Origin: Shinella yambaruensis | Lineage (GTDB): Bacteria > Pseudomonadota > Alphaproteobacteria > Rhizobiales > Rhizobiaceae | NCBI RefSeq assembly: GCF_022899355.1 | Contig: NZ_JALJCK010000013.1 | Coordinates: 62,001 to 126,000, forward strand | Reading direction: 5' to 3' | Length of the DNA stretch: 64,000 nucleotides | Shown: positions 1 to 64,000 of the stretch, in pieces | Layout of the letters: each line of letters begins with the position of its first letter | Numbering within the stretch: the first letter of the stretch is position 1 | Program-made: the position numbers and the translations under genes | The notes under the pieces: model-generated | What the model saw: the letters and a program-made list of their open reading frames with translations, nothing else | Database searches by the model: none | Told to the model about the DNA's origin: nothing

Positions 1-2
1 TG

Positions 3-1073
3 GCCACGGGCGGCTGCGCCTTTTTCGAGCGCATCCTCGGCGGCACGGGGCTGACGGGCGACGGCTACCTCTTCGCCGCGGAGGCCGGTGCATCGTTGTC
101 CGGCATGGAGTTCACCGGCAAATATACGCTCGCTCCGCATGGCTCGTCGCTGAACAAGGGCCTGCCGTTCCGCTGGGCCACCTTCTACGGCGCGAACGGC
201 GAGGTGCTGCGCAACGCCCGCGGCGAGCCGGTGACGAACGGCATCGGCGGCGGCGAGCGGCAGGTGGCGGAAGCGCTGCTGGCCGGCCCGGTCCATGCCC
301 GGCTCGACCTTGCCGAGCCCGCCATGCAGGACTGGCTGCGGCGCGGCCAGCCCAACTGCTTCCAGCCCTATGAGCGCATGGGCATCAATCCTTTCACGGA
401 CCTCTTCCGTGTCGATCTCAAATACGAGGGCACGGTGCGCGGCACCGGCGGCATCCGCATCGTCTCCTCCGATTGCGGCACCGGCATTGCCGGCCTTTAT
501 GCCGCCGGTGACGCGGCGAGCCGCGAGAACGTGACGGGCGGCATTTCCGGCGGCGGTGCGATCAACGCCTCCTGGGCGATCGCCAGCGGCTGGTGGGCCG
601 GCCACGGCGCGGCCCGGCACGCCCACCGCCGGCAGGGGCGCGATGGAAGTCGCCTGCGCCCGCTCGGCACGACGGCTCTTCGCGGCGGCACGGCCGGGCC
701 TGCTGTCGACCTTGCCGCGGCCGCCCGCACGGTGCACGACGAGATCGCCCCGCTCGACAAGAGTTATTGGCGCACGTCTGCAACGCTTGAAGCGAGTGAG
801 AGGACGCTGGAGGACATCTGGTCCCGGCTGAACCGGGCGCCGCCGGCGACGGGCATCGAACGCCTGCAGGCCCGCGAGGTCGCCGCCGTCACCGCCAGCG
901 CCCGCTGGACGGTCGCCGCAGCGACATTGCGCACCGAGAGCCGCGGCGTGCACCGCCGGCGCGATTTTCCGGGAGAGAGCGAGGTGCAGGCGAGCCGCAT
1001 CATCGTTTCCGGCCTCGACCGGGTGACGGCGGTGCGGGAGACCCTTGCCCTTGAAACGGCGCAGGAGGGCTGA
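3..1073 (+). CDS. FAD-dependent oxidoreductase, fumarate reductase/succinate dehydrogenase flavoprotein-like (5' truncated by window)
   Basis: The reading frame is open to the left edge of the window, so the ATG at 96 is internal and the N-terminal FAD-binding fold is missing. What is visible is the C-terminal half of a flavoprotein of the fumarate reductase/succinate dehydrogenase/APS-reductase alpha type. It has a substrate-domain stretch and, around 505-590, the typical C-terminal FAD contact region (LYAAGDAAS followed by a Gly-rich TGGISGGGAINASWAIASG). The gene ends 3 bp before a two-cluster ferredoxin gene and heads an operon with an SsuABC-like transporter. I infer that the pair is a soluble redox enzyme acting on the imported, probably sulfur-containing or aromatic, compound. 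The substrate cannot be named. Confidence 0.8.
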   Translation, partial: ATGGCAFFERILGGTGLTGDGYLFAAEAGASLSGMEFTGKYTLAPHGSSLNKGLPFRWATFYGANGEVLRNARGEPVTNGIGGGERQVAEALLAGPVHARLDLAEPAMQDWLRRGQPNCFQPYERMGINPFTDLFRVDLKYEGTVRGTGGIRIVSSDCGTGIAGLYAAGDAASRENVTGGISGGGAINASWAIASGWWAGHGAARHAHRRQGRDGSRLRPLGTTALRGGTAGPAVDLAAAARTVHDEIAPLDKSYWRTSATLEASERTLEDIWSRLNRAPPATGIERLQAREVAAVTASARWTVAAATLRTESRGVHRRRDFPGESEVQASRIIVSGLDRVTAVRETLALETAQEG

Positions 1074-1076
1074 ACG

Positions 1077-1406
1077 ATGATCGAAGTCGTTTCGGCCGAC
1101 CGCTGCATCCGCTGCGACATCTGCGAGCGCATCTGTCCGGCCTTCGTCTTCGACCGGGACGAGACGGGGCTTCCCGTCATCGCCCGGCAGGATGACTGCC
1201 AGACCTGCTTCCTCTGCGAAATCTATTGCCCGACCGATGCCCTTTATGTCGCCGAGCAGGCGGATGGCCCGACAGGCATCACAGAGCCCGACGTCCTCGA
1301 GCGCGATCTCTTCGGCGCCTATGCCCGTGCGCTGGGCTGGAATCGCGGGCGCGCCGGGGGAACACGAAATGACCCGACCCGCCACATCCGCGTGGCGCAG
1401 GTCTGA
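1077..1406 (+). CDS. 4Fe-4S dicluster ferredoxin, partner of the upstream flavoprotein
   Basis: A protein of 109 aa with two classical cluster motifs, CIRCDICERICP (Cys10, 13, 16, 20) and CQTCFLCEIYCP (Cys41, 44, 47, 51). This predicts two [4Fe-4S] clusters, as in bacterial ferredoxins and APS-reductase beta-like subunits. It starts 3 bp after the flavoprotein stop codon, so the two are almost certainly translated together and form one electron-transfer enzyme. The roughly 50 residues after the second motif have no recognisable domain. The ABC transporter genes follow 13 bp downstream. Confidence 0.85.
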   Translation: MIEVVSADRCIRCDICERICPAFVFDRDETGLPVIARQDDCQTCFLCEIYCPTDALYVAEQADGPTGITEPDVLERDLFGAYARALGWNRGRAGGTRNDPTRHIRVAQV

Positions 1407-1419
1407 AAAGGAGATACCC

Positions 1420-2256
1420 ATGGAACGCATCGCCGTCAGCGCCGTGCGCAAATCGTTCAACCTGAAGCCCGGCCAGACCGTGACCGTCGACGGCGTCACG
1501 TCCAGCCGCATCGCGGTGCTGGACGGCGTCGACCTCACCATCGACAGCGGCGAGTTCATCACGCTGGTCGGCCCGTCGGGCAGCGGCAAGTCGGTGCTGC
1601 TCGACGTGATCGCCGGGCTGACCGAGGCGACCTCGGGTGTCGCCCGCATCGATGGCGTCGAAGTCACCAAGCCCCACGCCCGCACGGCCTATGTCTTCCA
1701 GCAATATGCGCTCTTTCCCTGGCGCACGGCGCTGCAGAATGTCGAATACGCACTGGAAGTGCGGGGCGTTCCCGCAGCCGAGCGGCGCGAGCGGGCGAAG
1801 GATTTCCTGCATCTCTTCGGCCTCAAGGGCTTCGAGGACCGTTTCCCCTCGCAGCTTTCCGGCGGCATGCAGCAGCGCGTGGCGATCGCCCGGGCGCTTT
1901 CCACCGATCCGCAGGTCCTCCTGATGGACGAGCCCTTCGCCGCGCTCGACGCGCAGACCCGCGACATCCTGCAAAGCGAGCTCCTGCGCATCTGGGAACA
2001 GATCAAGACGACGGTGGTCTTCGTCACCCATTCGATTGACGAGGCGATCTATCTCGCCGACCGCGTCGTGGTGATGACCGCCCGGCCGGCGAGCGTGAAG
2101 GAGATCGTCACGATCGACCTGCCGCGTCCGCGCGATCTCGATATCCGCAACAGCGAGGCCTTCAATGCCTATCGCGGCCGCGTCTGGGAAAGCCTGCGCG
2201 ACGAAGTCGGCAAGGCCCAGCGCGACTGGACCCTTGCTTCCACCTACGCCAATTGA
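1420..2256 (+). CDS. ABC transporter ATP-binding protein, nitrate/sulfonate/taurine type (SsuB/TauB-like)
   Basis: A 278-aa ATPase with Walker A GPSGSGKS (51-58), a Q-loop ([10 protein letters not shown]), signature LSGGMQQRV (about 147-155), Walker B VLLMDEP (about 167-173) and the switch histidine in VTHS. The open frame extends upstream to 1192, but the ATG at 1420 is preceded by a good AAGGAG site and lies just after the ferredoxin stop, so it is preferred. The family energises import of aliphatic sulfonates, taurine, nitrate or pyrimidine precursors. It forms a complete importer with the permease and binding protein that follow. Confidence 0.9.
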
Positions 2257-2267
2257 GGGAGGATCCG

Positions 2268-3131
2268 ATGAGCCTCATCGTCGACCGCAACCTGCCGCTC
2301 CGCAACACCTTTTCATTGCGCCGCAAGCGCACCCCTTCCAAGGCGCCGAGCGCTTTCAGCGAGACCGTCTCCACCATCACGCTCGGCCTGCCGGCGCTCG
2401 TCGCCTTCGCGCTGCTCTGGGAGATCGCGCCGCGCGCCGGCTGGATCAACGCGCTGTTCTTCCCGCCGCTGAGCCAGGTGCTCGCGGTGCTCTGGGAGAT
2501 GATCGTCTCCGGCCAGCTTGCCGACCATATCGGCATCAGCCTGCAGCGTGCCGCGATCGGCTTCCTGCTCGCCGTCGTCACCGCCGTGCCGCTCGGCTTC
2601 CTGATGGGCCGCTATTCGCTGTTCGAGAAGGCCTCCGACTTCCTCGTCCAGACGCTGCGCAACACCTCGCAATTCGCGCTGCTGCCGGTCTTCATCCTCG
2701 TTCTCGGCATCGGCGAGGCCTCCAAGATCGCCATCACCTTCTATGCCGCGGTGTTCTTCCTGCTGATCAACACGATCGTCGGGGTGAAGTCCGTCGATCC
2801 GCTGCTCGTCAAGGCGGCGCGCTCCATGGGCACCTCGGACTGGGACCTCTTCAAGAAGGTGATCTTCCCGTCCGCTATTCCCTCGATCGTTGCCGGCGCC
2901 CGGCTCGGGGTGAAGACCTCGCTCTTCTCGGTGATCGCCGCCGAGATGCTCGCCGCCCAGTCCGGCATCGGCTACCTCATCCAGAATTCGTCGCTGATGC
3001 TGGAAACCGACTGCATGTATGCCGGCATCCTGACACTGACGATCATCGGCCTCCTGCTCAACTACCTGCTCGTCGCCGGCGAACGGCGCGCGACGCACTG
3101 GCGCGGCAGCGGCGAAAGCGGCCCGAACTGA
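2268..3131 (+). CDS. ABC transporter permease, SsuC/TauC-like
   Basis: A 287-aa integral membrane protein with about six hydrophobic segments. A BPD-type cytoplasmic EAA loop (KAARSMGTSDWDLFKKVIF, about 184-202) docks the ATPase. ATG 2268 has a GGAGG site 5 nt upstream. A TTG at 2253 would overlap the ATPase stop and is less likely. It is the transmembrane partner of the ATP-binding protein at 1420-2256 and the binding protein at 3185-4219. The substrate is unknown. Family members carry sulfonates, taurine or related small anions. Confidence 0.88.
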   Translation: MSLIVDRNLPLRNTFSLRRKRTPSKAPSAFSETVSTITLGLPALVAFALLWEIAPRAGWINALFFPPLSQVLAVLWEMIVSGQLADHIGISLQRAAIGFLLAVVTAVPLGFLMGRYSLFEKASDFLVQTLRNTSQFALLPVFILVLGIGEASKIAITFYAAVFFLLINTIVGVKSVDPLLVKAARSMGTSDWDLFKKVIFPSAIPSIVAGARLGVKTSLFSVIAAEMLAAQSGIGYLIQNSSLMLETDCMYAGILTLTIIGLLLNYLLVAGERRATHWRGSGESGPN

Positions 3132-3184
3132 TCCCTCATCGCATTGCTTCCTCCATCAACGGCCTGTTCCGAAAGGACCCATCC

Positions 3185-4219
3185 ATGACATCGTTTTCCA
3201 TCCGTCCGCTGCGCCGGACGCTCCTGAAAATCGCGCTCGCGCTGTCGATCCTGCCCGTCGCGGGCCTTGCGCCGGCCTTGGCCGACGAGGCGAAGCCCGA
3301 CGTCATCCGCATCGGCTCCACTGCGCCGGGCCACCTGAAGTTCATCCTCTACCGCAACAAGAAGCTGCTGGAGGACGAGTTCGCCAAGGACGGCATCAAG
3401 ATCGAGCTGACCACCTTCGACGGCGGCTCGGCGGCGACCGTCGCCCTCGGCTCCGGCGCAATCGACTTCACCTATATCGGCAACAACCCGTCGCTGCGCC
3501 TTGCGGCCACCGGCGCCGATGTGAAGCTCGTCGGCCTGTCGAGCTGGAACCGTTCCAACGAGACGCAGATCGTCGTAAAGCCGGATTCGCCGATCCAGAA
3601 GATCGAGGATCTCAAGGGCAGGAAGGTCGCCTATCTCGCCGGCACGGTGCGCCACTCGACCTTCGCCAAGGCGCTGAAGACGGTGGGCCTTTCGATCAAT
3701 GACGTGGAAAGCCTCAACCTCGGCATCGAGAGCTCCGGCCCGGCCCTTTCGCGCGGTGATGTCGATGCGGTGGTCGAGAGCACCGGCCCCGTGCAGAAGC
3801 TGGTCGAGGAAGGCGAGGCCCGGGTGATCTTCGATGCCGGCGTTTCCGGCAGCCCGGAATGGGCCGTACCGCATCTCCTCAGCGTCAACGGCGATTTCGC
3901 CCGCAAATATCCCGACATCGTGACGCGTCTTTTGGCCGTCGATATCGCGGCGGCGCGCTGGGCCGATGCCAACCCGGAAGAGACGATCGCGATCTTCGTC
4001 AAGGAAACCGGCAACAGCGACAATGCGGTGCGCGCGACCTATCCGGACGGCAAGTTCTTCCAAGATCCGCAGATCACCGAGGAGGCAGTGCGCGCGCTTC
4101 AGGGCGAGGAGGCCTTCATGGCCGATGCCGGGCTCCTGAAGGGCAAGGTGAACTACGACACCTGGATCGACCGCTCCTTCTACGACGCAGCCGTCAAGAA
4201 GGTGGATGCCAGCAACTGA
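3185..4219 (+). CDS. ABC transporter periplasmic substrate-binding protein, SsuA/NMT1-like
   Basis: A 344-aa protein with an N-terminal signal peptide: basic RRTLLK, then a hydrophobic core ending near ALA-DE at about residue 31. The mature part has the NMT1/SsuA pattern (IRIGSTAPGHLKFILYRNKKL, GSAATVALGSGAIDFTYIGNNP, a KIEDLKGRKVAY hinge region). ATG 3185 follows an AAGGAC site, and the much longer open frame upstream overlaps the permease and is spurious. It delivers ligand to the permease. The operon ends just downstream in a strong intrinsic terminator. The ligand is probably a sulfonate-like small molecule, inferred from family only. Confidence 0.85.
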   Translation: MTSFSIRPLRRTLLKIALALSILPVAGLAPALADEAKPDVIRIGSTAPGHLKFILYRNKKLLEDEFAKDGIKIELTTFDGGSAATVALGSGAIDFTYIGNNPSLRLAATGADVKLVGLSSWNRSNETQIVVKPDSPIQKIEDLKGRKVAYLAGTVRHSTFAKALKTVGLSINDVESLNLGIESSGPALSRGDVDAVVESTGPVQKLVEEGEARVIFDAGVSGSPEWAVPHLLSVNGDFARKYPDIVTRLLAVDIAAARWADANPEETIAIFVKETGNSDNAVRATYPDGKFFQDPQITEEAVRALQGEEAFMADAGLLKGKVNYDTWIDRSFYDAAVKKVDASN

Positions 4220-4227
4220 TTTTCGGG

Positions 4228-4264
4228 CGTTTCCGCATTCTCCCGATTGCGGAAACGTTTTATT
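4228..4264 (+). terminator. Rho-independent terminator of the flavoprotein/SsuABC operon
   Basis: A perfect 10-bp stem, CGTTTCCGCA (4228-4237) with TGCGGAAACG (4248-4257), closes a 10-nt loop and is followed by TTTTATT. It lies 9 bp after the binding-protein stop codon and ends the first operon. Confidence 0.85.
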
Positions 4265-4371
4265 CTTTCATCTCAGCGTCATTCCGGCGAAACCGCTTCG
4301 CGCTTTCGCCGGAATTGCTCTATAGGACGGGACGGCGGCGTTCGAACGTCGTCGCCCGTTTTGCGATTGCG

Positions 4372-5802
4372 ATGTCCTCCATTCCCTCTCCGCCGATACC
4401 GCTTCACCGTACCCGCATCGTCCCGGCCGTCGTCGCCGTGGCCTTCTTCATGCAGATGCTCGACAGCACGATCATCGCGACGTCGCTGCCGGCGATGGCG
4501 CAGGCCTTCTCGACGGATGTCGTGGCGCTCAACATCGGCTTCACAGCCTATCTGCTCGCCATGGCCGTGTTCATACCGCCGGCCGGCTGGCTTGCCGACC
4601 GGTTCGGCGCACGCGAGGTCTTCCTGACGGCGATCGTTCTTTTCACGCTTTCCTCCGTCGCCTGCGGCTTTTCCGGCTCGCTTGCCGAGTTCACCGCGGC
4701 GCGGCTCCTCCAGGGCGCATCCGCCGCGCTGATGACGCCGGTCGGGCGCCAGCTCGTGCTGCGCGGCGCGCCGAAGGCGGAGCTGGTGCGGGCGATCGCC
4801 ACCATTACCTGGCCGGCGCTGATCGCGCCGGTGGTCGGGCCGCTGATCGGCGCTTGGGTCACCACCCATGCCGGCTGGGAATGGAATTTCTTCATCAACC
4901 TGCCGCTCGGCCTGGTCGGCGTGCTGCTCGTCCTGTTCTTCGTGCCTCAGGCGCCGGCCGAAGGCGCGCGACCCTTCGACCTGAAGGGCTTCCTCTTGAC
5001 GGGAAGCGCGCTCGCGCTGACGCTTGCCGGCCTGGAGCTCTCCAGCGCGCCGACGGGCGGCGCCGGCACGCTCGCCGTTCTCGCCCTCGGCCTTGCCGCC
5101 GGCTGGGTCGCCATCCGTCATCTCCGGCGCGCGCCGCATGCCCTGCTCGACATGGCCGTGCTCAACGTGCCGACCTTCGCCTTCGCGACGCTCTCGGCCG
5201 GCACCGCCGGCCGGCTTGCGGTCAATGCCACGCCCTTCCTGCTGCCGCTCCTGTTCCAGGTCGGCCTCGGCCTCGATGCCGTCGAGACCGGCTCGCTCGT
5301 GCTCGTCTATTTCCTCGGCAACCTGTTGATGAAGAGCGTGACGACGCCGGCGCTGCGCCTTTTCGGCTTCCGCACGCTGCTCGTCGTCAACGGCCTCGTC
5401 GCCGCGCTGACGATCGGCGCCTTTGCCCTTGTCGACGGCGATACGCCGCGCCTCCTGCTGTTTGCGCTGCTGATCGCCTGCGGATTGTCCCGCTCGATGC
5501 AGTTCACCGCGCTGACGACGATCGCCTTTGCCGATGTCACGCCCGCCCAGCGAAGCGCGGCGACGACGATCTCGGCCATGCTGCAGCAGCTCGCGCAGCT
5601 TCTCGGCGTCGCCGTGGCCGCCGCCGTCATCCGCCTCTCGGCCGCCCTTTTCCCCGAGGCCGCCGGCGGCAGCATGCTGACGGACATCCGTGCCGCCTTC
5701 CTGTGCATCGCCGCAATCGGCCTCGTCTCGGCCCTGCGTTTCCTCGCGCTGCCCGCCGGCGCCGGGGCGGAAGTTTCGGGACATCGCCGCCGTCCCTCTT
5801 GA
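4372..5802 (+). CDS. MFS transporter, DHA2 (14-TM drug:H+ antiporter) family
   Basis: A 476-aa protein rich in hydrophobic helices. It has the DHA2 motif D1 region (MLDSTIIATSLPAMA, 28-42) and motif A in the first cytoplasmic loop (GWLADRFGA, 72-80). Length and motifs fit EmrB/QacA-type proton-driven exporters of the inner membrane. ATG 4372 is chosen because the homologous part begins there; the open frame upstream runs into the previous gene. It is transcribed alone between the terminator at 4228-4264 and the glycine riboswitch. No substrate can be inferred. Confidence 0.85.
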   Translation: MSSIPSPPIPLHRTRIVPAVVAVAFFMQMLDSTIIATSLPAMAQAFSTDVVALNIGFTAYLLAMAVFIPPAGWLADRFGAREVFLTAIVLFTLSSVACGFSGSLAEFTAARLLQGASAALMTPVGRQLVLRGAPKAELVRAIATITWPALIAPVVGPLIGAWVTTHAGWEWNFFINLPLGLVGVLLVLFFVPQAPAEGARPFDLKGFLLTGSALALTLAGLELSSAPTGGAGTLAVLALGLAAGWVAIRHLRRAPHALLDMAVLNVPTFAFATLSAGTAGRLAVNATPFLLPLLFQVGLGLDAVETGSLVLVYFLGNLLMKSVTTPALRLFGFRTLLVVNGLVAALTIGAFALVDGDTPRLLLFALLIACGLSRSMQFTALTTIAFADVTPAQRSAATTISAMLQQLAQLLGVAVAAAVIRLSAALFPEAAGGSMLTDIRAAFLCIAAIGLVSALRFLALPAGAGAEVSGHRRRPS

Positions 5803-5845
5803 TTCTCTTCAAGATTGCGGTAGCCTGCGCGCGTTCGACAAGACT

Positions 5846-6017
5846 GCATGGGAGAGATCGGCCGTAAGGCCGGCGCCGACGGAGCAACCCCCCAGGAAAC
5901 TCTCAGGCACCAGTGACCGTGCAGTTGAACGATCTGGAGAGAGGCGCTGCGGGCGCCCACCGAAGGGGAAAGCCGCTGTGGCGGGTAAACTCTCAGGTAC
6001 CGTGACAGATTGGGGAA
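5846..6017 (+). promoter_or_regulatory. Tandem glycine riboswitch (two aptamers)
   Basis: Aptamer 1 (about 5846-5930) has GGGAGAGATC, a GCGCCGACGGAGCAA core and CAGGAAACTCTCAGGCACC. Aptamer 2 (about 5931-6017) has CTGGAGAGAGG, CACCGAAGGGGAAAGC and GGTAAACTCTCAGGTACC. The linker of only a few bases and the repeated AAACTCTCAGG elements are diagnostic of the cooperative glycine riboswitch. It ends about 50 bp before the ATG of the DadA-like gene at 6069. Glycine riboswitches usually switch genes on when glycine is abundant. The sequence does not settle whether this one acts on transcription or translation. Confidence 0.95.
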
Positions 6018-6068
6018 AACGCGGGCTCCGGCCCGTACCCTGATGTCATACGGAGCGAGAGACTTAAT

Positions 6069-7310
6069 ATGCCCCATATCGCCGTTATCGGCGCCGGTAT
6101 CACCGGCGTCACCACTGCCTATGCCCTTCTGGAACGCGGCTTCGACGTGACCGTGCTCGAAAGCCAGCGTTACGCCGCCATGGAAACCTCCTTTGCCAAT
6201 GGCGGCCAGCTTTCCGCCAGCAATGCCGAGGTCTGGAACCATTGGTCCACTCTGTTCAAGGGCGTCAAATGGATGATGCGGAACGACGCACCGCTGCTGA
6301 TGAACCCGCGGCCGACCTGGCACAAATATTCCTGGCTCGCCGAGTTCGTCTCGAACATCATGCGCTATCGCGACAACACGGTGGAGACGACGCGGCTGGC
6401 GATCGCCGCCCGGCAGCATCTCTTCTCCATCGCCGAGCGCGAGAACATCGATTTCGACCATGTGCGCCGCGGCATCCTGCACATCTACTGGGACAAGGCG
6501 AGCTTCGACCATGCGGCGAAGGTCAATGCCATGCTGACCGAGGGCGGGCTCGACCGCCGCGCGGTGACGGCCGAAGAGGTCAAGTCGATCGAGCCGACGC
6601 TGCACGGGGCCTTCCACGGCGGCTTCTACACGCCCTCGGATTCGACCGGCGACATCCACAAGTTCACCTCGGGCCTTGCGAAGGCCTGCCAGCGCCGGGG
6701 CGCCCGTTTCCTCTTCGATGCCCGCGTCACGGACATCGGCAGGAACGGCGCGTTCCGCATCGGCTATGCGACGGGTGAGGGCGCGGCGCACCAGGTCGAG
6801 GCGGATGGCGTCGTCGTCTGCGCCGGCACGGCCAGCCGTCAGATCGCCGCAATGCTGGGCGACCGGGTCAACATCTATCCCGTGAAGGGGTATTCGATCA
6901 CCGTGCATCTCGATGACGAGCGCAGCCAGGCGTCGGCGCCCTGGGTGAGCCTGCTCGACGACCGGGCGAAGATCGTGACCAGCCGCCTCGGCCCGGGCCG
7001 CTTCCGCGTCGCCGGCACGGCCGAATTCAACGGCATGAACCGCGACATCCGCCACGACCGCGTCAAGCCGCTCGTCGACTGGACGCGCATGCTGTTTCCC
7101 GAGGTCGACACCAATCGCGTCGTGCCCTGGGCGGGCCTGCGCCCGATGATGCCCAACATGATGCCGCGGGTCGGCAGGGGGCGCCAGCCCGGCGTGTTCT
7201 ACAATACCGGGCACGGCCATCTCGGCTGGACGCTTTCGGCGGCGACCGCGCAGATGGTGACGGACACGATTGCCGGCGAGATGGCGGCAGACCGCGCCAT
7301 CGCCGCCTGA
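6069..7310 (+). CDS. D-amino-acid dehydrogenase-like FAD oxidoreductase (DadA family)
   Basis: A 413-aa protein with an N-terminal dinucleotide-binding fold (AVIGAGITGV, 5-14, with Glu at the end of beta-2 in VLES). The C-terminal FAD region has PMMPNMMPRVGRG and GHGHLGWTLS. Length and motifs match DadA and related glycine-oxidase-fold deaminating dehydrogenases, which oxidise an amino acid to an imino acid and pass electrons to quinone. It is the first gene after a glycine riboswitch, so glycine or a glycine-like amine (for example an N-substituted glycine) is a reasonable inferred substrate or product. A specific D-alanine role is not supported by context. Confidence 0.85.
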   Translation: MPHIAVIGAGITGVTTAYALLERGFDVTVLESQRYAAMETSFANGGQLSASNAEVWNHWSTLFKGVKWMMRNDAPLLMNPRPTWHKYSWLAEFVSNIMRYRDNTVETTRLAIAARQHLFSIAERENIDFDHVRRGILHIYWDKASFDHAAKVNAMLTEGGLDRRAVTAEEVKSIEPTLHGAFHGGFYTPSDSTGDIHKFTSGLAKACQRRGARFLFDARVTDIGRNGAFRIGYATGEGAAHQVEADGVVVCAGTASRQIAAMLGDRVNIYPVKGYSITVHLDDERSQASAPWVSLLDDRAKIVTSRLGPGRFRVAGTAEFNGMNRDIRHDRVKPLVDWTRMLFPEVDTNRVVPWAGLRPMMPNMMPRVGRGRQPGVFYNTGHGHLGWTLSAATAQMVTDTIAGEMAADRAIAA

Positions 7311-7339
7311 TAGAAGGACGCGAAGCTCTCGACAACTCG

Positions 7340-7364
7340 GGTCCCGGCGCCAGGTGCCGGGACC
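7340..7364 (+). terminator. Intergenic hairpin after the DadA-like gene, possible attenuator
   Basis: A 9-bp perfect stem, GGTCCCGGC (7340-7348) with GCCGGGACC (7356-7364), is followed by only TTTCG. It lies 30 bp after the DadA-like stop and 33 bp before the next ATG. It could be a weak terminator or an mRNA-stabilising stem that lowers expression of the downstream genes. Confidence 0.4.
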
Positions 7365-7396
7365 TTTCGAAAAACCGCAACCCCACGAGGACAGAC

Positions 7397-7828
7397 ATGG
7401 CCGAACTCACCCTTGCCGCCGCCAACACCATCATCGCCGCCGCCCTTGAGGCTGGTGCAAAGGCCGGCTTCAAGCCGCTCACCGTGGCAGTGCTCGATGC
7501 CGGCGGGCACCTGAAGGCCTTCCAGAAGCAGGACGGCGCCTCCATGCTGCGCTACGAGATCGCCTTCGGCAAAGCCTATGGCTCGCTCGCCGTCGGCATG
7601 GGCTCGCGCTGGCTGGACAAGAATGCGAAGGAACGCCCACATTTTATCGAGGGCCTGACCGCCGTCTCGGGCGGCAGGATCGTCGCCGTTCCCGGCGGCG
7701 TGCTGATCCGCGATGCGGCCGGAACGCTGCTCGGCGCGGTCGGCGTGACCGGGGATACCTCCGACAATGACGAGATCTGCGCGGTCGCCGGCATCGAGGC
7801 AGCGGGTCTCGTCGCCCAGGTCGATTGA
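7397..7828 (+). CDS. GlcG/HbpS (DUF336) family heme-binding-like protein
   Basis: A 143-aa protein with the GlcG/HbpS fold pattern: LAAANTIIAAALEAG, then VAVLDAGGHLKAF, a central FGKAYGS segment, and PGGVLIRD, GAVGVTGD and EICAVAGIEA at the C terminus. The fold binds heme or small organic ligands in studied members, and many family genes sit in catabolic operons without a proven role. No signal peptide is evident. It follows the DadA-like gene in the same direction, and a paralogue lies at 20784-21203. Confidence 0.8.
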   Translation: MAELTLAAANTIIAAALEAGAKAGFKPLTVAVLDAGGHLKAFQKQDGASMLRYEIAFGKAYGSLAVGMGSRWLDKNAKERPHFIEGLTAVSGGRIVAVPGGVLIRDAAGTLLGAVGVTGDTSDNDEICAVAGIEAAGLVAQVD

Positions 7829-7941
7829 GGGCTGATGCCGTCATCGGTTGCCGGGCGGATAGCGTGAGAGCGGAGGTTGGCAAAGCGGGGAAAGAATGCT
7901 GTTCTCCGCCCGCATCCGTGCTGATTTCAGGATTCTCAGAA

Positions 7942-9129
7942 ATGACCGACCTGCTCGTGACCAATGTCCGGCCCGATGGCGGCGAGACCGCCGACATCCT
8001 GATCAAGGGCGGCAGGATCGCCGCCATCGGCGCGAACCTGCCGCGCGAAGCGGGCGTTCCCGTGCATGACGGCGGCAATGCCGTCGCCATAGCCCCCTTC
8101 GTCGAGCCGCATGTGCATCTCGACAAGATCCTCTGGGGCCTGCCGTGGCACAGCATCAACGTGCCGCCCTCGCTGCGCGCGATGATCGACAACGAGGTGG
8201 AGATCCGCAAGAACCTGCCCTGGGACACGGAGGAGCGGGCCGGCAACCTGATGCGCCAGTGCGTCGCCATGGGCTCTACCCATATCCGCAGCCATGTCGA
8301 TATCTCCAGCGGCTACAGGCTCGACAACCTCCATGCGGTGCTGCGCGCCCATGAAAAGACGCGCCACGCCGTCGGCCTCGAACTCGTCGCCTTCCCGCAG
8401 CTCGGCATGATGATCGATCCCGGCACGGCGGACCTTATGGAGGCGGCGCTCGACGAGGGTGCTTCCGTCATCGGCGGCATCGACCCGACCGAGATCGATG
8501 GCGACCCCAAGGGACATCTCGACACGATCTTCGACATTGCCAGCCGCAAGGGCGCGAAGATCGACATCCACCTGCACGAGGCGGGTGAACTCGGCCTGTC
8601 CGCCTTGAAGATGATCGCCGAGCGCACCAGGGCGAACGGCATGCAGGGCCGCGTCGTCGTCAGCCATGCCTTCTGTCTCGGTGATGGGCCTGCCGATGCG
8701 GTGGACGCAATGATCGATATCCTCGCGGAAAACGGCATCGGCATCATCTCGGCGGTGCCGGGCGAGATCGATTTCCCGCCGATGTTCGAGCTGGCGCGCC
8801 GCGGCGTCAAATGCGCCGTCGCCTCGGATTCCCTGCGCGACACCTGGAACCCGCATGGCAACGGCGACATGCTGGAGCGCTGCTGGCTGCTGTCCTACCG
8901 TTCCTATTGCCGCACGGACGAGGAGCTGGTTGCCGCACTCGACATGGGCACCGGGCGGGGCGCGGACCTTCTCGCGCTCGAAGGCCACGGCCTCGATGTC
9001 GGCTGCGAGGGCAGCCTCGTGCTGATCGAGGGCGAAAACCGGGCGCAGATCCTCGTCGACCGGCCGAAGCGCAGCCTGGTGGTCAAGCGCGGCCGCATCG
9101 TCGCGCGCGACGGCACCTGGGTGGCGTGA
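7942..9129 (+). CDS. Amidohydrolase, cytosine deaminase-like (CodA family)
   Basis: A 395-aa metal-dependent hydrolase of the amidohydrolase superfamily. Metal-binding motifs are visible in the expected order: EPHVHLDK (His57, His59), IHLHEAGE (about 209-217), VVSHAFCLGD (about 240) and the conserved Asp in ASDSLRDTWNP (about 293). This matches the CodA/N-isopropylammelide subgroup that hydrolyses C-N bonds of cyclic amines and ureides. ATG 7942 begins the conserved N terminus; the open frame to 7825 overlaps the previous stop. It is probably in the same transcription unit as the two genes before it. Cytosine itself is only one of several possible substrates. Confidence 0.8.
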   Translation: MTDLLVTNVRPDGGETADILIKGGRIAAIGANLPREAGVPVHDGGNAVAIAPFVEPHVHLDKILWGLPWHSINVPPSLRAMIDNEVEIRKNLPWDTEERAGNLMRQCVAMGSTHIRSHVDISSGYRLDNLHAVLRAHEKTRHAVGLELVAFPQLGMMIDPGTADLMEAALDEGASVIGGIDPTEIDGDPKGHLDTIFDIASRKGAKIDIHLHEAGELGLSALKMIAERTRANGMQGRVVVSHAFCLGDGPADAVDAMIDILAENGIGIISAVPGEIDFPPMFELARRGVKCAVASDSLRDTWNPHGNGDMLERCWLLSYRSYCRTDEELVAALDMGTGRGADLLALEGHGLDVGCEGSLVLIEGENRAQILVDRPKRSLVVKRGRIVARDGTWVA

Positions 9130-9150
9130 GGCCGTGCGTCTGCACGGCCT
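9129..9150. terminator. Bidirectional hairpin between convergent genes
   Basis: AGGCCGTGC and GCACGGCCT form a perfect 9-bp stem around a GTCT loop, followed by CCTTTC on the plus strand. It fills the 32-bp gap between the amidohydrolase and the convergent MFS gene, so it can terminate both. Confidence 0.6.
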
Positions 9151-9161
9151 CCTTTCGAGGC

Positions 9162-10637
9162 TCAGCGCGGGCTCAGTTTCCAGTAGAGCGTGAAGGCGAC
9201 CGCAATCAGCATTCCCACAGCGGCGCCGACGACGCCGACGAAGGCGTGGTCGAAGGCGGACTGGGCGAGGGCGATGACCTGCTGCGCCTGGTCCGGCTTG
9301 AGGCCATCGGCAAGCACCAGCGCCTCGTCGAGGCTGTCGCGGGCCTCGTCGGCGAGCGCCATGCCCTGCGGCACGACCATCGCCTTTGAATAGAGGGCGG
9401 ACATCAGGCTTCCGAGCAGCGCGATGCCGAGTGCCCCGCCCAGTTCGAACGAGACTTCCTCCACCGAGGCGGCCATGCCGGCCTGCTCTTCCGGTGCCGA
9501 GAGCATGATGACGGCCGATGCCGCGGTCATGGCGGCGCCGACGCCGAAGCCCATCGCCGCCAGCGCCGTGATCCAGTAGCCTGTCGGGCCCTGGTGGGTG
9601 GCGAGGAAGGCGGCGAGCGCAAGGCCGGACAGCAGCAGCGCGGCCCAGAGCACCCGTTCGCCGCCAAGGCGCGGCAAGGCGAGCCCGGTGAGCGGCCCGG
9701 CGAAGAAGGCGGCGGCGGGGATCGGCAGGATGATGAGGCCGGCCTCCAGCGGGGAATAGCCGAGAACGAGCTGCAGCCGCTGGCTGAAGACCAGTTCCAC
9801 GCCGATAAGGGCGGCGGAGGCGACGAGCGCGGTGGCGACGCCCGCGGTGAAACGTGGATTGGCGAAGAGCGCGAAATCGATCAACGGCGCCGCGCTGCGG
9901 CGCTGGCGGCGAATGAAAACCGCCATGGCCGCAAGGCCGATGGCAAACGCGATGGCCGCGCTTTCCCAGGAGGGATCGCGCTTTCCGGCTTCCTTCACGG
10001 CATAGGTGAGGCCGACGAGGCCGAACATCACCTGCACGGAACCGAGGAGATCCCAGGGGCGGCTGCGGTCTCCCGCACGGCGGGTGAGCAGGACGGCGCT
10101 CGCCGCCAGCGCAACGAGCACGACCGGAACGTTGATCAGGAAGACGGAGCCCCACCAGAAATATTCGAGCAGCAGGCCGCCGACGACCGGGCCGAGCGCC
10201 GCCCCGCCCGAGGCGACCGCGGCCCAGATGCCGATGGCGAAGGCCCGCTCCTTCTCGTCGGTGAAGGTGAGACGGATGAGCGACAGCGTGGCAGGCATCA
10301 TCATCGCCGCCCCGGCCGCCAGGGCGACGCGCGCGGCAATCAGCAAGGCGGGCGAAGGGGCGAAGGCCGCGCCGAGGGAGGCGAGGCCGAACACGAAGAG
10401 GCCGGCCATGAACATCTGCTTGTGGCCCAGCCGGTCGCCCAGCGTGCCGAGGCCCGGCAGGAGGCCGGCGACGACGAGGGGATAGGCGTTGACGATCCAG
10501 AGCTTTTCGGCCGCGGTGGCGGAAAGCGCGTGCGTCAGTTTGGGCAGGGCCGTATAGAGCACCGTCATGTCGATGACGATCAGGAAAAGGGCGCTGGAGA
10601 CGACGGCGAGGACGAGCCAGCGTTTACCACGGGACAT
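9162..10637 (-). CDS. MFS transporter, DHA2 family multidrug exporter
   Basis: A 491-aa 14-TM type transporter. It begins RWLVLAVVSSALFLIVIDMT (DHA2 TM1 with a membrane-embedded Asp) and has motif A as GTLGDRLGHKQMF near residue 64. A long loop before the last helix (ALADEARDSLDEALVLADGL) is typical of SmvA/QacA-like quaternary-ammonium and biocide exporters. It is divergent from a TetR regulator with an 87-bp shared promoter region, the classic layout of a repressor-controlled pump. The actual substrates are unknown. Confidence 0.87.
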   Translation of the reverse strand: MSRGKRWLVLAVVSSALFLIVIDMTVLYTALPKLTHALSATAAEKLWIVNAYPLVVAGLLPGLGTLGDRLGHKQMFMAGLFVFGLASLGAAFAPSPALLIAARVALAAGAAMMMPATLSLIRLTFTDEKERAFAIGIWAAVASGGAALGPVVGGLLLEYFWWGSVFLINVPVVLVALAASAVLLTRRAGDRSRPWDLLGSVQVMFGLVGLTYAVKEAGKRDPSWESAAIAFAIGLAAMAVFIRRQRRSAAPLIDFALFANPRFTAGVATALVASAALIGVELVFSQRLQLVLGYSPLEAGLIILPIPAAAFFAGPLTGLALPRLGGERVLWAALLLSGLALAAFLATHQGPTGYWITALAAMGFGVGAAMTAASAVIMLSAPEEQAGMAASVEEVSFELGGALGIALLGSLMSALYSKAMVVPQGMALADEARDSLDEALVLADGLKPDQAQQVIALAQSAFDHAFVGVVGAAVGMLIAVAFTLYWKLSPR

Positions 10638-10693
10638 CGGTATGATCCTTGGGCATGGTGTTTAGCGGTTGCATGCGCGTGGGGCGCTATATA

Positions 10694-10707
10694 AATACAT
10701 TCGTATT
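10694..10707. promoter_or_regulatory. Candidate TetR operator in the pump/regulator promoter
   Basis: AATACATTCGTATT is an inverted repeat (AATAC-N4-GTATT) 18 bp before the TetR start codon and 57 bp before the MFS start. Position and form fit a TetR-family operator controlling both divergent genes. It is a prediction from sequence only. Confidence 0.55.
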
Positions 10708-10724
10708 GAAATGGAAGGGGTGAG

Positions 10725-11300
10725 ATGGCAGGGCGACCGCGCAGCATAGATCGCGACCGCGTTCTGGACGCCGCCGAGGCCATCGTGGCCGCGGACGGCG
10801 CGGCGGGCCTCACCTTCGATGCCGTTGCGCGCGCCGCCGGCATCACGAAGGGCGGCGTGCAGTATTGTTTCGGCACGAAGGAGAACCTGATCCGCTCGAT
10901 GATCGAGCGCTGGGGCAGCACGTTCGAGGCGGAGGTGATGGCGCATGCGGGAAGCGATCGCTCGCCGCAATCCGTCATTCGCGGCCACCTGCTGGCGACC
11001 CGCGACAGCGACGAGGCGGAATATTCACGCTCCGCCGTGATGATGACGGCGCTCTTGCAAAGCCCCGAACAGGTGGCGGCGAGCCGCGTCTGGTACACGC
11101 ATCGCCTGGCGGGGCTGGACATGGATAAGGCGGAGGACAGGCAGGCCGCGCTCGCTTTCCTCGCCGGCGAAGGTGCCTTCCTGCTGAAGGCCTTCGGCCT
11201 CATCGACATCACCGAGGCCCAGTGGACGGCCCTGTTTTCCGACATGCTCACCCTTGCGGGCGGGCGCGAGGACGAAAAAAGGGACGGGGAAAAGGGTTAG
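10725..11300 (+). CDS. TetR family transcriptional regulator
   Basis: A 191-aa protein with a TetR N-terminal HTH: RDRVLDAAEAIVAADGAAGL, then TFDAVARAAGITKGGVQYCF (about 31-50) and GTKENLI. The C-terminal half is a helical ligand-binding domain, and its ligand cannot be predicted. The gene is divergent from the MFS pump at 9162-10637 and most likely represses it, probably together with itself, through the palindrome at 10694-10707. Confidence 0.9.
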   Translation: MAGRPRSIDRDRVLDAAEAIVAADGAAGLTFDAVARAAGITKGGVQYCFGTKENLIRSMIERWGSTFEAEVMAHAGSDRSPQSVIRGHLLATRDSDEAEYSRSAVMMTALLQSPEQVAASRVWYTHRLAGLDMDKAEDRQAALAFLAGEGAFLLKAFGLIDITEAQWTALFSDMLTLAGGREDEKRDGEKG

Positions 11301-11366
11301 AGCAGGTCCGGCGCCAACGCGATGCCACTTCGGCCGAAAACATTCCGGATGCGAGGGAGGCGGGGC

Positions 11367-11699
11367 TCAGAGCCTGTATTCGCTGGCGAGCGTCACATGG
11401 TGGTGGATGCGGCCTTCGAAGAATTCGGCCAGAACCGCCTCGGTCGCGGCGCGGGCTTCGGCGCGCACCGGGCTTGCGAGCGCCTCCTCGACGGCCGCAA
11501 GGCTCGGATAGTTGATGGCGAGGATCATCGGCAGTTCCGGCGCACCCTCGTCGCGGGCCTCGGCAAACGAAACGCGCACGTCGGTGGCATGTGGAAACTG
11601 CCGCCATTTCGGCAGGATGCGCTCGATGACGGCCTTGCGGAAGGCGTCGGTCCGGCCCTCCTTCACCTTGCCCTCGAACAGCGCGTAGCGGGTGATCAT
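11367..11699 (-). CDS. Small dimeric alpha/beta-barrel (Dabb/EthD-like) protein
   Basis: A 110-aa protein beginning ITRYALFEGKVKEGRTDAF and ending EGRIHHHVTLASEY, with the ferredoxin-like beta-alpha-beta pattern of dimeric alpha/beta-barrel (Dabb or EthD-type) proteins. The chosen ATG (11697-11699) overlaps the stop of the upstream dehydrogenase by 3 bp, so the genes are translationally coupled. It is the last gene of the leftward gluconate/idonate operon. The function is unknown; small barrels of this type are often isomerases or accessory factors. Confidence 0.6.
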   Translation of the reverse strand: MITRYALFEGKVKEGRTDAFRKAVIERILPKWRQFPHATDVRVSFAEARDEGAPELPMILAINYPSLAAVEEALASPVRAEARAATEAVLAEFFEGRIHHHVTLASEYRL

Positions 11700-12583
11700 T
11701 CGAAGTTCTCCTTGTTCGGGCCCCGGAAGAATTCCATCAGCGCCGCCTGGTCCTCGCCGCCGAGGCCGGCGGCCGTCAGCATGCGGTGGATCTCGGCACA
11801 GGCCGCCGTCAGCGGCATGGCGGTGTTGGTGCGGCGGGCAAGGTCCTGCGCGCCGGAAAGGTCCTTCACCATGTTGTCGATGCGGCCCGTGCGGCGGTAG
11901 TCCTTCGCCACGAAGCGCGGCATGTATTCCTGCAGGATGGCGCTGTCGGCCCGCCCGCCCTTCAGCGCCTCGGGGATCTTTGCCGCGTCGACGCCGGCAT
12001 CGAGCGCCAGTTGCGTTGCCTCGGCGACGGCAAGGAAGCCGAGGCCGCACAGGACCTGGTTGATCAGCTTGGTCGTCTGGCCGGCGCCGACCGGGCCCAT
12101 ATGGGTGTAGTTGCTGGCGACGTGTCGCAGGACCTTATGCGCATCCGCCACGTCGTCCGCCGTTCCGCCGGCCATCAGCGTGAGCTGGCCGATCAGCGCC
12201 TTCGGCGCCCCGCCGGACAGCGGGCTGTCCACCCAGCGCAGGCCCTTTTCCGCCGCATCGGCGGCCAGCTGCTTCGTGGCGTCCGGGTCGATCGAGGACA
12301 TGTCGATGATGAGCGTGCCGGCCCGCGCGCCGGCGGCGATGCCGGCCTCGCCGAAGACGGCGCGGCGCACGATGGCCGGCGAATTGAGGCTGAGGATCAC
12401 ATAGTCGCTGGCGGCGGCGGCCGCGGCGGCCGTGGGCGCCGCGGCCGCGCCCTTGCCGACCAGTGCGTGCACCTTTTCCGGGTTCGGATCGAAGACGGTC
12501 AGGCGGTTGCCGGTTTCGGCAAGCCGCGTGCCGATGGCGCCGCCCATGGCGCCCGCGCCGATCAGCGCGACGGTGTTCGTCAT
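11696..12583 (-). CDS. NAD(P)-dependent beta-hydroxyacid dehydrogenase (3-hydroxyisobutyrate dehydrogenase family)
   Basis: A 295-aa enzyme with the Rossmann motif LIGAGAMGGAIGTRLAETG (8-26), the HIBADH substrate motif DSPLSGGAPKA (about 139) and the catalytic lysine region GPVGAGQTTKLINQVL (about 160-176). The family oxidises 3-hydroxyisobutyrate, tartronate semialdehyde, 6-phosphogluconate-like or threonate-type acids. The sugar-acid operon context favours an aldonate or aldonate-derived substrate. The stop codon overlaps the next start by 3 bp. An Ala-rich run at about 47-58 is unusual but lies in a variable loop. Confidence 0.82.
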   Translation of the reverse strand: MTNTVALIGAGAMGGAIGTRLAETGNRLTVFDPNPEKVHALVGKGAAAAPTAAAAAAASDYVILSLNSPAIVRRAVFGEAGIAAGARAGTLIIDMSSIDPDATKQLAADAAEKGLRWVDSPLSGGAPKALIGQLTLMAGGTADDVADAHKVLRHVASNYTHMGPVGAGQTTKLINQVLCGLGFLAVAEATQLALDAGVDAAKIPEALKGGRADSAILQEYMPRFVAKDYRRTGRIDNMVKDLSGAQDLARRTNTAMPLTAACAEIHRMLTAAGLGGEDQAALMEFFRGPNKENFE

Positions 12584-13116
12584 GATGGGGTCTCCTCCAG
12601 TTTCGCGGCGATACGGTCGACGACGCTTTCGAGCGTGTCGTCGATATCGACGATCATGGCATTCTCGTCTTGCGCCGGCGGTTCGAGGGCGGCGAACTGG
12701 CTGTCGATGAGGCTCGTCGGCATGAAATGGCCGGCACGGGCCGACATGCGGGCGGCGATCAGGTCCCTGCTGCCGGAAAGGTGGACGAAGGTGACGGGAC
12801 CGCGCGCCTCGCGGGCGATGTGGTCGCGGTAGCGGCGCTTGAGGGCCGAGCAGCCGATGATCAGGGTGCCGCCCGGCTGCGCGAGCGTCCGGCCGACCAG
12901 GGTCAGCCAGGGCCAGCGGTCCTCGTCGGTCAGCGGTTCGCCGCGGCTCATCTTGTCGATGTTTTCCGGCGGATGCAGGTCGTCGCCATCGAGATAGTTC
13001 GCGCCGATACGGCCGGCAAGCGCCGCGCCGACGGCGGACTTGCCGCAGCCGGCAACGCCCATCAGGACGATGCGCCTGTTTTCCTCAGAGCGAGGCCGTG
13101 ATGCCGCCGTCGACAT
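12580..13116 (-). CDS. gntK: Gluconokinase (GntK/IdnK family)
   Basis: A 178-aa kinase with P-loop MGVAGCGKS (19-27), the GntK motif DGDDLHPPENIDKMSRGEPLTD and downstream CSALKRRYRD and FVHLSG motifs, all typical of carbohydrate kinases that make 6-phosphogluconate from gluconate. It overlaps the 3' end of the SDR gene by 32 bp if the ATG at 13116 is used. The internal ATG at 13062 is immediately before the P-loop and would lose the first beta-strand, so 13116 is favoured. It performs the last step of idonate to 5-ketogluconate to gluconate to 6-phosphogluconate, feeding the Entner-Doudoroff or pentose phosphate pathway. Confidence 0.9.
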   Translation of the reverse strand: MSTAASRPRSEENRRIVLMGVAGCGKSAVGAALAGRIGANYLDGDDLHPPENIDKMSRGEPLTDEDRWPWLTLVGRTLAQPGGTLIIGCSALKRRYRDHIAREARGPVTFVHLSGSRDLIAARMSARAGHFMPTSLIDSQFAALEPPAQDENAMIVDIDDTLESVVDRIAAKLEETPS

Positions 13117-13840
13117 AGAGCGTGTGTCCGTTCACGAAGGAGGAGGCGTTTGAAGAAAGGAAGATACAGGCGCCGACGAGCTCCTCCACCTTGCCCCAGC
13201 GGCCGGCCGGCGTGCGTTTCTCCAGCCAGGCGGAGAAGGCGGGATCGGCGACGAGCGCGGCGTTCAGTGGCGTGTCGAAATAGCCGGGCGCGATGGCGTT
13301 GCATTGCAGGCCGTATTTCGCCCAATCCGTCGCCATGCCCTTGGTGAGGTTGCCGACCGCGCCCTTGGTGGCGGTGTAGGGGGCGATGCCCGGGCGGGCG
13401 AGCGCCGTCTGGACGCTGGCGATGTTGATGATCTTGCCCGCGCCGCGGCCGATCATGTGGCGCGCGACGGCCTGGCCGACATTGAAGACGGTGGAGACGT
13501 TGGTCTTCAGGAGCCGCTCGAAGGCGTCGGCGGGAAAGTCCTCCAGTGGCGTGCGGTGCTGCATGCCGGCATTGTTGACGAGGATGTCGATGGCGCCGAC
13601 CTCCGCCTCGAAACCGTCGATGGCCGCGCGCACGGCCGCGTGGTCGGTGGCGTCGAAGGCGAGCGTGTGCCTTGCCCCGAGCGCTTCCGTGGCCGCCTGC
13701 AGCTTGGCCGTGTCGCGGCCGTTGAGGACGATGTCGGCGCCGGCATCGGCAAGGCCCTTCGCCAGCGCAAGGCCGATGCCCTGCGAGGAGCCGGTGACAA
13801 GGGCGCGCTTGCCCGTGAGGTCGAAGAGTTGGGTGCTCAT
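13085..13840 (-). CDS. idnO: SDR oxidoreductase, gluconate 5-dehydrogenase (5-keto-D-gluconate reductase, IdnO-like)
   Basis: A 251-aa classical SDR with cofactor motif TGSSQGIG (16-23), NNAG (89-92) and catalytic Ser142, Tyr155 and Lys159 (YTATK). The sequence around NNAGMQHRTPLEDFP and GLQCNAIAPGYFDTPLN resembles IdnO/Gno enzymes. These interconvert 5-keto-D-gluconate and D-gluconate with NADP(H). Neighbouring idnD- and gntK-type genes make this assignment strong. It is separated by 9 bp from the idonate dehydrogenase gene upstream and overlaps gluconokinase downstream. Confidence 0.87.
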   Translation of the reverse strand: MSTQLFDLTGKRALVTGSSQGIGLALAKGLADAGADIVLNGRDTAKLQAATEALGARHTLAFDATDHAAVRAAIDGFEAEVGAIDILVNNAGMQHRTPLEDFPADAFERLLKTNVSTVFNVGQAVARHMIGRGAGKIINIASVQTALARPGIAPYTATKGAVGNLTKGMATDWAKYGLQCNAIAPGYFDTPLNAALVADPAFSAWLEKRTPAGRWGKVEELVGACIFLSSNASSFVNGHTLYVDGGITASL

Positions 13841-13849
13841 GGCTCTTCC

Positions 13850-14881
13850 TTAACTGAATGCGATCTGCGTCTTCATCGATTGCCCCTTGTCCGAGGCGAT
13901 CTCGAAGGCCTTCAGGGCGTCGGCGAGCGGCAGCGTATGGGTGATCAGCGGCTTCACGTCGATCAGCCCGCCCTGCATCAGCCGGATGGCGACCGCGAAT
14001 TCCTCATGGAAGCGGAAAGAGCCGCGCAGGTCCAGTTCCTTGGCCGTGATCGCCATCATCGGCAGGCTCATTTCGCCGCCGAGGCCGAGCTGCACGATGA
14101 CGCCGCGCGGGCGTAGCGCCTGGATGCCCGCAACGAGCGCCGGCTGTGCGCCGGAACACTCGTAGAGCACATCGAAAGTGCCCTTGTTCTCGCTGAACGG
14201 AACAAGGCCGTCGCGGTCTTCCGACAGGTTGACCGTACGGTCCGCGCCGACCGCGCGGGCAAAGCCGAGCGCCCGTTCGGAGAGGTCGGCGGCGACGATC
14301 TCGGCCGCACCCGCCCGCCTTGCGGCGAGGATCGACAAGGTGCCGATCGGCCCGCAGCCGGTGACGAGCACGCGCTTGCCCAGCATTTCGCCGGCCCGGC
14401 GCGTGGCGTGCAGCGTGACCGAAAGCGGCTCGGCCATCGCGGCTTCACCCGCCGAAAGCCCGTCCGCCTTCACGCACTGGCTGGCCCTGGCCACCAGCCG
14501 CTCGCGGAAAGCGCCCTGGATATGCGGGAAGGGCATGGCCGAGCCATAGAAGCGCATGTTGAAGCAATGGTTCGGCAGGCCCTTCAGGCAGTAGGCGCAG
14601 GCCCCGCAGGGCCGCGAAGGCGAGACGGCGACGAGATCGCCGATGGCAAGGCCGGAAACGCCCTCGCCGAGCGCGGCGACATGGCCGGCCACTTCATGGC
14701 CGAGGATCATCGGCTCCTTCAGCCGCACCGTGCCGAAGCCGCCGTGGTTGTAGTAGTGCAGGTCCGAGCCGCAGATGCCGCCGGCGGCAAGGCGGATCTC
14801 CACCTCACCGGGGCCGGGCGCCTCAACGGCACTCTCCTCGATGCGCAGGTCCTTAGCCGCGTGGATGACGATGGCTTTCAT
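13850..14881 (-). CDS. idnD: L-idonate 5-dehydrogenase, zinc-dependent alcohol dehydrogenase family
   Basis: A 343-aa MDR enzyme. Catalytic-zinc residues are Cys37 and His62-Glu63 (GGICGSDLHYY, ILGHEVAGH). Structural-zinc cysteines lie in PCGACAYCLKGLPNHC, and the Rossmann motif is GCGPIG. HYYNHGGFG and the overall length match IdnD, which oxidises L-idonate to 5-keto-D-gluconate with NAD(P)+. ATG 14881 is used because the MKAIVIHA start is conserved; the longer open frame upstream overlaps the next gene. It is the second gene of the leftward operon, 10 bp after the hydroxyacid dehydrogenase. Confidence 0.88.
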   Translation of the reverse strand: MKAIVIHAAKDLRIEESAVEAPGPGEVEIRLAAGGICGSDLHYYNHGGFGTVRLKEPMILGHEVAGHVAALGEGVSGLAIGDLVAVSPSRPCGACAYCLKGLPNHCFNMRFYGSAMPFPHIQGAFRERLVARASQCVKADGLSAGEAAMAEPLSVTLHATRRAGEMLGKRVLVTGCGPIGTLSILAARRAGAAEIVAADLSERALGFARAVGADRTVNLSEDRDGLVPFSENKGTFDVLYECSGAQPALVAGIQALRPRGVIVQLGLGGEMSLPMMAITAKELDLRGSFRFHEEFAVAIRLMQGGLIDVKPLITHTLPLADALKAFEIASDKGQSMKTQIAFS

Positions 14882-14891
14882 CGCATCACCC

Positions 14892-15839
14892 TCACAGGAC
14901 CGGCGTCGGCAGCGGGCGGCCGTCGAAATGGGCCGACAGGTTGTCGAAGACGAGCTGGCCCATCGCCTTGCGCGTCTCGACCGTGCCGGAGGCCATGTGC
15001 GGCTGGAGCAGGACGTTGTCGAGCGCAAGGAAGCGCGGGTTCAGGTTCGGCTCGCCCTCGAAGACATCGAGCGCGGCCGAACCGAGCGCCTTGCGTTCCA
15101 GCGCGTCGAGAAGGGCGTCCTCGTCGATGTTGGAGGCGCGCGAGATGTTGATCAGCATGCCCTCCGGTCCGAGCGCCTCGATCACCTTGCGGCCGACGAT
15201 GTGGCGCGTCTCGGCGGAGGCGGCCAGCGTGACGAAGAGGAAGTCGGAGCGGGCGGCCAGTTCCACCGGATCGGCGACGAAGGTCCAGTCCTTGGCGAAA
15301 TCCTTCGGGCCGGTATCGCTGTAGGCGATGTCCATGTCGAAACCGGCAAGGCGCTTGGCGACCTCGTAGCCGATGCGGCCGAGGCCGAGCACGCCGGCGC
15401 GCTTGCCGTGCACGCGGCGCTTCAGCGGGTAGAGGCCCTTGCTTGCCCAGTCGCCGCTCTTGACCCAGGCCTCGCCGCCGATAACGCCGCGCGCCTCGGC
15501 GAGCATCATGGCGATGCCGAGATCGGCGACGTCCTTGGTCAGTACGTCGGGCGTGTTGGTGACGCGGATGCCGCGCTCGCGGGCGGCGGCAAGGTCGACC
15601 GCATCGAAGCCGACACCGTAGACGGAGATGACCTCCAGCTTCGGCAGCGCCTCGATCATCGCCCGGTTCGCCCCAAGCTCGCCGCGCGTCGCGATCCCGC
15701 GGATGTTGGCGCCATGCGCGGCCAGGAACGCCGCCTTGTCGGCCGCCTCGAAATAGCGATGCATGATGAAGTTGGCGTTCAGGCGCTCTTCGTCCCAGGC
15801 TGGATACGGCCCAACCTGCAACAGCTCGATCTTGCTCAC
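14892..15839 (-). CDS. 2-hydroxyacid dehydrogenase (glyoxylate/hydroxypyruvate or 2-ketoaldonate reductase, GhrB-like)
   Basis: A 315-aa D-isomer-specific 2-hydroxyacid dehydrogenase with a substrate loop (SVYGVGFDAVDL), NAD motif VLGLGRIGYEVA (about 149-160), and the Arg/Glu/His catalytic set with His in LLQPHMASGT near residue 280. GhrB-type enzymes reduce 2-keto-gluconate, 2-keto-gulonate, glyoxylate or hydroxypyruvate. As first gene of an idonate/gluconate operon it most likely reduces a 2-keto-aldonate. It has a GGAGG site and lies just below the GntR-box-like operator at 15862-15875. Confidence 0.83.
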   Translation of the reverse strand: MSKIELLQVGPYPAWDEERLNANFIMHRYFEAADKAAFLAAHGANIRGIATRGELGANRAMIEALPKLEVISVYGVGFDAVDLAAARERGIRVTNTPDVLTKDVADLGIAMMLAEARGVIGGEAWVKSGDWASKGLYPLKRRVHGKRAGVLGLGRIGYEVAKRLAGFDMDIAYSDTGPKDFAKDWTFVADPVELAARSDFLFVTLAASAETRHIVGRKVIEALGPEGMLINISRASNIDEDALLDALERKALGSAALDVFEGEPNLNPRFLALDNVLLQPHMASGTVETRKAMGQLVFDNLSAHFDGRPLPTPVL

Positions 15840-15861
15840 GGGATTCCTCCGACATATACTT

Positions 15862-15875
15862 TGTTATCGATAACA
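15862..15875. promoter_or_regulatory. GntR-box-like operator for the leftward catabolic operon
   Basis: TGTTATCGATAACA is a perfect 14-bp palindrome (ATGTTATCGATAACAT at its widest). It closely resembles the E. coli GntR/IdnR box with its ATGTTA and TAACAT arms. On the minus strand it overlaps a possible -10 (TATGTT) placed 16 bp after TGGACA, a geometry suited to repression of the operon starting at 15839. The LacI regulator at 21309-22319 is the likely binder. Confidence 0.75.
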
Positions 15876-15959
15876 TATCGTGCCGCAGGGAATTGTCCAG
15901 CCCCATTTCAAAAAGCTATGGGGGTGTTGAAGAGGCTTATATAGCGCCCTTGACAATGA

Positions 15960-15973
15960 TGTTATCGATACCA
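15960..15973. promoter_or_regulatory. GntR-box-like operator and promoter for the rightward transport operon
   Basis: TGTTATCGATACCA matches the palindrome at 15862-15875 at 12 of 14 positions. It lies inside the spacer between TTGACA (15950-15955) and TACGAT (15974-15979), an 18-bp-spaced promoter for the ABC operon starting at 16006. Binding here would block RNA polymerase directly. Confidence 0.7.
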
Positions 15974-16005
15974 TACGATCATTCCATCGGCTTTGGGAGG
16001 AGCAG

Positions 16006-17502
16006 GTGGAAACGCAGAAACTTCTGGAATTTCGCGCCGTGTCGAAGGAGTTCGGCGGCACGAAAGCGCTGACGAACGTGTCGCTCGACCTCAGGAGCGG
16101 CGAGATCCTCGCGCTTCTCGGCGAAAACGGCGCCGGCAAGTCGACCCTCATCAAGACGCTCGCCGGCATCTACCGGCCGGACGGCGGGGACATCCTGTTT
16201 TGCGGCGAGCCCTATCACCATCGCCCGCCGCGGCCGAACGAGCGCCAATCGGTCGCCTTCATCCACCAGGACCTCGGCCTCATCGAATGGATGACGGTGG
16301 CCGAGAATGTCGGCCTGGCGCAGGGCTTTTCGCTGCGCCGCAAGCTGATCGACTGGAACGCCACGGCGCGGCGCACCGCCGAGGCGCTGAAGCTGGTCGG
16401 CTGCGATTTCGATCCCTCCACCCGCGTGCAGAGCCTGACGCGCACCGAAAAGTCGCTGGTCGCCATCGCCCGGGCGCTCGCCGTCGAGGCGGACGTGCTC
16501 GTCCTCGACGAACCGACAGCGAGCCTTCCGGCCGACGAGGTGGAGCGTCTGTTCGACGCCATCCGGCCGCTCAAGGACCGCGGCGTGGCGATGATCTACG
16601 TCTCGCACCGCCTCGACGAGATCTTCCGCATCGCCGACCGCGTCGCCGTGCTGCGCGATGGACATCTCGTCGGCGAGACGGCCGTCGCCGACACCAATCC
16701 GGACGAGCTGATCCGCATGATCGTCGGCCGCAAGGCGGACCAGCTCTTTGCCAAGGCCCATTCGACACCCGGTCCGGTGCTGGTGTCGGTTGGCGACCTT
16801 GCCTGCCGTGGTGCCGGCCCTGTCTCCTTCGAGCTCAGGCAGGGCGAGCTTCTCGGCCTTGTCGGCTTGCGCGGCGCGGGGCAGGAACTGATCGGCCGCG
16901 CCCTCTTCGGCGCCGAACCCGCGACGGGCGTGGTGACGATCCGCGGTGCGGCGCCCGATCTTTCCAGCCCGGAAACGGCGATCGCCTCCGGCATCGGGTT
17001 GATCGCCCGCGACCGGACGGAGGAATCGGTCGCCATGTCGCTCACGCTGCGGGAAAACACCTTCCTCAATCCCGGCGCGTCCGGGCGCTGGCTTGCCGCC
17101 TTCCTGTCACCGGCCCGCGAAGCCGGCATGGCCGCGGCCATCGGCGAGAAGGTGGGGCTGCGCCCCAACGACCAGGCGCTCGCCATCGAGGCGCTGTCGG
17201 GCGGCAACCAGCAGAAGGTGGTGGTCGGGCGCTGGCTTGCGACCGGCCGCAGGCTGCTGATCGCCGAGGACCCGACGGCCGGCGTCGATGTCGGCGCCAA
17301 GGCCGACATCTACCGCCTCATCGCGGCGGCGGTGGAGGAGGGGCTCGCCGTCCTCGTGATCTCCACCGACTTCGAGGAGATCGCGCATATCTGCCATCGG
17401 GCGCTCGTGTTCTCGCGCGGACGCATCGTTCGCGAACTGTCCGGCGCCGACCTCACCACCTCCGCCGTCATCGCTGCGGCCTCCGCCTCCGAGGCGGCCT
17501 GA
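16006..17502 (+). CDS. Sugar ABC transporter ATP-binding protein (RbsA/MglA-like double ATPase)
   Basis: A 498-aa tandem ATPase. Domain 1 has Walker A GENGAGKST (about 43-51), Q-loop HQDL and LVLDEPTASLP. Domain 2 has LVGLRGAGQE (degenerate Walker A, as usual in RbsA), signature LSGGNQQKV (about 398) and AEDPTAGVDVGAK. It starts with GTG at 16006 after GGGAGG. The CUT2 family drives uptake of monosaccharides and sugar acids or polyols. It lies in the rightward half of the gluconate/idonate regulon, so an aldonate such as idonate, gluconate or gulonate is the inferred cargo. Confidence 0.9.
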   Translation: METQKLLEFRAVSKEFGGTKALTNVSLDLRSGEILALLGENGAGKSTLIKTLAGIYRPDGGDILFCGEPYHHRPPRPNERQSVAFIHQDLGLIEWMTVAENVGLAQGFSLRRKLIDWNATARRTAEALKLVGCDFDPSTRVQSLTRTEKSLVAIARALAVEADVLVLDEPTASLPADEVERLFDAIRPLKDRGVAMIYVSHRLDEIFRIADRVAVLRDGHLVGETAVADTNPDELIRMIVGRKADQLFAKAHSTPGPVLVSVGDLACRGAGPVSFELRQGELLGLVGLRGAGQELIGRALFGAEPATGVVTIRGAAPDLSSPETAIASGIGLIARDRTEESVAMSLTLRENTFLNPGASGRWLAAFLSPAREAGMAAAIGEKVGLRPNDQALAIEALSGGNQQKVVVGRWLATGRRLLIAEDPTAGVDVGAKADIYRLIAAAVEEGLAVLVISTDFEEIAHICHRALVFSRGRIVRELSGADLTTSAVIAAASASEAA

Positions 17503-17519
17503 TTTCCGGGAGAAAGACG

Positions 17520-18587
17520 ATGCAATCCATCCAGTCCAACGCGCTCGAGCCGACGCCCGCCGAACTGAAGGGGCTTTCGACCGGCGAGAAGCTGAAGCGC
17601 CTCCTGCCGGTCTATGGCCTCGTCATCCTGACGGTCCTGCTCATCCTCGTCTTCTCGGTCCTGCTGTCGGATACGTTCCCGACGCTGCTCAACCTGCGCT
17701 CGATCATCGCCAACAAGACGATCATCGCCATCCTGTCGCTGGCCGCGATGATCCCCATGGCGTGCGGGCGCATCGACCTGACCATCGGCTACGGCATCGT
17801 GCTCTGGCATATCCTGGCGATCAGCCTGCAGACCATGCTGGGCCTGCCCTGGCCGTTGGCGGTCGCCGTCGTTCTGGTGCTCGGCGCGTTGACCGGCCTC
17901 CTGAACGGCCTGCTGGTCGAGGTGGCCAAGATCGACAGCTTCATCGCGACCCTCGGCACCGGCACGGTCATCTATGCCATCGCGCTCTGGCACACAGGTG
18001 GCCGGCAGGTGGTCGGCGTGTTGCCGGACGGGTTTCTCGCGCTGAACGGCACCATGCTCTTCGGCCTGCCGATTACCGGCTTCTACGTGCTGGCGCTGGC
18101 GATCGTGCTCTGGATCGTGCTCGAATACCTGCCGATCGGCCGCTATGTCTATGCCATCGGCGCCAATCCGAAGGCGGCCGCGCTGAACGGCATTCCGGTC
18201 CGCCGTTTCGTCATCGGCGCCTTCATCGCCTCGGGCGTCCTCTCGGCCGTCGCCGGCGTGCTGCTTGCCTCGCGGCTGCGCATCGGCCAGGCGAGCGTCG
18301 GCCTCGAATATCTGCTGCCGGCCCTCGTCGGCGCTTTCCTCGGCTCCACCACCATCAAGCCGGGCCGCGTCAATGTCTGGGGCACGATGATCGGCGTCAT
18401 CATCCTTGCCGTCGGCATTGCCGGCATCCAGCAGTTCGGCGGCTCCTTCTTCGTCGAGCCGCTGTTCAACGGCGTCACGTTGCTCGTCGCCATCGGTATT
18501 GCCGGTTACGCCCAGCGCCGCCGTGGCGCTGCGGGCGCCATCAAGCCGAAGGGCGCGCCGGGGGAAGCGGCCGGCAAGCCATCCTGA
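17520..18587 (+). CDS. Sugar ABC transporter permease (RbsC-like, CUT2)
   Basis: A 355-aa membrane protein with 8-10 hydrophobic segments and the CUT2 permease motifs MACGRIDLTIGYG (about 80), IATLGTGTVIYA and, near the C terminus, LLPALVGAFLGSTTIKPGRVNVWGT. ATG 17520 lies 17 bp after the ATPase stop. The larger open frame upstream is out of frame with the ATPase and spurious. It forms the channel for the transporter energised by the ATPase at 16006-17502. Confidence 0.88.
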   Translation: MQSIQSNALEPTPAELKGLSTGEKLKRLLPVYGLVILTVLLILVFSVLLSDTFPTLLNLRSIIANKTIIAILSLAAMIPMACGRIDLTIGYGIVLWHILAISLQTMLGLPWPLAVAVVLVLGALTGLLNGLLVEVAKIDSFIATLGTGTVIYAIALWHTGGRQVVGVLPDGFLALNGTMLFGLPITGFYVLALAIVLWIVLEYLPIGRYVYAIGANPKAAALNGIPVRRFVIGAFIASGVLSAVAGVLLASRLRIGQASVGLEYLLPALVGAFLGSTTIKPGRVNVWGTMIGVIILAVGIAGIQQFGGSFFVEPLFNGVTLLVAIGIAGYAQRRRGAAGAIKPKGAPGEAAGKPS

Positions 18588-18636
18588 ACCTTCGTTCCAT
18601 CGTCGCATGTCTCACGTCCAAAGGGAGGACACTATC

Positions 18637-19737
18637 GTGAAACGCAGAGATTTCCTGGCCACCACGGCCGCCGCCGCCTTCGGCCTGATGCTCGCAAGCC
18701 CGGCCTTCGCGGATGCCATGGCGGATGCGAAGGCCGTCGTCGAGAAATATGCCAGCAAGGTCGAGAAATGGGACGGCCCGACGAGCGGCCCGAAGGCGGC
18801 GGACGGCAAGACCGTCGTCGTGGTCGCCGCCGACATGAAGAACGGCGGCATCCTCGGTGTCGTCAACGGCATCGAGGAGGCGGCCGCCGCCATCGGCTGG
18901 AAGGTGACGGTGCTCGACAGCGCGGGCTCGATCGAGGGCCGTACCGCCTCCTTCGGCCAGGCGCTGACGCTGAAGCCGGGCGGCATCATCATCACCGGTT
19001 TCGATGCCGTCGAGCAGAAGCCGGCGATGGAGGAGGCCAAGAAAGCCGGCATTCCGATGGTCGCCTGGCATGCGGCGCCTGCCGTCGGTCCGGTCGAGGA
19101 GGGCGGCGTCTTCGCCAACGTGACGACGGACGCCATGGAAGTCTCCAAGGCGGCGGCCGACTATGCCTTCGTCGATGCCGGCGGCAAGCCGGGCGTGATC
19201 ATCTTCACCGATTCCACCTACGCCATCGCCATCGCCAAGGCCGACAAGATGAAGGCGGAGATCGAGGCGCTCGGCGGCACGGTGCTCGAATATGTCGACA
19301 CGCCGATCGCCGAGACCTCGCAGCGCATGCCGCAGCTCACGACGACGCTCCTGCAGAAATACGGCGAGCAATGGACCCATTCGCTGGCGATCAACGACAT
19401 CTATTTCGACTTCATGGGCCCGTCGCTCGCCGCGGCCGGCATTGCGGGCGATGGCGCGCCGAAGAGCGTTGCGGCCGGCGACGGCTCGGAAAGCGCCTAC
19501 CAGCGCATCCGCGCCAGGCAGTACCAGTCCGTCACCGTGGCCGAGCCGCTCAACCTGCAGGGCTGGCAGCTCGTCGACGAGCTGAACCGCGCCTTCGCGG
19601 GCGAGCAGTGGTCGGGCTACGTCTCGCCGCTCCATGTCGTGACGGTGGACAATGTCGAGTTCGATGGCGGGCCGAAGAACAGCTTCGACCCCGACAACGG
19701 CTATCGCGACGAATACAAGAAGATCTGGGGCAAATAA
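18637..19737 (+). CDS. Sugar ABC transporter periplasmic binding protein (RbsB-like, peripla_BP_4)
   Basis: A 366-aa protein starting at GTG 18637 after GGGAGG. The N terminus KRRDFLATTAAAAFGLMLASPAFA is a signal peptide, and the RRDFLA pattern hints at Tat export. The mature part has the type-I periplasmic binding fold (TVVVVAADMKNGGILGVVNGIEEAA, then IIITGFDAVE and ITFTDSTYA-like strands). An alternative ATG at 18607 would add ten residues. It completes the CUT2 importer of the gluconate/idonate regulon. Confidence 0.85.
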   Translation: MKRRDFLATTAAAAFGLMLASPAFADAMADAKAVVEKYASKVEKWDGPTSGPKAADGKTVVVVAADMKNGGILGVVNGIEEAAAAIGWKVTVLDSAGSIEGRTASFGQALTLKPGGIIITGFDAVEQKPAMEEAKKAGIPMVAWHAAPAVGPVEEGGVFANVTTDAMEVSKAAADYAFVDAGGKPGVIIFTDSTYAIAIAKADKMKAEIEALGGTVLEYVDTPIAETSQRMPQLTTTLLQKYGEQWTHSLAINDIYFDFMGPSLAAAGIAGDGAPKSVAAGDGSESAYQRIRARQYQSVTVAEPLNLQGWQLVDELNRAFAGEQWSGYVSPLHVVTVDNVEFDGGPKNSFDPDNGYRDEYKKIWGK

Positions 19738-19748
19738 GCCTCCTTCCG

Positions 19749-19781
19749 GCGTCCGGGGGCGGGAGGACCGTCCCCGGGCGC
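19749..19781 (+). other. Intercistronic stem-loop after the binding-protein gene
   Basis: GCGTCCGGGG (19749-19758) pairs with CCCCGGGCGC (19772-19781) with one G-U. There is no T-run. Such stems after binding-protein genes commonly protect the 3' end of the highly expressed mRNA or attenuate readthrough into the next gene, here gluconolactonase. Confidence 0.45.
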
Positions 19782-19866
19782 GATCAAAGCCCGGTCTCCA
19801 TTGCCCTTGCCCGGGACGGCATGATCGGTATCTTGCGCGGGCGTTGGATTGCGAGGGAGGAGTGCC

Positions 19867-20772
19867 ATGTCGTTTTTCGAGGCCGAGGACGCGGTGTTCT
19901 CAACCTTCGTGCTGGGAAATGCGCCGCTGAAGAAGCTGGCCGACGGGTTCGACTGGGTCGAGGGACCGGTCTGGTTCGGCGATCACGATTGCCTGCTGTT
20001 CTCCGACATTCCCAACAACCGCATCCTGCGCTGGAGCCCGGCGCTCGGTATAAGCACGTTCCGCGAGCCCGCCAATTTCTCCAATGGCAACACGCGCGAC
20101 CGGGAAGGCCGGCTCGTTACCTGCGAGCACGGCACGCGCCGCGTCACCCGCACCGAGCATGACGGCTCGATCACCGTCATCGCAGACCGCTACGAGGGAA
20201 AGCGGCTGAACTCGCCGAATGATGTCGTCGTTGCCTCGGACGGTGCCGTGTGGTTCACCGATCCGCATTACGGCATCGCCTCCGACTACGAGGGCACGCG
20301 CGCCGAACAGGAGCTGCCCTGCAATGTCTACCGGGTCGACCCGCTTTCGGGGAAGATCCGGGCGGTGCTCACCGATTTCCAATGCCCGAACGGCCTTGCC
20401 TTCAGCCCGGACGAGACGCGGCTCTATGTTGCCGATACGGGCCGCATCTTCTCCGACGATCCGCGCCACATCCGCGTCTTCGATGTCGGCGAAGGCTGGT
20501 CGCTTGCCGGAGGCGACGTCTTCCACGTCGTCAGTCCCGGCTGCGCGGACGGCATGCGCGTCGATGCGGCCGGCAATCTCTGGACCTCGGCCGGCGACGG
20601 GGTGCACTGCATCGCGCCGGACGGCCGCCGGCTCGGAAAAATCCTCGTGCCGGAGACGGTGTCGAACATCTGCTTCGGCGGCCGGCATGGTCACCGGCTC
20701 TTCATCACCGCCACCACGTCCCTTTATGCCGTTTCGCTCGCCATCCGCGGTGCGGTCCGGACCACGCGATAG
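19867..20772 (+). CDS. SMP-30/gluconolactonase family lactonase
   Basis: A 301-aa six-bladed propeller enzyme of the SMP-30/gluconolactonase family. Visible motifs include DWVEGPVWFGDHDCLLFSDIPNNRI (metal-ligand Glu near residue 27), RLNSPNDVVVASDGAVWFTDPHYGI and FQCPNGLAFSPDETRLYVADT (conserved Asn and Asp metal ligands). It hydrolyses aldonolactones to aldonates, delivering substrate to the idonate/gluconate pathway encoded divergently. ATG 19867 has GGGAGGAG upstream. No clear signal peptide is seen, so it is probably cytoplasmic. Confidence 0.88.
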   Translation: MSFFEAEDAVFSTFVLGNAPLKKLADGFDWVEGPVWFGDHDCLLFSDIPNNRILRWSPALGISTFREPANFSNGNTRDREGRLVTCEHGTRRVTRTEHDGSITVIADRYEGKRLNSPNDVVVASDGAVWFTDPHYGIASDYEGTRAEQELPCNVYRVDPLSGKIRAVLTDFQCPNGLAFSPDETRLYVADTGRIFSDDPRHIRVFDVGEGWSLAGGDVFHVVSPGCADGMRVDAAGNLWTSAGDGVHCIAPDGRRLGKILVPETVSNICFGGRHGHRLFITATTSLYAVSLAIRGAVRTTR

Positions 20773-20783
20773 GAACGCCGGAC

Positions 20784-21203
20784 ATGCCATTCACCGAAAC
20801 GACCGCGAAGCTGACGGACGAGGGCGTGCTTGCCATGCTGCAAGGCGCCATCGATGCCGCGAAGGCCTCGGGCCAGCCGCAATGCATCGTCATCGTCGAC
20901 CAGAGCGGCGTGGTGCTTAGCGCCTTCCGCATGAACGGCTCGCGTTATCTCTCGCTGAAGAGCGCCACGGCCAAGGCCCGCACCGCCGCCTCTATCGGCG
21001 CCCCGAGCCACAGCCTGCCCGACCATGCGAAGCTGCCGCTTGCGGCGGCCACCCGGGGCGAGGTGACGGGCCTTCGCGGCGGCTTGCCGATCCGCTCGGC
21101 CGGCGTGCTCCTCGGCGGCATCGGCGTCGGCTCGGGCTCGGGGGAGCAGGACGAGGAGGTCGCCCGCGCGGCGCTGGCGGCCATCGGCGCGGACGCGGCG
21201 TGA
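20784..21203 (+). CDS. GlcG/HbpS (DUF336) family protein
   Basis: A 139-aa protein with LTDEGVLAMLQGAIDAAK, VIVDQSGVVLSAFRM, the central KSATAKARTAASIG and GGLPIRSAGVLLGGIGVGSGSGEQDEEVARAAL, the usual GlcG/HbpS pattern. It is 11 bp downstream of the gluconolactonase and two genes before the LacI regulator, so it belongs to the sugar-acid regulon. Its biochemical role is unknown; a ligand-binding or accessory function is inferred. Paralogous to 7397-7828. Confidence 0.78.
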   Translation: MPFTETTAKLTDEGVLAMLQGAIDAAKASGQPQCIVIVDQSGVVLSAFRMNGSRYLSLKSATAKARTAASIGAPSHSLPDHAKLPLAAATRGEVTGLRGGLPIRSAGVLLGGIGVGSGSGEQDEEVARAALAAIGADAA

Positions 21204-21283
21204 CCGGCCTTTGTGCGCGTGGGGATAACGGAACGCTCCGGCGTCGCCCGGCTTGCGGCATGGAAGGCCGGCGCGCTACGGTC

Positions 21284-21297
21284 TGGTAACGATAACG
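21284..21297. promoter_or_regulatory. Degenerate GntR-box-like site before the LacI regulator
   Basis: TGGTAACGATAACG matches 11 of 14 positions of the 15862-15875 operator. It lies 11 bp before the regulator ATG, suggesting weak autoregulation or a roadblock of readthrough transcription. Confidence 0.5.
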
Positions 21298-21308
21298 GAG
21301 CACGGGGA

Positions 21309-22319
21309 ATGCGCAACGACAAGGCGCCGACCATGGCGGACATCGCCCGCAAGACGGGTGTTTCCCCGATGACGGTATCGCGCGCGTTCAAGTCCGGCAG
21401 CCTGATCAACAAGGACACGCGCGACGCGATCCTGAAGGCGGCGGAAGAGCTCGGCTATGTCTTCGATTCCACCGCCTCGAACCTGCGCTCGCAGAAGACG
21501 GATTTCATCGCCGTCACCATCCCGTCGATCAACAATGCGAACTTCGCCGATACGGTCGGCGGTCTTTCCGAAACGCTGAGCGCCCGCGGCTTCCAGATCC
21601 TGCTCGGCTATACGAACTACGATGTCGAGGAAGAGGAGCGGCTGATCGAGCAGCTCTTGCGCCGCAAGCCGCAGGCCATTGTCGTGACCGGCGGAAAACA
21701 CACGCCGCGGGCGCGGAGGCTGCTGGAGAACGCCAGCGTGCCCGTCATCGAGACCTGGGACGTGCCGGCCGAGCCGATCGGCCATTTCGTCGGCTTTTCC
21801 AATGCCGACGCCGTGCGCAGCATGGTCGATCATTTCGTGGCGGCCGGCTATCGCCGCATCGCCTTCATCGGCGGTGATGCGAGCCGCGACACCCGCGGCA
21901 GCGACCGCCGCCTCGGCTTCATCGCCGCGCTCGACAGCCACGGCCTCGACGCCTCCCGCCTCATTGATGCCGGCGTGCCGCCGATCTCGATGCGGGAAGG
22001 CGCCAATGCCATGGCGCGGCTGCTGGCGGAATTCCCCGATACGGAAGCGGTGATCTGCGTGTCCGACCTTTCGGCCTTCGGGGCGTTGACGGAGTGCCAG
22101 CGCCGCGGCGTGCCCGTGCCCGGGCGCATCGCCATCGGCGGTTTCGGCAACTACGAGATCGGCGGCATCTGCGTGCCGGCGCTGACGACCGTCGACGCCC
22201 AGGCGCGGCAGATCGGCGAGCGCACCGGCCGCCTCATCCTCGATCTCCTCGACGACCGGCCGGACGTGCCGCATGTCACGATCGAACCGCGGCTGATCGT
22301 GCGCGACAGCAGCCGCTAG
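21309..22319 (+). CDS. LacI family regulator, GntR/IdnR-like
   Basis: A 336-aa protein with a LacI HTH (PTMADIARKTGVSPMTVSRAF, 8-28) and hinge, then a periplasmic-binding-like sensor domain. The stretch with TNYDVEEEERLIEQLLRRKPQAIV and TGGKHTPRARRLLENASVPVIE resembles E. coli GntR/IdnR. Together with the GntR-box-like operators at 15862 and 15960, this supports a gluconate- or idonate-responsive repressor controlling both divergent operons. ATG 21309 has a CACGGGG site; the frame is open to 21213. The stop overlaps the convergent LysR stop. Confidence 0.88.
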   Translation: MRNDKAPTMADIARKTGVSPMTVSRAFKSGSLINKDTRDAILKAAEELGYVFDSTASNLRSQKTDFIAVTIPSINNANFADTVGGLSETLSARGFQILLGYTNYDVEEEERLIEQLLRRKPQAIVVTGGKHTPRARRLLENASVPVIETWDVPAEPIGHFVGFSNADAVRSMVDHFVAAGYRRIAFIGGDASRDTRGSDRRLGFIAALDSHGLDASRLIDAGVPPISMREGANAMARLLAEFPDTEAVICVSDLSAFGALTECQRRGVPVPGRIAIGGFGNYEIGGICVPALTTVDAQARQIGERTGRLILDLLDDRPDVPHVTIEPRLIVRDSSR

Positions 22320-23155
22320 GCCTTCAATTGCGCCCGCAGCCTGCCGGCGGCGAGGTCCATGAAGGCCTGGATGCGCGGCGTGCGGCGCAGGTCCGGATGG
22401 ATGAGGAGCCAGACTTCCGATTCCAGCGCGCCGATGAAATCGCCCTGCCGGTCGAGATCGAACGACCGGTGGAGATAATCCGGCAGAAGCGCTCTTCCGA
22501 GGCCCGCTGCGGCGGCCTGGGCGGCGGCCCACATGCTGTTCACCCGCAGCACGATCTCCTCCTCCGCAACATGGGCGGCCAGCCAGCGGGCGGCGGGAAT
22601 GGCCGAAAGGCTGTCGTCGAGCGCGATCCACGGCAGGTCTTCCCTGGTTCCGCTTTTCACGTAGATCGCATAGCGGAAAGCGCCCGCCCGCTGGCCGACC
22701 AGCGTTTCCGGCGGGGCGCGGGTGGGGCGGATGGCCACTTCGGCCTCATAGCGCGCCATGTCGGCAAAGGTGTTGGAGACCACGAGATCGAAGCAGATGC
22801 CGGCATGTTTCCGGCGTACCGGCGGGAGCAGCGTGGAAACCAGCGGGACCAGGGAATCGGGCGTCGTCAGGGTGATGCGGCCCGCAAGCCGCTGTTCGCC
22901 GCCCGCCAGTTGCCGCCGCGCCTCGGCAAGGTTTGCCTCTACGCCCATCGCGGCACGGACAAGCTCGCTGCCGAGCGGGGTCGGGACATATTGCCCGCCG
23001 AGCCGCTGGAACAGCGGCGCCCCGGCCTCCTGCTCCAGTTCCTTCAGCCGGCGGTAGACGGTGGCGAGGTGTACATTGAGGCCGGCGGCCGCGGGGGCAG
23101 GCTTCCCGCTGCGCGCCAGCGCCGCGATGAGGAGGAGGTCGTCGGTCGATAGCAT
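22316..23155 (-). CDS. LysR family transcriptional regulator
   Basis: A 279-aa protein with the LysR winged HTH (DDLLLIAALARSGKPAPAAAGLNVHLATVYRRLKELEQEAG) and a C-terminal effector domain with a hydrophobic IALDDSLSAIPAARWL region. It is divergent from the azoreductase/SMR pair, and the 86-bp gap contains an 8-bp-arm palindrome. It therefore probably controls that operon in response to a quinone-like or electrophilic compound (inference). Its stop overlaps that of the LacI gene by 2 bp. Confidence 0.87.
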   Translation of the reverse strand: MLSTDDLLLIAALARSGKPAPAAAGLNVHLATVYRRLKELEQEAGAPLFQRLGGQYVPTPLGSELVRAAMGVEANLAEARRQLAGGEQRLAGRITLTTPDSLVPLVSTLLPPVRRKHAGICFDLVVSNTFADMARYEAEVAIRPTRAPPETLVGQRAGAFRYAIYVKSGTREDLPWIALDDSLSAIPAARWLAAHVAEEEIVLRVNSMWAAAQAAAAGLGRALLPDYLHRSFDLDRQGDFIGALESEVWLLIHPDLRRTPRIQAFMDLAAGRLRAQLKA

Positions 23156-23164
23156 TTTCGCACC

Positions 23165-23185
23165 ATTGCGAACTGGTTTCGCAAT
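23165..23185. promoter_or_regulatory. Palindromic candidate operator between LysR and azoreductase
   Basis: ATTGCGAA (23165-23172) and TTCGCAAT (23178-23185) are perfect 8-bp inverted arms around a 5-bp spacer, 57 bp before the azoreductase ATG and 10 bp before the LysR start. It is the likely regulator site for both genes. Confidence 0.6.
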
Positions 23186-23241
23186 TCATGCAGAAGAATT
23201 CGCGCTGTTGCAAATTTATATGTCGATCAAAGGAGATCGAC

Positions 23242-23886
23242 ATGACCGAACTGTTGCACATCAAGGCTTCGCCCCGTGCGGACCTCTCCCATTCCGGCAA
23301 GGCGGCGGCAGGGTTCATCGCCGCGCTTGAAAAACACCATCCCGCGCTTCAGGTCCGCGAGATCGATGTCTGGAAGGCGGACCTGCCGGCTTTCGACGGC
23401 CTTCTGCTCGCGGCGAAATATGCGCGCCTCGCCGGCCGTCCTTTCACGCCGCAAGAGGCCGAAAGCTGGGCGGCGATCGAGGACATGGTGCACAGGCTCG
23501 ATGCGGCAAAGATCGTGCTTCTCTCCACGCCGATGTGGAACCTCTCCATTCCCTATCGGCTGAAGCATTATATCGACCTCGTCACCCAGCCGGGCCTCAG
23601 CTTCCGCTTCGATCCGCAAACCGGCTACACGCCGCTTCTGCGGCCGCGCCCCGTCGTCGCGATCCTCGCAAGCTCCGGCGATTTTTCCGAGGGGCCGTCC
23701 TGGGGCCGGCCCGATCTTGCCACGCCGTATCTGCGGCAGGCCCTGAAGTTCATCGGCCTTCGCGATGTGGACATCGTCCCCGTCGGCCCCACCGTCAGCA
23801 AGCCGGGCGACGTGCTGGCGGCGGCGGAAAAGGCGCAGGCGCATCTGGCTGCCCTTGCGGCGCGGCTTGCGAGGGTGGACGCATGA
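23242..23886 (+). CDS. FMN-dependent NADH:quinone oxidoreductase/azoreductase (AzoR family)
   Basis: A 214-aa flavodoxin-like enzyme. The phosphate-binding N terminus is LHIKASPRADLSHSGKAAAGF. LLSTPMWNLSIPYRLKHYIDLVTQPGLSFRF is the AzoR FMN-binding signature (MWN, then the active-site loop). It catalyses two-electron NADH-dependent reduction of quinones and azo compounds, a detoxifying reaction in the cytoplasm. ATG 23242 has AAAGGAGATCGAC upstream; the ORF is open to 23188. The stop overlaps the SMR transporter start by 4 bp, so the two are co-expressed. Confidence 0.88.
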   Translation: MTELLHIKASPRADLSHSGKAAAGFIAALEKHHPALQVREIDVWKADLPAFDGLLLAAKYARLAGRPFTPQEAESWAAIEDMVHRLDAAKIVLLSTPMWNLSIPYRLKHYIDLVTQPGLSFRFDPQTGYTPLLRPRPVVAILASSGDFSEGPSWGRPDLATPYLRQALKFIGLRDVDIVPVGPTVSKPGDVLAAAEKAQAHLAALAARLARVDA

Positions 23887-24227
23887 GCGCGGCGACGGGC
23901 TGGACGCTCCTGGTTCTGTCCGGCGTGCTGGATGTCTTCTGGGCGCTGGCGACCAAGAAATCGAACGGCATGACGCATTGGGGTTGGGGCCTTCTCTCCA
24001 TCCTCCTGCTGGCGGCCTTCGTGTTCTCGCTCGCCAGGGCCTTGTCCGTCCTGCCGCTCGGAATGGCCTACGCGGTCTGGACAGGCATCGGCGCGGTCGG
24101 CTCCGTTGCCGTCGGCACCATCGTGTTCGGCGAGCCGCTGGGCGCCCAGCGCATCGCTTATGTGGCGATCATCGTGATCGCGATCGTCGGCCTGCATCTC
24201 GGCACGGGGCAGGAGACCGCCGGCTGA
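23883..24227 (+). CDS. SMR family transporter, SugE/Gdx-like with Asp in place of the essential Glu
   Basis: A 114-aa protein with four hydrophobic helices and the SMR signature in TM3 (GMAYAVWTGIGAVG), closest to SugE/Gdx-type members. In TM1 the membrane-embedded Glu that carries protons in EmrE and Gdx is replaced by Asp17 (SGVLDVFWA). It is translationally coupled to an azoreductase, so it may export a cationic or reduced aromatic product. Guanidinium or quaternary ammonium export is also possible. No second SMR gene is adjacent. Confidence 0.82.
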   Translation: MSAATGWTLLVLSGVLDVFWALATKKSNGMTHWGWGLLSILLLAAFVFSLARALSVLPLGMAYAVWTGIGAVGSVAVGTIVFGEPLGAQRIAYVAIIVIAIVGLHLGTGQETAG

Positions 24228-24233
24228 GCGGCG

Positions 24234-25400
24234 TCAGGCCGGGCCGCGTTCGAGTTCGGCGACGAGGCGCGCCAGCATCGCGTCGCACCGGTCGAGCTGC
24301 TCGATGCTGACGAATTCGTCGGCCTTGTGGCCCTGTTCCATGAAGCCGGGGCCGCAGACCGCGGTGGAAAGGCCGAGGTCCTGATGGAAGAGACCGCCTT
24401 CCGTGCCGAAGGCCACCTTCATGGTCGGCCCATCCGTCGCGAGGATCCGGCGCAGCAGCCGTATCGCGGGCGCGTCGGAGGGCGTGTCGAGGCCGGGATA
24501 GCCGGAAACCGGCTCGATCTCGATGCAGGCCATCGGAAACCGGCCGCGATGCGGCGCGACGATGGCCTCGGCATCGCCGCGGATATCGGCGAGGATGCGC
24601 CCCGGATCGTCGCCGGCAATGTTGCGGATCTCGAAGTCGATCTCGCACAGGCTGGGCACCACGTTGAGCGCGGTGCCGCCGTGCATCAGGCCGGCATGGA
24701 TGGTGGAATAGGGGATGTCGTAGTCCGGGTCGCGCGCGCCCCGCGCAGCCAGCATGTCCTGCCGCGCCTGGAGGGTGGTGATGAAGGCCGCGCCGAGATG
24801 CAGCGCATTCAGCGCCTTGGGTGCAAGTGCCGAATGGCCGGCCTCGCCGCGGCAGCAGGCCTTGAGTGCCAGCTTGCCCTTGTGGCCGCTGGCGATGCGC
24901 AGGCCCGTCGGCTCGCCGACGATGCAGAGCGCCGGCCCTGCCGGCCGCTTCACCAGCGCCTCGATCATGCCGCGCACGCCGAGACAGCCGATCTCCTCGT
25001 CGTAGGAGAGGGCCAGGTGCAGCGGCGCTTTCAGGGGGCGGGTCGCGGCGAAAAGCGCGGCGTGAAGCGCTGCGGCCACGAAACCCTTCATGTCCGCCGT
25101 GCCGCGGCCGTAGAGCCGCCCGTCCCGCTCGGCCAGCCGGAAGGGATCGGTGCTCCAGTCCTGTCCTTCGGCCGGCACGACGTCGGTATGGCCCGACAGC
25201 ACCACGCCGCCAGGCCCCTCGGGACCGATGGTCGCCCAGAGATTGGCCCGGCTGCCATCCGGATGCGAAAAGCGCTCGATCCGCGCGCCGGCCGGGCGCA
25301 GCAGGCCTTCGACATAATCGAGCAGCGCCAGGTTGGATGTCCGCGACACCGTCGGTTCGGCAACGAGGCGGGCGAGGATATCCGGGGTCGCGGGGATCAT
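24234..25400 (-). CDS. M20 family peptidase/deacylase, acetylornithine deacetylase-like (ArgE)
   Basis: A 388-aa di-zinc hydrolase with M20 motifs in order: SGHTDVVPAEG (metal His, catalytic Asp), YGRGTADMKGF (bridging Asp), SYDEEIGCLG (general-base Glu and metal Glu). C-terminal EQGHKADEFVS supplies the last His. ArgE enzymes remove N-acetyl from ornithine. Here the gene lies at the end of a leftward amine-catabolic cluster, 13 bp after DUF1028, so it may instead deacylate an N-acyl amino acid from that pathway. ATG 25400 begins the conserved region; the frame is open to 25475. Confidence 0.82.
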   Translation of the reverse strand: MIPATPDILARLVAEPTVSRTSNLALLDYVEGLLRPAGARIERFSHPDGSRANLWATIGPEGPGGVVLSGHTDVVPAEGQDWSTDPFRLAERDGRLYGRGTADMKGFVAAALHAALFAATRPLKAPLHLALSYDEEIGCLGVRGMIEALVKRPAGPALCIVGEPTGLRIASGHKGKLALKACCRGEAGHSALAPKALNALHLGAAFITTLQARQDMLAARGARDPDYDIPYSTIHAGLMHGGTALNVVPSLCEIDFEIRNIAGDDPGRILADIRGDAEAIVAPHRGRFPMACIEIEPVSGYPGLDTPSDAPAIRLLRRILATDGPTMKVAFGTEGGLFHQDLGLSTAVCGPGFMEQGHKADEFVSIEQLDRCDAMLARLVAELERGPA

Positions 25401-25413
25401 GCGCCTGCCGCCG

Positions 25414-26091
25414 TCACAGGTCGCCCGGCACGCCGTAGCTCGGCGCCTGGGTGGGATCCAGCGCGCGCGTGACATAGGCGTCCATTTCCGTGCGCCAGCG
25501 TTGCCACAGCGCGGCGCATTCCTCGATCGGGTCGCCCTCGGTCCAGTCGACGCGGAGATCCGCGACGTTCCAGGAGACCTTGTCGACCATCACCAGGCCC
25601 ATCGAATGGACCGGCCCTTCCTCGCCGCCGGCGGCGACCGCCGCCCGCATGGCGGCAATCATCCGGTCGCCGAGGTGCCGGCCCTCCGCGGCCTCGAAGG
25701 CCTCGACCATCGCCTGCGGAATGGCCGTCGTTGTCAGCATGTTGCCGGCGGCAACGACGCCGTTGCCCCGGGCGAAGGCATGGGTGCCGAGCGTCTTGGC
25801 GCCGGAAAAGGCGGCCGTACGCCCCTCGGCGTCGACGAGCGCCAGCTGGCGGTATTCGACATGAGGGGCCTCCGCCACCAGCCGCGCAAGCGCGGCTTCC
25901 GCCGAAAGGCCGCCCGCCATCAGGTCGAGCCCTTTCGGGCCGAGGCGCGGGTCGGTGACGTTCTGCGTCGAGACCGCGCCGATGCCCGCGCGCACATGGG
26001 CGCAGCGCGCCGCGACGCTCGGCGAGGAGGAGGAGACGGCAATGCCGAACATGCCGGTATCGGCGCAGCGGCCGGAAACGGAAAAGGTCAT
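25414..26091 (-). CDS. DUF1028 family protein (Ntn-hydrolase-like)
   Basis: A 225-aa protein with the DUF1028 pattern: MTFSVSGRCADTGMFGIAVSSSSPSVAARCAHV, GAVSTQNVTDPRLGPKGLDL, GNGVVAAGNMLTT and VDWTEGDPI. The fold is related to Ntn-hydrolases, and no reaction is established for the family. It sits between RidA and the M20 deacylase in the same direction with 12-bp gaps, so the three are co-transcribed. RidA-DUF1028-M20 trios next to amine transporters suggest C-N bond hydrolysis (inference). Confidence 0.8.
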   Translation of the reverse strand: MTFSVSGRCADTGMFGIAVSSSSPSVAARCAHVRAGIGAVSTQNVTDPRLGPKGLDLMAGGLSAEAALARLVAEAPHVEYRQLALVDAEGRTAAFSGAKTLGTHAFARGNGVVAAGNMLTTTAIPQAMVEAFEAAEGRHLGDRMIAAMRAAVAAGGEEGPVHSMGLVMVDKVSWNVADLRVDWTEGDPIEECAALWQRWRTEMDAYVTRALDPTQAPSYGVPGDL

Positions 26092-26103
26092 GCCGCCCTC
26101 CCG

Positions 26104-26526
26104 TCAGGCCTGGTCGGGAATGACGGCGGTGGCCTCGATCTCGACCAGCCATTCGGGCCGGGCGAGCGCCGTGACGACGAGGCCCGTCGAGACGGGGAAG
26201 ACGCCTTTCAGATATTTGCCCATCTCCCGATAGACGGCCTCGCGGTAGCGGATGTCGATGAGATAGACGACGACGCGGCAGACATGGCTGAGGTCGGAGC
26301 CCGCCTCTTCCAGCAGCATCTTGATGTTTTCCATCGCCTTGCGGGCCTGCGCGGCGGCATCGCCGATGTGCAGGCTTTCGCGCGTGTCTAGGTCCTGCGC
26401 GATCTGTCCGCGCACGAAGACCGTGGTGCCGCGCGCCACAACCGCCTGGCAGAGGTCGTTGTCCAGCTTCTGCTCGGGATAGGTGTCCTTGGTGTTGAAG
26501 GGGCGGATGCGGGTGTGCACGGGCAT
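26104..26526 (-). CDS. RidA family enamine/imine deaminase
   Basis: A 140-aa YjgF/YER057c/RidA protein with GTTVFVRGQIAQDLDT, QARKAMENIKMLLEEAGSDLSHVCRVVVYLIDI and ARPEWLVEIEATAVI, matching the conserved substrate-pocket strands of the family. RidA hydrolyses reactive enamines and imines. In this cluster it could clear imines formed by the flavin-dependent amine dehydrogenase at 30530-32611. ATG 26526 begins the conserved N terminus; the longer open frame is spurious. The gap to the transporter gene potD is 131 bp and may hold its own promoter. Confidence 0.85.
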   Translation of the reverse strand: MPVHTRIRPFNTKDTYPEQKLDNDLCQAVVARGTTVFVRGQIAQDLDTRESLHIGDAAAQARKAMENIKMLLEEAGSDLSHVCRVVVYLIDIRYREAVYREMGKYLKGVFPVSTGLVVTALARPEWLVEIEATAVIPDQA

Positions 26527-26657
26527 GCTTGTCTCCTTGATGGCCGAGCCCTGAACGTATCGGCGCGCCGCGGGCGGGGTAAGTCGTTTTTGCCGATCCC
26601 CCGCTTCGGAAAAAGCTATGCCGGAACCGGCCTGCCGCCCGCGGTGCGTATGCGGGA

Positions 26658-27674
26658 TTATTGCAGCAGCTGGGTCCAGACGCGCGTCACCAGGTCCTGC
26701 GCGGCTGCCGAGCAGGTGCGCGAGAAGGTGATCGGCACGTCCGGATAGAGTTCCGGCGCCTTGTCCTTGGTGTAGACGACCTTCTCCTGCATGACCTTCA
26801 TCGGCGAGGAATGGGCGTAGAAGTTCATCTGCTCGGTGGCGTTCTCCACCGTCGAGATGAACTCGATGAACTTGACCGCATTGTCCCGGTTCGGCGCGCC
26901 CTTCGGGATTGCCAGGCTGTCCATCCAGCCGACAAGGCCTTCCTTGGTCATGGCGAGGCTGACCGGCGAGCCGGCGACGCGGGCCTTGAGGGAATCGCCG
27001 TCCCACCAGAAATGGGCGGAGACCTCGCCCGAGGCGAGCCGGCTTGCGATATTGTCGGAGGAATAGACCGCGACGGAGGGCTTTTGCGCCATCAGGAGAT
27101 CCAGCACCTTCTTCATCTCCGCCTGGTCCTCCGAGCAGAAGGGCACGCCGAGATAGAGCTGGGCGGCGCCGATCACCTCGTCGGGATAGGAGAGCATGGC
27201 GATCTTGCCCTTGAGCTCGCCTTCCGGCTCGAAGAAATACTTGAAGCTATCGGTCGGGCCCTTGTACTCGGCGGTGTTCACGACGAAGCCGGCGGTGCCA
27301 TAGGCGAGCGGGATGGAGAAGTCCTGCGTCTCGTCCCACCACTGATTGCGCCAGCGCTCCTCGATGTTCTGGTAGGCCTGCAGCTTGCTGGCCCCGAAAT
27401 TCTCGATCAGCCCCTCGTCGATCATCACGCGCAGGAAGTGCTGGGAGGGCGTGGCGATGTCGTAGCCGGAGGAGCCGGCCTGCAGCTTGGTCAGGAGGTC
27501 CTCGTTGGAGGTGAAGCTGTCGACATTGACCTTGACGTCGTTCTCCTTGGAGAATTTTTCGATGAGGGCGGGGGATATCGACTCGGCCCAGGCGTAGATG
27601 TTCAGCTCGCCCTCTGCCCGCGCGGCGGTGGCAAGGCATAGGGCAAGGGCGGTCGCTGCGAGGTATCGTTTCAT
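26658..27674 (-). CDS. Spermidine/putrescine-type ABC transporter substrate-binding protein (PotD-like)
   Basis: A 338-aa binding protein with signal peptide MKRYLAATALALCLATAARA. The mature protein has the PotD pattern (ELNIYAWAESISPALIEKF, DVKVNVDSFTSNEDLLTKLQAGSSGYDIATPS). PotD-type proteins bind polyamines through acidic and aromatic residues. Here the adjacent dehydrogenase suggests another primary amine such as histamine. It is the fourth transporter gene of the leftward set potABCD, 18 bp after the PotC-like permease. Confidence 0.85.
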   Translation of the reverse strand: MKRYLAATALALCLATAARAEGELNIYAWAESISPALIEKFSKENDVKVNVDSFTSNEDLLTKLQAGSSGYDIATPSQHFLRVMIDEGLIENFGASKLQAYQNIEERWRNQWWDETQDFSIPLAYGTAGFVVNTAEYKGPTDSFKYFFEPEGELKGKIAMLSYPDEVIGAAQLYLGVPFCSEDQAEMKKVLDLLMAQKPSVAVYSSDNIASRLASGEVSAHFWWDGDSLKARVAGSPVSLAMTKEGLVGWMDSLAIPKGAPNRDNAVKFIEFISTVENATEQMNFYAHSSPMKVMQEKVVYTKDKAPELYPDVPITFSRTCSAAAQDLVTRVWTQLLQ

Positions 27675-27692
27675 TGTCTGTTCCTCTCTTCG

Positions 27693-28502
27693 TTATGGTT
27701 CGGCATTTTCACGGGTGCCGCGCGCCGCAACGAGAAGCGCGACGGTGGCAAGGATGAGCGAGGCCAGGATCAGCAGCGTCGCTATGGCGTTCAGTTCCGG
27801 CGAGGTGCCGGCGCGGATCAGCGAGAAGATGTAGACGGGCAGGGTCGTCGAGCCGCCCGTCGACAGCATGTTGGAGGTGATGAAGTCGTCCATCGAGATC
27901 AGGAAGGCGAGCATCGCGCCGGAGAAGACGCCCGGGAAGATCAGCGGCAGCGTCACCCGGCGGAAGGTCGTCCAGCGGTCGGCATAGAGGTCGGCGCTCG
28001 CCTCCTCCAGGTCGAGCGACATGCCCTGCAGGCGGGCGCGGATCGGCAGGAAGGCGAAGGGCGTGCAGAAGGCGGAATGGGCGATGACCAGCCGCAGCAT
28101 GCCGTTCTGTACGTTGACGAGCGAGAAAAGGATCAGCGTCGCGACGGCCAGCACGATCTCCGGCAGCAGCAGCGGCAGGTTGACGATCGTTTCGCAGAGC
28201 TTGCGGTAGCGCACGTTCTTGCCGCGGATGATGGCGAGCGCGGCGGAAAGCGCGATGAGTGTGGAGACGACCGTCGCGACAGCCGCCACGGTCAGCGAGG
28301 TTTCGAGCGCGTTCATCAGCGCCCTGTTGTTGAGTGCGGAGGCGTACCAGTGCGTCGAAAACCCCGTCCAGACGCCGGCAACCCGGTTGGCGTTGAACGA
28401 ATAGGCGATGATCACCGCCAGCGGCGCATAGAGATAGATGAAGAAGAAGACGGCGAGGGGGCCGAGGCCGGGATAGTGCTTGACGTCGTGGCCCTTCATC
28501 AT
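27693..28502 (-). CDS. ABC transporter permease, PotC-like
   Basis: A 269-aa inner membrane permease with six hydrophobic segments. The EAA loop LEEASADLYADRWTTFRRVTLPLIFPG contacts the ATPase. Its start codon overlaps the stop of the PotB-like permease (4-bp overlap). It forms the transmembrane heterodimer of the polyamine/amine importer. Confidence 0.88.
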   Translation of the reverse strand: MMKGHDVKHYPGLGPLAVFFFIYLYAPLAVIIAYSFNANRVAGVWTGFSTHWYASALNNRALMNALETSLTVAAVATVVSTLIALSAALAIIRGKNVRYRKLCETIVNLPLLLPEIVLAVATLILFSLVNVQNGMLRLVIAHSAFCTPFAFLPIRARLQGMSLDLEEASADLYADRWTTFRRVTLPLIFPGVFSGAMLAFLISMDDFITSNMLSTGGSTTLPVYIFSLIRAGTSPELNAIATLLILASLILATVALLVAARGTRENAEP

Positions 28503-29431
28503 CGGACATCCTCCCGGCGGGCGGCGCGCAGCGCCATGACGAGGAGGAAGACGAGGACGAGCGCCATCAGCGTCATGGCGATCGCCGCGCCGAAGGGCCA
28601 GTTGCGCCCGCCGCCGAACTGCAACTGGATCAGCGTGCCCATCATCATCTGCTTGCCGCCGCCCATCAGCGAGGGTTCCAGCACCGCGCCGAGCGCGGGC
28701 ACGAAGACGAGGATGGCGCCGGCCACGAGGCCGGGGGCCGTCAGCGGCAGGATCACCCGGCGCAGCGTCACCCAGCGGTTGCCGTAGAGATCGTGCGAGG
28801 CCTCGATCAGCGTCCCGTCCAGCTTCTCGATCGAGGCGAAGACCGGCAGGACCATCAGCGGCATGGCGGTATAGACCATGGCCGTCAGCGTCGCGCCGTC
28901 GTTGAACATGAAGCTCATGCCGGCGGGCAGGCCCAAAGTCTCGAGGAAGCGCGGCAGCGTGCCGTCCTTGCCGAGGATAATCATCCAGGCATAGACGCGC
29001 AGGATCATCGAGACCCAGAAGGGCAGCGTCACGAGATAGACGAGCGCCGCCTTGCGGCCCGGCGGCTGGCGGGAGATGAAATAGGCGACCGGAACGGCGA
29101 AGACGAGGCAGATCAGCGTCGTCGCGCCGGCGAGCGCGAAGGTGCGGGCGACGATCAGGAGATATTGCGGGGTGAATTCCAGCTCCCCCGTCCAGCCTTC
29201 GTTGAAGAGGATCTGGCGGTAGCCCGCAAGGTTGAAATCCCAGGTGAAGCCGCCATGCGCGCCGCGCGTGGCGAGCGAGACGGCGGCGATGATGGCGATC
29301 GGCAGGATCAGCGCCAGGCCCATCAGCAGCCAGGACGGCAGGAGGCCCCAGAAGGAGAGGTCGCGCCAGAAACGGACGCGGGGCGAGCGGTCCGTTCCGC
29401 CGGCGGCGGCGTGGAGGGCGCTCTCCGTCAT
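28499..29431 (-). CDS. ABC transporter permease, PotB-like
   Basis: A 310-aa permease with an N-terminal cytoplasmic extension of about 25 residues, then six hydrophobic segments and the EAA loop [27 protein letters not shown]. It overlaps potA-like upstream and potC-like downstream by 4 bp each. It is the second membrane half of the amine importer. Confidence 0.88.
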
Positions 29432-30519
29432 GCGGCCAGCACCCGCGCCGAACCCGCGACGAAGCCTACCGGGACCGTCGCCCCGAGCGGGATCGCGTCG
29501 CCCTCGCGCGAGGCGTTGCGGCGCGAGGCGCGCAGCTCCGTTCCCGCGACATCGAGCGTGTAATGCGTGTAGCCGCCCATGTAGTTCTTGTTGATGATGC
29601 GCCCCTCGAAGACGGTGCCCTGGGCCTGGTCGCCGAGATTGATCTTTTCCGGACGAACCGAAAGGGTCGCACGCCCGCGGCTGGCAGTGCCGGTCGCCGG
29701 CACGGTGAGGGCGACGCCGAACGGCGTGCGCACGGTCGCCTGTCCGGGTGCGGTTTCCACGACCTCCACATCCAGGAAGTTCGTCTCGCCGACGAAATCT
29801 GCGACGAAGCGGTTGACCGGCTCCTCGTAGATTTCCGTCGGCGTGCCGATCTGTTGCACCTCGCCGCCGCCCAGCACGGCGATGCGGTCGGACATGTCGA
29901 GCGCCTCCTCCTGGTCGTGCGTGACGAAGACGAAGGTGATGCCGGTATCGCGCTGCAGGGTGCGCAGCTCGTCCCGCATCGCCTGGCGCAATTTCAGGTC
30001 GAGGGCGGAGAGCGGTTCGTCGAGCAGCAGCACTTCCGGTTCGGGGGCGAGCGCCCGGGCGAGCGCGACGCGCTGGCGCTGGCCGCCCGAAAGCTGGGCG
30101 GGCCTGCGCTTCGCCATCGGCGCCATGTGCACGCGTTCCAGCATCTCGCCGACGCGGGTCCTGATGCGTCCCTTCTCCCAGCCGAGGTTCTCCAGGCCGT
30201 AGGCGACATTCTGCTCCAGCGTCATATGCGGGAAGAGCGCGTAGCTCTGGAACACCGTGTTGACGCGGCGCCGGTGCGGCGGGATCGCGACGACCTCCTG
30301 GCCGGTGAGGAGAATCGAGCCGGTGTCCGGGCTTTCGAAACCGGCGAGCATGCGCAGGAGCGTGGTCTTGCCGCAGCCGGACGGGCCGAGCATCGTGAAG
30401 AACTCGTTGCTGCCGATGTCGAAGCTGACGGACTTCAACGCCTGATAGGTCCCGAAGCTCTTGGAGACCGATTTCACTTCGATGGCCTTTTGGGCTCCAG
30501 TGGAATGGGGCTGGATCAT
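29428..30519 (-). CDS. ABC transporter ATP-binding protein, PotA-like
   Basis: A 363-aa ATPase with Walker [10 protein letters not shown] (about 42-50), Q-loop [10 protein letters not shown], signature LSGGQRQRV, Walker B VLLLDEP and [11 protein letters not shown]-terminal TOBE-type regulatory region follows. It starts at ATG 30519, 10 bp after the dehydrogenase stop; the longer open frame upstream lies within that gene. The tight spacing links amine uptake directly to the TMADH-family amine dehydrogenase. Confidence 0.9.
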
Positions 30520-30529
30520 GCCGTGTTCC

Positions 30530-32611
30530 TCAAGCCGGTTCGAGCTGGGTGACTTCGCGGCGGAAGGGCAGGGCGTCGCCGATATCGGGCGTGTCCAGTT
30601 CTCGCGCATAGCGGTGGCCGGCATAGGTCGCCCAGGCGATCGGCGCGGGGGCGCTCGCATCGCCGATGATCTTGACCGTCCTGATGCCGGCATCGGCCCA
30701 ATCCGCCTGCCGGGCAAGGAGATCGTTGTAGAGCGCGTCTTCGGAAAGGCGCGAGGCGACCATGACGACGGCGTCGCAGCCGATGGTTTTGCGGCGGCCG
30801 GTATAGGTGCAGTTGGTCTCGACCTCGCCGGCGCGGATGGCGGTGACGCCGCGGTTGAGGCGGATATCGACGCCGAGATCGTCGAGCCGCACGTGAATCG
30901 CGCCCTGTTCCAGCGTGTTGCGCGTCCAGTCGGAGACATAGGCCGAGGGCGTCACGAGGATGACTGCCGCACCCGCCTTCGCCATCACCTCGGCCATCAC
31001 GCCGCCCATATAGTAGTGGTCGTCGTCATAGACGACGACCGTCTTGCCGGCGAGGCTTTCGGGATGCGCCTTCGCCATGATGTCGTCGGGCGTCCAGAGG
31101 GGCATTGCCGGATCGATCGGCATGGGCACGACATGCTGTCTGGCAACGCCGTCGCGGCGCCAGTGCGAACCGGTGGCGATGGCGACATGCTCGAAGCCGA
31201 AGCCGAGCACGTCCTCGGCGGTCAGGCGGCTGTCGAAATAGGTCTCGACATTGGTGCGCTGGGAAATCTGGTATTGGCGGTAATCGACGACGCGACCCCA
31301 GGCGGAAAGGCCGGGCAGCAGCCGTTCGCGGGCGACACGGCCGCCGAGCGTGGTGGTGGCTTCGGCGAGCGTCACGTCGTAGCCGCGCAGCGCGAGCGCC
31401 CGGGTGGCTTCGAGGCCGGCGGGGCCTGCGCCGACGACGAGCACGGTCTGGCTCTCGCCCTTCTCGTTCATGCGTTCGGGGTGCCAGCCCTTGCGCCATT
31501 CCTCCATGAAGGTCGGGTTCTGGGTGCAGCGGCTGATCGACATGGTCATGTCGCCGGTGATGCACATGTTGCAGCCGATGCATTCGCGGATATCCTCGAT
31601 GCGGCCTTCCTCGATCTTTTTCGGCAGGAAGGGATCGGCGATGGAGGGGCGGGCGCAGCCGATGAAATCCAGCACGCCCTGGCGGATCATGCGCGCCATC
31701 ACATCCGGCGAGGTGAAGCGGCCGACGCCGACGACGGGTTTCGACGAAAGTTCCCGGATGCCCTTCACCAGGATCTCCTGCGCTCCCTCCTCCTTGAAGC
31801 GGGAGGGGCCGGAACAGTCTTCCCAGGCGCCGTGCGCCAGGTCCCAGAGGTCCGGCAGGTCGGCGTTCATCTCGACGAATTCGCGCACCTCCGCATTGGA
31901 GAAGCCGAGCTCGCCGATGGTCTCGTCCAGGCTGACGCGCATGGTGATCGCCGTGGTGTCGCCGACGGCGTCACGGATGTCGGCCACCACCTCGCGGGCG
32001 AAGCGCGAGCGGTTTTCCAGGCTCCCGCCATAGTCGTCGGTGCGCTGGTTGGTGGCGCGCGACAGGAAGTGCTGGAAGATGCCGAAGCCGTGCGCGCCGT
32101 AAAGACAGATCAGGTCGAAGCCGGCGACCTTCGAGCGTTTCGCGGCGTTGACGAACCAGCGGCGCAGATTCGTTATGTCGGTGCGGTCGAGCGCGCGGGC
32201 CTGCACCGGATCGTTGGTGAAGGTGCGGATCGGCAGGGCGGAGGGGGCGAGCGGCACTTCCTTGGTGTAGAAATTCGGGCCGTTGATGCCGGAATAGGCG
32301 AGCTGGATGCCGGCGAGCGCGCCATGCACCTTCATCGCGTCGGACATGCGGCGAAGGCCGGGAATGTCCTTGTCCTCCCACAGGCGCAGCTCGATGAAGG
32401 GCGTGATCTCCGAGGTGTGGTGCATCTCGGTCTGCTCGGTGAAGATGACGCCCCAGCCGCCCTCCGACTTGATGCCGCGCATGGCCGCGGCCGCCGATGG
32501 GTCGCGATAGCCGCCGCCATTGCAATGCGGCACCTGGTAGAACCGGTTCTTGGCGACATGCGGGCCGATCGCCAGCGGTTCGAACAGGATATCGTATTTG
32601 GCATCGCGCAT
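30530..32611 (-). CDS. TMADH-family amine dehydrogenase, histamine dehydrogenase-like
   Basis: A 693-aa iron-sulfur flavoprotein. Residues 1-340 are an OYE-type TIM barrel with NRFYQVPHC, whose Cys30 corresponds to the covalent 6-S-cysteinyl-FMN Cys30 of trimethylamine dehydrogenase. Catalytic YGAH is at 171-174. The [4Fe-4S] cysteines are Cys344, 347, 350 and 362 (CIGCNMC). C-terminal ADP/NAD-like domains follow from about 385 ([13 protein letters not shown]). The TMADH aromatic bowl Tyr60/Trp264/Trp355 corresponds here to Gln60, Trp263 and Asp354, the set I recall for histamine dehydrogenase (Gln65/Trp267/Asp358). The reaction would be oxidative deamination of histamine to imidazole acetaldehyde and ammonia. 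Other primary amines remain possible. Confidence 0.85.
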
Positions 32612-32910
32612 GGCAGTCCCCGGGGTTTCCGCGGCTATTGGATGGGGCGAAGGGTTTTTGGTAAATGACGCGTTCCGGAAACGGGGATTAGGCTCAGGCT
32701 AATCACGAGCGCGCGTGTTCTTTCGCCATGTTCTCAATTTTTGCGCGAAAGCGCCGCCGCGCCAAGGCGGATGAAAAATCTTCTTTTGTTTTCAATTGCT
32801 TGTGTGAAGCCGATCACTGGCTCCCGATCGCGTATCGGGACGCTTTCGGGAGCCGGTGCCGCTCGTGCTCAAGGCTTGGGCGTGCCCGCGCCGCTGGCGC
32901 GGGCAGATGC
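32612..32910. other. Intergenic region upstream of the amine dehydrogenase
   Basis: This 299-bp gap has no convincing gene. It contains the T-N11-A palindrome at 32686-32704, an AT-rich stretch near 32775-32800, an inverted repeat with GGCTCCCG/CGGGAGCC arms (about 32819-32860), and a GC-rich hairpin GCCCGCGCC/GGCGCGGGC (32884-32904) just after the aldehyde dehydrogenase stop on the minus strand. That hairpin could terminate the LysR-ALDH transcript. Confidence 0.6.
32686..32704. promoter_or_regulatory. LysR-type T-N11-A palindrome before the amine dehydrogenase
   Basis: GATTAGGCTCAGGCTAATC is an imperfect 19-bp palindrome (8 of 9 pairs) containing TTAG-N7-CTAA, the classic T-N11-A LysR box. 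It is centred 84 bp upstream of the dehydrogenase ATG on the minus strand. The LysR gene two genes upstream (34392-35351) is the natural candidate binder. Confidence 0.6.
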
Positions 32911-34395
32911 CTAGTATTTCACCCACACGGTTTTGAGCGCGCAGTACTTGTCGAAGCTGTGAATGGAGAGGTCGCGGCCGAAACCGGACTGCTTCATGCC
33001 GCCGAAGGGCGTCATGGCCGAGAGCGCGTCGACGGTGTTGACCGAGACCGTCCCGGCTTGCAGCCTGTCGGAAACCGAGAGCGCGCGGGAAAGGTCGCGC
33101 GTCCAGACGGAGGCGGCAAGGCCGTATTCGCTGTCATTGGCGATGCGCAGGGCCTCCTCGTCGCCGTCGAAGGGCGTGATGGCGAGCACGGGACCGAAAA
33201 TCTCCTCCCGCGCGATGCGGGCATCCGGCGGCACCTCGTTGAAGATGGTCGGCTGGACGTAGCAGTCCGAGCCGTCGCGCGTCTCGCGTTCGCCGCCATG
33301 GGCAAGGCGGCCTTCCTTGCGGCCGATGTCGATATAGCCTGCCACGCGGTCGGCATGGCTCTTCTCGACCAGCGGTCCCATGCGGGTGGCGGGATCCAGT
33401 GGGTCGCCGAGCGGCCAGGCGGCGGTGGCGGCGATCAGTTTCTGCGTGAACTCTTCCTGCACGGAGCGGTGCACCAGCAGGCGGGAATTGGCGGAGCAGA
33501 CCTCGCCGGAATTGAACAGGATGCCGAAGGCCGCCATCTTGGCCGCCTTGTCGAGATCGGCATCGGCGAAGACGAGGTTCGGCGACTTGCCGCCGGTCTC
33601 CGGCCAGACCTGCTTCATGTTGCTTTCCCCGGCATAGGTCATGAAGAGCTTGCCGACCTTGGTCGAGCCGGTGAAGACCAGCGCGTCGACATCCGCATGC
33701 AGGCCGAGAGCGCGGCCGGCATCCTCGCCGAGGCCGGGCACGACGTTGAGCACGCCGTCCGGCAGGCCGGCCTCGGAGGCAAGCTCGGCCAGCATCAGGG
33801 CGGAGAGCGGCGATTGTTCGGCCGGCTTCAGTACGACGGAGTTTCCGGTGGCGAGCGCCGGGGCGAGCTTCCAGGTCGCCATGTCCAGCGGGAAGTTCCA
33901 CGGCACGACCGCACCGATGACGCCGAGCGGCACGCGGCGGATCAGCGCGAGATCGCCCTGGCCGGTGGGCGCGATCTCGTCATAGAGCTTGTCGATCGCC
34001 TCGGCGTGCCACTGGAAGAAATGCGCCGCGCCGGGCGCGTCGATGGTGGAGCTGTCGCTGATCGGCTTGCCCATGTCGAGCGTGTCGAGCAGAGCGAGTT
34101 CCGGCACGTTCTGTCGGATGAGCGCGGCGAGGCGCAGCAGCACCTCCTTGCGTTCGGCCGGCGATTTGCCGGACCAGCGGCCATCGTTGAAGGCACGGCG
34201 GGCGGCGGCGACGGCGGCATCGATATCCTCGGCCGTGCCGCGGGCGACGGCGGTGAGGACCTGCCCGTTGGCGGGGTTCACGGTTTCGAACCGCCCGCCC
34301 TTGGCCGCCTCGCGAAAGCCGCCGTCGATATAGAGGCGGTTTCGCAATGTGAGGCTAGCGGCGCGCGTGCGCCAGTCGGAAGTCGTGGTGGTCAT
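32911..34395 (-). CDS. NAD(P)-dependent aldehyde dehydrogenase (PuuC-like)
   Basis: A 494-aa ALDH with PWNFPLDMATWKLAPALATGNSVVLKPAE (cofactor and oxyanion Asn), the general-base Glu in PETGGKSPN, the catalytic Cys in FNSGEVCSANSR and C-terminal EEIFGPV and PFGGMKQSGFGRD. It resembles PuuC/gamma-aminobutyraldehyde-type enzymes that oxidise amine-derived aldehydes. It would convert the aldehyde made by the amine dehydrogenase (for histamine, imidazole-4-acetaldehyde to imidazole-4-acetate). ATG 34395 overlaps the LysR stop by 4 bp. Confidence 0.87.
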   Translation of the reverse strand: MTTTTSDWRTRAASLTLRNRLYIDGGFREAAKGGRFETVNPANGQVLTAVARGTAEDIDAAVAAARRAFNDGRWSGKSPAERKEVLLRLAALIRQNVPELALLDTLDMGKPISDSSTIDAPGAAHFFQWHAEAIDKLYDEIAPTGQGDLALIRRVPLGVIGAVVPWNFPLDMATWKLAPALATGNSVVLKPAEQSPLSALMLAELASEAGLPDGVLNVVPGLGEDAGRALGLHADVDALVFTGSTKVGKLFMTYAGESNMKQVWPETGGKSPNLVFADADLDKAAKMAAFGILFNSGEVCSANSRLLVHRSVQEEFTQKLIAATAAWPLGDPLDPATRMGPLVEKSHADRVAGYIDIGRKEGRLAHGGERETRDGSDCYVQPTIFNEVPPDARIAREEIFGPVLAITPFDGDEEALRIANDSEYGLAASVWTRDLSRALSVSDRLQAGTVSVNTVDALSAMTPFGGMKQSGFGRDLSIHSFDKYCALKTVWVKY

Positions 34396-35351
34396 GAAGT
34401 GCCTTTCTCCTCCTGGGTATCGTCGGCGCAAACCGGCAGGTCCATGCCCATGCCGCGGATCCTCTCGCTGCAGAAATCGATGAAACGCCGGACGGTGAGC
34501 GCCGGGCTTGCGCCGCGCATGGCGATGATGCCCATGCGCATGGGGCGCAGGTTGCCGGCAAGCGAGACGAAATTCAACCTGCCGCCATCCAGCGCATAGG
34601 TGGAGACCGGCCGGATGTTGGCGATCGAATAGCCGAAGCGGTTGGCGACCATCGCCCGCATGACGGACATGTCGCGGGTGCGCTCGACGATATGCGGCGC
34701 AAGGCCGGCCTCGCGGAAGAGCGAGAGGAAATAGGCCGATGAGTAGGGCAGGTCGAGCAGGATCATCGGGTGGGCGGCAAGCTCCTCCACCGTCACCTCG
34801 GGGCGCCCGGCCAGCGGATGGTCCTCGTGGAGCACCGCATAGGGCGGCAGCACGGCGAGCTCGTGGAACTCCATGTCGGCCGGGATGTCGAGATCGTAGC
34901 TGAGCGCGATGTCGAAGCGCGCCATGCGCAGGCCTTCCAGGATGCGGGCATGGTCGCGCTCGTACTGGAAGAAATCGACATCGGGATAGGCATCGGAAAA
35001 GGCGCGGCGCAGCGCTGGAATGACGGCCTGCGCGAAGGTGACGAGACAGGCGACATGCAGCGGTCCGCGCACCTGTCCGGTCAGTTCGTTGGACAGCGCG
35101 TTGAACTTGGCGGCCTCGCCGAGGACATGCCGGGCCTGCTCGACGAAGCTCCGGCCGGCCTGCGTCAGCGACAGCCCGTGCGCATGGCGGCGCACGAAGA
35201 GCGTGATGCCGAATTCCCGCTCGAGCTGCGATATCGCTGCGGAAACCGAGGGCGCGGAGACGTTCACCCGTTCCGCGGCTTCGGTGACGGAGCCGTACTC
35301 GCCGACGGCGACGAGATATTCCAGCTGGCGGAGGGTGAAGCGCAAGACCAT
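34392..35351 (-). CDS. LysR family regulator of the amine cluster
   Basis: A 319-aa LysR protein with HTH FTLRQLEYLVAVGEYGSVTEAAERVNVSAPSVSAAISQLEREFG and a C-terminal sensor domain. It is translationally coupled to the aldehyde dehydrogenase gene downstream and transcribed in the same direction as the amine cluster. It probably activates the cluster in response to the amine or its aldehyde, using the palindrome at 32686-32704 (inference). Confidence 0.88.
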   Translation of the reverse strand: MVLRFTLRQLEYLVAVGEYGSVTEAAERVNVSAPSVSAAISQLEREFGITLFVRRHAHGLSLTQAGRSFVEQARHVLGEAAKFNALSNELTGQVRGPLHVACLVTFAQAVIPALRRAFSDAYPDVDFFQYERDHARILEGLRMARFDIALSYDLDIPADMEFHELAVLPPYAVLHEDHPLAGRPEVTVEELAAHPMILLDLPYSSAYFLSLFREAGLAPHIVERTRDMSVMRAMVANRFGYSIANIRPVSTYALDGGRLNFVSLAGNLRPMRMGIIAMRGASPALTVRRFIDFCSERIRGMGMDLPVCADDTQEEKGTS

Positions 35352-35469
35352 GTCCGGTGTCCTTGTTGTCTGTCAATTAAGGAGCAGATCGGCGCGCAGG
35401 GAAAGGGTTGTTTCGGTGCGAGGCTGGGGATAGGCCGGGGCGGAGCGGCTAAATCGCGGCCCGCCCCGG

Positions 35470-36351
35470 TCAGGATTCTCGCCAGGTGAGAAGCCACTGA
35501 TTGAACCCGGCCGCAAGGCCGGTCGGCGTGGATCCGGCCATCTCGTAGGCTCCGACGATCGGGTTGATGTTCGGGCACAGCAGGATGAGCTGGCCCTCGC
35601 GCAGCTCCCGCTCGATCAGCGAGGGGCTTGCCTGGCCGATGCCGAGGCCGGTCATGCAGGCGTCGATCGACGCTTCGTCGGTGTCGAAGGTGATGCTGCC
35701 GCCACGCGGCTGGAACGCGATATCCGCCGCCGCGCACCAGCGCCGCCATGACCACGCATCCGCCGTGTCGAGCAGGATCGGCAGATCGAGCAAGGCGCCC
35801 GGCGTCATCGTCTTCGCCGTGCCGCCGATCAGGAGCGGCGAGCAGACGGCGACCGTCCGGTCGAGCAGGAAGGCGGAGGCGAAGCGGGCTTCGTCCGCCC
35901 CGCGCCTGTAGGTCACCGTGACATCGGGAACGTCGCTGGCGCCGAGCGCGAGCGACTGGATGTTGAGGTCGACATTGGGATTTTCCTGCAGGTAGGCCCC
36001 AAGCCGCGGGATCAGCCAGCGCCGCGCCAGCGTGATGGGCGCCTGGATCACCAGGCGCACGCGATCCGGCAGCAGGGCGCGCGTGCCGTTGTCGATCGTG
36101 GCGAGGGCGGCATTCACATGGGTCAGGTACTGCCGGCCCGCATCGGTCAGCGAGATCGTGTTGTGCCCGCGATGGAAGAGCTGGACGCCCAGCGCCTCCT
36201 CCAGCGACTTGATCTGCCGGCTGATCGCGCCCGGCGTCAGGTGCAGTTCGCGCGCCGCCAGCGTGAGGCTGCCCGTGCGCGCCGCGATGGAAAAGGCGGG
36301 GAGCGTTGCCAGCGGTGGCAGTTTGGCGCGCGTGGATTGAGGATTTCTCAT
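35470..36351 (-). CDS. LysR family regulator, GcvA-like
   Basis: A 293-aa protein with PPLATLPAFSIAARTGSLTLAARELHLTPGAISRQIKSLEEALG (HTH) and a GcvA-type effector domain. ATG 36351 is preferred; a TTG at 36378 would add nine residues. The gene is isolated. It is divergent from the siderophore-type ABC operon at 36579, but its target cannot be told from sequence. GcvA-like proteins often regulate unrelated catabolic genes. Confidence 0.85.
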   Translation of the reverse strand: MRNPQSTRAKLPPLATLPAFSIAARTGSLTLAARELHLTPGAISRQIKSLEEALGVQLFHRGHNTISLTDAGRQYLTHVNAALATIDNGTRALLPDRVRLVIQAPITLARRWLIPRLGAYLQENPNVDLNIQSLALGASDVPDVTVTYRRGADEARFASAFLLDRTVAVCSPLLIGGTAKTMTPGALLDLPILLDTADAWSWRRWCAAADIAFQPRGGSITFDTDEASIDACMTGLGIGQASPSLIERELREGQLILLCPNINPIVGAYEMAGSTPTGLAAGFNQWLLTWRES

Positions 36352-36578
36352 GCCGGCGTGAGAATCTTTCGCTTGCAAATAAGTTGACCGTATCTATCCA
36401 CATTGTATCGACGCGACAAGAATTATCCGGGAAGCCCGACGTGAAGACCGACAGGCGAAATCGGTGCGACCTGAGCACGCCGGGCTTCATGCCGCGCCGC
36501 GGCGTGCATTCCGCGCAACGGCAAGCCCCGCCTGCAGCGCGCCACTGTCATCGCTGACCACATCTCAGGGAGAGAACC

Positions 36579-37553
36579 ATGTTGTCCAGTTTTGCCTTGC
36601 CGCGCAGCCGTGCCGTGCTGTTTGTCGCCTGCCTCGTCGCGCTCTCGGGTCCCGGTCTTGCCCAGGATGCCACGCAGAAGGTGACCGATGATCGCGGTGT
36701 CGAAGTCGAGGTTCCCGCCCATCCGAAACGCATCGCGTCGATCTCTTTCTTCGCCGACGACGTGGCGCTCGCGCTCGGCGTCAAGCCGGTGGCCAGCACC
36801 TACATGGTGGCCGGCCGCCCGCCGGAATTCCTGCTCGGCCTCACCGGCGACATGACGCAGATCGGCCAGCGCGCCAAGCCGAACCTCGAGCTTCTCTCGG
36901 AAGCGAAGCCGGACCTCATCGTCGCGATCCGCCGCTACACCGTCGGCAACGCACCGCAGCTCGAGAAGATCGCGCCCTATGTCGCCTGGAACATGGAGCT
37001 GCTCGACGGCAGCGACAAGGAAATCGAGGCGCTGGCCAAGATCCTCGGCAAGCCCGAGCGCGGCGTCGAGCTGAACAGGGATTTTCGCGCGCATCTTGCC
37101 GAGGTCGCGGCCAAGGCGCCGAAGGACACGCATCCCCGTTACGCCATCATGTGGGGCGGCGAGGTGCCGTTCGCCTTCCATGACGAGAACACCTCCGCCT
37201 CGATCGTGAACGCCATCGGCGGCGAGAACATCGCCGGCGCCATGACGCCGGGCGGCGAGTTCGGCATCGATCTCAGCCTCGAAACGATGCTCGAGAAGGA
37301 TCCGGAAGTGCTCTTCATCTATGACTACGGTCCGGATCGCCCGCACGAGAGCAACCCGATCTGGAAGGAACTGACGGCGGTCAAGAACAACCGGGTCTTC
37401 TATGTCGGCGACCAATGGGTGGAGACCAACGGCCCGATCGCCCGCGAGATCGTGCTGCGCGAGGCAGCCCACTACCTCTATCCCGATATCTTTCCCAAGG
37501 TCGACGTGAAGGCGGAAGCGGCCAAGATCATCCCGGCGGAACTCCAGAAGTAA
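36579..37553 (+). CDS. Iron-siderophore ABC transporter substrate-binding protein (FecB/FepB-like)
   Basis: A 324-aa protein with an N-terminal signal peptide ending near SGPGLAQ (about 30). The class-III periplasmic binding pattern is clear: KVTDDRGVEVEVPAHPKRIASISFFADDVALALG, then GQRAKPNLELLSEAKPDLIV. It lies 4-20 bp before two FecCD-type permeases and an ATPase. The heterodimeric permease pair argues for a ferric siderophore rather than B12, whose transporter here uses one BtuC. No lipobox is seen. The 227-bp upstream gap shows no iron-regulator site I can name with confidence. Confidence 0.85.
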   Translation: MLSSFALPRSRAVLFVACLVALSGPGLAQDATQKVTDDRGVEVEVPAHPKRIASISFFADDVALALGVKPVASTYMVAGRPPEFLLGLTGDMTQIGQRAKPNLELLSEAKPDLIVAIRRYTVGNAPQLEKIAPYVAWNMELLDGSDKEIEALAKILGKPERGVELNRDFRAHLAEVAAKAPKDTHPRYAIMWGGEVPFAFHDENTSASIVNAIGGENIAGAMTPGGEFGIDLSLETMLEKDPEVLFIYDYGPDRPHESNPIWKELTAVKNNRVFYVGDQWVETNGPIAREIVLREAAHYLYPDIFPKVDVKAEAAKIIPAELQK

Positions 37554-37572
37554 GCGGTTGGCCGCGACGACG

Positions 37573-38577
37573 ATGGACGCACGGAAATCCTCGATAGCCA
37601 TCGGCCTCATCGTCGTCGCGACCCTGCTCGTCATCGCGGCCGGGCTGATGCCCGGCGCAAGAACGCTCTCCTTCGACGCCGTCCTGCGGGCGCTCTTCAG
37701 TCCGGATGGCAAGATCGAATCGATCCTCGTCTGGACCCTCCGGCTGCCGCGCAGCCTTGCCGCCGCGACGGCGGGGGCGGGGCTTGCCGTGTCCGGCTAT
37801 CTCCTCCAGTCGCTCACCCGCAACCCGCTTGCCGATCCCGGCATCACCGGCGTCACCGCCGGGGCGATCGCGCCGATCGTCACCTGCTTCGTCTTCCTGC
37901 CCTCTGTTTCCGGGCTCTACTATCCGTTCGTCGGCCTCGCCGGCGGTCTTGCGGCGGCGTCGGTGACGTTCTGGGTGGCGCGTGGCGGCAAAGGCCATCC
38001 GCTTCATCTCGCGCTCGGCGGCGTCAGCGTCTCGCTCTTTCTCGGCGCGATCACGATCTACGTGCTGCTTTTCGCCGGTCCGCAGTCGACCGCGCTGTTG
38101 TTCTGGCTGGCGGGGGGCTTTGCGGGCCGGACCTGGGTGAACCTCATCCAGATGCTTCCATGGGTGCTGGTCGGGGTGTCGGGCGCCTTGATCCTCCATC
38201 GGGTACTCGCCATGTTCTGCCTCGACGATCATTCCGCCGCGGCGATGGGGGTGCAGCTCACTCTATGGAAACCGGTCCTGCTCCTGCTCGGCATATGCCC
38301 CGTGGCGGGCGTTGCGCCCGTCGCCGGGCCTGTCGCCTTCGTCGGCCTGGCCGCGCCGCATATCGCCCGTTTGTTGAAACCGTGCGGCACTGTCTGGGAG
38401 ATCGGCCTTACCGCCGCGCTCGGCGCTCTGATCGTGACGTCGGCGGACCTCGTCGCGCGAACCATCGCCATTCCCAAGGAACTGCCGGTCGGCATCGTCA
38501 CCGCGCTCATCGGCGGGCCGCTCTTCGTCTATCTCATCCAGCGGGGCCGGCTCGATTTCAAGGGGGAGGGCGCATGA
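37573..38577 (+). CDS. FecCD-family permease, siderophore ABC transporter
   Basis: A 334-aa permease with about 8-10 TM segments and FecCD motifs: LRLPRSLAAATAGAGLAVSGYLLQSLTRNPLADPGITGVTAGA (in pieces), GPVAFVGLAAPHIARLL and PKELPVGIVTALIGGPLFVYLI. ATG 37573 is used; TTG 37558, closer to the upstream stop, is an alternative giving five more residues. It pairs with the permease at 38574-39608. Its stop overlaps that start by 4 bp. Confidence 0.88.
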   Translation: MDARKSSIAIGLIVVATLLVIAAGLMPGARTLSFDAVLRALFSPDGKIESILVWTLRLPRSLAAATAGAGLAVSGYLLQSLTRNPLADPGITGVTAGAIAPIVTCFVFLPSVSGLYYPFVGLAGGLAAASVTFWVARGGKGHPLHLALGGVSVSLFLGAITIYVLLFAGPQSTALLFWLAGGFAGRTWVNLIQMLPWVLVGVSGALILHRVLAMFCLDDHSAAAMGVQLTLWKPVLLLLGICPVAGVAPVAGPVAFVGLAAPHIARLLKPCGTVWEIGLTAALGALIVTSADLVARTIAIPKELPVGIVTALIGGPLFVYLIQRGRLDFKGEGA

Positions 38578-39608
38578 GCGCGAACGCCCCGGCCATCGGC
38601 CAGCCGAGCCGCTGGATCCTGCCCGCCGCCCTGGCGCTCGTCCTCATCTCCTTCGTGGCGGCCGTTTTTCTCGGCATCGTCGATATCCCCGCCCGGGACG
38701 TCCTGTCGGCGCTGACCGGGACCGGGTCGACGGAAGCCCGGTCGATCATCCTCGATATCCGGCTGCCGCGGATCGTGACGGGCATTCTCGCCGGGATGCA
38801 GTTCGCCCTGGCGGGTCTCCTGCTCCAGACGATCACGCGCAACCCGCTCGCCGATCCCTCGCTGATGGGCGTCTCGCAGGGCGCAACCCTGACGGTGACG
38901 CTGTTCCTCCTGTTCACGGTCTATCTTGCCAATCCGGATTCCTATTCTGTGAACGAACTGCCGATCGCCTGGCTCCCGCCCGCCGGCATGATCGGCGGCA
39001 TGGCCGCGGGCGGCATCATCTACCTGCTCGCCTTCCGCCTCGACCTCAGCCCGCTGCGGATCACGCTCTGCGGCATCGCCATCGGCGCGGTGCTGCACGC
39101 CATCGCCATCGGGCTCATCGCGGGGTGGGGCTCGGCGCGCATCGAGATCATTCTCGAATGGCTCTCCGGCAGCCTCTATGCACGCACCTGGGATCATGCG
39201 CTCTTCCTGCTGCCGTTCACGGTCGCGGGGCTTGGCATGCTTCCGCTGATCTATCGGCCGCTCAACCTGCTCCGGTTCGATGCGGCCGTCGCCCGTTCCT
39301 TCGGGCTTTCCTATAGACGGCAGTTCTCGCTCGTCCTGCTCGTCTCCTGCGCGCTCGCGGCCAGCGCCGTGGGTGCCGTCGGGCCGATCGTCTTCGTCGG
39401 CCTGATCGTCCCGCATCTGGCGCGGTTCCTCGCGGGGCGGCATTTCCCGTTGGTCCTTCCGCTCACCATCGTCCTCGGCGCCGTCATCGTCACGCTGGGC
39501 GATCTGGTCGGCAGGCTGGCCGGCGGACCGGAGGAGGTCCCGATCGGCGTCGTCACTGCCCTCATGGGCGTTCCCGTCATGCTCGCGCTTCTGCGCAGGG
39601 TTCCGTGA
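38574..39608 (+). CDS. FecCD-family permease, second subunit
   Basis: A 344-aa permease with DIRLPRIVTGILAGMQFALAG, LLQTITRNPLADPSLMGVSQGA, GPIVFVGLIVPHLARFL and EEVPIGVVTALMGVPVMLAL, the conserved FecCD segments. It starts in the stop codon of the first permease. The larger open frame to 38160 is spurious. It forms the heterodimeric channel of the siderophore importer. Confidence 0.88.
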   Translation: MSANAPAIGQPSRWILPAALALVLISFVAAVFLGIVDIPARDVLSALTGTGSTEARSIILDIRLPRIVTGILAGMQFALAGLLLQTITRNPLADPSLMGVSQGATLTVTLFLLFTVYLANPDSYSVNELPIAWLPPAGMIGGMAAGGIIYLLAFRLDLSPLRITLCGIAIGAVLHAIAIGLIAGWGSARIEIILEWLSGSLYARTWDHALFLLPFTVAGLGMLPLIYRPLNLLRFDAAVARSFGLSYRRQFSLVLLVSCALAASAVGAVGPIVFVGLIVPHLARFLAGRHFPLVLPLTIVLGAVIVTLGDLVGRLAGGPEEVPIGVVTALMGVPVMLALLRRVP

Positions 39609-39616
39609 GATCGCTA

Positions 39617-40414
39617 ATGCCGCTCACCTGTTCGCACCTGTCGGTTTCCTATGGTCGCCGAAGGGCATTGTCCGGCTTTTCCCTTTCCATGGAAAAGGGG
39701 GAAATCCGCGCCCTCATCGGCCCGAACGGGTCGGGCAAGAGCACTGCGCTGCAGGCCCTGGCCGGCCTGATCGCCTCGTCGGAAGGTCGAGCCGAGATCG
39801 AGGGCGTATCGGTCGCCTCGATGTCGCGGCGCGCGATTGCGAAGAAACTCGCCTTCCTGCCGCAGCAGCCCGTCGCCCCGGACGAGATGACGGTGGCCCA
39901 GCTCGTGCGCCAGGGCCGCTTTCCCCATGTCGGCCTGTTCCGGTCCTATGGCCGGAAGGACGAGGAGGCGATCGCATGGGCGCTCGAAAGCACGGGTCTG
40001 ACGGGCCTTGCCGGCCGAACGCTCCAGGAGCTCTCCGGCGGCGAACGCCAGCGCGCCTGGATCTCGGCGGCCCTGGCGCAGGAGGCCGCGATCCTGCTCC
40101 TGGACGAACCGACATCCTTCCTCGATATCGGCTACCAGGTGGAGGTGCTGGACCTCGTCCACCGCCTGAGCCGCGAGCGCGGCGTGACGATCGTCATGGC
40201 GATCCACGACATCAACCAGGCGATCGCCGTCAGCGACCGCATCTCGCTTCTGGAGAAGGGCGAGCTGCGGTTCGACGGCGCGCCGAAAGCGCTCTCCGAA
40301 AGCGGCCTCGTCGAAAAGACCTTCCGGGTGAAGGGCACGTTCGTCGAGGTCGCCCCCGGCAAGCCGCCCCATTTCGACGTCGAGCTTACGAAGCTGAACC
40401 GCTCAGGCCCTTGA
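39617..40414 (+). CDS. Siderophore ABC transporter ATP-binding protein (FecE/FepC-like)
   Basis: A 265-aa ATPase with Walker A IGPNGSGKST (about 35-44), Q-loop FLPQQP, signature LSGGERQRA, Walker B ILLLDEPTSFLD and switch His in MAIHDINQA. ATG 39617 is chosen; a GTG at 39605 overlapping the permease stop would add four residues. The last 29 bp overlap the convergent methyltransferase gene. Confidence 0.88.
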   Translation: MPLTCSHLSVSYGRRRALSGFSLSMEKGEIRALIGPNGSGKSTALQALAGLIASSEGRAEIEGVSVASMSRRAIAKKLAFLPQQPVAPDEMTVAQLVRQGRFPHVGLFRSYGRKDEEAIAWALESTGLTGLAGRTLQELSGGERQRAWISAALAQEAAILLLDEPTSFLDIGYQVEVLDLVHRLSRERGVTIVMAIHDINQAIAVSDRISLLEKGELRFDGAPKALSESGLVEKTFRVKGTFVEVAPGKPPHFDVELTKLNRSGP

Positions 40415-41084
40415 CGAGGCGGAAGACGATCTTCGTTTGCGTGTAGTAGTCGAGGGCGTCGGCGAAGTCGGGCGTCCAGCCGTCGGCGATGAAGGGGATG
40501 AAGCCGTCAAACTCCAGCTTGCGGCCGGAAACCTCGAAGCCGGCGCGGGTAAAGGCCCTGGCATAGTCGGTGATCGACCGATCCTGGACGACCGTGTTCG
40601 TGCGCTTGGCCACCAGATCGCGCCACTTCGGCCAGAGCGGGTTGTCGGTGTGGCAGCCCGTGACGGCGTAGTAGACGCCGCCCGGCTTCAGCGCCTTGAA
40701 GATATCGGCGGCATGGGCATCGATGTCCTCGATGAGATAGATCACCTCGTGGCTGATCGCGAGATCGAATTCCTCGACCCAGTCCTCGAGCGTTCCGCCC
40801 ACGGCATGCTGGACGGGAATGTTGCCCTTGAAGGCCTCGGCCTTGGCGATCGACTGTTCGGCGATATCGATGCCGAGGGCCTTGCGGAAGGGACGGATCG
40901 CATAGAGGTGCCGCAGCAGGCCCCCCTGGTTGCAGCCGAAATCGAGCACGCTTTTCGCGCTGAGGTCCCGTTCGACGATCAGGTCGATGAGGTGCCGCCA
41001 GATCGGCGCATGGCCATCCGACATCCGGTCTTCCGCATCCGGGTCGACATACCAGGTGGTGATGGTCTTGCTGTCCTGGCTCAT
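40386..41084 (-). CDS. Class I SAM-dependent methyltransferase
   Basis: A 232-aa protein with motif I VLDFGCNQGGLLRHL (about 46-60), acidic motif II LGIDIAEQSI and post-motifs EEFDLAISHEVIYLIED and ALKPGGVYYAVTG. These define a class I methyltransferase of the ubiquinone/menaquinone-like or small-molecule type. It is convergent with the siderophore ATPase (29-bp 3' overlap) and downstream of the peptide-type ABC genes. The substrate is unknown; a link to either transporter is unproven. Confidence 0.82.
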   Translation of the reverse strand: MSQDSKTITTWYVDPDAEDRMSDGHAPIWRHLIDLIVERDLSAKSVLDFGCNQGGLLRHLYAIRPFRKALGIDIAEQSIAKAEAFKGNIPVQHAVGGTLEDWVEEFDLAISHEVIYLIEDIDAHAADIFKALKPGGVYYAVTGCHTDNPLWPKWRDLVAKRTNTVVQDRSITDYARAFTRAGFEVSGRKLEFDGFIPFIADGWTPDFADALDYYTQTKIVFRLVKGLSGSAS

Positions 41085-41210
41085 GGCCGCCTCCGATGCG
41101 ATTCTGTTTTGACCAGTTTCTTACGGGACGCGGCCGTGCACAAACGCGTGAGGCGCGTTTTGCGACATGGCTGGTGGATAACCGGCTTTTTCGTCGGTCA
41201 TCGTATGGAT

Positions 41211-41972
41211 CTAGTCAGGATCGTCGAACACGGCGTTCAGCACGGCCACGGTGCCCGCGATCGCGATGCCCGGCCAGATCATCAGCGCGGGATGGTCGAA
41301 GATGAAGACGCGGTACTCAAAGAGCATGGAGCCCCAGTCGGGCTTGGACGGATCGGCACCGAGGCCGATGAAGGCGAGCGAGGCATAGGCGACGACGGCA
41401 AGGCCCGCCTGATTGCCGACATGGGAGAACATCAGCGGCAGGGTGTTGGGCAGGAGGTGCCGGGCGATCATGCGTCCCGGCGGCACGCCGAGCGCCCTTG
41501 CCGCCAGAATGAACGGCTGGCTGATCACCCGCCGGCTCAGCGCGTGGGCGAACAGGGCGTGGGGACCGATGCCGGCGAGGCCGAGCGCCAGCCCGGCGCT
41601 CAAGGGCGTGAGGCCGAAGATCGCTGCGGCGGTGAGCGCGATGATCAGGGTCGGCACGGTGATGAAGAATTCGCAGCAGCGCAGCAGCACGCTTTCCCGC
41701 CAGCCGCCGAGCACGGCGGCGGCCGTACCGAGCAGCGTGCCCGCAGTAAAGCCGATGAAGCCGACCGAAAGCAGGACGCAGGCCGTGCGCCAGCCGCCCG
41801 CCAGAATGCGGGAGAGGAGGTCGCGGCCGAGATGGTCGGTGCCCAGCGGATGGCTGGCGGTCATGCCGGAATGGCGCGCCAGGATGTCCACCGCGTCCGG
41901 ATCGTGCGGCTGCCAGAGACCGCCGAGGAGGAGAAAGACGGCCAATGCCGTAAGCGCGAACGTGCGGACCAT
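41211..41972 (-). CDS. Peptide/nickel-type ABC transporter permease (DppC-like)
   Basis: A 253-aa permease with about five to six TM segments and the conserved region HPLGTDHLGRDLLSRILAGGWRTA and RALGVPPGRMIARHLLPN (EAA loop) typical of DppC/OppC/NikC. Its start overlaps the stop of the DppB-like permease by 1 bp. It is the last gene of the operon started by the leftward B12 riboswitch RS1. No ATP-binding gene follows; the next gene in this direction is a methyltransferase. Confidence 0.85.
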   Translation of the reverse strand: MVRTFALTALAVFLLLGGLWQPHDPDAVDILARHSGMTASHPLGTDHLGRDLLSRILAGGWRTACVLLSVGFIGFTAGTLLGTAAAVLGGWRESVLLRCCEFFITVPTLIIALTAAAIFGLTPLSAGLALGLAGIGPHALFAHALSRRVISQPFILAARALGVPPGRMIARHLLPNTLPLMFSHVGNQAGLAVVAYASLAFIGLGADPSKPDWGSMLFEYRVFIFDHPALMIWPGIAIAGTVAVLNAVFDDPD

Positions 41973-42886
41973 CAGGCGAGCCGGGGATCGAGAAGGCGGA
42001 GGGCGAGGTGGACGAGCGCGTTCATGACCAGCAACCAGAGCGCTATGACCATGACATAGGCTTGCAGCACCATCTGGTCGCGCACGGCGATGCTCTGCAC
42101 CAGAAACTGGCTGAGGCCGGGCAGGTTGAAGAGGATTTCCATCGTCGCGGTGGAGCCGATCACCCAGCCGGCCTCCGAACGCACCGCGGATAGAAGAGCG
42201 TAGAAGGCGCTGCGATGGGCATGGCGCCAGAGCGCCTGGCGGTGTGACAGGCCCTTGGCAAGCGCCGTGCGGAAATAGGGCCGCCGCGCCGTTTCAGCCA
42301 TGTCGCGCCGGTAGACCCGGCAGAAGACCGCGACCGAATGCAGCGCGATCAGCAGGATCGGCAGCACGAAGGCGGCGGCGTCATTGGCGAAGGGGCGGAT
42401 CCAGCGAAATTGCACGCCGATCACCCAGAGCAGGATGAGCCCGAGCCAGAAGCCGGGAACCGCCTGGACGAAGACCGACAGCGCCCGGCTGCCGCGGTCG
42501 GCAAAACCGCCCGGCCGTGCGGCGGCGAGGAAACCGAGGGGAACCGCAAGGGCGATGGCGAGAAGAAGGCCGGAAAGGCCGAGCACAAGCGAGACGGGCA
42601 GCCGCGCGCGGAACTCGGCGAACACGGGCTCGCCGGTGCGGAAGGAGCGGCCCCAGTCGCCCGTCACGAAATCCGCAAGCCAATGCAGGTAACGCTGGAC
42701 CAGGGGCCGGTCGAGGCCCCAATCCGCCCGAAGCGCGGCGACGGTCTCCTCCGTCGCCGGCAGGTTCCAGGCCCGGATGGCGATCTCGACCGGATCGGCC
42801 GGCATCAGCGCGATGAGGGTGAAGGAGGCGAAGGAAAGCGCCACCAACCCCACCATCGAGAAGACGCCGGCCCGGACGAAGCCCAT
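41972..42886 (-). CDS. Peptide/nickel-type ABC transporter permease (DppB-like)
   Basis: A 304-aa permease with six TM segments. ADPVEIAIRAWNLPATEETVAALRADWGLDRPLVQRYLHWL is the usual DppB/NikB periplasmic domain, and LSHRQALWRHAHRSAFY is the EAA region. It lies 9 bp after the binding-protein gene in a B12-riboswitch operon. Dpp/Nik-type systems import peptides, opines, nickel or cobalt chelates. Context suggests a cobalt- or corrinoid-related cargo (inference). Confidence 0.85.
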   Translation of the reverse strand: MGFVRAGVFSMVGLVALSFASFTLIALMPADPVEIAIRAWNLPATEETVAALRADWGLDRPLVQRYLHWLADFVTGDWGRSFRTGEPVFAEFRARLPVSLVLGLSGLLLAIALAVPLGFLAAARPGGFADRGSRALSVFVQAVPGFWLGLILLWVIGVQFRWIRPFANDAAAFVLPILLIALHSVAVFCRVYRRDMAETARRPYFRTALAKGLSHRQALWRHAHRSAFYALLSAVRSEAGWVIGSTATMEILFNLPGLSQFLVQSIAVRDQMVLQAYVMVIALWLLVMNALVHLALRLLDPRLA

Positions 42887-42895
42887 CCTGGCGCC

Positions 42896-44392
42896 TTATC
42901 TCGCCTCGCCGATATCGGCGCGCAGGACGTAGTAGTCCGAGCCCCACGGCTCGTAGTTCTGCAGCCGCTTCGACAGGCCGACATACCAGACCGGCGAGAC
43001 GAGGAACGAGGCCGGGGCGTCGACGAAGAGCTTCGCCTGGGCGTCGAGCGCGATCGCCGCCCGCCGGTCGGCGTCGCCCTCGGAGGCGAAGCGGTCGAGG
43101 ATCGCGTCGAATTCGGGGGAGGCGTATTTTGCGTAGTTCAGCGCGGCGCCCGTGCGCAGCATGGAATTGAGGAAGAAGGCGGGATCGCCGTTCGGCGCCG
43201 TGTGCTGCGCCCAGAGCGCGATGTCGAAATTGCCGGTGGATGCCGCTTCCTGGATGTTCTCGATCACCTGCGTGTCGAGCGCGATGCCGATCTTGGCGAA
43301 CTGCGACTTGACCACGGGCAGCATGGTCACGAGATCGGGGCGTTGCGGATAGGTGATGGCGAGCAGGCGCAGCGGCGCTCCGTCCTTCCGGCGGATGCCG
43401 GCGGCATCCTTCGTCCAGCCCGCCTCGTCGAGAAGCGCTTCGGCCTTGGCGATATCGGTCGGCCGCGGCTCCTTGCCGGCGAAGGGGAAGTAGGCGGCGT
43501 AGGCGCCGGTCGCGGGTTCCCCGCCGTTGATCGCGGCGGCCAGCTCCCTGCGGTCGAAGGCAAGGTCGAGCGCCTGGCGCACCTTCACGTCGGCCAGGGC
43601 CGGCCGCGTGGTGTTGAGGAAGGCGAGATACTGGTAGCCGACCGGGAAGGATTTGATCGTCAGGTCCGGATTGGCCTTCAGGCGGCCCACCACCTCGGAC
43701 GGCAGGCCGAAGGCGAGGTCGAGCTCGCCCGATTCCAGCGCCAGCGTCATGCTCTGGGCATCGCCGAACCGGCGGAATTCCACCGGGGAACGCGTTTGCG
43801 CGCCGGCGAAATGCGCGTTCGGCTCCAGCGCCAGCGCCGTATCGGCCTTGAAGTCGGCGATCCGGTAAGGGCCGGTGAAGACGGCGCTGCCGTCGTCGGC
43901 GAGCGTGTAGGCGATCAGCGGCCATTCGGCGAAGAGCGCCTGGAGGAAGGCGACCGGCTTCTCCGTGGTGATCTTCAACGTCAGGTCGTCGGCGGCCTCG
44001 AAGGTCAGCCTGCCGCCTGTCGCGAGCGCGGCCTTGTTGGTGGCGAAGGTGTGGTCGAAGCCGGCGGCGAGCGCGGCAGCCGTCACCGGCGAGCCATCGG
44101 AAAACGACCGGTCCGGCTTCAGCGTGACGGTCCAGGTGAGGTCGCCCGTGCGCTCGGCCTTTTCGGCGAGCGCCGGCACCAGCCGTCCGTCCTTGTCGAC
44201 GGTGAAGAGGTTTTCGCCGACGCCGTGGCTGACCAGCGCCCAACCGTTCGACCCCTTGGCCGGGTCCAGCCCGCTCGTGATGTAGGTGGCGCCGACATGC
44301 AGCGGCTCGGCGGCGGATGCCGGGCCTGTGCCGCCTATGGCGATCGCGGCGAGCCAGGCCGCAGCAAGGCGCGAAAGGATTTTGGAAGACAT
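42896..44392 (-). CDS. Peptide/nickel-type ABC transporter substrate-binding protein (SBP_bac_5)
   Basis: A 498-aa family-5 binding protein with signal peptide SKILSRLAAAWLAAIAIG, then PLHVGATYITSGLDPAKGSNGWALVSHGVGENLFT, LTWTVTLKPDRSFSDGSPVTAAA and KVRQALDLAFDRRELAAAI. These are family signatures of DppA/NikA. Start ATG 44392 is 10 bp after the CbiX-ferredoxin stop. It is translated from the mRNA controlled by RS1. A cobalt/nickel complex or corrinoid precursor is a context-based guess; the sequence does not show the ligand. Confidence 0.85.
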   Translation of the reverse strand: MSSKILSRLAAAWLAAIAIGGTGPASAAEPLHVGATYITSGLDPAKGSNGWALVSHGVGENLFTVDKDGRLVPALAEKAERTGDLTWTVTLKPDRSFSDGSPVTAAALAAGFDHTFATNKAALATGGRLTFEAADDLTLKITTEKPVAFLQALFAEWPLIAYTLADDGSAVFTGPYRIADFKADTALALEPNAHFAGAQTRSPVEFRRFGDAQSMTLALESGELDLAFGLPSEVVGRLKANPDLTIKSFPVGYQYLAFLNTTRPALADVKVRQALDLAFDRRELAAAINGGEPATGAYAAYFPFAGKEPRPTDIAKAEALLDEAGWTKDAAGIRRKDGAPLRLLAITYPQRPDLVTMLPVVKSQFAKIGIALDTQVIENIQEAASTGNFDIALWAQHTAPNGDPAFFLNSMLRTGAALNYAKYASPEFDAILDRFASEGDADRRAAIALDAQAKLFVDAPASFLVSPVWYVGLSKRLQNYEPWGSDYYVLRADIGEAR

Positions 44393-44402
44393 GGTCTCTC
44401 CT

Positions 44403-45200
44403 TCAGGTCTGTTCGGGAAGATGGCGCAGCCGCTGCTTGCGGCCGGTCGGGTGATAGGCGTAGGCCTCGACGATCCGGCCGCCGACGAGGTGTTCGGCAA
44501 TGATCCGGTCGACGGCCTCTTCCGTGACGCCGCCGTAATAGGTCCCCTCCGGGAAGACCTGCAGGACGGGCGAGAGGTTGCAGGGGCCGAGGCAGGTGGA
44601 CTTGGCGGTCATGACGCCATCGCCGGTCACGCGCAGCTTCTGCCGCTCCTGCTGGTTGCGCAGGTGTCCCCAGATGGCGTCCGCGCCGGCCGAGTTGCAG
44701 GGACCGCCCTGGCAGACGAGCACGCGGCGCTTCTGCGCCGGCACGAGCGAGCCCTCGGCAGCCAGCCGGGCAGGGGCGGACAGATCCAGGTCCTGCGACG
44801 TCGCGGCAAGGTCTTCGATGAGGCGCGCCATGACGGCGCTGGAGGCAGGGCTTGCGGCAATCGACAGCGACGGCCAGGGACGCGGATCGGCCGCCCGCCA
44901 GCGCTTCAGCGTTTTCGTCAGCCAGTTGTGGAAGCTCGGTTCCATCGGCAGCATCAGCGGGACGAGAAGGATCCTGCCGGCATTTTCTTCGACGAGATCG
45001 AGCAGCGCCTCGCGCAGCGAGGGCGTGCCCTGTTCGGTGAAGGCGAAGCGTACGATCCGGGCGCCGGCGAGGCCCTCGGCGAGCGTGGCGAGGCGCCGCA
45101 TGTCCTGGTGCGGTGCGGCGGCGAAGGCGGACTTGGCAAGGAGCAGCACGGCGTCCGGCGCCGGGGGGCTTGAAGAAGGACTGGTGCTCTTGGTCGTCAA
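44403..45200 (-). CDS. CbiX-like domain fused to a thioredoxin-like [2Fe-2S] ferredoxin
   Basis: A 265-aa protein. Residues about 15-125 resemble a CbiX/SirB chelatase half, but the expected first catalytic histidine (GHGS-type motif) is absent (LLLAKSAFAAA); a later His is present in PSFHNWL. Residues about 165-250 form a thioredoxin-like ferredoxin with VCQGGPC and STCLGPC cluster cysteines. Start is TTG 45200, supported by GAGG 5 nt upstream inside a small hairpin; the frame is open to 45284 within the leader. It is the first gene after riboswitch RS1, so it is B12-repressed. A role in cobalt handling is inferred. Confidence 0.7.
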   Translation of the reverse strand: MTTKSTSPSSSPPAPDAVLLLAKSAFAAAPHQDMRRLATLAEGLAGARIVRFAFTEQGTPSLREALLDLVEENAGRILLVPLMLPMEPSFHNWLTKTLKRWRAADPRPWPSLSIAASPASSAVMARLIEDLAATSQDLDLSAPARLAAEGSLVPAQKRRVLVCQGGPCNSAGADAIWGHLRNQQERQKLRVTGDGVMTAKSTCLGPCNLSPVLQVFPEGTYYGGVTEEAVDRIIAEHLVGGRIVEAYAYHPTGRKQRLRHLPEQT

Positions 45201-45204
45201 CGCT

Positions 45205-45220
45205 GCCTCATTTGCGAGGC
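45205..45220 (-). promoter_or_regulatory. RBS-sequestering hairpin before the CbiX-ferredoxin gene
   Basis: GCCTC and GAGGC form a 5-bp stem with loop GCAAAT. The GAGG of the 3' arm is the ribosome binding site, 5 nt before TTG 45200. It is likely the translational output stem of RS1. Confidence 0.55.
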
Positions 45221-45299
45221 GGCATCGAAATGACGGGTTTCTCTCACAGCGCCTGCGGTGACAGCCGTCATTCCTGCGGCACACCCGACCACGGAATCA

Positions 45300-45480
45300 C
45301 ACGATGTCAGGCAGGTCTCCTGGCTTGCGGGTCGAGGCCTTCGGCCCGTCTTCCCGGCATTTCTGCCAGTGACATCGTGGGCGAAAGGCTCACCGCTTAC
45401 AGTTGCGGGACAGCTCCGGTCTTCCACCGGATTCCCTCTTAGCTCCTGCCGACGGCAGGAGAACCATGACGCGGTGAACC
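45300..45480 (-). promoter_or_regulatory. Cobalamin riboswitch RS1 (leftward)
   Basis: Read on the minus strand the region has GAGGGAATCCGGTG, the B12 box GCAACTGTAAGCGGTGAG, ATGTCACTGG, GGGAAGACGGG and the terminal GCCAGGAGACCTGCC, all hallmark cobalamin-riboswitch elements in the correct order. It ends about 100 nt before the CbiX-ferredoxin start. Adenosylcobalamin binding is expected to repress that gene and the downstream permease and binding-protein genes. Confidence 0.95.
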
Positions 45481-45500
45481 TACAGCCTCGGTGGATGCTG

Positions 45501-45916
45501 TCAACCGGCCTGCCGGCCTCGGCCCGATTCCCGAAAGGCGCCGATGATCTTCGAGCACGCCTCGGCCATGGCGGATCGCGGATGCCGGTCACCCACCCGC
45601 CACGATGGCGCATTCAGGAAGCCCGGCCCGGCTCCGTCGGCCCGTCTGCCAGCCCGGAACGGGCGGATCCATCCTTCGGCCGATCTATCGCATCCCGATG
45701 ATCCGATTGCCGGATTTGGCATTTCCGCCGGAGGATGCGCGAGGGAGGTGCACCGTGTGCGGCAAGATCGCGGAATCTCCAATCGCGACATGAAACCGTC
45801 TCCGGCGCCTGACGTCGTGATCGATTTTCTCGATTAATAGAGGCAAGCCGTTGATCTTGTTTTAGTTCTCACATCCCTGAATACTGATTAAAAGCCGGTA
45901 TTTATGGGAAACGAGC
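45501..45916. other. Intergenic region between RS1 and the Rieske oxygenase
   Basis: About 416 bp with short open frames on both strands but no recognisable protein. One plus-strand frame ends in GRCTVCGKIAESPIAT, a lone CxxC motif, without a supportive start context. The last 70 bp (45845-45916) are AT-rich and probably hold the promoter of the Rieske gene. AATAC/GTATT arms 12 bp apart are visible near 45877-45903. The promoter for RS1 must lie at the left end, but no clear -35/-10 is evident. Confidence 0.5.
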
Positions 45917-47146
45917 ATGGTAACGACCGCGGAAGCCTTAATCGACAAAACTGCTGATTTCATCGACCGGCTTGTTGCCGGGCACCGGCCGGGCCATGGC
46001 CTCGCCCGCCCATTCTACCATGATCCGGAAATCTACCGGCGCGACATGGAGCGCATCTTCCGGCGCCACTGGCACTGCATCGCCCACGAGAGCGTCGTCC
46101 CCGACGTGAACGACTTCGAGGTCTTCCGCATCGATACCGAGCAGGTCATCGTCACCCGCGCGCCGGATGGCTCGATCCATGCCATGCTCAATGTCTGCCG
46201 CCATCGCGGCGCGGAGGTCTGCACGAAGCCGAAGGGCAATGCGCGGGTCTTCGTCTGTCCCTATCACGCCTGGACCTATGGCAATGATGGCAGCCTGCGC
46301 GCCGCGCGCCTGATGCCGAAGGATTTCAGGCGGGAGGACCATGGGCTGAAGACGCTGCATGTCCGCGTCGTGGAAGGCCTGATCTTCATCTCCTTCGCCG
46401 AGGTGCCGCTGGCGTTTTCCGAGGTCGAGCACCTCCTGCATGCGACCTGTGGCCAGTATGGCTGGGGAAGCGCCAAGGTTGCCCACCGCGAAAGCTACCC
46501 GGTTGCCGCCAACTGGAAGCTCGCCGTCGAAAACTATGTCGAATGCTATCATTGCGGTCCCGCGCATCCCGAATATTCGCAGACCCATGCGCTGGAGCAG
46601 CCGCTGCACATGATCGAGGCGATGAATGCCGCGATGGAACAGCGCACCTGCGCTCTCGGCATCGAGGTCGGCTCGGGCAATCACTGGCAGACCTCGCGCG
46701 AAGGCCGCGAGGCGATCCACGCCTTCCGCTACGCGCTCTATGAGGGTGTGGAGAGCGGCAGCGAGGACGGCAGGGCGGTCGCGCCGCTGATGGGGCGCTT
46801 CACCGGTTTCGACGGCGGCGTCACCTCCATCCATCTCGGCGGCACGACCTTCCTCGTCTGCTATCCGGACCATGGCATGATCTACCGCTTCATTCCGAAG
46901 ACGGCGGAAAGCTGCGAGATGGAACTGATCTGGCTCGTCGACGGCAAGGCGGAGGAAGGCAGGGACTACGACCTCGCGAAGCTGACTTGGCTCTGGAAGG
47001 TCACGACGGCGGAGGACAAGGCGATCATCGAGCATACGGCGCGCGGGGTGCAATCGCACTATTTCGTGCCCGGCCCCATCGCGCCGATGGAACATAACGA
47101 GCTGCGCTACATCGACTGGTATCTCGACGAGATCGGCCGCCCCTGA
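45917..47146 (+). CDS. Rieske non-heme iron oxygenase, alpha subunit (GbcA-like aromatic-ring-hydroxylating family)
   Basis: A 409-aa oxygenase with Rieske ligands Cys94, His96, Cys114 and His117 (CRHRGAE, CPYHAW) and the mononuclear iron region ENYVECYHCGPAHPEYSQTH (about 203-222). The ExYxECYHC form resembles glycine-betaine, stachydrine and carnitine-type Rieske demethylases and oxygenases (GbcA group) more than toluene-type dioxygenases. Such enzymes need a ferredoxin-reductase partner, and none is adjacent. It is isolated between two cobalamin riboswitches, divergent from RS1 and upstream of metE. The substrate is unknown; an N-methylated compound is plausible. Confidence 0.82.
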   Translation: MVTTAEALIDKTADFIDRLVAGHRPGHGLARPFYHDPEIYRRDMERIFRRHWHCIAHESVVPDVNDFEVFRIDTEQVIVTRAPDGSIHAMLNVCRHRGAEVCTKPKGNARVFVCPYHAWTYGNDGSLRAARLMPKDFRREDHGLKTLHVRVVEGLIFISFAEVPLAFSEVEHLLHATCGQYGWGSAKVAHRESYPVAANWKLAVENYVECYHCGPAHPEYSQTHALEQPLHMIEAMNAAMEQRTCALGIEVGSGNHWQTSREGREAIHAFRYALYEGVESGSEDGRAVAPLMGRFTGFDGGVTSIHLGGTTFLVCYPDHGMIYRFIPKTAESCEMELIWLVDGKAEEGRDYDLAKLTWLWKVTTAEDKAIIEHTARGVQSHYFVPGPIAPMEHNELRYIDWYLDEIGRP

Positions 47147-47172
47147 AAATTTCGGCGCAACCAGATAAATAA

Positions 47173-47196
47173 AGACATAAAGATTTCTTTATGTCT
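47173..47196. promoter_or_regulatory. 24-bp AT-rich palindrome at the metE promoter
   Basis: Arms AGACATAAAGA (47173-47183) and TCTTTATGTCT (47186-47196) are perfectly complementary around a TT spacer. TTGACA follows at 47198-47203, so the palindrome abuts the -35 of the metE transcript. It resembles the CATAAAGA/TCTTTATG operators I recall for ArsR-type SahR/SamR methionine regulators in alpha-proteobacteria, though the exact consensus is from memory. As RNA it has no T-run, so a terminator role is less likely. Confidence 0.6.
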
Positions 47197-47227
47197 ATTG
47201 ACAATCCGCCCGTGATGGCGTGAAGTC

Positions 47228-47430
47228 GTCGCGTCGTGGTTCCCTGGGGCGGTGTGTCCGCTTCAGGGCTAAGAGGGAATCCGGTGCGCCGATCGTTCGG
47301 CAATGCCGGGGCTGCCCCCGCAACTGTGAGCGGCGAGCCGCTGTCCAGCAATGTCACTGAGGCGAGAGCCTTGGGAAGACGGACAGCGGCGATGACCCGT
47401 GAGCCAGGAGACCTGCCAAGACGAAATAAC
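47228..47430 (+). promoter_or_regulatory. Cobalamin riboswitch RS2 (metE leader)
   Basis: Contains AAGAGGGAATCCGGTG, the B12 box region GCAACTGTGAGCGGCGAG, AATGTCACTGAGG, TTGGGAAGACGG and GAGCCAGGAGACCTGCC in canonical order. The aptamer is followed by an expression platform to 47535, ending in a CCCC...GGGG hairpin (47505-47528) that covers the ribosome binding site of metE. When B12 is present it should repress metE, the B12-independent isozyme. Confidence 0.95.
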
Positions 47431-47535
47431 GTCCACGGGCGGGGTGTCCCGGTGGTTGCTGCACCTGCCCGTCAAGACGGCGGGCCTGCACGCGTCCGCT
47501 TTACCCATGCCCCCAGAAACCAATGGGGTATGACA

Positions 47536-49887
47536 ATGTCACATCAATCTCTTGCGACCGCTTCTCTCGGCTTTCCGCGCATCGGCCGCCACCGCGAGCT
47601 GAAGTTTGCGCTCGAAGCCTTCTGGTCCGGCAGGATCCCGGACGCCGAACTTATCGAAACGGCGAAGACGCTGCGTGCCGAACACTGGAAGCTTCAGCAG
47701 GAACAGGGGATCACGCGGATCCCCTCCAACGATTTCTCCTTCTACGATCACGTTCTGGACACGGCCGTCATGGTCGGCGCCATTCCGCATGTTTATGGGT
47801 GGGATGGCGGGGAGGTGCCACTGTCCCTCTATTTCGCCATGGCGCGCGGCAGTCAGGGCGACGGCCATGCGGATTGCGGCCACGCCCGTCACGGCCAAGG
47901 CGTTCCGGCGCTCGAAATGACGAAGTGGTTCGACACCAACTACCACTACATGGTTCCGGAAGTCGCGGAAGACCAGGTCTTCAGGCTGACCACGCAGAAG
48001 CCCGTCGCTCACTTCCTGGAAGCCAAGGCCCTCGGCATCCACACGCGCCCGGTGGTGCTCGGCCCGGTCACGTTCCTCAAGCTCGCCAAGGCGCGGCCCT
48101 CGACCTTCAAACCGCTCGACCTCCTGACGCGGCTGCTCCCGGTCTACGAAGAGCTCTTCCGCCGCCTGGACGCTGCGGGCGCCGACTGGGTGCAGGTTGA
48201 CGAGCCGATCCTGGCGCTCGATCTGACGGAGGGCGAGCGCCATGCCTTCAAGCTGGCCTATGAGGCGCTGGCCAAGGCCGCGCCCGGCCTGAAGGTCATG
48301 CTGACGACCTATTTCGGCGCGCTTGCGGACAATCTCGATGCCGCGGTCGCGCTGCCGGTGGCCGGCCTGCACATCGATCTTGCCCGCGCGCCCGAACAGC
48401 TCGACGCGGTCGCAAGCGCCGTTCGCCCCGGGCAGGTCCTGTCGCTCGGCGTCGTTGACGGGCGCAACATCTGGCGGGTGGACCTCGCCGCCATTCTCGA
48501 TCGGCTGGCCCCGCTCGTGGAAGGGCGCGGTGGTGAACTGGTGGAGGTCGCGGCCTCGTGCTCGCTCCTCCATATCCCGATCGACCTTGAACTGGAAACG
48601 GCACTCGATCCTGATCTGAAGTCCTGGCTGTCCTTCGCCACGCAGAAGCTCGGCGAGCTCTCGACGCTCGGCAAGGGGCTTGTGCAGGGCAGGGATGCCG
48701 TCCGGCACGCCATCGACAGTGCCTCGCAGGCTGTCGCCGCCCGTGCATCCTCGCTGAAAGTGACCGACCCGCTCGTGCAGGGGCGCATTGCCGGCATCGA
48801 CGCCGGCATGAAGGCCCGCAAGCACGCTTTTGAGGCGCGCCGGCAGGTCCAGGCGGAAACGATCAAGCTGCCGCTCTTCCCGACCACGACGATCGGCTCG
48901 TTCCCGCAGACCGGCGACGTCCGCAAGGCCCGTTCCGCCCATGCCAGGGGCACGCTCAGCTACAAGGACTACGAAGCCTTCCTTCAGCAGGAAACGGCGG
49001 CGGCCATTCGCTGGCAGGAGGAGATCGGGCTCGACGTGCTTGTTCACGGCGAGTTCGAGCGCAACGACATGGTGCAGTATTTCGGCGAGCAGCTTTCGGG
49101 CTTCGCCTTCACGCAGCACGCCTGGGTGCAGAGCTACGGTTCGCGTTACGTGCGCCCACCGATCATCTTCGGCGACGTCTCGCGGCCGAACCCGATGACC
49201 GTGCGCTGGTGGCAATATTCCCAGTCGCTCACCGGCAAGCCGGTGAAGGGCATGCTGACCGGACCGGTGACCATCCTCAACTGGTCGTTCGTGCGGGATG
49301 ATATCCCCCGGAGCGCGACGTGCCGCCAGATCGCGCTCGCCATCCGCGATGAGGTCGTGGATTTGGAGAAGGCTGGTGCGAAGATGATCCAGATCGACGA
49401 GGCGGCTCTCCGGGAAGGCCTGCCGCTTCGCCACAAGGACTGGCAGCACTATCTGGATTGGGCGGTCGAATCCTTCCGCCTTTGCTCCTCCGGGGTCTCC
49501 GACGAAACCCAGATCCACACCCACATGTGCTATTCGGAGTTCAACGACATCATCGCGGCGATCGCCGCCATGGATGCCGACGTCATCTCCATCGAGACCT
49601 CGCGTTCGAAGATGGAGCTGCTCGATGCCTTCAGGGACTTCCAGTATCCGAACGAAATCGGCCCGGGCGTCTACGACATCCACTCGCCGCGCGTGCCCGA
49701 CGTGGAGGAGATGACCGATCTCCTGTCGCTCGCCCGGCGGCGTCTCGAGGATCGCCAGCTCTGGATCAATCCCGACTGCGGGCTCAAGACGCGCAAGTGG
49801 GAGGAGGTCAGGCCGGCGCTCGTCAACATGGTGGAGGCCGCGCGCCGCCTGCGGGGCGAAGACGGCTCGGCGGTGGCAGCGCAATGA
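47536..49887 (+). CDS. metE: Cobalamin-independent methionine synthase
   Basis: A 783-aa enzyme that transfers the methyl group of 5-methyltetrahydropteroyl-triglutamate to homocysteine. It has two homologous barrels: SLGFPRIGRHRELKFALE at the N terminus, and the C-terminal catalytic half with TTTIGSFPQT, zinc-site HTHMCYSEFNDI (His and Cys) and the final zinc Cys in INPDCGLKTR. ATG 47536 has GGGG 7 nt upstream. ATG 47530 in the same frame is only 1 nt from that site, so 47536 is preferred. It is under RS2 and probably the palindrome at 47173-47196. Confidence 0.95.
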   Translation: MSHQSLATASLGFPRIGRHRELKFALEAFWSGRIPDAELIETAKTLRAEHWKLQQEQGITRIPSNDFSFYDHVLDTAVMVGAIPHVYGWDGGEVPLSLYFAMARGSQGDGHADCGHARHGQGVPALEMTKWFDTNYHYMVPEVAEDQVFRLTTQKPVAHFLEAKALGIHTRPVVLGPVTFLKLAKARPSTFKPLDLLTRLLPVYEELFRRLDAAGADWVQVDEPILALDLTEGERHAFKLAYEALAKAAPGLKVMLTTYFGALADNLDAAVALPVAGLHIDLARAPEQLDAVASAVRPGQVLSLGVVDGRNIWRVDLAAILDRLAPLVEGRGGELVEVAASCSLLHIPIDLELETALDPDLKSWLSFATQKLGELSTLGKGLVQGRDAVRHAIDSASQAVAARASSLKVTDPLVQGRIAGIDAGMKARKHAFEARRQVQAETIKLPLFPTTTIGSFPQTGDVRKARSAHARGTLSYKDYEAFLQQETAAAIRWQEEIGLDVLVHGEFERNDMVQYFGEQLSGFAFTQHAWVQSYGSRYVRPPIIFGDVSRPNPMTVRWWQYSQSLTGKPVKGMLTGPVTILNWSFVRDDIPRSATCRQIALAIRDEVVDLEKAGAKMIQIDEAALREGLPLRHKDWQHYLDWAVESFRLCSSGVSDETQIHTHMCYSEFNDIIAAIAAMDADVISIETSRSKMELLDAFRDFQYPNEIGPGVYDIHSPRVPDVEEMTDLLSLARRRLEDRQLWINPDCGLKTRKWEEVRPALVNMVEAARRLRGEDGSAVAAQ

Positions 49888-50702
49888 AGCGTGCGCTTGA
49901 AGACACTGCGATGCCGGGAGCAATCCCGGCATCGTCCAGCCGTCTCCTCGATCTTGTCTTCCCGGGGGATACCAACCATCACGGCACGCTGTTCGGCGGC
50001 GCCGGGCTGGCGCTGATGGACCGCATCGCCTTCATCGCCGCGACCCGCCACGGGCGCGTGCCCTTCGTGACGGCATCCGTCGATCGCGTCGATTTCCAGG
50101 CCCCCGCACGCGTCGGTGAGCTGGTCGAGCTTGTGGCCCGCGTCTCGCGTGTCGGCCGAACATCGATGACGGTGGAGGTGGAGATGGTCGCTGAAGGCCT
50201 CGTCAGCGGCGAACGGCGGCTGTGCACGCGCGGCAGCTTCAGCATGGTGGCCGTTCCGGAAGGCAAGACGCCGGGCTGGTGCCTTCCGCCGCTGGCGGAC
50301 ATGCGGGAGCCGCCCGGCCACGGGACATGCACGAGCGATATCGTTTTCGCCGACCAGGCGAACAGTTCCGGCCGCATGTTCGGCGGCGAGGCACTCGCCG
50401 CCATGACCAAGGCCGCCTTCGTCGCCGCCACGCGCCACGGCCGGTGCATCACGGTGCTTGCCGCCTCCGAACGGGTCGATTTCCGTGCGCCGGTCGCCGT
50501 GGGGTCGATCGTGGATACGGTGGCCACCGTGGCCCGCGTCGGGCGTTCGTCGATGACCGTCGCGGTCGAGCTCTGGTCGGAAGACCTGACGAGCGGAACC
50601 CGCACATGCACCGCGAACGGCCGTTTCGTCATGGTCGCGGTCGATCGGCAGGACCGTCCCGTTCCCGTCGGCGGTCACGAAACCGTTGATAAGCTATCAT
50701 AG
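49884..50702 (+). CDS. Acyl-CoA thioesterase with tandem hotdog domains
   Basis: A 272-aa protein with two YciA/BACH-like hotdog repeats: FPGDTNHHGTLFGGAGLALMDRIAFIAATRHG, then FADQANSSGRMFGGEALAAMTKAAFVAATRHG. Each is followed by SVDRVDFQAPARVGE or ASERVDFRAPVAVGS strands. It hydrolyses acyl-CoA in the cytoplasm; chain specificity is not evident. Its ATG overlaps the metE stop (ATGA), so it is translated from the same B12-repressed mRNA, an unusual partner for metE. The first repeat has NHHGT and the second NSSGR at the catalytic Asn-loop, suggesting one weaker site. Confidence 0.82.
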   Translation: MKRALEDTAMPGAIPASSSRLLDLVFPGDTNHHGTLFGGAGLALMDRIAFIAATRHGRVPFVTASVDRVDFQAPARVGELVELVARVSRVGRTSMTVEVEMVAEGLVSGERRLCTRGSFSMVAVPEGKTPGWCLPPLADMREPPGHGTCTSDIVFADQANSSGRMFGGEALAAMTKAAFVAATRHGRCITVLAASERVDFRAPVAVGSIVDTVATVARVGRSSMTVAVELWSEDLTSGTRTCTANGRFVMVAVDRQDRPVPVGGHETVDKLS

Positions 50703-50726
50703 CCGTTGACGCATTTTTTACCTCGT

Positions 50727-50742
50727 CTACTATATCTTGTGT
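50727..50742. promoter_or_regulatory. NrdR-box-like site overlapping the nrd promoter
   Basis: CTACTATATCTTGTGT matches 14 of 16 positions of the NrdR-type box ACACTATATCTTGTGT (consensus from memory). TTGACG (50706-50711) lies upstream, and the box covers the likely -10 (TACTAT, 50728-50733). NrdR represses ribonucleotide reductase genes when dATP is plentiful. A second box at the usual 31-32 bp distance was not found. Confidence 0.6.
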
Positions 50743-50938
50743 TCGAGGTTCCTTCGATTCGAAAGGATCGAAGGCTAAGACGGGAATCCGGGGCGGCATG
50801 ATGCCGCGTCAATCCGGAGCTGCCCCCGCAACTGTAAGCGGTGAGCATTCGTTCGACAAAGCCACTGGGATGTATGTCCTGGGAAGGCGAACGGATGCCG
50901 CGACCCGCAAGCCAGGAGACCTGCCTCGCGCATGAACG
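50741..50938 (+). promoter_or_regulatory. Cobalamin riboswitch RS3 (nrdHIEF leader)
   Basis: Contains AAGACGGGAATCCGG, B12 box GCAACTGTAAGCGGTGAGC, AAGCCACTGGG, CTGGGAAGGCG and GCAAGCCAGGAGACCTGCC. The 5' GTTCGAGG pairs with CCTCGCGCATGAAC at the 3' end to form P1. It precedes the class Ib RNR operon, so B12 should repress the B12-independent enzyme where a B12-dependent RNR (NrdJ) is available. Confidence 0.95.
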
Positions 50939-51036
50939 TCCACGGGCGGGGTGTCCGGTCGGCGAGCGTTGGGGCGCGAGTGATGCCGCCCCGCCGTCTC
51001 CCCTGATGCCCCGCAGAAATGTCTCGGGGTGAAGCC

Positions 51037-51072
51037 ATGTCGATTTTGTTTCCAGTTCCTCCGCGCGAGTAA
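51037..51072 (+). CDS. Possible 11-aa leader peptide between RS3 and nrdH
   Basis: ATG 51037 to TAA 51072 encodes MSILFPVPPRE. GGGG lies 8 nt upstream and forms the 3' arm of the hairpin CCCCG...CGGGG (51009-51028), the same arrangement as the hairpin covering the metE ribosome site after RS2. The peptide has no known homologue to me. It could be a true translated leader that couples riboswitch state to nrdH expression, or a remnant of a displaced gene. Evidence is positional only. Confidence 0.3.
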   Translation: MSILFPVPPRE

Positions 51073-51193
51073 GCGTCGCCCCGCGTCCGGCCGTTCGCGG
51101 GCGGCCGCCCCTGTCATCTCCAGCCTGAAGAACGGTCATCGGCGGATGTCCGAACGATTCCTGATGCCCGATTGCCAAATCACGAGGAAAGCC

Positions 51194-51415
51194 ATGTCCA
51201 TCACCGTCTATTCCAAGCCCGCCTGCGTCCAGTGCACCGCGACCACCCGTGCGCTCGACCGCCAGGGCATCGACTACAGCGTCGTCGATATCTCCGAGGA
51301 TGCCGATGCGTTCGCGCTCGTGCAGGGTCTCGGCTATCGCCAGGTGCCCGTCGTCGTTGCCGGCGAGCAGCACTGGGCCGGCTTCCGCCCGGACATGATC
51401 AGCGCGCTCGCCTGA
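51194..51415 (+). CDS. nrdH: NrdH glutaredoxin-like redoxin
   Basis: A 73-aa thioredoxin-fold protein with the redox motif CVQC ([20 protein letters not shown], 11-14) and the NrdH-type C-terminal [21 protein letters not shown]. It passes electrons to the class Ib ribonucleotide reductase NrdEF. ATG 51194 has a GAGGAAAGCC site. It is the first gene of nrdHIEF, 255 bp after the riboswitch. Confidence 0.93.
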
Positions 51416-51424
51416 CCCCGCGCG

Positions 51425-51823
51425 ATGGCCGGGCTCGTCTATTTCTCCAGCCGATCGGAAAACACCCACCGCTTCGTCGGGAAGCTCCGGGTCGCGGCGC
51501 TGCGGCTCCCGGTCGATGCGGCCGCGGAGCCGCCGGAGGCGGGAAGGCCTTTCGTGCTGGTCTCGCCGACCTATGGCGGGGGCGGGGAGAAGGGGGCGGT
51601 GCCGAAACCGGTCATCCGCTTCCTCAACAATCCCCGCAACCGCAGCCTGATCCGCGGCGTGATCGCGGCCGGCAATACCAATTTCGGCACCGGTTATGCC
51701 GTCGCGGGCAAGATCATCTCCGCGAAATGCGCCGTGCCGTTCCTCTATCGTTTCGAATTGCTCGGGACGGACGAGGATGTCGACAACGTCAGACAGGGAC
51801 TGGAACGATTTTGGACACGATGA
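51425..51823 (+). CDS. nrdI: NrdI flavodoxin-like RNR activator
   Basis: A 132-aa flavoprotein with [16 protein letters not shown] (FMN phosphate loop), VSPTYGGGG and [13 protein letters not shown], matching NrdI. It supplies the oxidant that assembles the dimanganese-tyrosyl radical cofactor of NrdF. It is 9 bp after nrdH, and its stop overlaps the nrdE start (ATGA). Confidence 0.93.
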
Positions 51824-53967
51824 CGCTCGAAAAAGCACCGAAGGCACCGGAGATCACGGCGCTGGACTACCACGCGCTGAACGCCATGCTGAACCTCTAC
51901 GACGAGACGGGGAAGATCCAGCTCGACAAGGACCGGCTGGCGGCAAAACAGTATTTCCTCCAGCACGTCAACCAGAACACGGTGTTCTTCCACAATCTCC
52001 GGGAAAAGCTCGATTACCTGGTGACGGAGGGGTATTACGAGCAGGAGGTGCTCGACCAGTATTCCTTCAACTTCGTGCGCGATCTGTTCGATCACGCCTA
52101 TGACAGGAAGTTCCGCTTTCCGACATTCCTCGGTGCGTTCAAATATTACACGTCCTATACGCTGAAGACCTTTGACGGGAAGCGCTACCTCGAACGCTAC
52201 GAGGATCGCGTCTGCATGGTGGCGCTGACCCTGGCGCGCGGCAACGAGCAGCTTGCCCGCGGCCTCGTCGACGAGATCATTTCCGGCCGCTTCCAGCCGG
52301 CGACGCCGACCTTCCTCAATGCCGGCAAGAAGCAGCGGGGCGAGCTCGTCTCCTGCTTCCTGCTGCGTGTCGAGGACAACATGGAGAGCATCGGCCGCTC
52401 CATCAATTCCGCCCTGCAGCTGTCCAAGCGCGGCGGGGGCGTCGCACTCTCGCTCACCAACCTGCGCGAGATGGGCGCGCCGATCAAGCAGATCGAGAAC
52501 CAGTCCTCGGGCGTCATCCCGGTGATGAAACTGCTGGAAGACTCGTTCTCCTACGCCAACCAGCTCGGAGCGCGGCAGGGCGCGGGGGCGGTCTACTTGC
52601 ATGCCCATCATCCCGACATCATGCGCTTCCTCGACACCAAGCGCGAGAATGCCGACGAGAAGATCCGCATCAAGACGCTGTCGCTCGGCGTCGTCATTCC
52701 CGACATCACCTTCGAGCTCGCCCGCAACAACGACGACATGTACCTCTTCTCGCCGCATGACGTGGAGCGCGTTTACGGCGTGCCCTTCACCGAAATCTCG
52801 GTGACGGAAAAGTATCGCGAGATGGTCGAGGACGGACGCATCCGCAAGAAGAAGATCAAGGCGCGCGACTTCTTCCAGGTCATCGCCGAGATCCAGTTCG
52901 AATCGGGCTACCCCTACATCATGTTCGAGGACACGGTGAACCGGGCCAACCCGATCGCCGGCCGCATCACCATGAGCAATCTCTGCTCGGAAATCCTGCA
53001 GGTGAGCGAGGCGAGCGAATTCAACGACGACCTCTCCTATTCGAAGATGGGCAAGGACATTTCCTGCAATCTCGGCTCGCTCAACATCGCCGCCGCCATG
53101 GACTCACCGGATTTCGGCCAGACGATCGAGACGGCGATCCGCGCGCTGACCGCCGTCTCCGAGATGAGCCATATCTCCTCGGTCCCCTCCGTCGAGAAGG
53201 GCAACGACGACAGCCACGCCATCGGCCTCGGGCAGATGAACCTGCACGGCTATCTCGCCCGCGAGCGCATCTTCTACGGCTCGCAGGAAGGCGTCGACTT
53301 CACCAATATCTACTTCTACACGGTGACCTATCACGCCATCCGCGCCTCCAACCGGCTGGCGGTGGAGAAGGGCGTCAGCTTCAAGGGCTTCGAGAACTCG
53401 AAATACGCCTCGGGCGAATACTTCGACAAATACACCGAAGCCGAATGGCTGCCGGCGACAGAGAAGGTGAGAGGTATCTTCGAAGATGCCGGCATTCACA
53501 TTCCGACGCAGGAAGACTGGGCGGACCTGAAGAAGGCAGTCATGGAAGGCGGCCTCTACAACCAGAATCTCCAGGCCGTGCCGCCGACGGGCTCGATCTC
53601 CTACATCAATCACTCGACCTCCTCGATCCACCCGATCGTCTCGAAGATCGAGATCCGCAAGGAGGGCAAGATCGGCCGCGTCTACTATCCGGCCGCGTTC
53701 ATGACGAACGACAACCTGGACTACTATCAGGACGCCTACGAGATCGGTCCGGAGAAGATCATCGATACCTACGCGGCGGCGACGCAGCATGTCGACCAGG
53801 GCCTGTCGCTGACGCTGTTCTTCCGCGACACGGCGACGACGCGCGACATCAACCGGGCGCAGATCTACGCCTGGAAGAAGGGCATCAAGACCATCTACTA
53901 CATCCGCCTTCGCCAGATGGCGCTGTCCGGCACGGAAGTGCAGGGCTGCGTGTCGTGCGCGCTTTAA
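51820..53967 (+). CDS. nrdE: Class Ib ribonucleotide reductase alpha subunit
   Basis: A 715-aa catalytic subunit reducing ribonucleoside diphosphates. Visible are the first active-site cysteine in GELVSCFLL, the NLCSEI finger-loop region, the second cysteine in [12 protein letters not shown] and the C-terminal redox cysteines in VQGCVSCAL, reduced by NrdH. The missing N-terminal ATP-cone is typical of NrdE versus NrdA. ATG 51820 overlaps the nrdI stop; the frame is open upstream but in another gene. nrdF follows after a 179-bp gap with a repeat. Confidence 0.95.
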
Positions 53968-53975
53968 ACCCGGGC

Positions 53976-55136
<1,161 letters not shown>

Positions 55137-55166
55137 GGCCGGGAGCCCGAGATCCCGCGCGGCGGG

Positions 55167-55904
55167 TCAGCCGTTTTCCGGCGGTCCGCCCGGCAGCCCC
55201 GTGCCGAAGCTTCGCAGTGCCCAGCGCCTGCCGTCGCTGGAAAGCGCCAGCATGCCGAGCGGCTCGACGTCGATACGCCAGATCGAGGCCAGCGGCGCAC
55301 CGGTCACATGCAGGAACAGCAGCTTCAGGACGATGGCATGGGTGACGGCCAGCGTGTTGCCGCCTTTCGCATGCCGGCTCTCCAGCCAGGCCGCCGCCCG
55401 GGCCTGTACCGTTTCGAACGGCTCGCCGCCATGCGGGGTGGAGGACGGGTCGGACATCCAGTGCTGCAGGTCCTCCGGCGACCGTTCCGCCACATCCGCA
55501 ACCGTCCGGCCGTTCCATCGTCCGTAGTCGGCATCCCGGAGCGCCGGGCACGATGCCGCGTCGGGGGAGAAGGCGGCGGCGGTTTCAATGGCAGGACGCT
55601 CGGGTGCGTGCAGCACGCTATCGAACCGGCGGAGGCCCCGGGCCAGTTCGCCCAGTCGCGCCCGTTCCCTGGGCAGCAGCGGATCACCGGAGGAAAATCG
55701 CGATTGCTGATTGGCCACGGTCGCGCCGCGGCACAGGATCACAAGGCGCGTGGCCCTGCCTGCGGCCGGCTTCGGCTCTTCTGCTTCCGTCTTCACGTCT
55801 ATCCATGCTCCACGCTGGTCAAGGGACAAGGGACGCCGCGCTGGCGCGCCGCCGATGGATATCCATATCATCCCGGCACGCCAGTGGAATCCCGCGGCGG
55901 TCAC
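55167..55904 (-). CDS. Histidine-phosphatase-like (CobC/PhoE superfamily) protein lacking the catalytic RHG histidine
   Basis: A protein of up to 245 aa with a phosphoglycerate-mutase-like fold: LVILCRGATVANQQSRF, LHAPERPAIETAAAF, ADYGRWNGRTVADV and VTHAIVLKLLFLHVTG (second His present). The canonical RHGxT becomes CRGAT, so the phosphorylated His is missing. GTG 55904 overlaps the cbiZ stop by 4 bp; an internal GTG at 55796 would give a 209-aa protein closer to family length. As the last gene of the btu/cbiZ operon it resembles CobC (alpha-ribazole phosphatase) by position, but it may be inactive or use another mechanism. Confidence 0.65.
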   Translation of the reverse strand: MTAAGFHWRAGMIWISIGGAPARRPLSLDQRGAWIDVKTEAEEPKPAAGRATRLVILCRGATVANQQSRFSSGDPLLPRERARLGELARGLRRFDSVLHAPERPAIETAAAFSPDAASCPALRDADYGRWNGRTVADVAERSPEDLQHWMSDPSSTPHGGEPFETVQARAAAWLESRHAKGGNTLAVTHAIVLKLLFLHVTGAPLASIWRIDVEPLGMLALSSDGRRWALRSFGTGLPGGPPENG

Positions 55905-56623
55905 ATCCCCGTCGCCGCATTTTGCGGGCGTAGGCTCCGCCGCTCCGCGAGCCAGTGCAGCCCGCCCGCCCTGACCGCGTCGTAGACGGCGCGCCCCAGC
56001 GAAAGGCCGACGTCGGTGTGAAGCCCGGCAAAGGGGGCTTCGGGGTTTCCGCGGGGCGAGGCGACGACGATGCAGTCCGTCCCCGTGCCGGTCACGACGT
56101 GGCCATCGCGGATGAGCCCGAGATCGATGATGGCGGCCGTGCGGGCTTCGGCGGCGATCGACAGCGCCTCGATGCGCGCCGCCTTGGACAACGGCGTTCC
56201 GGCATGGGCGAGGAGATTGATCGTGCCGGCCGGCGCGCTTCCGTCGAACGGTTCGCCCACCCGGCCGGCATTGGAAAGGCCGACGGTGGCGAGGCAGCAG
56301 GAGGTGACGGCGCCGGCCTCGACGCTGGCGAGATGGTGGTGCGCGAGGCTGCGCGACGTCATGAGATGCACCGCCTCGCCAAGGCCGGCGACCTCCATGC
56401 GCCTGCGCAAGAGCGCGACGGGATCGACATGCGCCGGCAGGTCCCCGTCGCGGACCTCGAGCCAGGCGACGGAGCGTGCAACGACGAAGCCCGGCCGGGT
56501 GAGCGACCAGCTCAGCATGTTCTGCGGCTCGGTGAATTCCGCGACGAGGAAAGGCGCCGTCCAGCGGATCGAGAAGGCGTGCACGCGGCCTGCGGATCCT
56601 TCCCGTTCAATGGCCGGGCGCAT
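55901..56623 (-). CDS. cbiZ: Adenosylcobinamide amidohydrolase
   Basis: A 240-aa protein with the CbiZ pattern: VARSVAWLEVRDGD, HHLASVEAGAVTSCCLATVGLSNAGRVGEP, GTINLLAHAGTPLSKAARIEALSIAAEARTAAI and GTGTDCIVVASP. CbiZ cleaves the aminopropanol side chain of adenosylcobinamide or pseudo-B12 to adenosylcobyric acid, so that salvaged corrinoids can be rebuilt into B12. It overlaps the preceding unknown gene by 17 bp and follows btuFCD in the operon controlled by RS4. Confidence 0.88.
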   Translation of the reverse strand: MRPAIEREGSAGRVHAFSIRWTAPFLVAEFTEPQNMLSWSLTRPGFVVARSVAWLEVRDGDLPAHVDPVALLRRRMEVAGLGEAVHLMTSRSLAHHHLASVEAGAVTSCCLATVGLSNAGRVGEPFDGSAPAGTINLLAHAGTPLSKAARIEALSIAAEARTAAIIDLGLIRDGHVVTGTGTDCIVVASPRGNPEAPFAGLHTDVGLSLGRAVYDAVRAGGLHWLAERRSLRPQNAATGM

Positions 56624-57653
56624 CGTCGTCCGCCGCTGTGGTGTCGGAAGCCTTGTCGAAGACCGCGCGCCAGCGCGCCACCAGCTCGCAATAGGTGCTG
56701 CCGGAGAATTTTTCGGCGAGGCGGTGCTGCTGGCGCAGCGTCAGGCGCAGCGCCGCGCGGCCGAAGCGGTCAGAGGGGGCGATGAAATCATCCGGTTCGA
56801 CCTTCCGGCCCAGCGCCTCCAGCACGGCCTTGCGCAGAAGCGGCAGGTCGGGGCGGGCGAACTGGTCGTAGAGACCCTGGAAGCGGGCGTGGGCGTCGAT
56901 GTCGAAGTCCGTATCCGCTCCCATGCCGTCCATGACCGGGTTGGCCGGGTGGAGATAGCCGAGCGGCACCAGATGGTCGGGGATCGGCGTGTTGGCCGAA
57001 TGGGTGCGCTTCGCTTTCAGGAGCTGCGGCAGGAGGTGGGTATGGGGGCCGGGCGGCGAGACGCCGCCGGTATCCGGCCCGCCGATCTTCTGGAAGACCT
57101 CGACGCGGCCGATGCGCGTCAGCGCGACCCGGTGGGGATGGGCCTTCAGGATGGCGCCGCCGGCCGGATTTGCAGGATCGAACAGGCTGCGCCCGGCATT
57201 TTCCCGGAGGATGGCGAGGAGGTCCGGATCCGCGGTACGGATGCAGAAATCGCATTGCGGCAGGCCGAGGCCCATGTCGAAGAGGATCGCCCTGCGGTCG
57301 GCGGGGCGCACCGCATCCTCGTCCGGCCCGAGTTCCGTAAGGGTATCGCGCCGGTTCCCGGCGGCCTCCCGGTGGGGCAGGCACAGGGCGACGGCGTGGC
57401 TCCAGCGGTGCGGCTTCGGGCTCAGCGTCTCGTAGGCGACGGGCTCGATCCGGTCCACCGTCGCGGCATTGAGGCGGATCGCGCCGCGCCGGGTCGCCCG
57501 CACGAAGAGGGCCGGCGCATCGGCTTCGAGATATTCGCCCTTGTCCTGGTGGAATTCCGCGATGGCGCCGAAGGAGCCCATGCTCCAGCCCGCCTTCTCG
57601 TCGACGAGGTGGGTTTGCAGGATATCCCGGAGATCAGCCATGGTCGTCTTCAT
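56607..57653 (-). CDS. Uncharacterised 348-aa protein in the cobalamin uptake operon
   Basis: I do not recognise this protein. It starts MKTTMADLRDILQTHLVDEKAGWSMG (or four residues later at 57641), has no signal peptide or TM segment, and is probably cytoplasmic. Notable are LFDMGLGLPQCDFCIRT (CxxC), NPAGGAILKAHPHRVALTRIGRVEVFQKIGGPDTGG (in pieces) and a His-rich centre, PPGPHTHLLP, then RTHSAN, PDHLVPLGYLHPAN. The His and Cys content suggests a metal or corrinoid-binding role. It overlaps btuD by 20 bp and cbiZ by 17 bp, so it is an integral member of the B12 operon. Confidence 0.75.
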   Translation of the reverse strand: MKTTMADLRDILQTHLVDEKAGWSMGSFGAIAEFHQDKGEYLEADAPALFVRATRRGAIRLNAATVDRIEPVAYETLSPKPHRWSHAVALCLPHREAAGNRRDTLTELGPDEDAVRPADRRAILFDMGLGLPQCDFCIRTADPDLLAILRENAGRSLFDPANPAGGAILKAHPHRVALTRIGRVEVFQKIGGPDTGGVSPPGPHTHLLPQLLKAKRTHSANTPIPDHLVPLGYLHPANPVMDGMGADTDFDIDAHARFQGLYDQFARPDLPLLRKAVLEALGRKVEPDDFIAPSDRFGRAALRLTLRQQHRLAEKFSGSTYCELVARWRAVFDKASDTTAADDDAPGH

Positions 57654-58431
57654 CCTTCTTCTGCGACAGGTCGACCGGCTGCACGATCAGGCCGCCGGCG
57701 GCGGCGCCGATGAACGCCTCGACCGTATAGACGTCTTCAAGGGTCCTTGCGGTCAGCACCGCCTCCGGCCGGCCTTCCGCATGGGCGCGGCCGCGATGCA
57801 GGAGGAGCAGCCGGTCGCACCAGCGCGCGGCGAGCGTCAGGTCGTGCATGGAGGCGATGATGATCCGGCCCTCCGCCGCCAGCTCCCGGAAGAGCCGCAT
57901 GAGCGCGATCTGGTGCTGCGGGTCGAGCCCGGCCAGCGGCTCGTCCGCCAGCAGCACCGGCGTTTCCTGCGCAAGCGCCCGCGCGATGAGCACGCGTGCC
58001 CGCTCGCCGCCGGAAAGGCTGGTGACGGCGCGGTAGCGGAAGGCGGAAAGGTCCATGCGGGTGATCGCGGCCTCTATCGCCGCCCGATCCCGTTCCGAAG
58101 GGGCGGCGAAGCGCGCATGGTGCGGCAGGCGCCCGAGCGCCACCACGGCCTCCACGCTCATCGCCCAGGCGGTCTCGCGTTCCTGCGGCAGATAGGCGAG
58201 GTGGCGCGCGCGCTCCGCAGCGCGAAGGCCGGCGAGGTCGACGCCGTCGAGGCGGACCATGCCGCTGGCCGGCACGAGGCCGAGGCAGGCGCGCAGGAAG
58301 GTCGACTTGCCCGCGCCGTTCGGACCGATGAGGCCGGTGAAGCTGCCCTTGCCGACGGTGAGCGAGACGCCGTCCACGACGCGCTTGCCGGCGAGCGTCG
58401 CCGACAGGTTCTCGATGGTGAGGATGCTCAC
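57634..58431 (-). CDS. btuD: Cobalamin ABC transporter ATP-binding protein
   Basis: A 265-aa ATPase with Walker A IGPNGAGKST, Q-loop YLPQERE, signature LSGGERARV, Walker B VLLADEPLAGLD and switch His MHDLTLA. GTG 58431 overlaps the btuC stop by 4 bp. It powers the BtuC channel. The C-terminal tail ends with a DLSQKKDEDDHG stretch that overlaps the next gene. Confidence 0.88.
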   Translation of the reverse strand: MSILTIENLSATLAGKRVVDGVSLTVGKGSFTGLIGPNGAGKSTFLRACLGLVPASGMVRLDGVDLAGLRAAERARHLAYLPQERETAWAMSVEAVVALGRLPHHARFAAPSERDRAAIEAAITRMDLSAFRYRAVTSLSGGERARVLIARALAQETPVLLADEPLAGLDPQHQIALMRLFRELAAEGRIIIASMHDLTLAARWCDRLLLLHRGRAHAEGRPEAVLTARTLEDVYTVEAFIGAAAGGLIVQPVDLSQKKDEDDHG

Positions 58432-59429
58432 AGCCCCGCCCTCCTGTGCGACCAGACGAGCCAGAAGAAGAAGGGAGCGCCGACGATGGCCGTCAGCACG
58501 CCGAGCTTGATGTCGCGATCCGGCGCGATGACGCGCACCAGCGTGTCGGTGCAAAGCAGGAGCGCCGCACCGCCGAGCGCGCTGGCCGGCAGCAGCCGCG
58601 AGGGCTGTGCGCCGACAAGGGGCCGTAGCACATGCGGCACGACGAGGCCGACGAAGCCGATGGCGCCCGTGACGGCGGTGGCGGCCCCGACCGAGAGCGC
58701 GGTGCCGGCGACGGCAAGCCATTGCACCCGCGCAAGGTCGATGCCCATGCTCGCGGCCGCATCGGGGCCGAGGGCCAGCGCGTCGAGCGCCCGGCCGAGA
58801 CGGAACAGCAGCAGCCAGCCGGCCGCCGTGAAGGGCAGTACCAGCCAGACATGGGGCATGGAGCGATCGGTGAGCGAACCGAGCATCCAGTACATGATCT
58901 CCGTCGCCGCAAAGGGATTGGGCGAGAGGTTGAGCACCAGCGAGGTCATCGCGCCGGCAAGGCTGGAGATCGCGATGCCGGTGAGGATGACCGTGAGCGG
59001 CCGCCCGTCCACGCCTGCCATCGCCTTGAGGACGAGGACGGCCAGCATCGCGCCGGCCAGCGCCATGAGCGGCAGGGCGAGCATGAAAAGCGCCGAAAGG
59101 CCGGTATAGATGGCGACGACGGCGCCGAGCGAGGCCGAGGCGCTGATGCCGATCAGCCCCGGTTCGGCCAGCGGATTGCGCAGATATCCCTGCAGCGCCG
59201 CCCCCGAAAGGCCGAGCGTCGCCCCGACGATGAGGCCGAGCAGCGCGCGGGGCAGGCGGATCTCCTGCATCACCAGGACGAGCAGTTCCTCGCCGCCGCC
59301 GAACAGGGCGTGAAGACTGTCGGAAAAGGCGACGTCGGCCGGGCCGATGGTGAGCGAGAGGAGAAAGAGCGCGAGGGTTATCGCCGCAAGGACGACGAGG
59401 GTGGTCCGGAAATGGGAGCGGATGGTCAC
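58428..59429 (-). CDS. btuC: Cobalamin ABC transporter permease
   Basis: A 333-aa FecCD-family permease with EIRLPRALLGLIVGATLGLSGAALQGYLRNPLAEPGLIGISASASLG (in pieces), GAIGFVGLVVPHVLRPLVG and LGVLTAIVGAPFFFWLV. Single permease gene in a btuB-F-C-D set, so a homodimeric BtuC-type channel is expected. Overlaps btuF and btuD by 4 bp each. Confidence 0.9.
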   Translation of the reverse strand: MTIRSHFRTTLVVLAAITLALFLLSLTIGPADVAFSDSLHALFGGGEELLVLVMQEIRLPRALLGLIVGATLGLSGAALQGYLRNPLAEPGLIGISASASLGAVVAIYTGLSALFMLALPLMALAGAMLAVLVLKAMAGVDGRPLTVILTGIAISSLAGAMTSLVLNLSPNPFAATEIMYWMLGSLTDRSMPHVWLVLPFTAAGWLLLFRLGRALDALALGPDAAASMGIDLARVQWLAVAGTALSVGAATAVTGAIGFVGLVVPHVLRPLVGAQPSRLLPASALGGAALLLCTDTLVRVIAPDRDIKLGVLTAIVGAPFFFWLVWSHRRAGL

Positions 59430-60274
59430 GGTGCGGCCCCCCTGGCCCGGCGTGCGGCGGCCTGCAGGGCGCGGGCGGCCTCAAGGGTGAACGGCCCGCC
59501 GCAGACGGTCAGCCGGTTTTCGAGGGGTGCCTCGGCGCTGGCCGCCGCAAGGGCGCGATAGACCGGATGGGCGAAGTTCTGTTCGGCAAGGGCCGGCCCT
59601 TCGACCTCTGATTGGCCGCCCGCCATCAGCTCGGGATCGGCAAGGACGAGCAGTTCCAGCGGCAGGCGGGCGGTTCCCGTCATGCCAAGCATCTCGGCGA
59701 TGTTGTCGAGGCCCGCACGCTTCACCACTTCGGAAACGAGCGTGCCGGAGCCGGCGGTATAGCTGTTGGCGAAGGTGAGGGCGGTGCGCAGCCGCGGCGT
59801 CCCTGCGGCTTCGAGCGCCGCGATCTGCGCATCCATGCCGGCGATCAGCGTCTTCGCCCGCACGGGATTGCCGAGCAGGTCGCCCATGCGGGCGAGGTTC
59901 GCGCGGACCCCGTCGAAGGAGGCTTCCGGCTGGAATTCCTCGATGCGGAAGCCGAGCCGGCGCAGCAGCGAGATGGTCGTGCGCGTCGTGTAGGTGCCGG
60001 CGAGCACGAGGTCAGGCTTCATCAGGAAGATCTCCTCCGCCAGCCCATGGTTGACGGCATAGGCGCCGGCCTCCTCCGCCATGGCCGAGGTGCCGGCGTC
60101 GCGCGCCAGATAGGAGACCGAATGGAGCTGGCCGGGCCGTGCGACGAGCATGGCCAGTTGGTCGGTGCAGACATTCATCGACACGACACGCTGCGGAACC
60201 TTGTCGGCACCGGTGGCCGCGGCCGGCCAGGCGAGGCCGGCAAGGATCGCCGCAAGCCAGCGCCGGCTGCCCAT
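59426..60274 (-). CDS. btuF: Periplasmic cobalamin-binding protein
   Basis: A 282-aa class-III binding protein with signal peptide MGSRRWLAAILAGLAWPAAATGA. The mature part has QRVVSMNVCTDQLAMLVARPGQLHSVSYLA and EEIFLMKPDLVLAGTY, matching BtuF-like proteins. It carries corrinoids from BtuB to BtuCD. The start codon overlaps the btuB stop by 1 bp. Confidence 0.88.
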   Translation of the reverse strand: MGSRRWLAAILAGLAWPAAATGADKVPQRVVSMNVCTDQLAMLVARPGQLHSVSYLARDAGTSAMAEEAGAYAVNHGLAEEIFLMKPDLVLAGTYTTRTTISLLRRLGFRIEEFQPEASFDGVRANLARMGDLLGNPVRAKTLIAGMDAQIAALEAAGTPRLRTALTFANSYTAGSGTLVSEVVKRAGLDNIAEMLGMTGTARLPLELLVLADPELMAGGQSEVEGPALAEQNFAHPVYRALAAASAEAPLENRLTVCGGPFTLEAARALQAAARRARGAAP

Positions 60275-62193
60275 CAGAAGGTCGCCTTCAGGCCGGCGAA
60301 GGCTGTCAGGCCCGGCGTGTTGAAGCCGTAGACCTCCTGGTAGTCGCGGTCGAACAGGTTGTCGATGCGGCCGAAGATCTCCACCGTGTCGTTGACCTTG
60401 AAGCTGCCGCCGACATTGACCACCGTGTAGCCGCCGAGCGTCACGCGCGGCGGAACGAGGGTGGCGAAAACCACGTCCTTCATCCTTCCGTTGAACACCG
60501 CCTCGGCAAAGACGCGCGCCCGCTCGTCGTGGAAGACATAGGCGGCATTCAGCGAGCCCATGTGGCGCGGCCGGCGCACCTCCTCGAGGCGCGGCCCGCC
60601 GGCCTCCGCCTGCTCGGTCGCATGCGTATAGGTATAGGCGCCGGTCAGCGTGAGGCCGTTGAAGAAGTCGACGGTCGCGGAGACCTCGACGCCCTGCCGG
60701 CGGCTTTCGCCGTCACGGTTGACCGGCATCGACGTGAAGTCCGGATTGAAGACCGTGGCGATCTCGTTTTCGAGGTTCTGGCGGAAATAGGTCACGTCGA
60801 CGACGAGTCCGCCGTCGAAGAAGCTCTTCTCGACACCGATATCCCAGCCGAGGCTTTCCTCCGGCTTCAGGTTGGGGTTGCCCTTGAACGTGCCGGGAAA
60901 ATAGCCGAACTGCTCGTAGAAGGTAGGGTTGGTGACGGCGGTGCCGAGGGAGGCATGCAGGCGCGTATCGGCCTGCGGCACCTGCCAGGCCGCGCTCACC
61001 GTCCAGGTGGCGGCATCGGCGAATGCACCGTTCCAGTCCTGCCGGATGCCGCCGTTGAGATAGAACTGCTCGAAGAATTCCCCCCGGTATTCGCCGATCA
61101 GCGAATGGGTGTTGCGGCTGAAGGTTTGCGTGAGATGGGACGGCGAGAAGGTCTCGCGCTGCCATTCGTAGCCGGCGGTCAGCTGGTGCACCTGGTTTTC
61201 CAGCGCGTCATGGCGGTAGGAGGCCTGGTAGGTGGCGTTGTAGCGGTTGCCGTCGTTCCAGCTGTCGCCGAACGCTTCGGAATGATCGAAGCGGTGAAGG
61301 TCATAGGCGGAGAACCGGGCCTTCTGCGTCAACGCGCCGTCGAGCGCGCTGTTGCTGAGGCCGATGGAGCCGAGAAGCTCGCGGTTCTTCGTATAGTCGC
61401 CCACGTCATAGGCCATGGCCGTGTCGTTGTCCTGCTGGTCGAGGTCGCTGCGGCGGTTCACGTAGCGCAGCGTGCCATCGATTGTCGTCTCGGGCGAGAG
61501 GTCGACGGAGAAACGGCCGTTCAGCGTACCGTTGCGGTCGCCGTCCTTTTCCCCGCCGATGTCGGAAATGTTGAAGCCGCCGGTGCGGCGCAGCATGCCG
61601 GAGAGCGAATAATCATAGTTTTCCCCGCCGCCCCGGGTGGAAAGCGCGCCCATGACGGTGCCATCACTGCCGACCTCGGTGCGCGCGCTCGACGTGGCGG
61701 TGCCGCGCTCGCCGCGCTTCGTGATGATGTTGATGACGCCCGACATGGCGTTGGCGCCCCAGAAGGTGCTCTGCGCGCCGCGCAGGATCTCGATGCGCTC
61801 GATGTCGTCGGCGATCAGGCTGCCGAAATCGAATTCGCCCTGGTCGTTGTTGTTGGCCTCGACGCCGTCGATCATCACGAGCACGTGGTTGCCTTCCGCC
61901 CCGCGCACGCGCACCTGCGTGAGGCCGCCGAAAGACCCGGTGCGCGACACGGCGAAGCCCGGCACGAGCCGAAGCGCATCGGCGACATAGCGCACCTGGT
62001 TCTTTTCGATCTGTTCCCCCGTGATGACGGTGACGGCACGGCCGGATTTCTTGAGGTCCACCGAGGTCAGGCCGTCGGTGATGACGATCTCGTCGAGATC
62101 GGTCGGCGTATCGGCCGCGGCCCTTTCCTGGGCGTAAACCGGCGGACACAGCGCGATAACGAGCAGGGAGGCCCCCGCCAGGTGCTTCTTCAT
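60274..62193 (-). CDS. btuB: TonB-dependent vitamin B12 outer-membrane receptor
   Basis: A 639-aa protein with signal peptide MKKHLAGASLLVIALCPPVYA and a TonB-box-like DEIVIT near residue 34. The plug domain has VADALRLVPGFAVSRTGSFGGLTQVRVRGAEGNHVLVMIDGVE and ANAMSGVINIITK. A long beta-barrel ends in the C-terminal Phe (LKATF). The ORF frame to 62355 lies in the riboswitch leader, and ATG 62193 has GGGGGAAAG upstream. It is the first gene after RS4 and the outer-membrane gate of the corrinoid uptake operon. Confidence 0.92.
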   Translation of the reverse strand: MKKHLAGASLLVIALCPPVYAQERAAADTPTDLDEIVITDGLTSVDLKKSGRAVTVITGEQIEKNQVRYVADALRLVPGFAVSRTGSFGGLTQVRVRGAEGNHVLVMIDGVEANNNDQGEFDFGSLIADDIERIEILRGAQSTFWGANAMSGVINIITKRGERGTATSSARTEVGSDGTVMGALSTRGGGENYDYSLSGMLRRTGGFNISDIGGEKDGDRNGTLNGRFSVDLSPETTIDGTLRYVNRRSDLDQQDNDTAMAYDVGDYTKNRELLGSIGLSNSALDGALTQKARFSAYDLHRFDHSEAFGDSWNDGNRYNATYQASYRHDALENQVHQLTAGYEWQRETFSPSHLTQTFSRNTHSLIGEYRGEFFEQFYLNGGIRQDWNGAFADAATWTVSAAWQVPQADTRLHASLGTAVTNPTFYEQFGYFPGTFKGNPNLKPEESLGWDIGVEKSFFDGGLVVDVTYFRQNLENEIATVFNPDFTSMPVNRDGESRRQGVEVSATVDFFNGLTLTGAYTYTHATEQAEAGGPRLEEVRRPRHMGSLNAAYVFHDERARVFAEAVFNGRMKDVVFATLVPPRVTLGGYTVVNVGGSFKVNDTVEIFGRIDNLFDRDYQEVYGFNTPGLTAFAGLKATF

Positions 62194-62360
62194 CTTTCCC
62201 CCAAGGCAGGACGCGCCTGCACGGTTTTCCACCGCGGGCGAGGGAGGATCATGGAAAAGCAGGCACTTTCCCGAACCGTCCACCGGCGCGGCGACATCGT
62301 CGACAATGTCACCGCTACGGACGGCCGCGCCCGGACACACCCCGTATCCTGGCATGGGTG

Positions 62361-62548
62361 ACCGGCACAGGCAGGTCTCCTGACTTCCGCGTCGTCGCTA
62401 TCCTCGCCTTCCCGTGCAGAGCGCACAGTGGCATCGTGAGGCAAGCTCGGCGGTTACAGTTGCGGGGGCAGCCACGGTCTCGGCCCCTGATGGGTAATCC
62501 TCACCGTGTTCCCTTTTCATCCGTCGGGCTGACGGAACCTGTGTCGCG
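62361..62548 (-). promoter_or_regulatory. Cobalamin riboswitch RS4 (btuB leader)
   Basis: On the minus strand it shows the 5' GACACAGGTTCCGTC element, then AAAAGGGAACACGGTGAGG, the B12 box GCAACTGTAACCGCCGAG, ATGCCACTG, GGGAAGGCGAGGAT and CAGGAGACCTGCCTGTGC. It precedes btuB by about 170 nt. B12 binding should shut off the uptake and remodelling operon. Confidence 0.95.
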
Positions 62549-62948
62549 AACAAAGTTTATTGGCGGTTGCGAAGCCCGGTCAAGGGGCATAAGGCCGTAC
62601 CCACAGTCATGGGGGGCAGAAATTGACCGGCTAACGGCGCCAGCGCCAACGCCGTCAGGATCATGCCACCGGGGAAGGCATACGGCCGGCTCCGCAGGGA
62701 GCGAGCCTTATGGGTCCGATGCTTACCGCGCCGAGTTGGGGCCGAGGCGTGCCGTGGTGGGTGCGCTCCCCTGCCCTTGTGAACCTGGTGACGGAGGCCA
62801 CGAAGTGCGCCGGCACGAGTTCGATGCCATAGCGGCCTTCCTGACCCGGACGGCATAGGCCGGTTGGGTCAGTCGTCCCGCCGCCGGTCTTGGAGTGGTC
62901 GGCTGGCCGGTGCGCACGCCGCGGGCACGGGAAGGTCGTGCAGGCGCA
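62549..62948. other. Unexplained region between RS4 and the RES gene
   Basis: About 400 bp. It should contain the RS4 promoter at the left. A minus-strand frame of 99 codons (62557-62856) runs through it, with FPGGMILTALALAPLAGQF near its end, but there is no recognisable domain and no good ribosome site. Base composition is less regular than in flanking genes. I see no RNA gene or transposase. Confidence 0.4.
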
Positions 62949-63455
62949 TCAGGCCGTCGATGGATGCAGCCGCGTGTCCAGGGCGAAGCTTTCCTGGAAT
63001 TTCAGGGCATAGGTGCCCGGCGCGGCGCCTGCGAGAAAGATCAGGTTCCAGCTGTGCGGCGAGACCGCGCTGGGGATCGCGACGAAACGGTGCCGTCGCA
63101 GCAGGTCGTCGCCGAAGGCCTGCTGGCCCGCGCCGGGAATGCCCGGGCGCAGCCAGTTGGGATTGGGCACCGTTTGCGGATCGACGACGTGGACATCGCC
63201 GATATCGGCAATGACGGCGGCCGTCATGCGATGGGCCACCGTGTCGAGCGCACGAAATCCCTTGTGGACCGCGACTTCGAGAATTGCGGTCGCAGGATCG
63301 AGCGAGCAGTAGACCGCGCGCGTGCCCTTGCTGTTCCAGCGGCCGCCCACGCGGTAGGCGCCTTCGCCGCTATCCCAGCTCGGGGCATGGATAGCCTGAT
63401 CGAGCCGCCACGCGACCAGCTCGCTCCCGCCGAGCGCGATGGGCAGAACGGTCAT
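62949..63455 (-). CDS. RES domain toxin of a type II toxin-antitoxin system
   Basis: A 168-aa RES-domain protein with AWRLDQAIHAPSWDSGEGAYRVGGRWNSKGTRAVYCSLDPATAILEVAVH (in pieces), containing the conserved Arg, Glu and Ser-type residues. RES toxins degrade or ADP-ribosylate metabolic targets using NAD+. Its ATG overlaps the antitoxin stop by 4 bp. Ends FQESFALDTRLHPSTA. Confidence 0.85.
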   Translation of the reverse strand: MTVLPIALGGSELVAWRLDQAIHAPSWDSGEGAYRVGGRWNSKGTRAVYCSLDPATAILEVAVHKGFRALDTVAHRMTAAVIADIGDVHVVDPQTVPNPNWLRPGIPGAGQQAFGDDLLRRHRFVAIPSAVSPHSWNLIFLAGAAPGTYALKFQESFALDTRLHPSTA

Positions 63456-63940
63456 GCGTAGACGCCGTATTCCAGGCGGTCGAGATGATCCTCGACCAGC
63501 TCCACGCCGGCAGGCGTGCCGAGAAGGTCGATGGGGCGGCGCTGGTCGAGCCCGATGGCCGGCCGCTCCAGCCATTGCTCGGCTTCCGCCTGCGATCCGA
63601 AAATATCCGTCGCCTTTGCGAGAATCTCGGCGAATTTCCAGGTCCGGCCGCTCTGTTCCAGGCTGAGCGGCTTGGAGGGCGTGTCCTTCCGCCGCTGCCA
63701 GGTGCGCAGGCTCATGCCCACGGCCTTTTCGAGCGATTCGTTCTTGCCGATGAAGACGAGATTGCCGACAAGGTGATCCAGCGCCGATGCGGGCAGGCCG
63801 TGCAGAAGCAGTTCGTGCGCGTCGAGCGCATTGGTCAGGCGGCGCGACAGGATGCGCGAACCGCCGAGCAGGGCTTCGATTTTCTGCAGTTCGCCACCGG
63901 TTGCTGCCTGCGATGCTTTTGCTGCGACGGCCATGGCCAT
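63452..63940 (-). CDS. Xre/MbcA/ParS family antitoxin (DUF2384)
   Basis: A 162-aa protein with an N-terminal HTH-like region (LLGGSRILSRRLTNALDAHELLLHGLPASALDHLV), then VGMSLRTWQRRKD and a C-terminal DUF2384/MbcA-ParS segment ATDIFGSQAEAEQWLERPAIGLDQRRPIDLLGTPAGVELVEDHLDRLEYGVYA (in pieces). It is the partner antitoxin of the RES gene and probably also the autoregulator of the operon. Confidence 0.87.
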   Translation of the reverse strand: MAMAVAAKASQAATGGELQKIEALLGGSRILSRRLTNALDAHELLLHGLPASALDHLVGNLVFIGKNESLEKAVGMSLRTWQRRKDTPSKPLSLEQSGRTWKFAEILAKATDIFGSQAEAEQWLERPAIGLDQRRPIDLLGTPAGVELVEDHLDRLEYGVYA

Positions 63941-63948
63941 TCTCCCGC

Positions 63949-63993
63949 GTCATCTGTCGCTTGGAATATGTCATCTGTCGCATGCAATTTCAA
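63949..63993 (-). promoter_or_regulatory. Antitoxin promoter with two direct repeats
   Basis: On the minus strand TTGAAA (63988-63993) and CATATT (63965-63970) are separated by 17 bp. The 12-mer GTCATCTGTCGC (plus strand) occurs at 63949-63960 and 63970-63981, 21 bp apart, flanking the -10. Two helical turns between repeats suit co-operative binding of the antitoxin. Confidence 0.65.
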
Positions 63994-64000
63994 GGCCTGG

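Follow-up and report, generated by a model that had tools for sequence, protein, structure and literature searches.

When the open reading frames of the window, the whole 64,000-nucleotide stretch of DNA analysed here, were searched against Pfam and NCBIfam, a LysR-type regulator, an aldehyde dehydrogenase, an amine dehydrogenase of the TMADH family, a four-component ABC importer, a RidA-fold protein, a DUF1028 protein and an M20 metallo-hydrolase were identified, all on the minus strand and in the families named by the original prediction, which was made from the sequence alone (Table 1). The prediction that most gaps are under 20 bp was also correct for seven of the nine, which from LysR to M20 measure -1, 299, 10, -4, -4, 18, 131, 12 and 13 bp. 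For the M20 gene, the in-frame ATG at 25400 was preferred as the start; the longer ORF, to 25475, overlaps the DUF1028 gene.

Table 1. Positions of the genes and other features of the locus, with the evidence for each.
Feature	Position	Strand	Evidence
LysR-type regulator	34392..35351	-	Pfam HTH_1 + LysR_substrate
Aldehyde dehydrogenase, putative HinD-type role	32911..34392	-	Pfam Aldedh, E 8.1e-170
Predicted LysR operator, TTAG-N7-CTAA-N19-TCAT	32665..32702	-	Alignment of upstream regions
Predicted histamine dehydrogenase (FMN, 4Fe-4S), TMADH family	30530..32611	-	Match to PDB 6DE6
PotA-type ABC importer ATPase	29428..30519	-	TIGR01187 potA, 367.7 bits (cut-off 355.6 exceeded)
PotB-type permease	28499..29431	-	Pfam BPD_transp_1; NCBIfam PotB under cut-off
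PotC-type permease	27693..28502	-	Pfam BPD_transp_1; NCBIfam PotC under cut-off
PotD-like periplasmic binding protein	26658..27674	-	E 3.6e-44 to PotD
RidA-fold protein without canonical catalytic Arg, putative HinL type	26104..26526	-	Pfam Ribonuc_L-PSP
DUF1028 protein, putative HinH-type amidohydrolase	25414..26091	-	Pfam, E 3e-65
M20 metallo-hydrolase, putative HinG type	24234..25400	-	Pfam Peptidase_M20
Flavin monooxygenase, putative HinF type (P0001)	contig C4:136144-137367, outside window	-	Linkage + operator
In-window part of the ~38.7-kb LysR-monooxygenase spacer segment	35431..64000	.	blastn vs eight sister stretches

Related loci were compared in a set formed by the best 80 of 581 confirmed. 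ORF clustering, which overlooks some split or shadowed ORFs, was applied to these 80 loci, part of which are short contigs, and found LysR in 67, DUF1028 in 63, M20 in 56, RidA in 54, the ABC ATPase in 51 and the aldehyde dehydrogenase in 48. A flavin monooxygenase was present in 68 of the best 80 loci, and an aspartase/fumarase-family gene was linked in five. The gene set of the cluster is conserved among relatives.

The TMADH-family protein carries the Pfam domains Oxidored_FMN and Pyr_redox_2 and is identical to PDB 6DE6 at 649 of 693 residues (93.7%), including 13 of the 13 active-site residues listed for that entry. Cys30, the flavin-attachment cysteine, was kept in 83 of 83 aligned rows (83 of 85, the window's own row included and over-long ORFs excluded). 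According to PMC10180351, PDB 6DE6 is the biochemically characterised histamine dehydrogenase of Rhizobium sp. 4-9 (UniProt Q60I59). As nicotine-pathway relatives with 46-48% identity to histamine dehydrogenases have been described (PMC5500553), and TMADH paralogs near 51% identity occur in the same genus, the protein could be of the 6-hydroxypseudooxynicotine oxidase type or another TMADH paralog. This is hardly conceivable, however, for a protein with 94% identity to 6DE6 and all 13 listed residues, given that, in the rows with 48-50% identity, 7 (L055) and 8 (L043) of these residues are changed, and 2 in those with 57% identity (L009 and L010). The assignment as histamine dehydrogenase (EC 1.4.9.1), which would convert histamine to imidazoleacetaldehyde and NH3, is well supported by this orthology, and the earlier choice of histamine as substrate was upheld by the identity to the characterised enzyme together with the hin-type partner genes described below. 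The Rhizobium protein is known as an assay enzyme, whereas here it is placed in a gene cluster; no account of its operon or downstream genes was found in the available text of the literature searched. For the adjacent aldehyde dehydrogenase, the top NCBIfam match was PuuC, under its cut-off, and the gene context suggests that it would oxidise imidazoleacetaldehyde to imidazoleacetate.

The importer resembles the polyamine importer PotABCD in having all four component types and an ATPase over the NCBIfam cut-off of the PotA subfamily, whereas PotB, PotC and PotD of the window fall under their equivalog cut-offs. When the PotD-like protein was compared at 12 ligand positions of PotD, seven were kept (W34, E36, S83, E171, W229, W255 and D257) and five were changed. 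This protein is probably the histamine receptor of the importer. Membership of the PotABCD family would also fit an ordinary polyamine importer, with a polyamine or agmatine as the true substrate of the system and histamine as a side activity. With the characterised Rhizobium sp. 4-9 ortholog, the oxidation rate is 10% for agmatine and 13% for 1,3-diaminopropane, relative to histamine (PMC10180351). Moreover, another binding protein, 32-38% identical to that of the window, was found in 33 of the best 80 loci, with histone-deacetylase-family neighbours in 8 of the 33 and nitrilase-family neighbours in 7. Genes of both families are of a kind known from polyamine breakdown. However, the conserved partners are the monooxygenase, RidA, DUF1028 and M20, none of which is known to us to take part in breaking down putrescine or agmatine, and the operator predicted below precedes both the dehydrogenase and the monooxygenase. 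An agmatine/putrescine system was rejected on account of these ill-fitting partner genes, and a polyamine as the true substrate is improbable.

In the Pseudomonas histamine pathway, HinF is named a FAD-monooxygenase (EC 1.14.13.5), HinL an enamine deaminase, HinH an amidase and HinG an amidase of EC 3.5.1.8 (PMC6467879), and PA5393-PA5390 are up by 7.9-11.1 log2 on histamine (PMC8231116). The order RidA-DUF1028-M20 in the window is that of L-H-G, with HinH and HinG matched by order and product names and not by alignment, and a contiguous monooxygenase-RidA-DUF1028-M20 array in the order of hinF-L-H-G was found in plasmids of Burkholderia and Mycolicibacterium. Judged by gene order and the names in the literature, the monooxygenase, RidA, DUF1028 and M20 correspond to Pseudomonas hinF-L-H-G, leading from imidazoleacetate to aspartate. 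The earlier guess of a late N-formyl or N-acyl aspartate step for DUF1028 and M20 is supported.

In the RidA-like protein, Ser113 occupies the position of the canonical RidA Arg (PAR motif), which is catalytic in that 2-imino acid deaminase. The position was Ser in 47 and Cys in 6 of the 53 aligned rows (53 of 55, the window's own included and over-long ORFs excluded). Because the catalytic Arg is replaced in all 53 rows, a role as general imine scavenger is weakened and was rejected; of the imine clearance by RidA in the original prediction, the RidA-fold gene stands and the general scavenging does not. The protein is better read, from this substitution, as a dedicated pathway enzyme of HinL type.

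The start of the DUF1028 protein, M1-T2-F3-S4, was invariant in 38 of 38 aligned sequences (37 of 59 listed loci plus the window; 4 of 63 DUF1028 ORFs, outside this alignment, start without MTFS). Its AlphaFold2 model had a mean pLDDT of 89.5, and the protein presumably has the Ntn-hydrolase fold given for this family in Pfam. The DUF1028 tree comprised 110 of 118 rows after removal of near-copies, with short hits, hits with stops and duplicate loci left out earlier; 'DUF1028' was named in no paper of the literature searched. In M20, the residues H71, D73, D103, E135, E136, E163 and H358, presumably the metal site, were each kept in 95% or more of the 53 aligned rows (53 of 58, the window's own included and over-long ORFs excluded). 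This protein is probably an N-formylaspartate deformylase (HinG, EC 3.5.1.8); against this role, it passed the NCBIfam cut-off for acetylornithine deacetylase.

The trio of RidA, DUF1028 and M20 was also found without histamine dehydrogenase, in plasmids of Acetobacter, Klebsiella, Paracoccus, Aminobacter, Pantoea, Burkholderia and Mycolicibacterium, and nine of 12 further class-level monooxygenase loci were without it, as would fit a general N-acyl/imine clean-up module that hitch-hikes beside the dehydrogenase while the monooxygenase acts elsewhere. Nevertheless, six of these seven plasmid stretches have a ring oxygenase of the FMO or HpaB type near the trio; five of the seven were found by an oxygenase query and two, those of Klebsiella and Pantoea, by a DUF1028 query. 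The Klebsiella plasmid has a monooxygenase at 59% identity in a longer stretch around the trio, and no ring oxygenase was seen within 14.7 kb in that of Pantoea. As, in addition, neighbouring genes for aspartate ammonia-lyase and HutD suggest a path from imidazole to aspartate and the Arg typical of general imine deaminases is missing from the RidA-like protein, a mere clean-up function is quite improbable.

The monooxygenase gene, assigned to the HinF type by linkage and the predicted operator and not by alignment to HinF, lies on the same contig, 38.8 kb upstream of LysR and 10 kb past the end of the window. The cluster had been described as self-contained, which fails at this distance for a gene that is a cluster member in relatives; the reported absence of an imidazoleacetate monooxygenase is right for the window and wrong for the genome, and the explanation that the organism lacks one was discarded with the finding of the gene outside the window. 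The same split was found in the Shinella sp. WSC3-e plasmid. A mobile element behind the split was rejected: the gene table of the corresponding stretch of the Shinella plasmid, which is stated to be incomplete, names neither an integrase nor a transposase.

In the 385 class-level genomes, the monooxygenase was present in 8 of 10 with the dehydrogenase versus 7 of 375 without it (kinship uncorrected). Among the best 80 loci, the 12 without an adjacent monooxygenase had the gene elsewhere in 6 of 10 genomes tested (without L038 and L049, where the contig stops close to the dehydrogenase), in three of the six with RidA and DUF1028 within 1.5 kb. In a 299-genome Pseudomonadota sample, RidA and DUF1028 lay beside the monooxygenase in 17 of the 19 cases in which its identity was at least 61%, and in 0 of the 11 in which it was 59% or less. 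At 12 further alphaproteobacterial monooxygenase loci (59-74% identity), both genes lay at most 1.5 kb away in three, and neither the trio nor the dehydrogenase was found in the 8-20 kb stretches of the other nine. A constant tie of the monooxygenase to RidA-DUF1028, seen at 17/19 in the Pseudomonadota sample and 3/12 in the class sample, was therefore rejected, and the link in the class sample is loose; confidence in the overall reading was slightly lowered on this account.

The predicted LysR operator lies inside the 299-bp gap, and 54 bp separate its near edge from the start of the dehydrogenase. Two matches were found in the 6.87-Mb genome, one before the dehydrogenase and one before the displaced monooxygenase, versus none for the backwards control, and the operator core (32688-32702) was the sole match in the window (shuffle mean 0.02). 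In the best 80 of 581 loci, 126 of 130 core copies were near cluster gene starts and the core preceded the monooxygenase in 36 of 67 cases and the dehydrogenase in 43 of 81, the operator having been derived from the same regions in which matches were then counted. The core alone was not enriched genome-wide (5 sites versus 24 for the reversed control). The LysR protein is probably the activator of the regulon, and would bind to this operator.

It is very probable that the cluster and the distant monooxygenase form a histamine-to-aspartate catabolic regulon of two LysR-activated units, a reading supported at the sequence level by family memberships, dehydrogenase orthology, linkage in relatives and operator copies. 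Histamine would be taken up by the PotABCD-type importer and deaminated by the flavin/iron-sulphur dehydrogenase to imidazoleacetaldehyde, from which the aldehyde dehydrogenase would yield imidazoleacetate. The ring of the latter would be oxygenated to imidazoloneacetate by the single-component HinF-type monooxygenase encoded 38.8 kb away, and the HinL-, HinH- and HinG-type proteins (RidA-like, DUF1028 and M20) may carry out ring opening and formimino/formyl removal to aspartate. Through an operator of the T-N11-A type, LysR would activate both the dehydrogenase-importer-RidA-DUF1028-M20 unit and the displaced monooxygenase unit. We infer the regulator binding, the assignment of the ring-opening steps to enzymes and the substrates other than that of the dehydrogenase ortholog.

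The pathway is already known; what is new is the replacement of the Pseudomonas transaminase and permease by a dehydrogenase and an ABC importer. The Hin pathway of Pseudomonas putida U and P. aeruginosa (HinABCDFLHGIJK) has in common with the present system an aldehyde dehydrogenase, a FAD-monooxygenase, an enamine deaminase, two amidases and a LysR regulator, as well as the route from histamine through imidazoleacetate to aspartate, but it employs the HinC aminotransferase and the HinA permease, neither of which was found in the cluster, in place of the flavin dehydrogenase and the importer. The window also differs in holding the dehydrogenase, the aldehyde dehydrogenase and the late genes in one cluster, with HinF displaced. 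The putative pathway of Brevibacterium, for which growth on histamine has been shown, shares homologs of HinD, HinF, HinG, HinH, HinI and HinL, whereas a histamine oxidase or a HinC homolog was proposed for its first step (PMC6467879) where the window has the dehydrogenase.

An enzyme of histamine assays would so be placed in a complete catabolic route and its regulon, which occur in many members of the Rhodobacteraceae and in some of the Rhizobiaceae. DUF1028, a family with no assigned function, thereby receives a concrete predicted role. A reason is also suggested for the joint occurrence of an Arg-less RidA-fold protein and an 'acetylornithine deacetylase', and one pathway gene has moved 39 kb with its predicted operator retained.

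In three histamine-dehydrogenase genomes, in which HinF was not found, HpaB was accompanied by a flavin reductase fused to a LysR-type ligand-binding domain and devoid of the DNA-binding domain; a literature search on this reductase found no paper naming that domain. Tentatively, two unrelated flavin oxygenases, the single-component HinF and the two-component HpaB, might be interchangeable before RidA-DUF1028-M20, often with the same operator in dehydrogenase clusters; the reductase of HpaB might then be gated by the pathway substrate, and DUF1028 might act as an amidohydrolase on the oxygenated ring in all versions. In the class sample, HpaB and HinF occurred together in 5 of 6 dehydrogenase genomes with HpaB, and because of this frequent co-occurrence, as well as the loose link of the monooxygenase to RidA-DUF1028 in that sample, the replacement was rated lower and is rather doubtful. 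In this predicted alternative oxygenase, the ligand-gated reductase would resemble the MarR-fused reductase of the Acinetobacter 4-HPA hydroxylase, which is gated by its own substrate.

All ten genes of the cluster lie on the minus strand, and each belongs to the family originally predicted for it (LysR, aldehyde dehydrogenase (ALDH), an amine dehydrogenase, a PotABCD-type importer, RidA-like, DUF1028 and M20), at intergenic distances, in order from LysR, of -1, 299, 10, -4, -4, 18, 131, 12 and 13 bp. The window corresponds to positions 62001-126000 of contig C4 in the 6.87-Mb genome. The closest named relatives were from Shinella, with dehydrogenases 96-98% identical in four related loci (L002, L003, L004 and L007) and a DUF1028 gene 98.7% identical on plasmid pbSHIWSC3 of Shinella sp. 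WSC3-e.

The dehydrogenase was identical to the histamine dehydrogenase of Rhizobium sp. (PDB 6DE6) at 649 of 693 positions, and all 13 residues compared, which an engineering paper (PMC10180351) lists for the active site or from docking, were identical. These positions were retained in at least 80 of 83 dehydrogenase rows from the related loci, except Asp265 (71 of 83). Two of the 13 were changed in the rows at 57% identity (L009 and L010), and paralogs near 50% identity differed at eight (L043) or seven (L055). Histamine is very likely the pathway substrate, and this comparison is the most secure evidence for it.

All ORFs of the best 80 of 581 confirmed related loci were clustered, revealing a single-component flavin monooxygenase, putatively of the HinF type, in 68 of the 80. 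In the four other Shinella loci this gene lay directly upstream of LysR. The original prediction had noted the lack of an imidazoleacetate monooxygenase, which holds for the window but not for the genome, where an ortholog 83% identical to the L003 protein was found 38.8 kb upstream of LysR, 10 kb beyond the window end. By BLAST, homology to eight sister stretches stops near the upstream end of the cluster and resumes close to this gene, and the two edges adjoin each other in the sisters. The closed plasmid pbSHIWSC3 shows this split as well; therefore, misassembly of the S. yambaruensis genome is not its cause. Among the genes listed within the pbSHIWSC3 split are those for iron-type ABC and TonB uptake, adenosylcobinamide amidohydrolase, nrdHIEF and metE, and by its gene content the splitting segment looks like a set for metal or B12 shortage.

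Positions of the genes and segments discussed (C4, source contig; L-numbers, related loci)
Feature	Location	Strand	Remark
Ten-gene cluster	window 24234-35351	minus	
End of homology to sister stretches	window 35389-35430		
Resumption of homology	about 74150		window numbering continued along the contig
Splitting segment	window 35431-64000 and C4 on to about 136150		gene content read from a Shinella plasmid (L123)
Monooxygenase ortholog	C4:136144-137367	minus	
pbSHIWSC3 monooxygenase	276536		
pbSHIWSC3 DUF1028	325822		
Flavin reductase-LysR domain fusion	L240:11366-12535		beside HpaB, dehydrogenase cluster
Flavin reductase-LysR domain fusion	L238:8922-10106		beside HpaB, dehydrogenase cluster
Flavin reductase-LysR domain fusion	L040:3352 onward		beside HpaB, dehydrogenase cluster
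GMC oxidoreductase and Amidohydro_3 amidohydrolase	L020:15937-19273		example near importer genes
Klebsiella pneumoniae pKP007 genes	L124:7562-15142; L244:411-5799		conjugative plasmid
Acetobacter oryzoeni plasmid genes	L122:7265-15569		

Alignment of the upstream regions revealed one block common to dehydrogenase and monooxygenase, TTAG-N7-CTAA-N19-TCAT, which includes TAG-N7-CTA and so fits the T-N11-A rule for LysR-type boxes. The full pattern matched twice in the genome, before the dehydrogenase and before the displaced monooxygenase, and its backwards version had no match. The central part of this predicted operator (the core) occurred at five sites in the genome versus 24 for the reversed control; therefore, it is unremarkable by number, and its locations are what is special. 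In the best 80 of 581 loci there were 130 core copies versus a mean of 8.6 and a maximum of 15 in 20 base-shuffled sets, counts that are not independent trials, because the loci are related and eight of them, together with the S. yambaruensis genome, served to define the motif. Of these copies, 126 lay within -150 to +500 of the start of a cluster gene (dehydrogenase 42, monooxygenase 34, importer ATPase 28, HpaB 8, LysR 7, RidA 3, Rieske 2, M20 2). In the same loci the core preceded 36 of 67 monooxygenases, 43 of 81 dehydrogenases, 32 of 53 ATPases and 8 of 13 genes of HpaB, an unrelated flavin oxygenase family of two-component type, and none of 49 ALDH, 63 DUF1028 or 32 other-type binding-protein genes.

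In a phylum sample of 299 Pseudomonadota genomes, 42 gave a monooxygenase match at E <= 1e-60. Among the 30 loci listed, RidA and DUF1028 adjoined 17 of the 19 monooxygenases at 61% identity or more, the exceptions being S. yambaruensis itself and a locus with histamine dehydrogenase adjoining, and none of the remaining 11, which reach 59% at most. The core was found in seven of the 19 close loci listed, all but one from the family of S. yambaruensis. In a class sample of 385 genomes, RidA and DUF1028 lay within 1.5 kb in three of 12 further monooxygenase loci listed (59-74% identity), and the surrounding 8-20 kb stretches of the other nine held neither the RidA-DUF1028-M20 trio nor the dehydrogenase. 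At least five of these nine genomes (G567, G648, G741, G811 and G813) carry an HpaB gene with RidA elsewhere, four also with DUF1028. Therefore, the monooxygenase frequently stands alone, and in S. yambaruensis it has come to do so too.

Contiguous monooxygenase, RidA, DUF1028 and M20 genes were found in Burkholderia and Mycolicibacterium plasmids, in the order of hinF-hinL-hinH-hinG (PA5393-PA5390) of the Hin histamine-degradation pathway of P. aeruginosa. In PMC8231116 these genes are given as up by 7.9 to 11.1 log2 on histamine and hinG is called a 'probable peptidic bond hydrolase'; PMC6467879 lists HinF as FAD-monooxygenase (EC 1.14.13.5), HinL as enamine deaminase, HinH as amidase, HinG as EC 3.5.1.8 and HinI as aspartate ammonia-lyase. 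From gene order and by elimination, we infer that HinH is the DUF1028 protein. Aspartase/fumarase-family genes were present in five of the best 80 of 581 loci, and homologs at 55%, 44% and 39% identity lie outside the cluster in the S. yambaruensis genome. Overall, the chemistry is known and the assembly is new: the Hin route is combined with entry through histamine dehydrogenase and with an ABC importer, and HinF is displaced.

The DUF1028 proteins kept Met1-Thr2-Phe3-Ser4 in 38 of 38 aligned sequences, as would be expected of an N-terminal-nucleophile hydrolase; the predicted structure had a pLDDT of 89.5, and the only convincing PDB relative by sequence was a hypothetical protein (2IMH). 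At the position of the Arg that is catalytic in RidA proteins, the RidA-like protein had Ser (47/53) or Cys (6/53). The metal-site residues of M20 were conserved.

Across the 385 class-level genomes, the dehydrogenase at 70% identity or more was found in six, five of them with the monooxygenase; the sixth (G658) had none at E <= 1e-140 and HpaB in its cluster. Three of four genomes with dehydrogenases at 58-62% also had the monooxygenase. In raw counts uncorrected for kinship, the monooxygenase was thus present in 8 of 10 dehydrogenase genomes versus 7 of 375 others, and HpaB in 6 of 10 versus 20 of 375.

Among ten genomes whose dehydrogenase locus lacked the monooxygenase, six carried it elsewhere (one also with an HpaB-family oxygenase), three had an HpaB-family oxygenase and one had neither. 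Several of the ten are metagenome assemblies, in which a gene may be missing only because the assembly is incomplete. In three dehydrogenase genomes (L021/L240, L040 and L238) the gene that follows HpaB encodes a fusion of flavin reductase and LysR substrate-binding domain that lacks an HTH (Pfam on L238 and L240, sequence match for L040), and no monooxygenase was found in these three, several searched genomes being metagenome assemblies. PMC10816480 describes a MarR domain in Acinetobacter HpaC by which the substrate raises flavin reduction 30-fold or more. The core preceded HpaB in L016, L021/L240 and L040, and in L238 it lay between the dehydrogenase end and the M20 start, not before HpaB. 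The fusion was also beside HpaB in L187, with no dehydrogenase at the search cut-off; six plasmid records matched it over at least 80% of its length.

In the class sample, 28 of 30 HpaB loci had a RidA match within 1.5 kb of HpaB, 20 had DUF1028 there and none had the core. Aminobacter pUSP1 carries flavin reductase, HpaB, RidA, DUF1028 and ArgE together with aspartate ammonia-lyase and HutD, and in Paracoccus pTAV3 RidA, DUF1028 and M20 stand behind HpaB, 73-77% identical to those of the window. A DUF1028 tree of 110 rows, built by quick search with SH-aLRT support only, requires at least eight changes of the oxygenase label, three of them forced by well-supported branches. These arrangements are suggestive of HpaB as a possible alternative oxygenase for the ring-oxygenation step. 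HpaB may have another role in 11 of the 13 HpaB-bearing loci among the best 80 of 581, because these have the monooxygenase too (ten in the locus, one elsewhere in the genome). What merits testing is the detailed assignment of the ring-opening steps and the alternative oxygenase.

A pyridoxal-dependent decarboxylase just 3' of the dehydrogenase in five of the best 80 of 581 loci (L027, L029, L042, L058 and L062) could form histamine from histidine. A GMC oxidoreductase and an Amidohydro_3 amidohydrolase, absent from the window cluster, occurred in 12 loci each, often near the importer genes. Klebsiella accounted for 105 of 277 plasmid records matching DUF1028; pKP007 of K. pneumoniae carries RidA-DUF1028-ArgE, an ABC importer, a HinF-like monooxygenase (59%) and an alpha-hydroxy acid oxidase, and our guess is an entry from imidazolelactate. 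An Acetobacter oryzoeni plasmid combines DUF1028, a HinF-like monooxygenase, ALDH, RidA, cytosine permease, GMC oxidoreductase and ArgE, where one might guess at imidazole-ethanol rather than histamine. A Rieske oxygenase alpha subunit lies near RidA, the monooxygenase or HpaB in nine of the best 80 of 581 loci (L016, L021, L024, L029, L030, L031, L044, L075 and L078) and, speculatively, would demethylate methylated imidazoleacetate.
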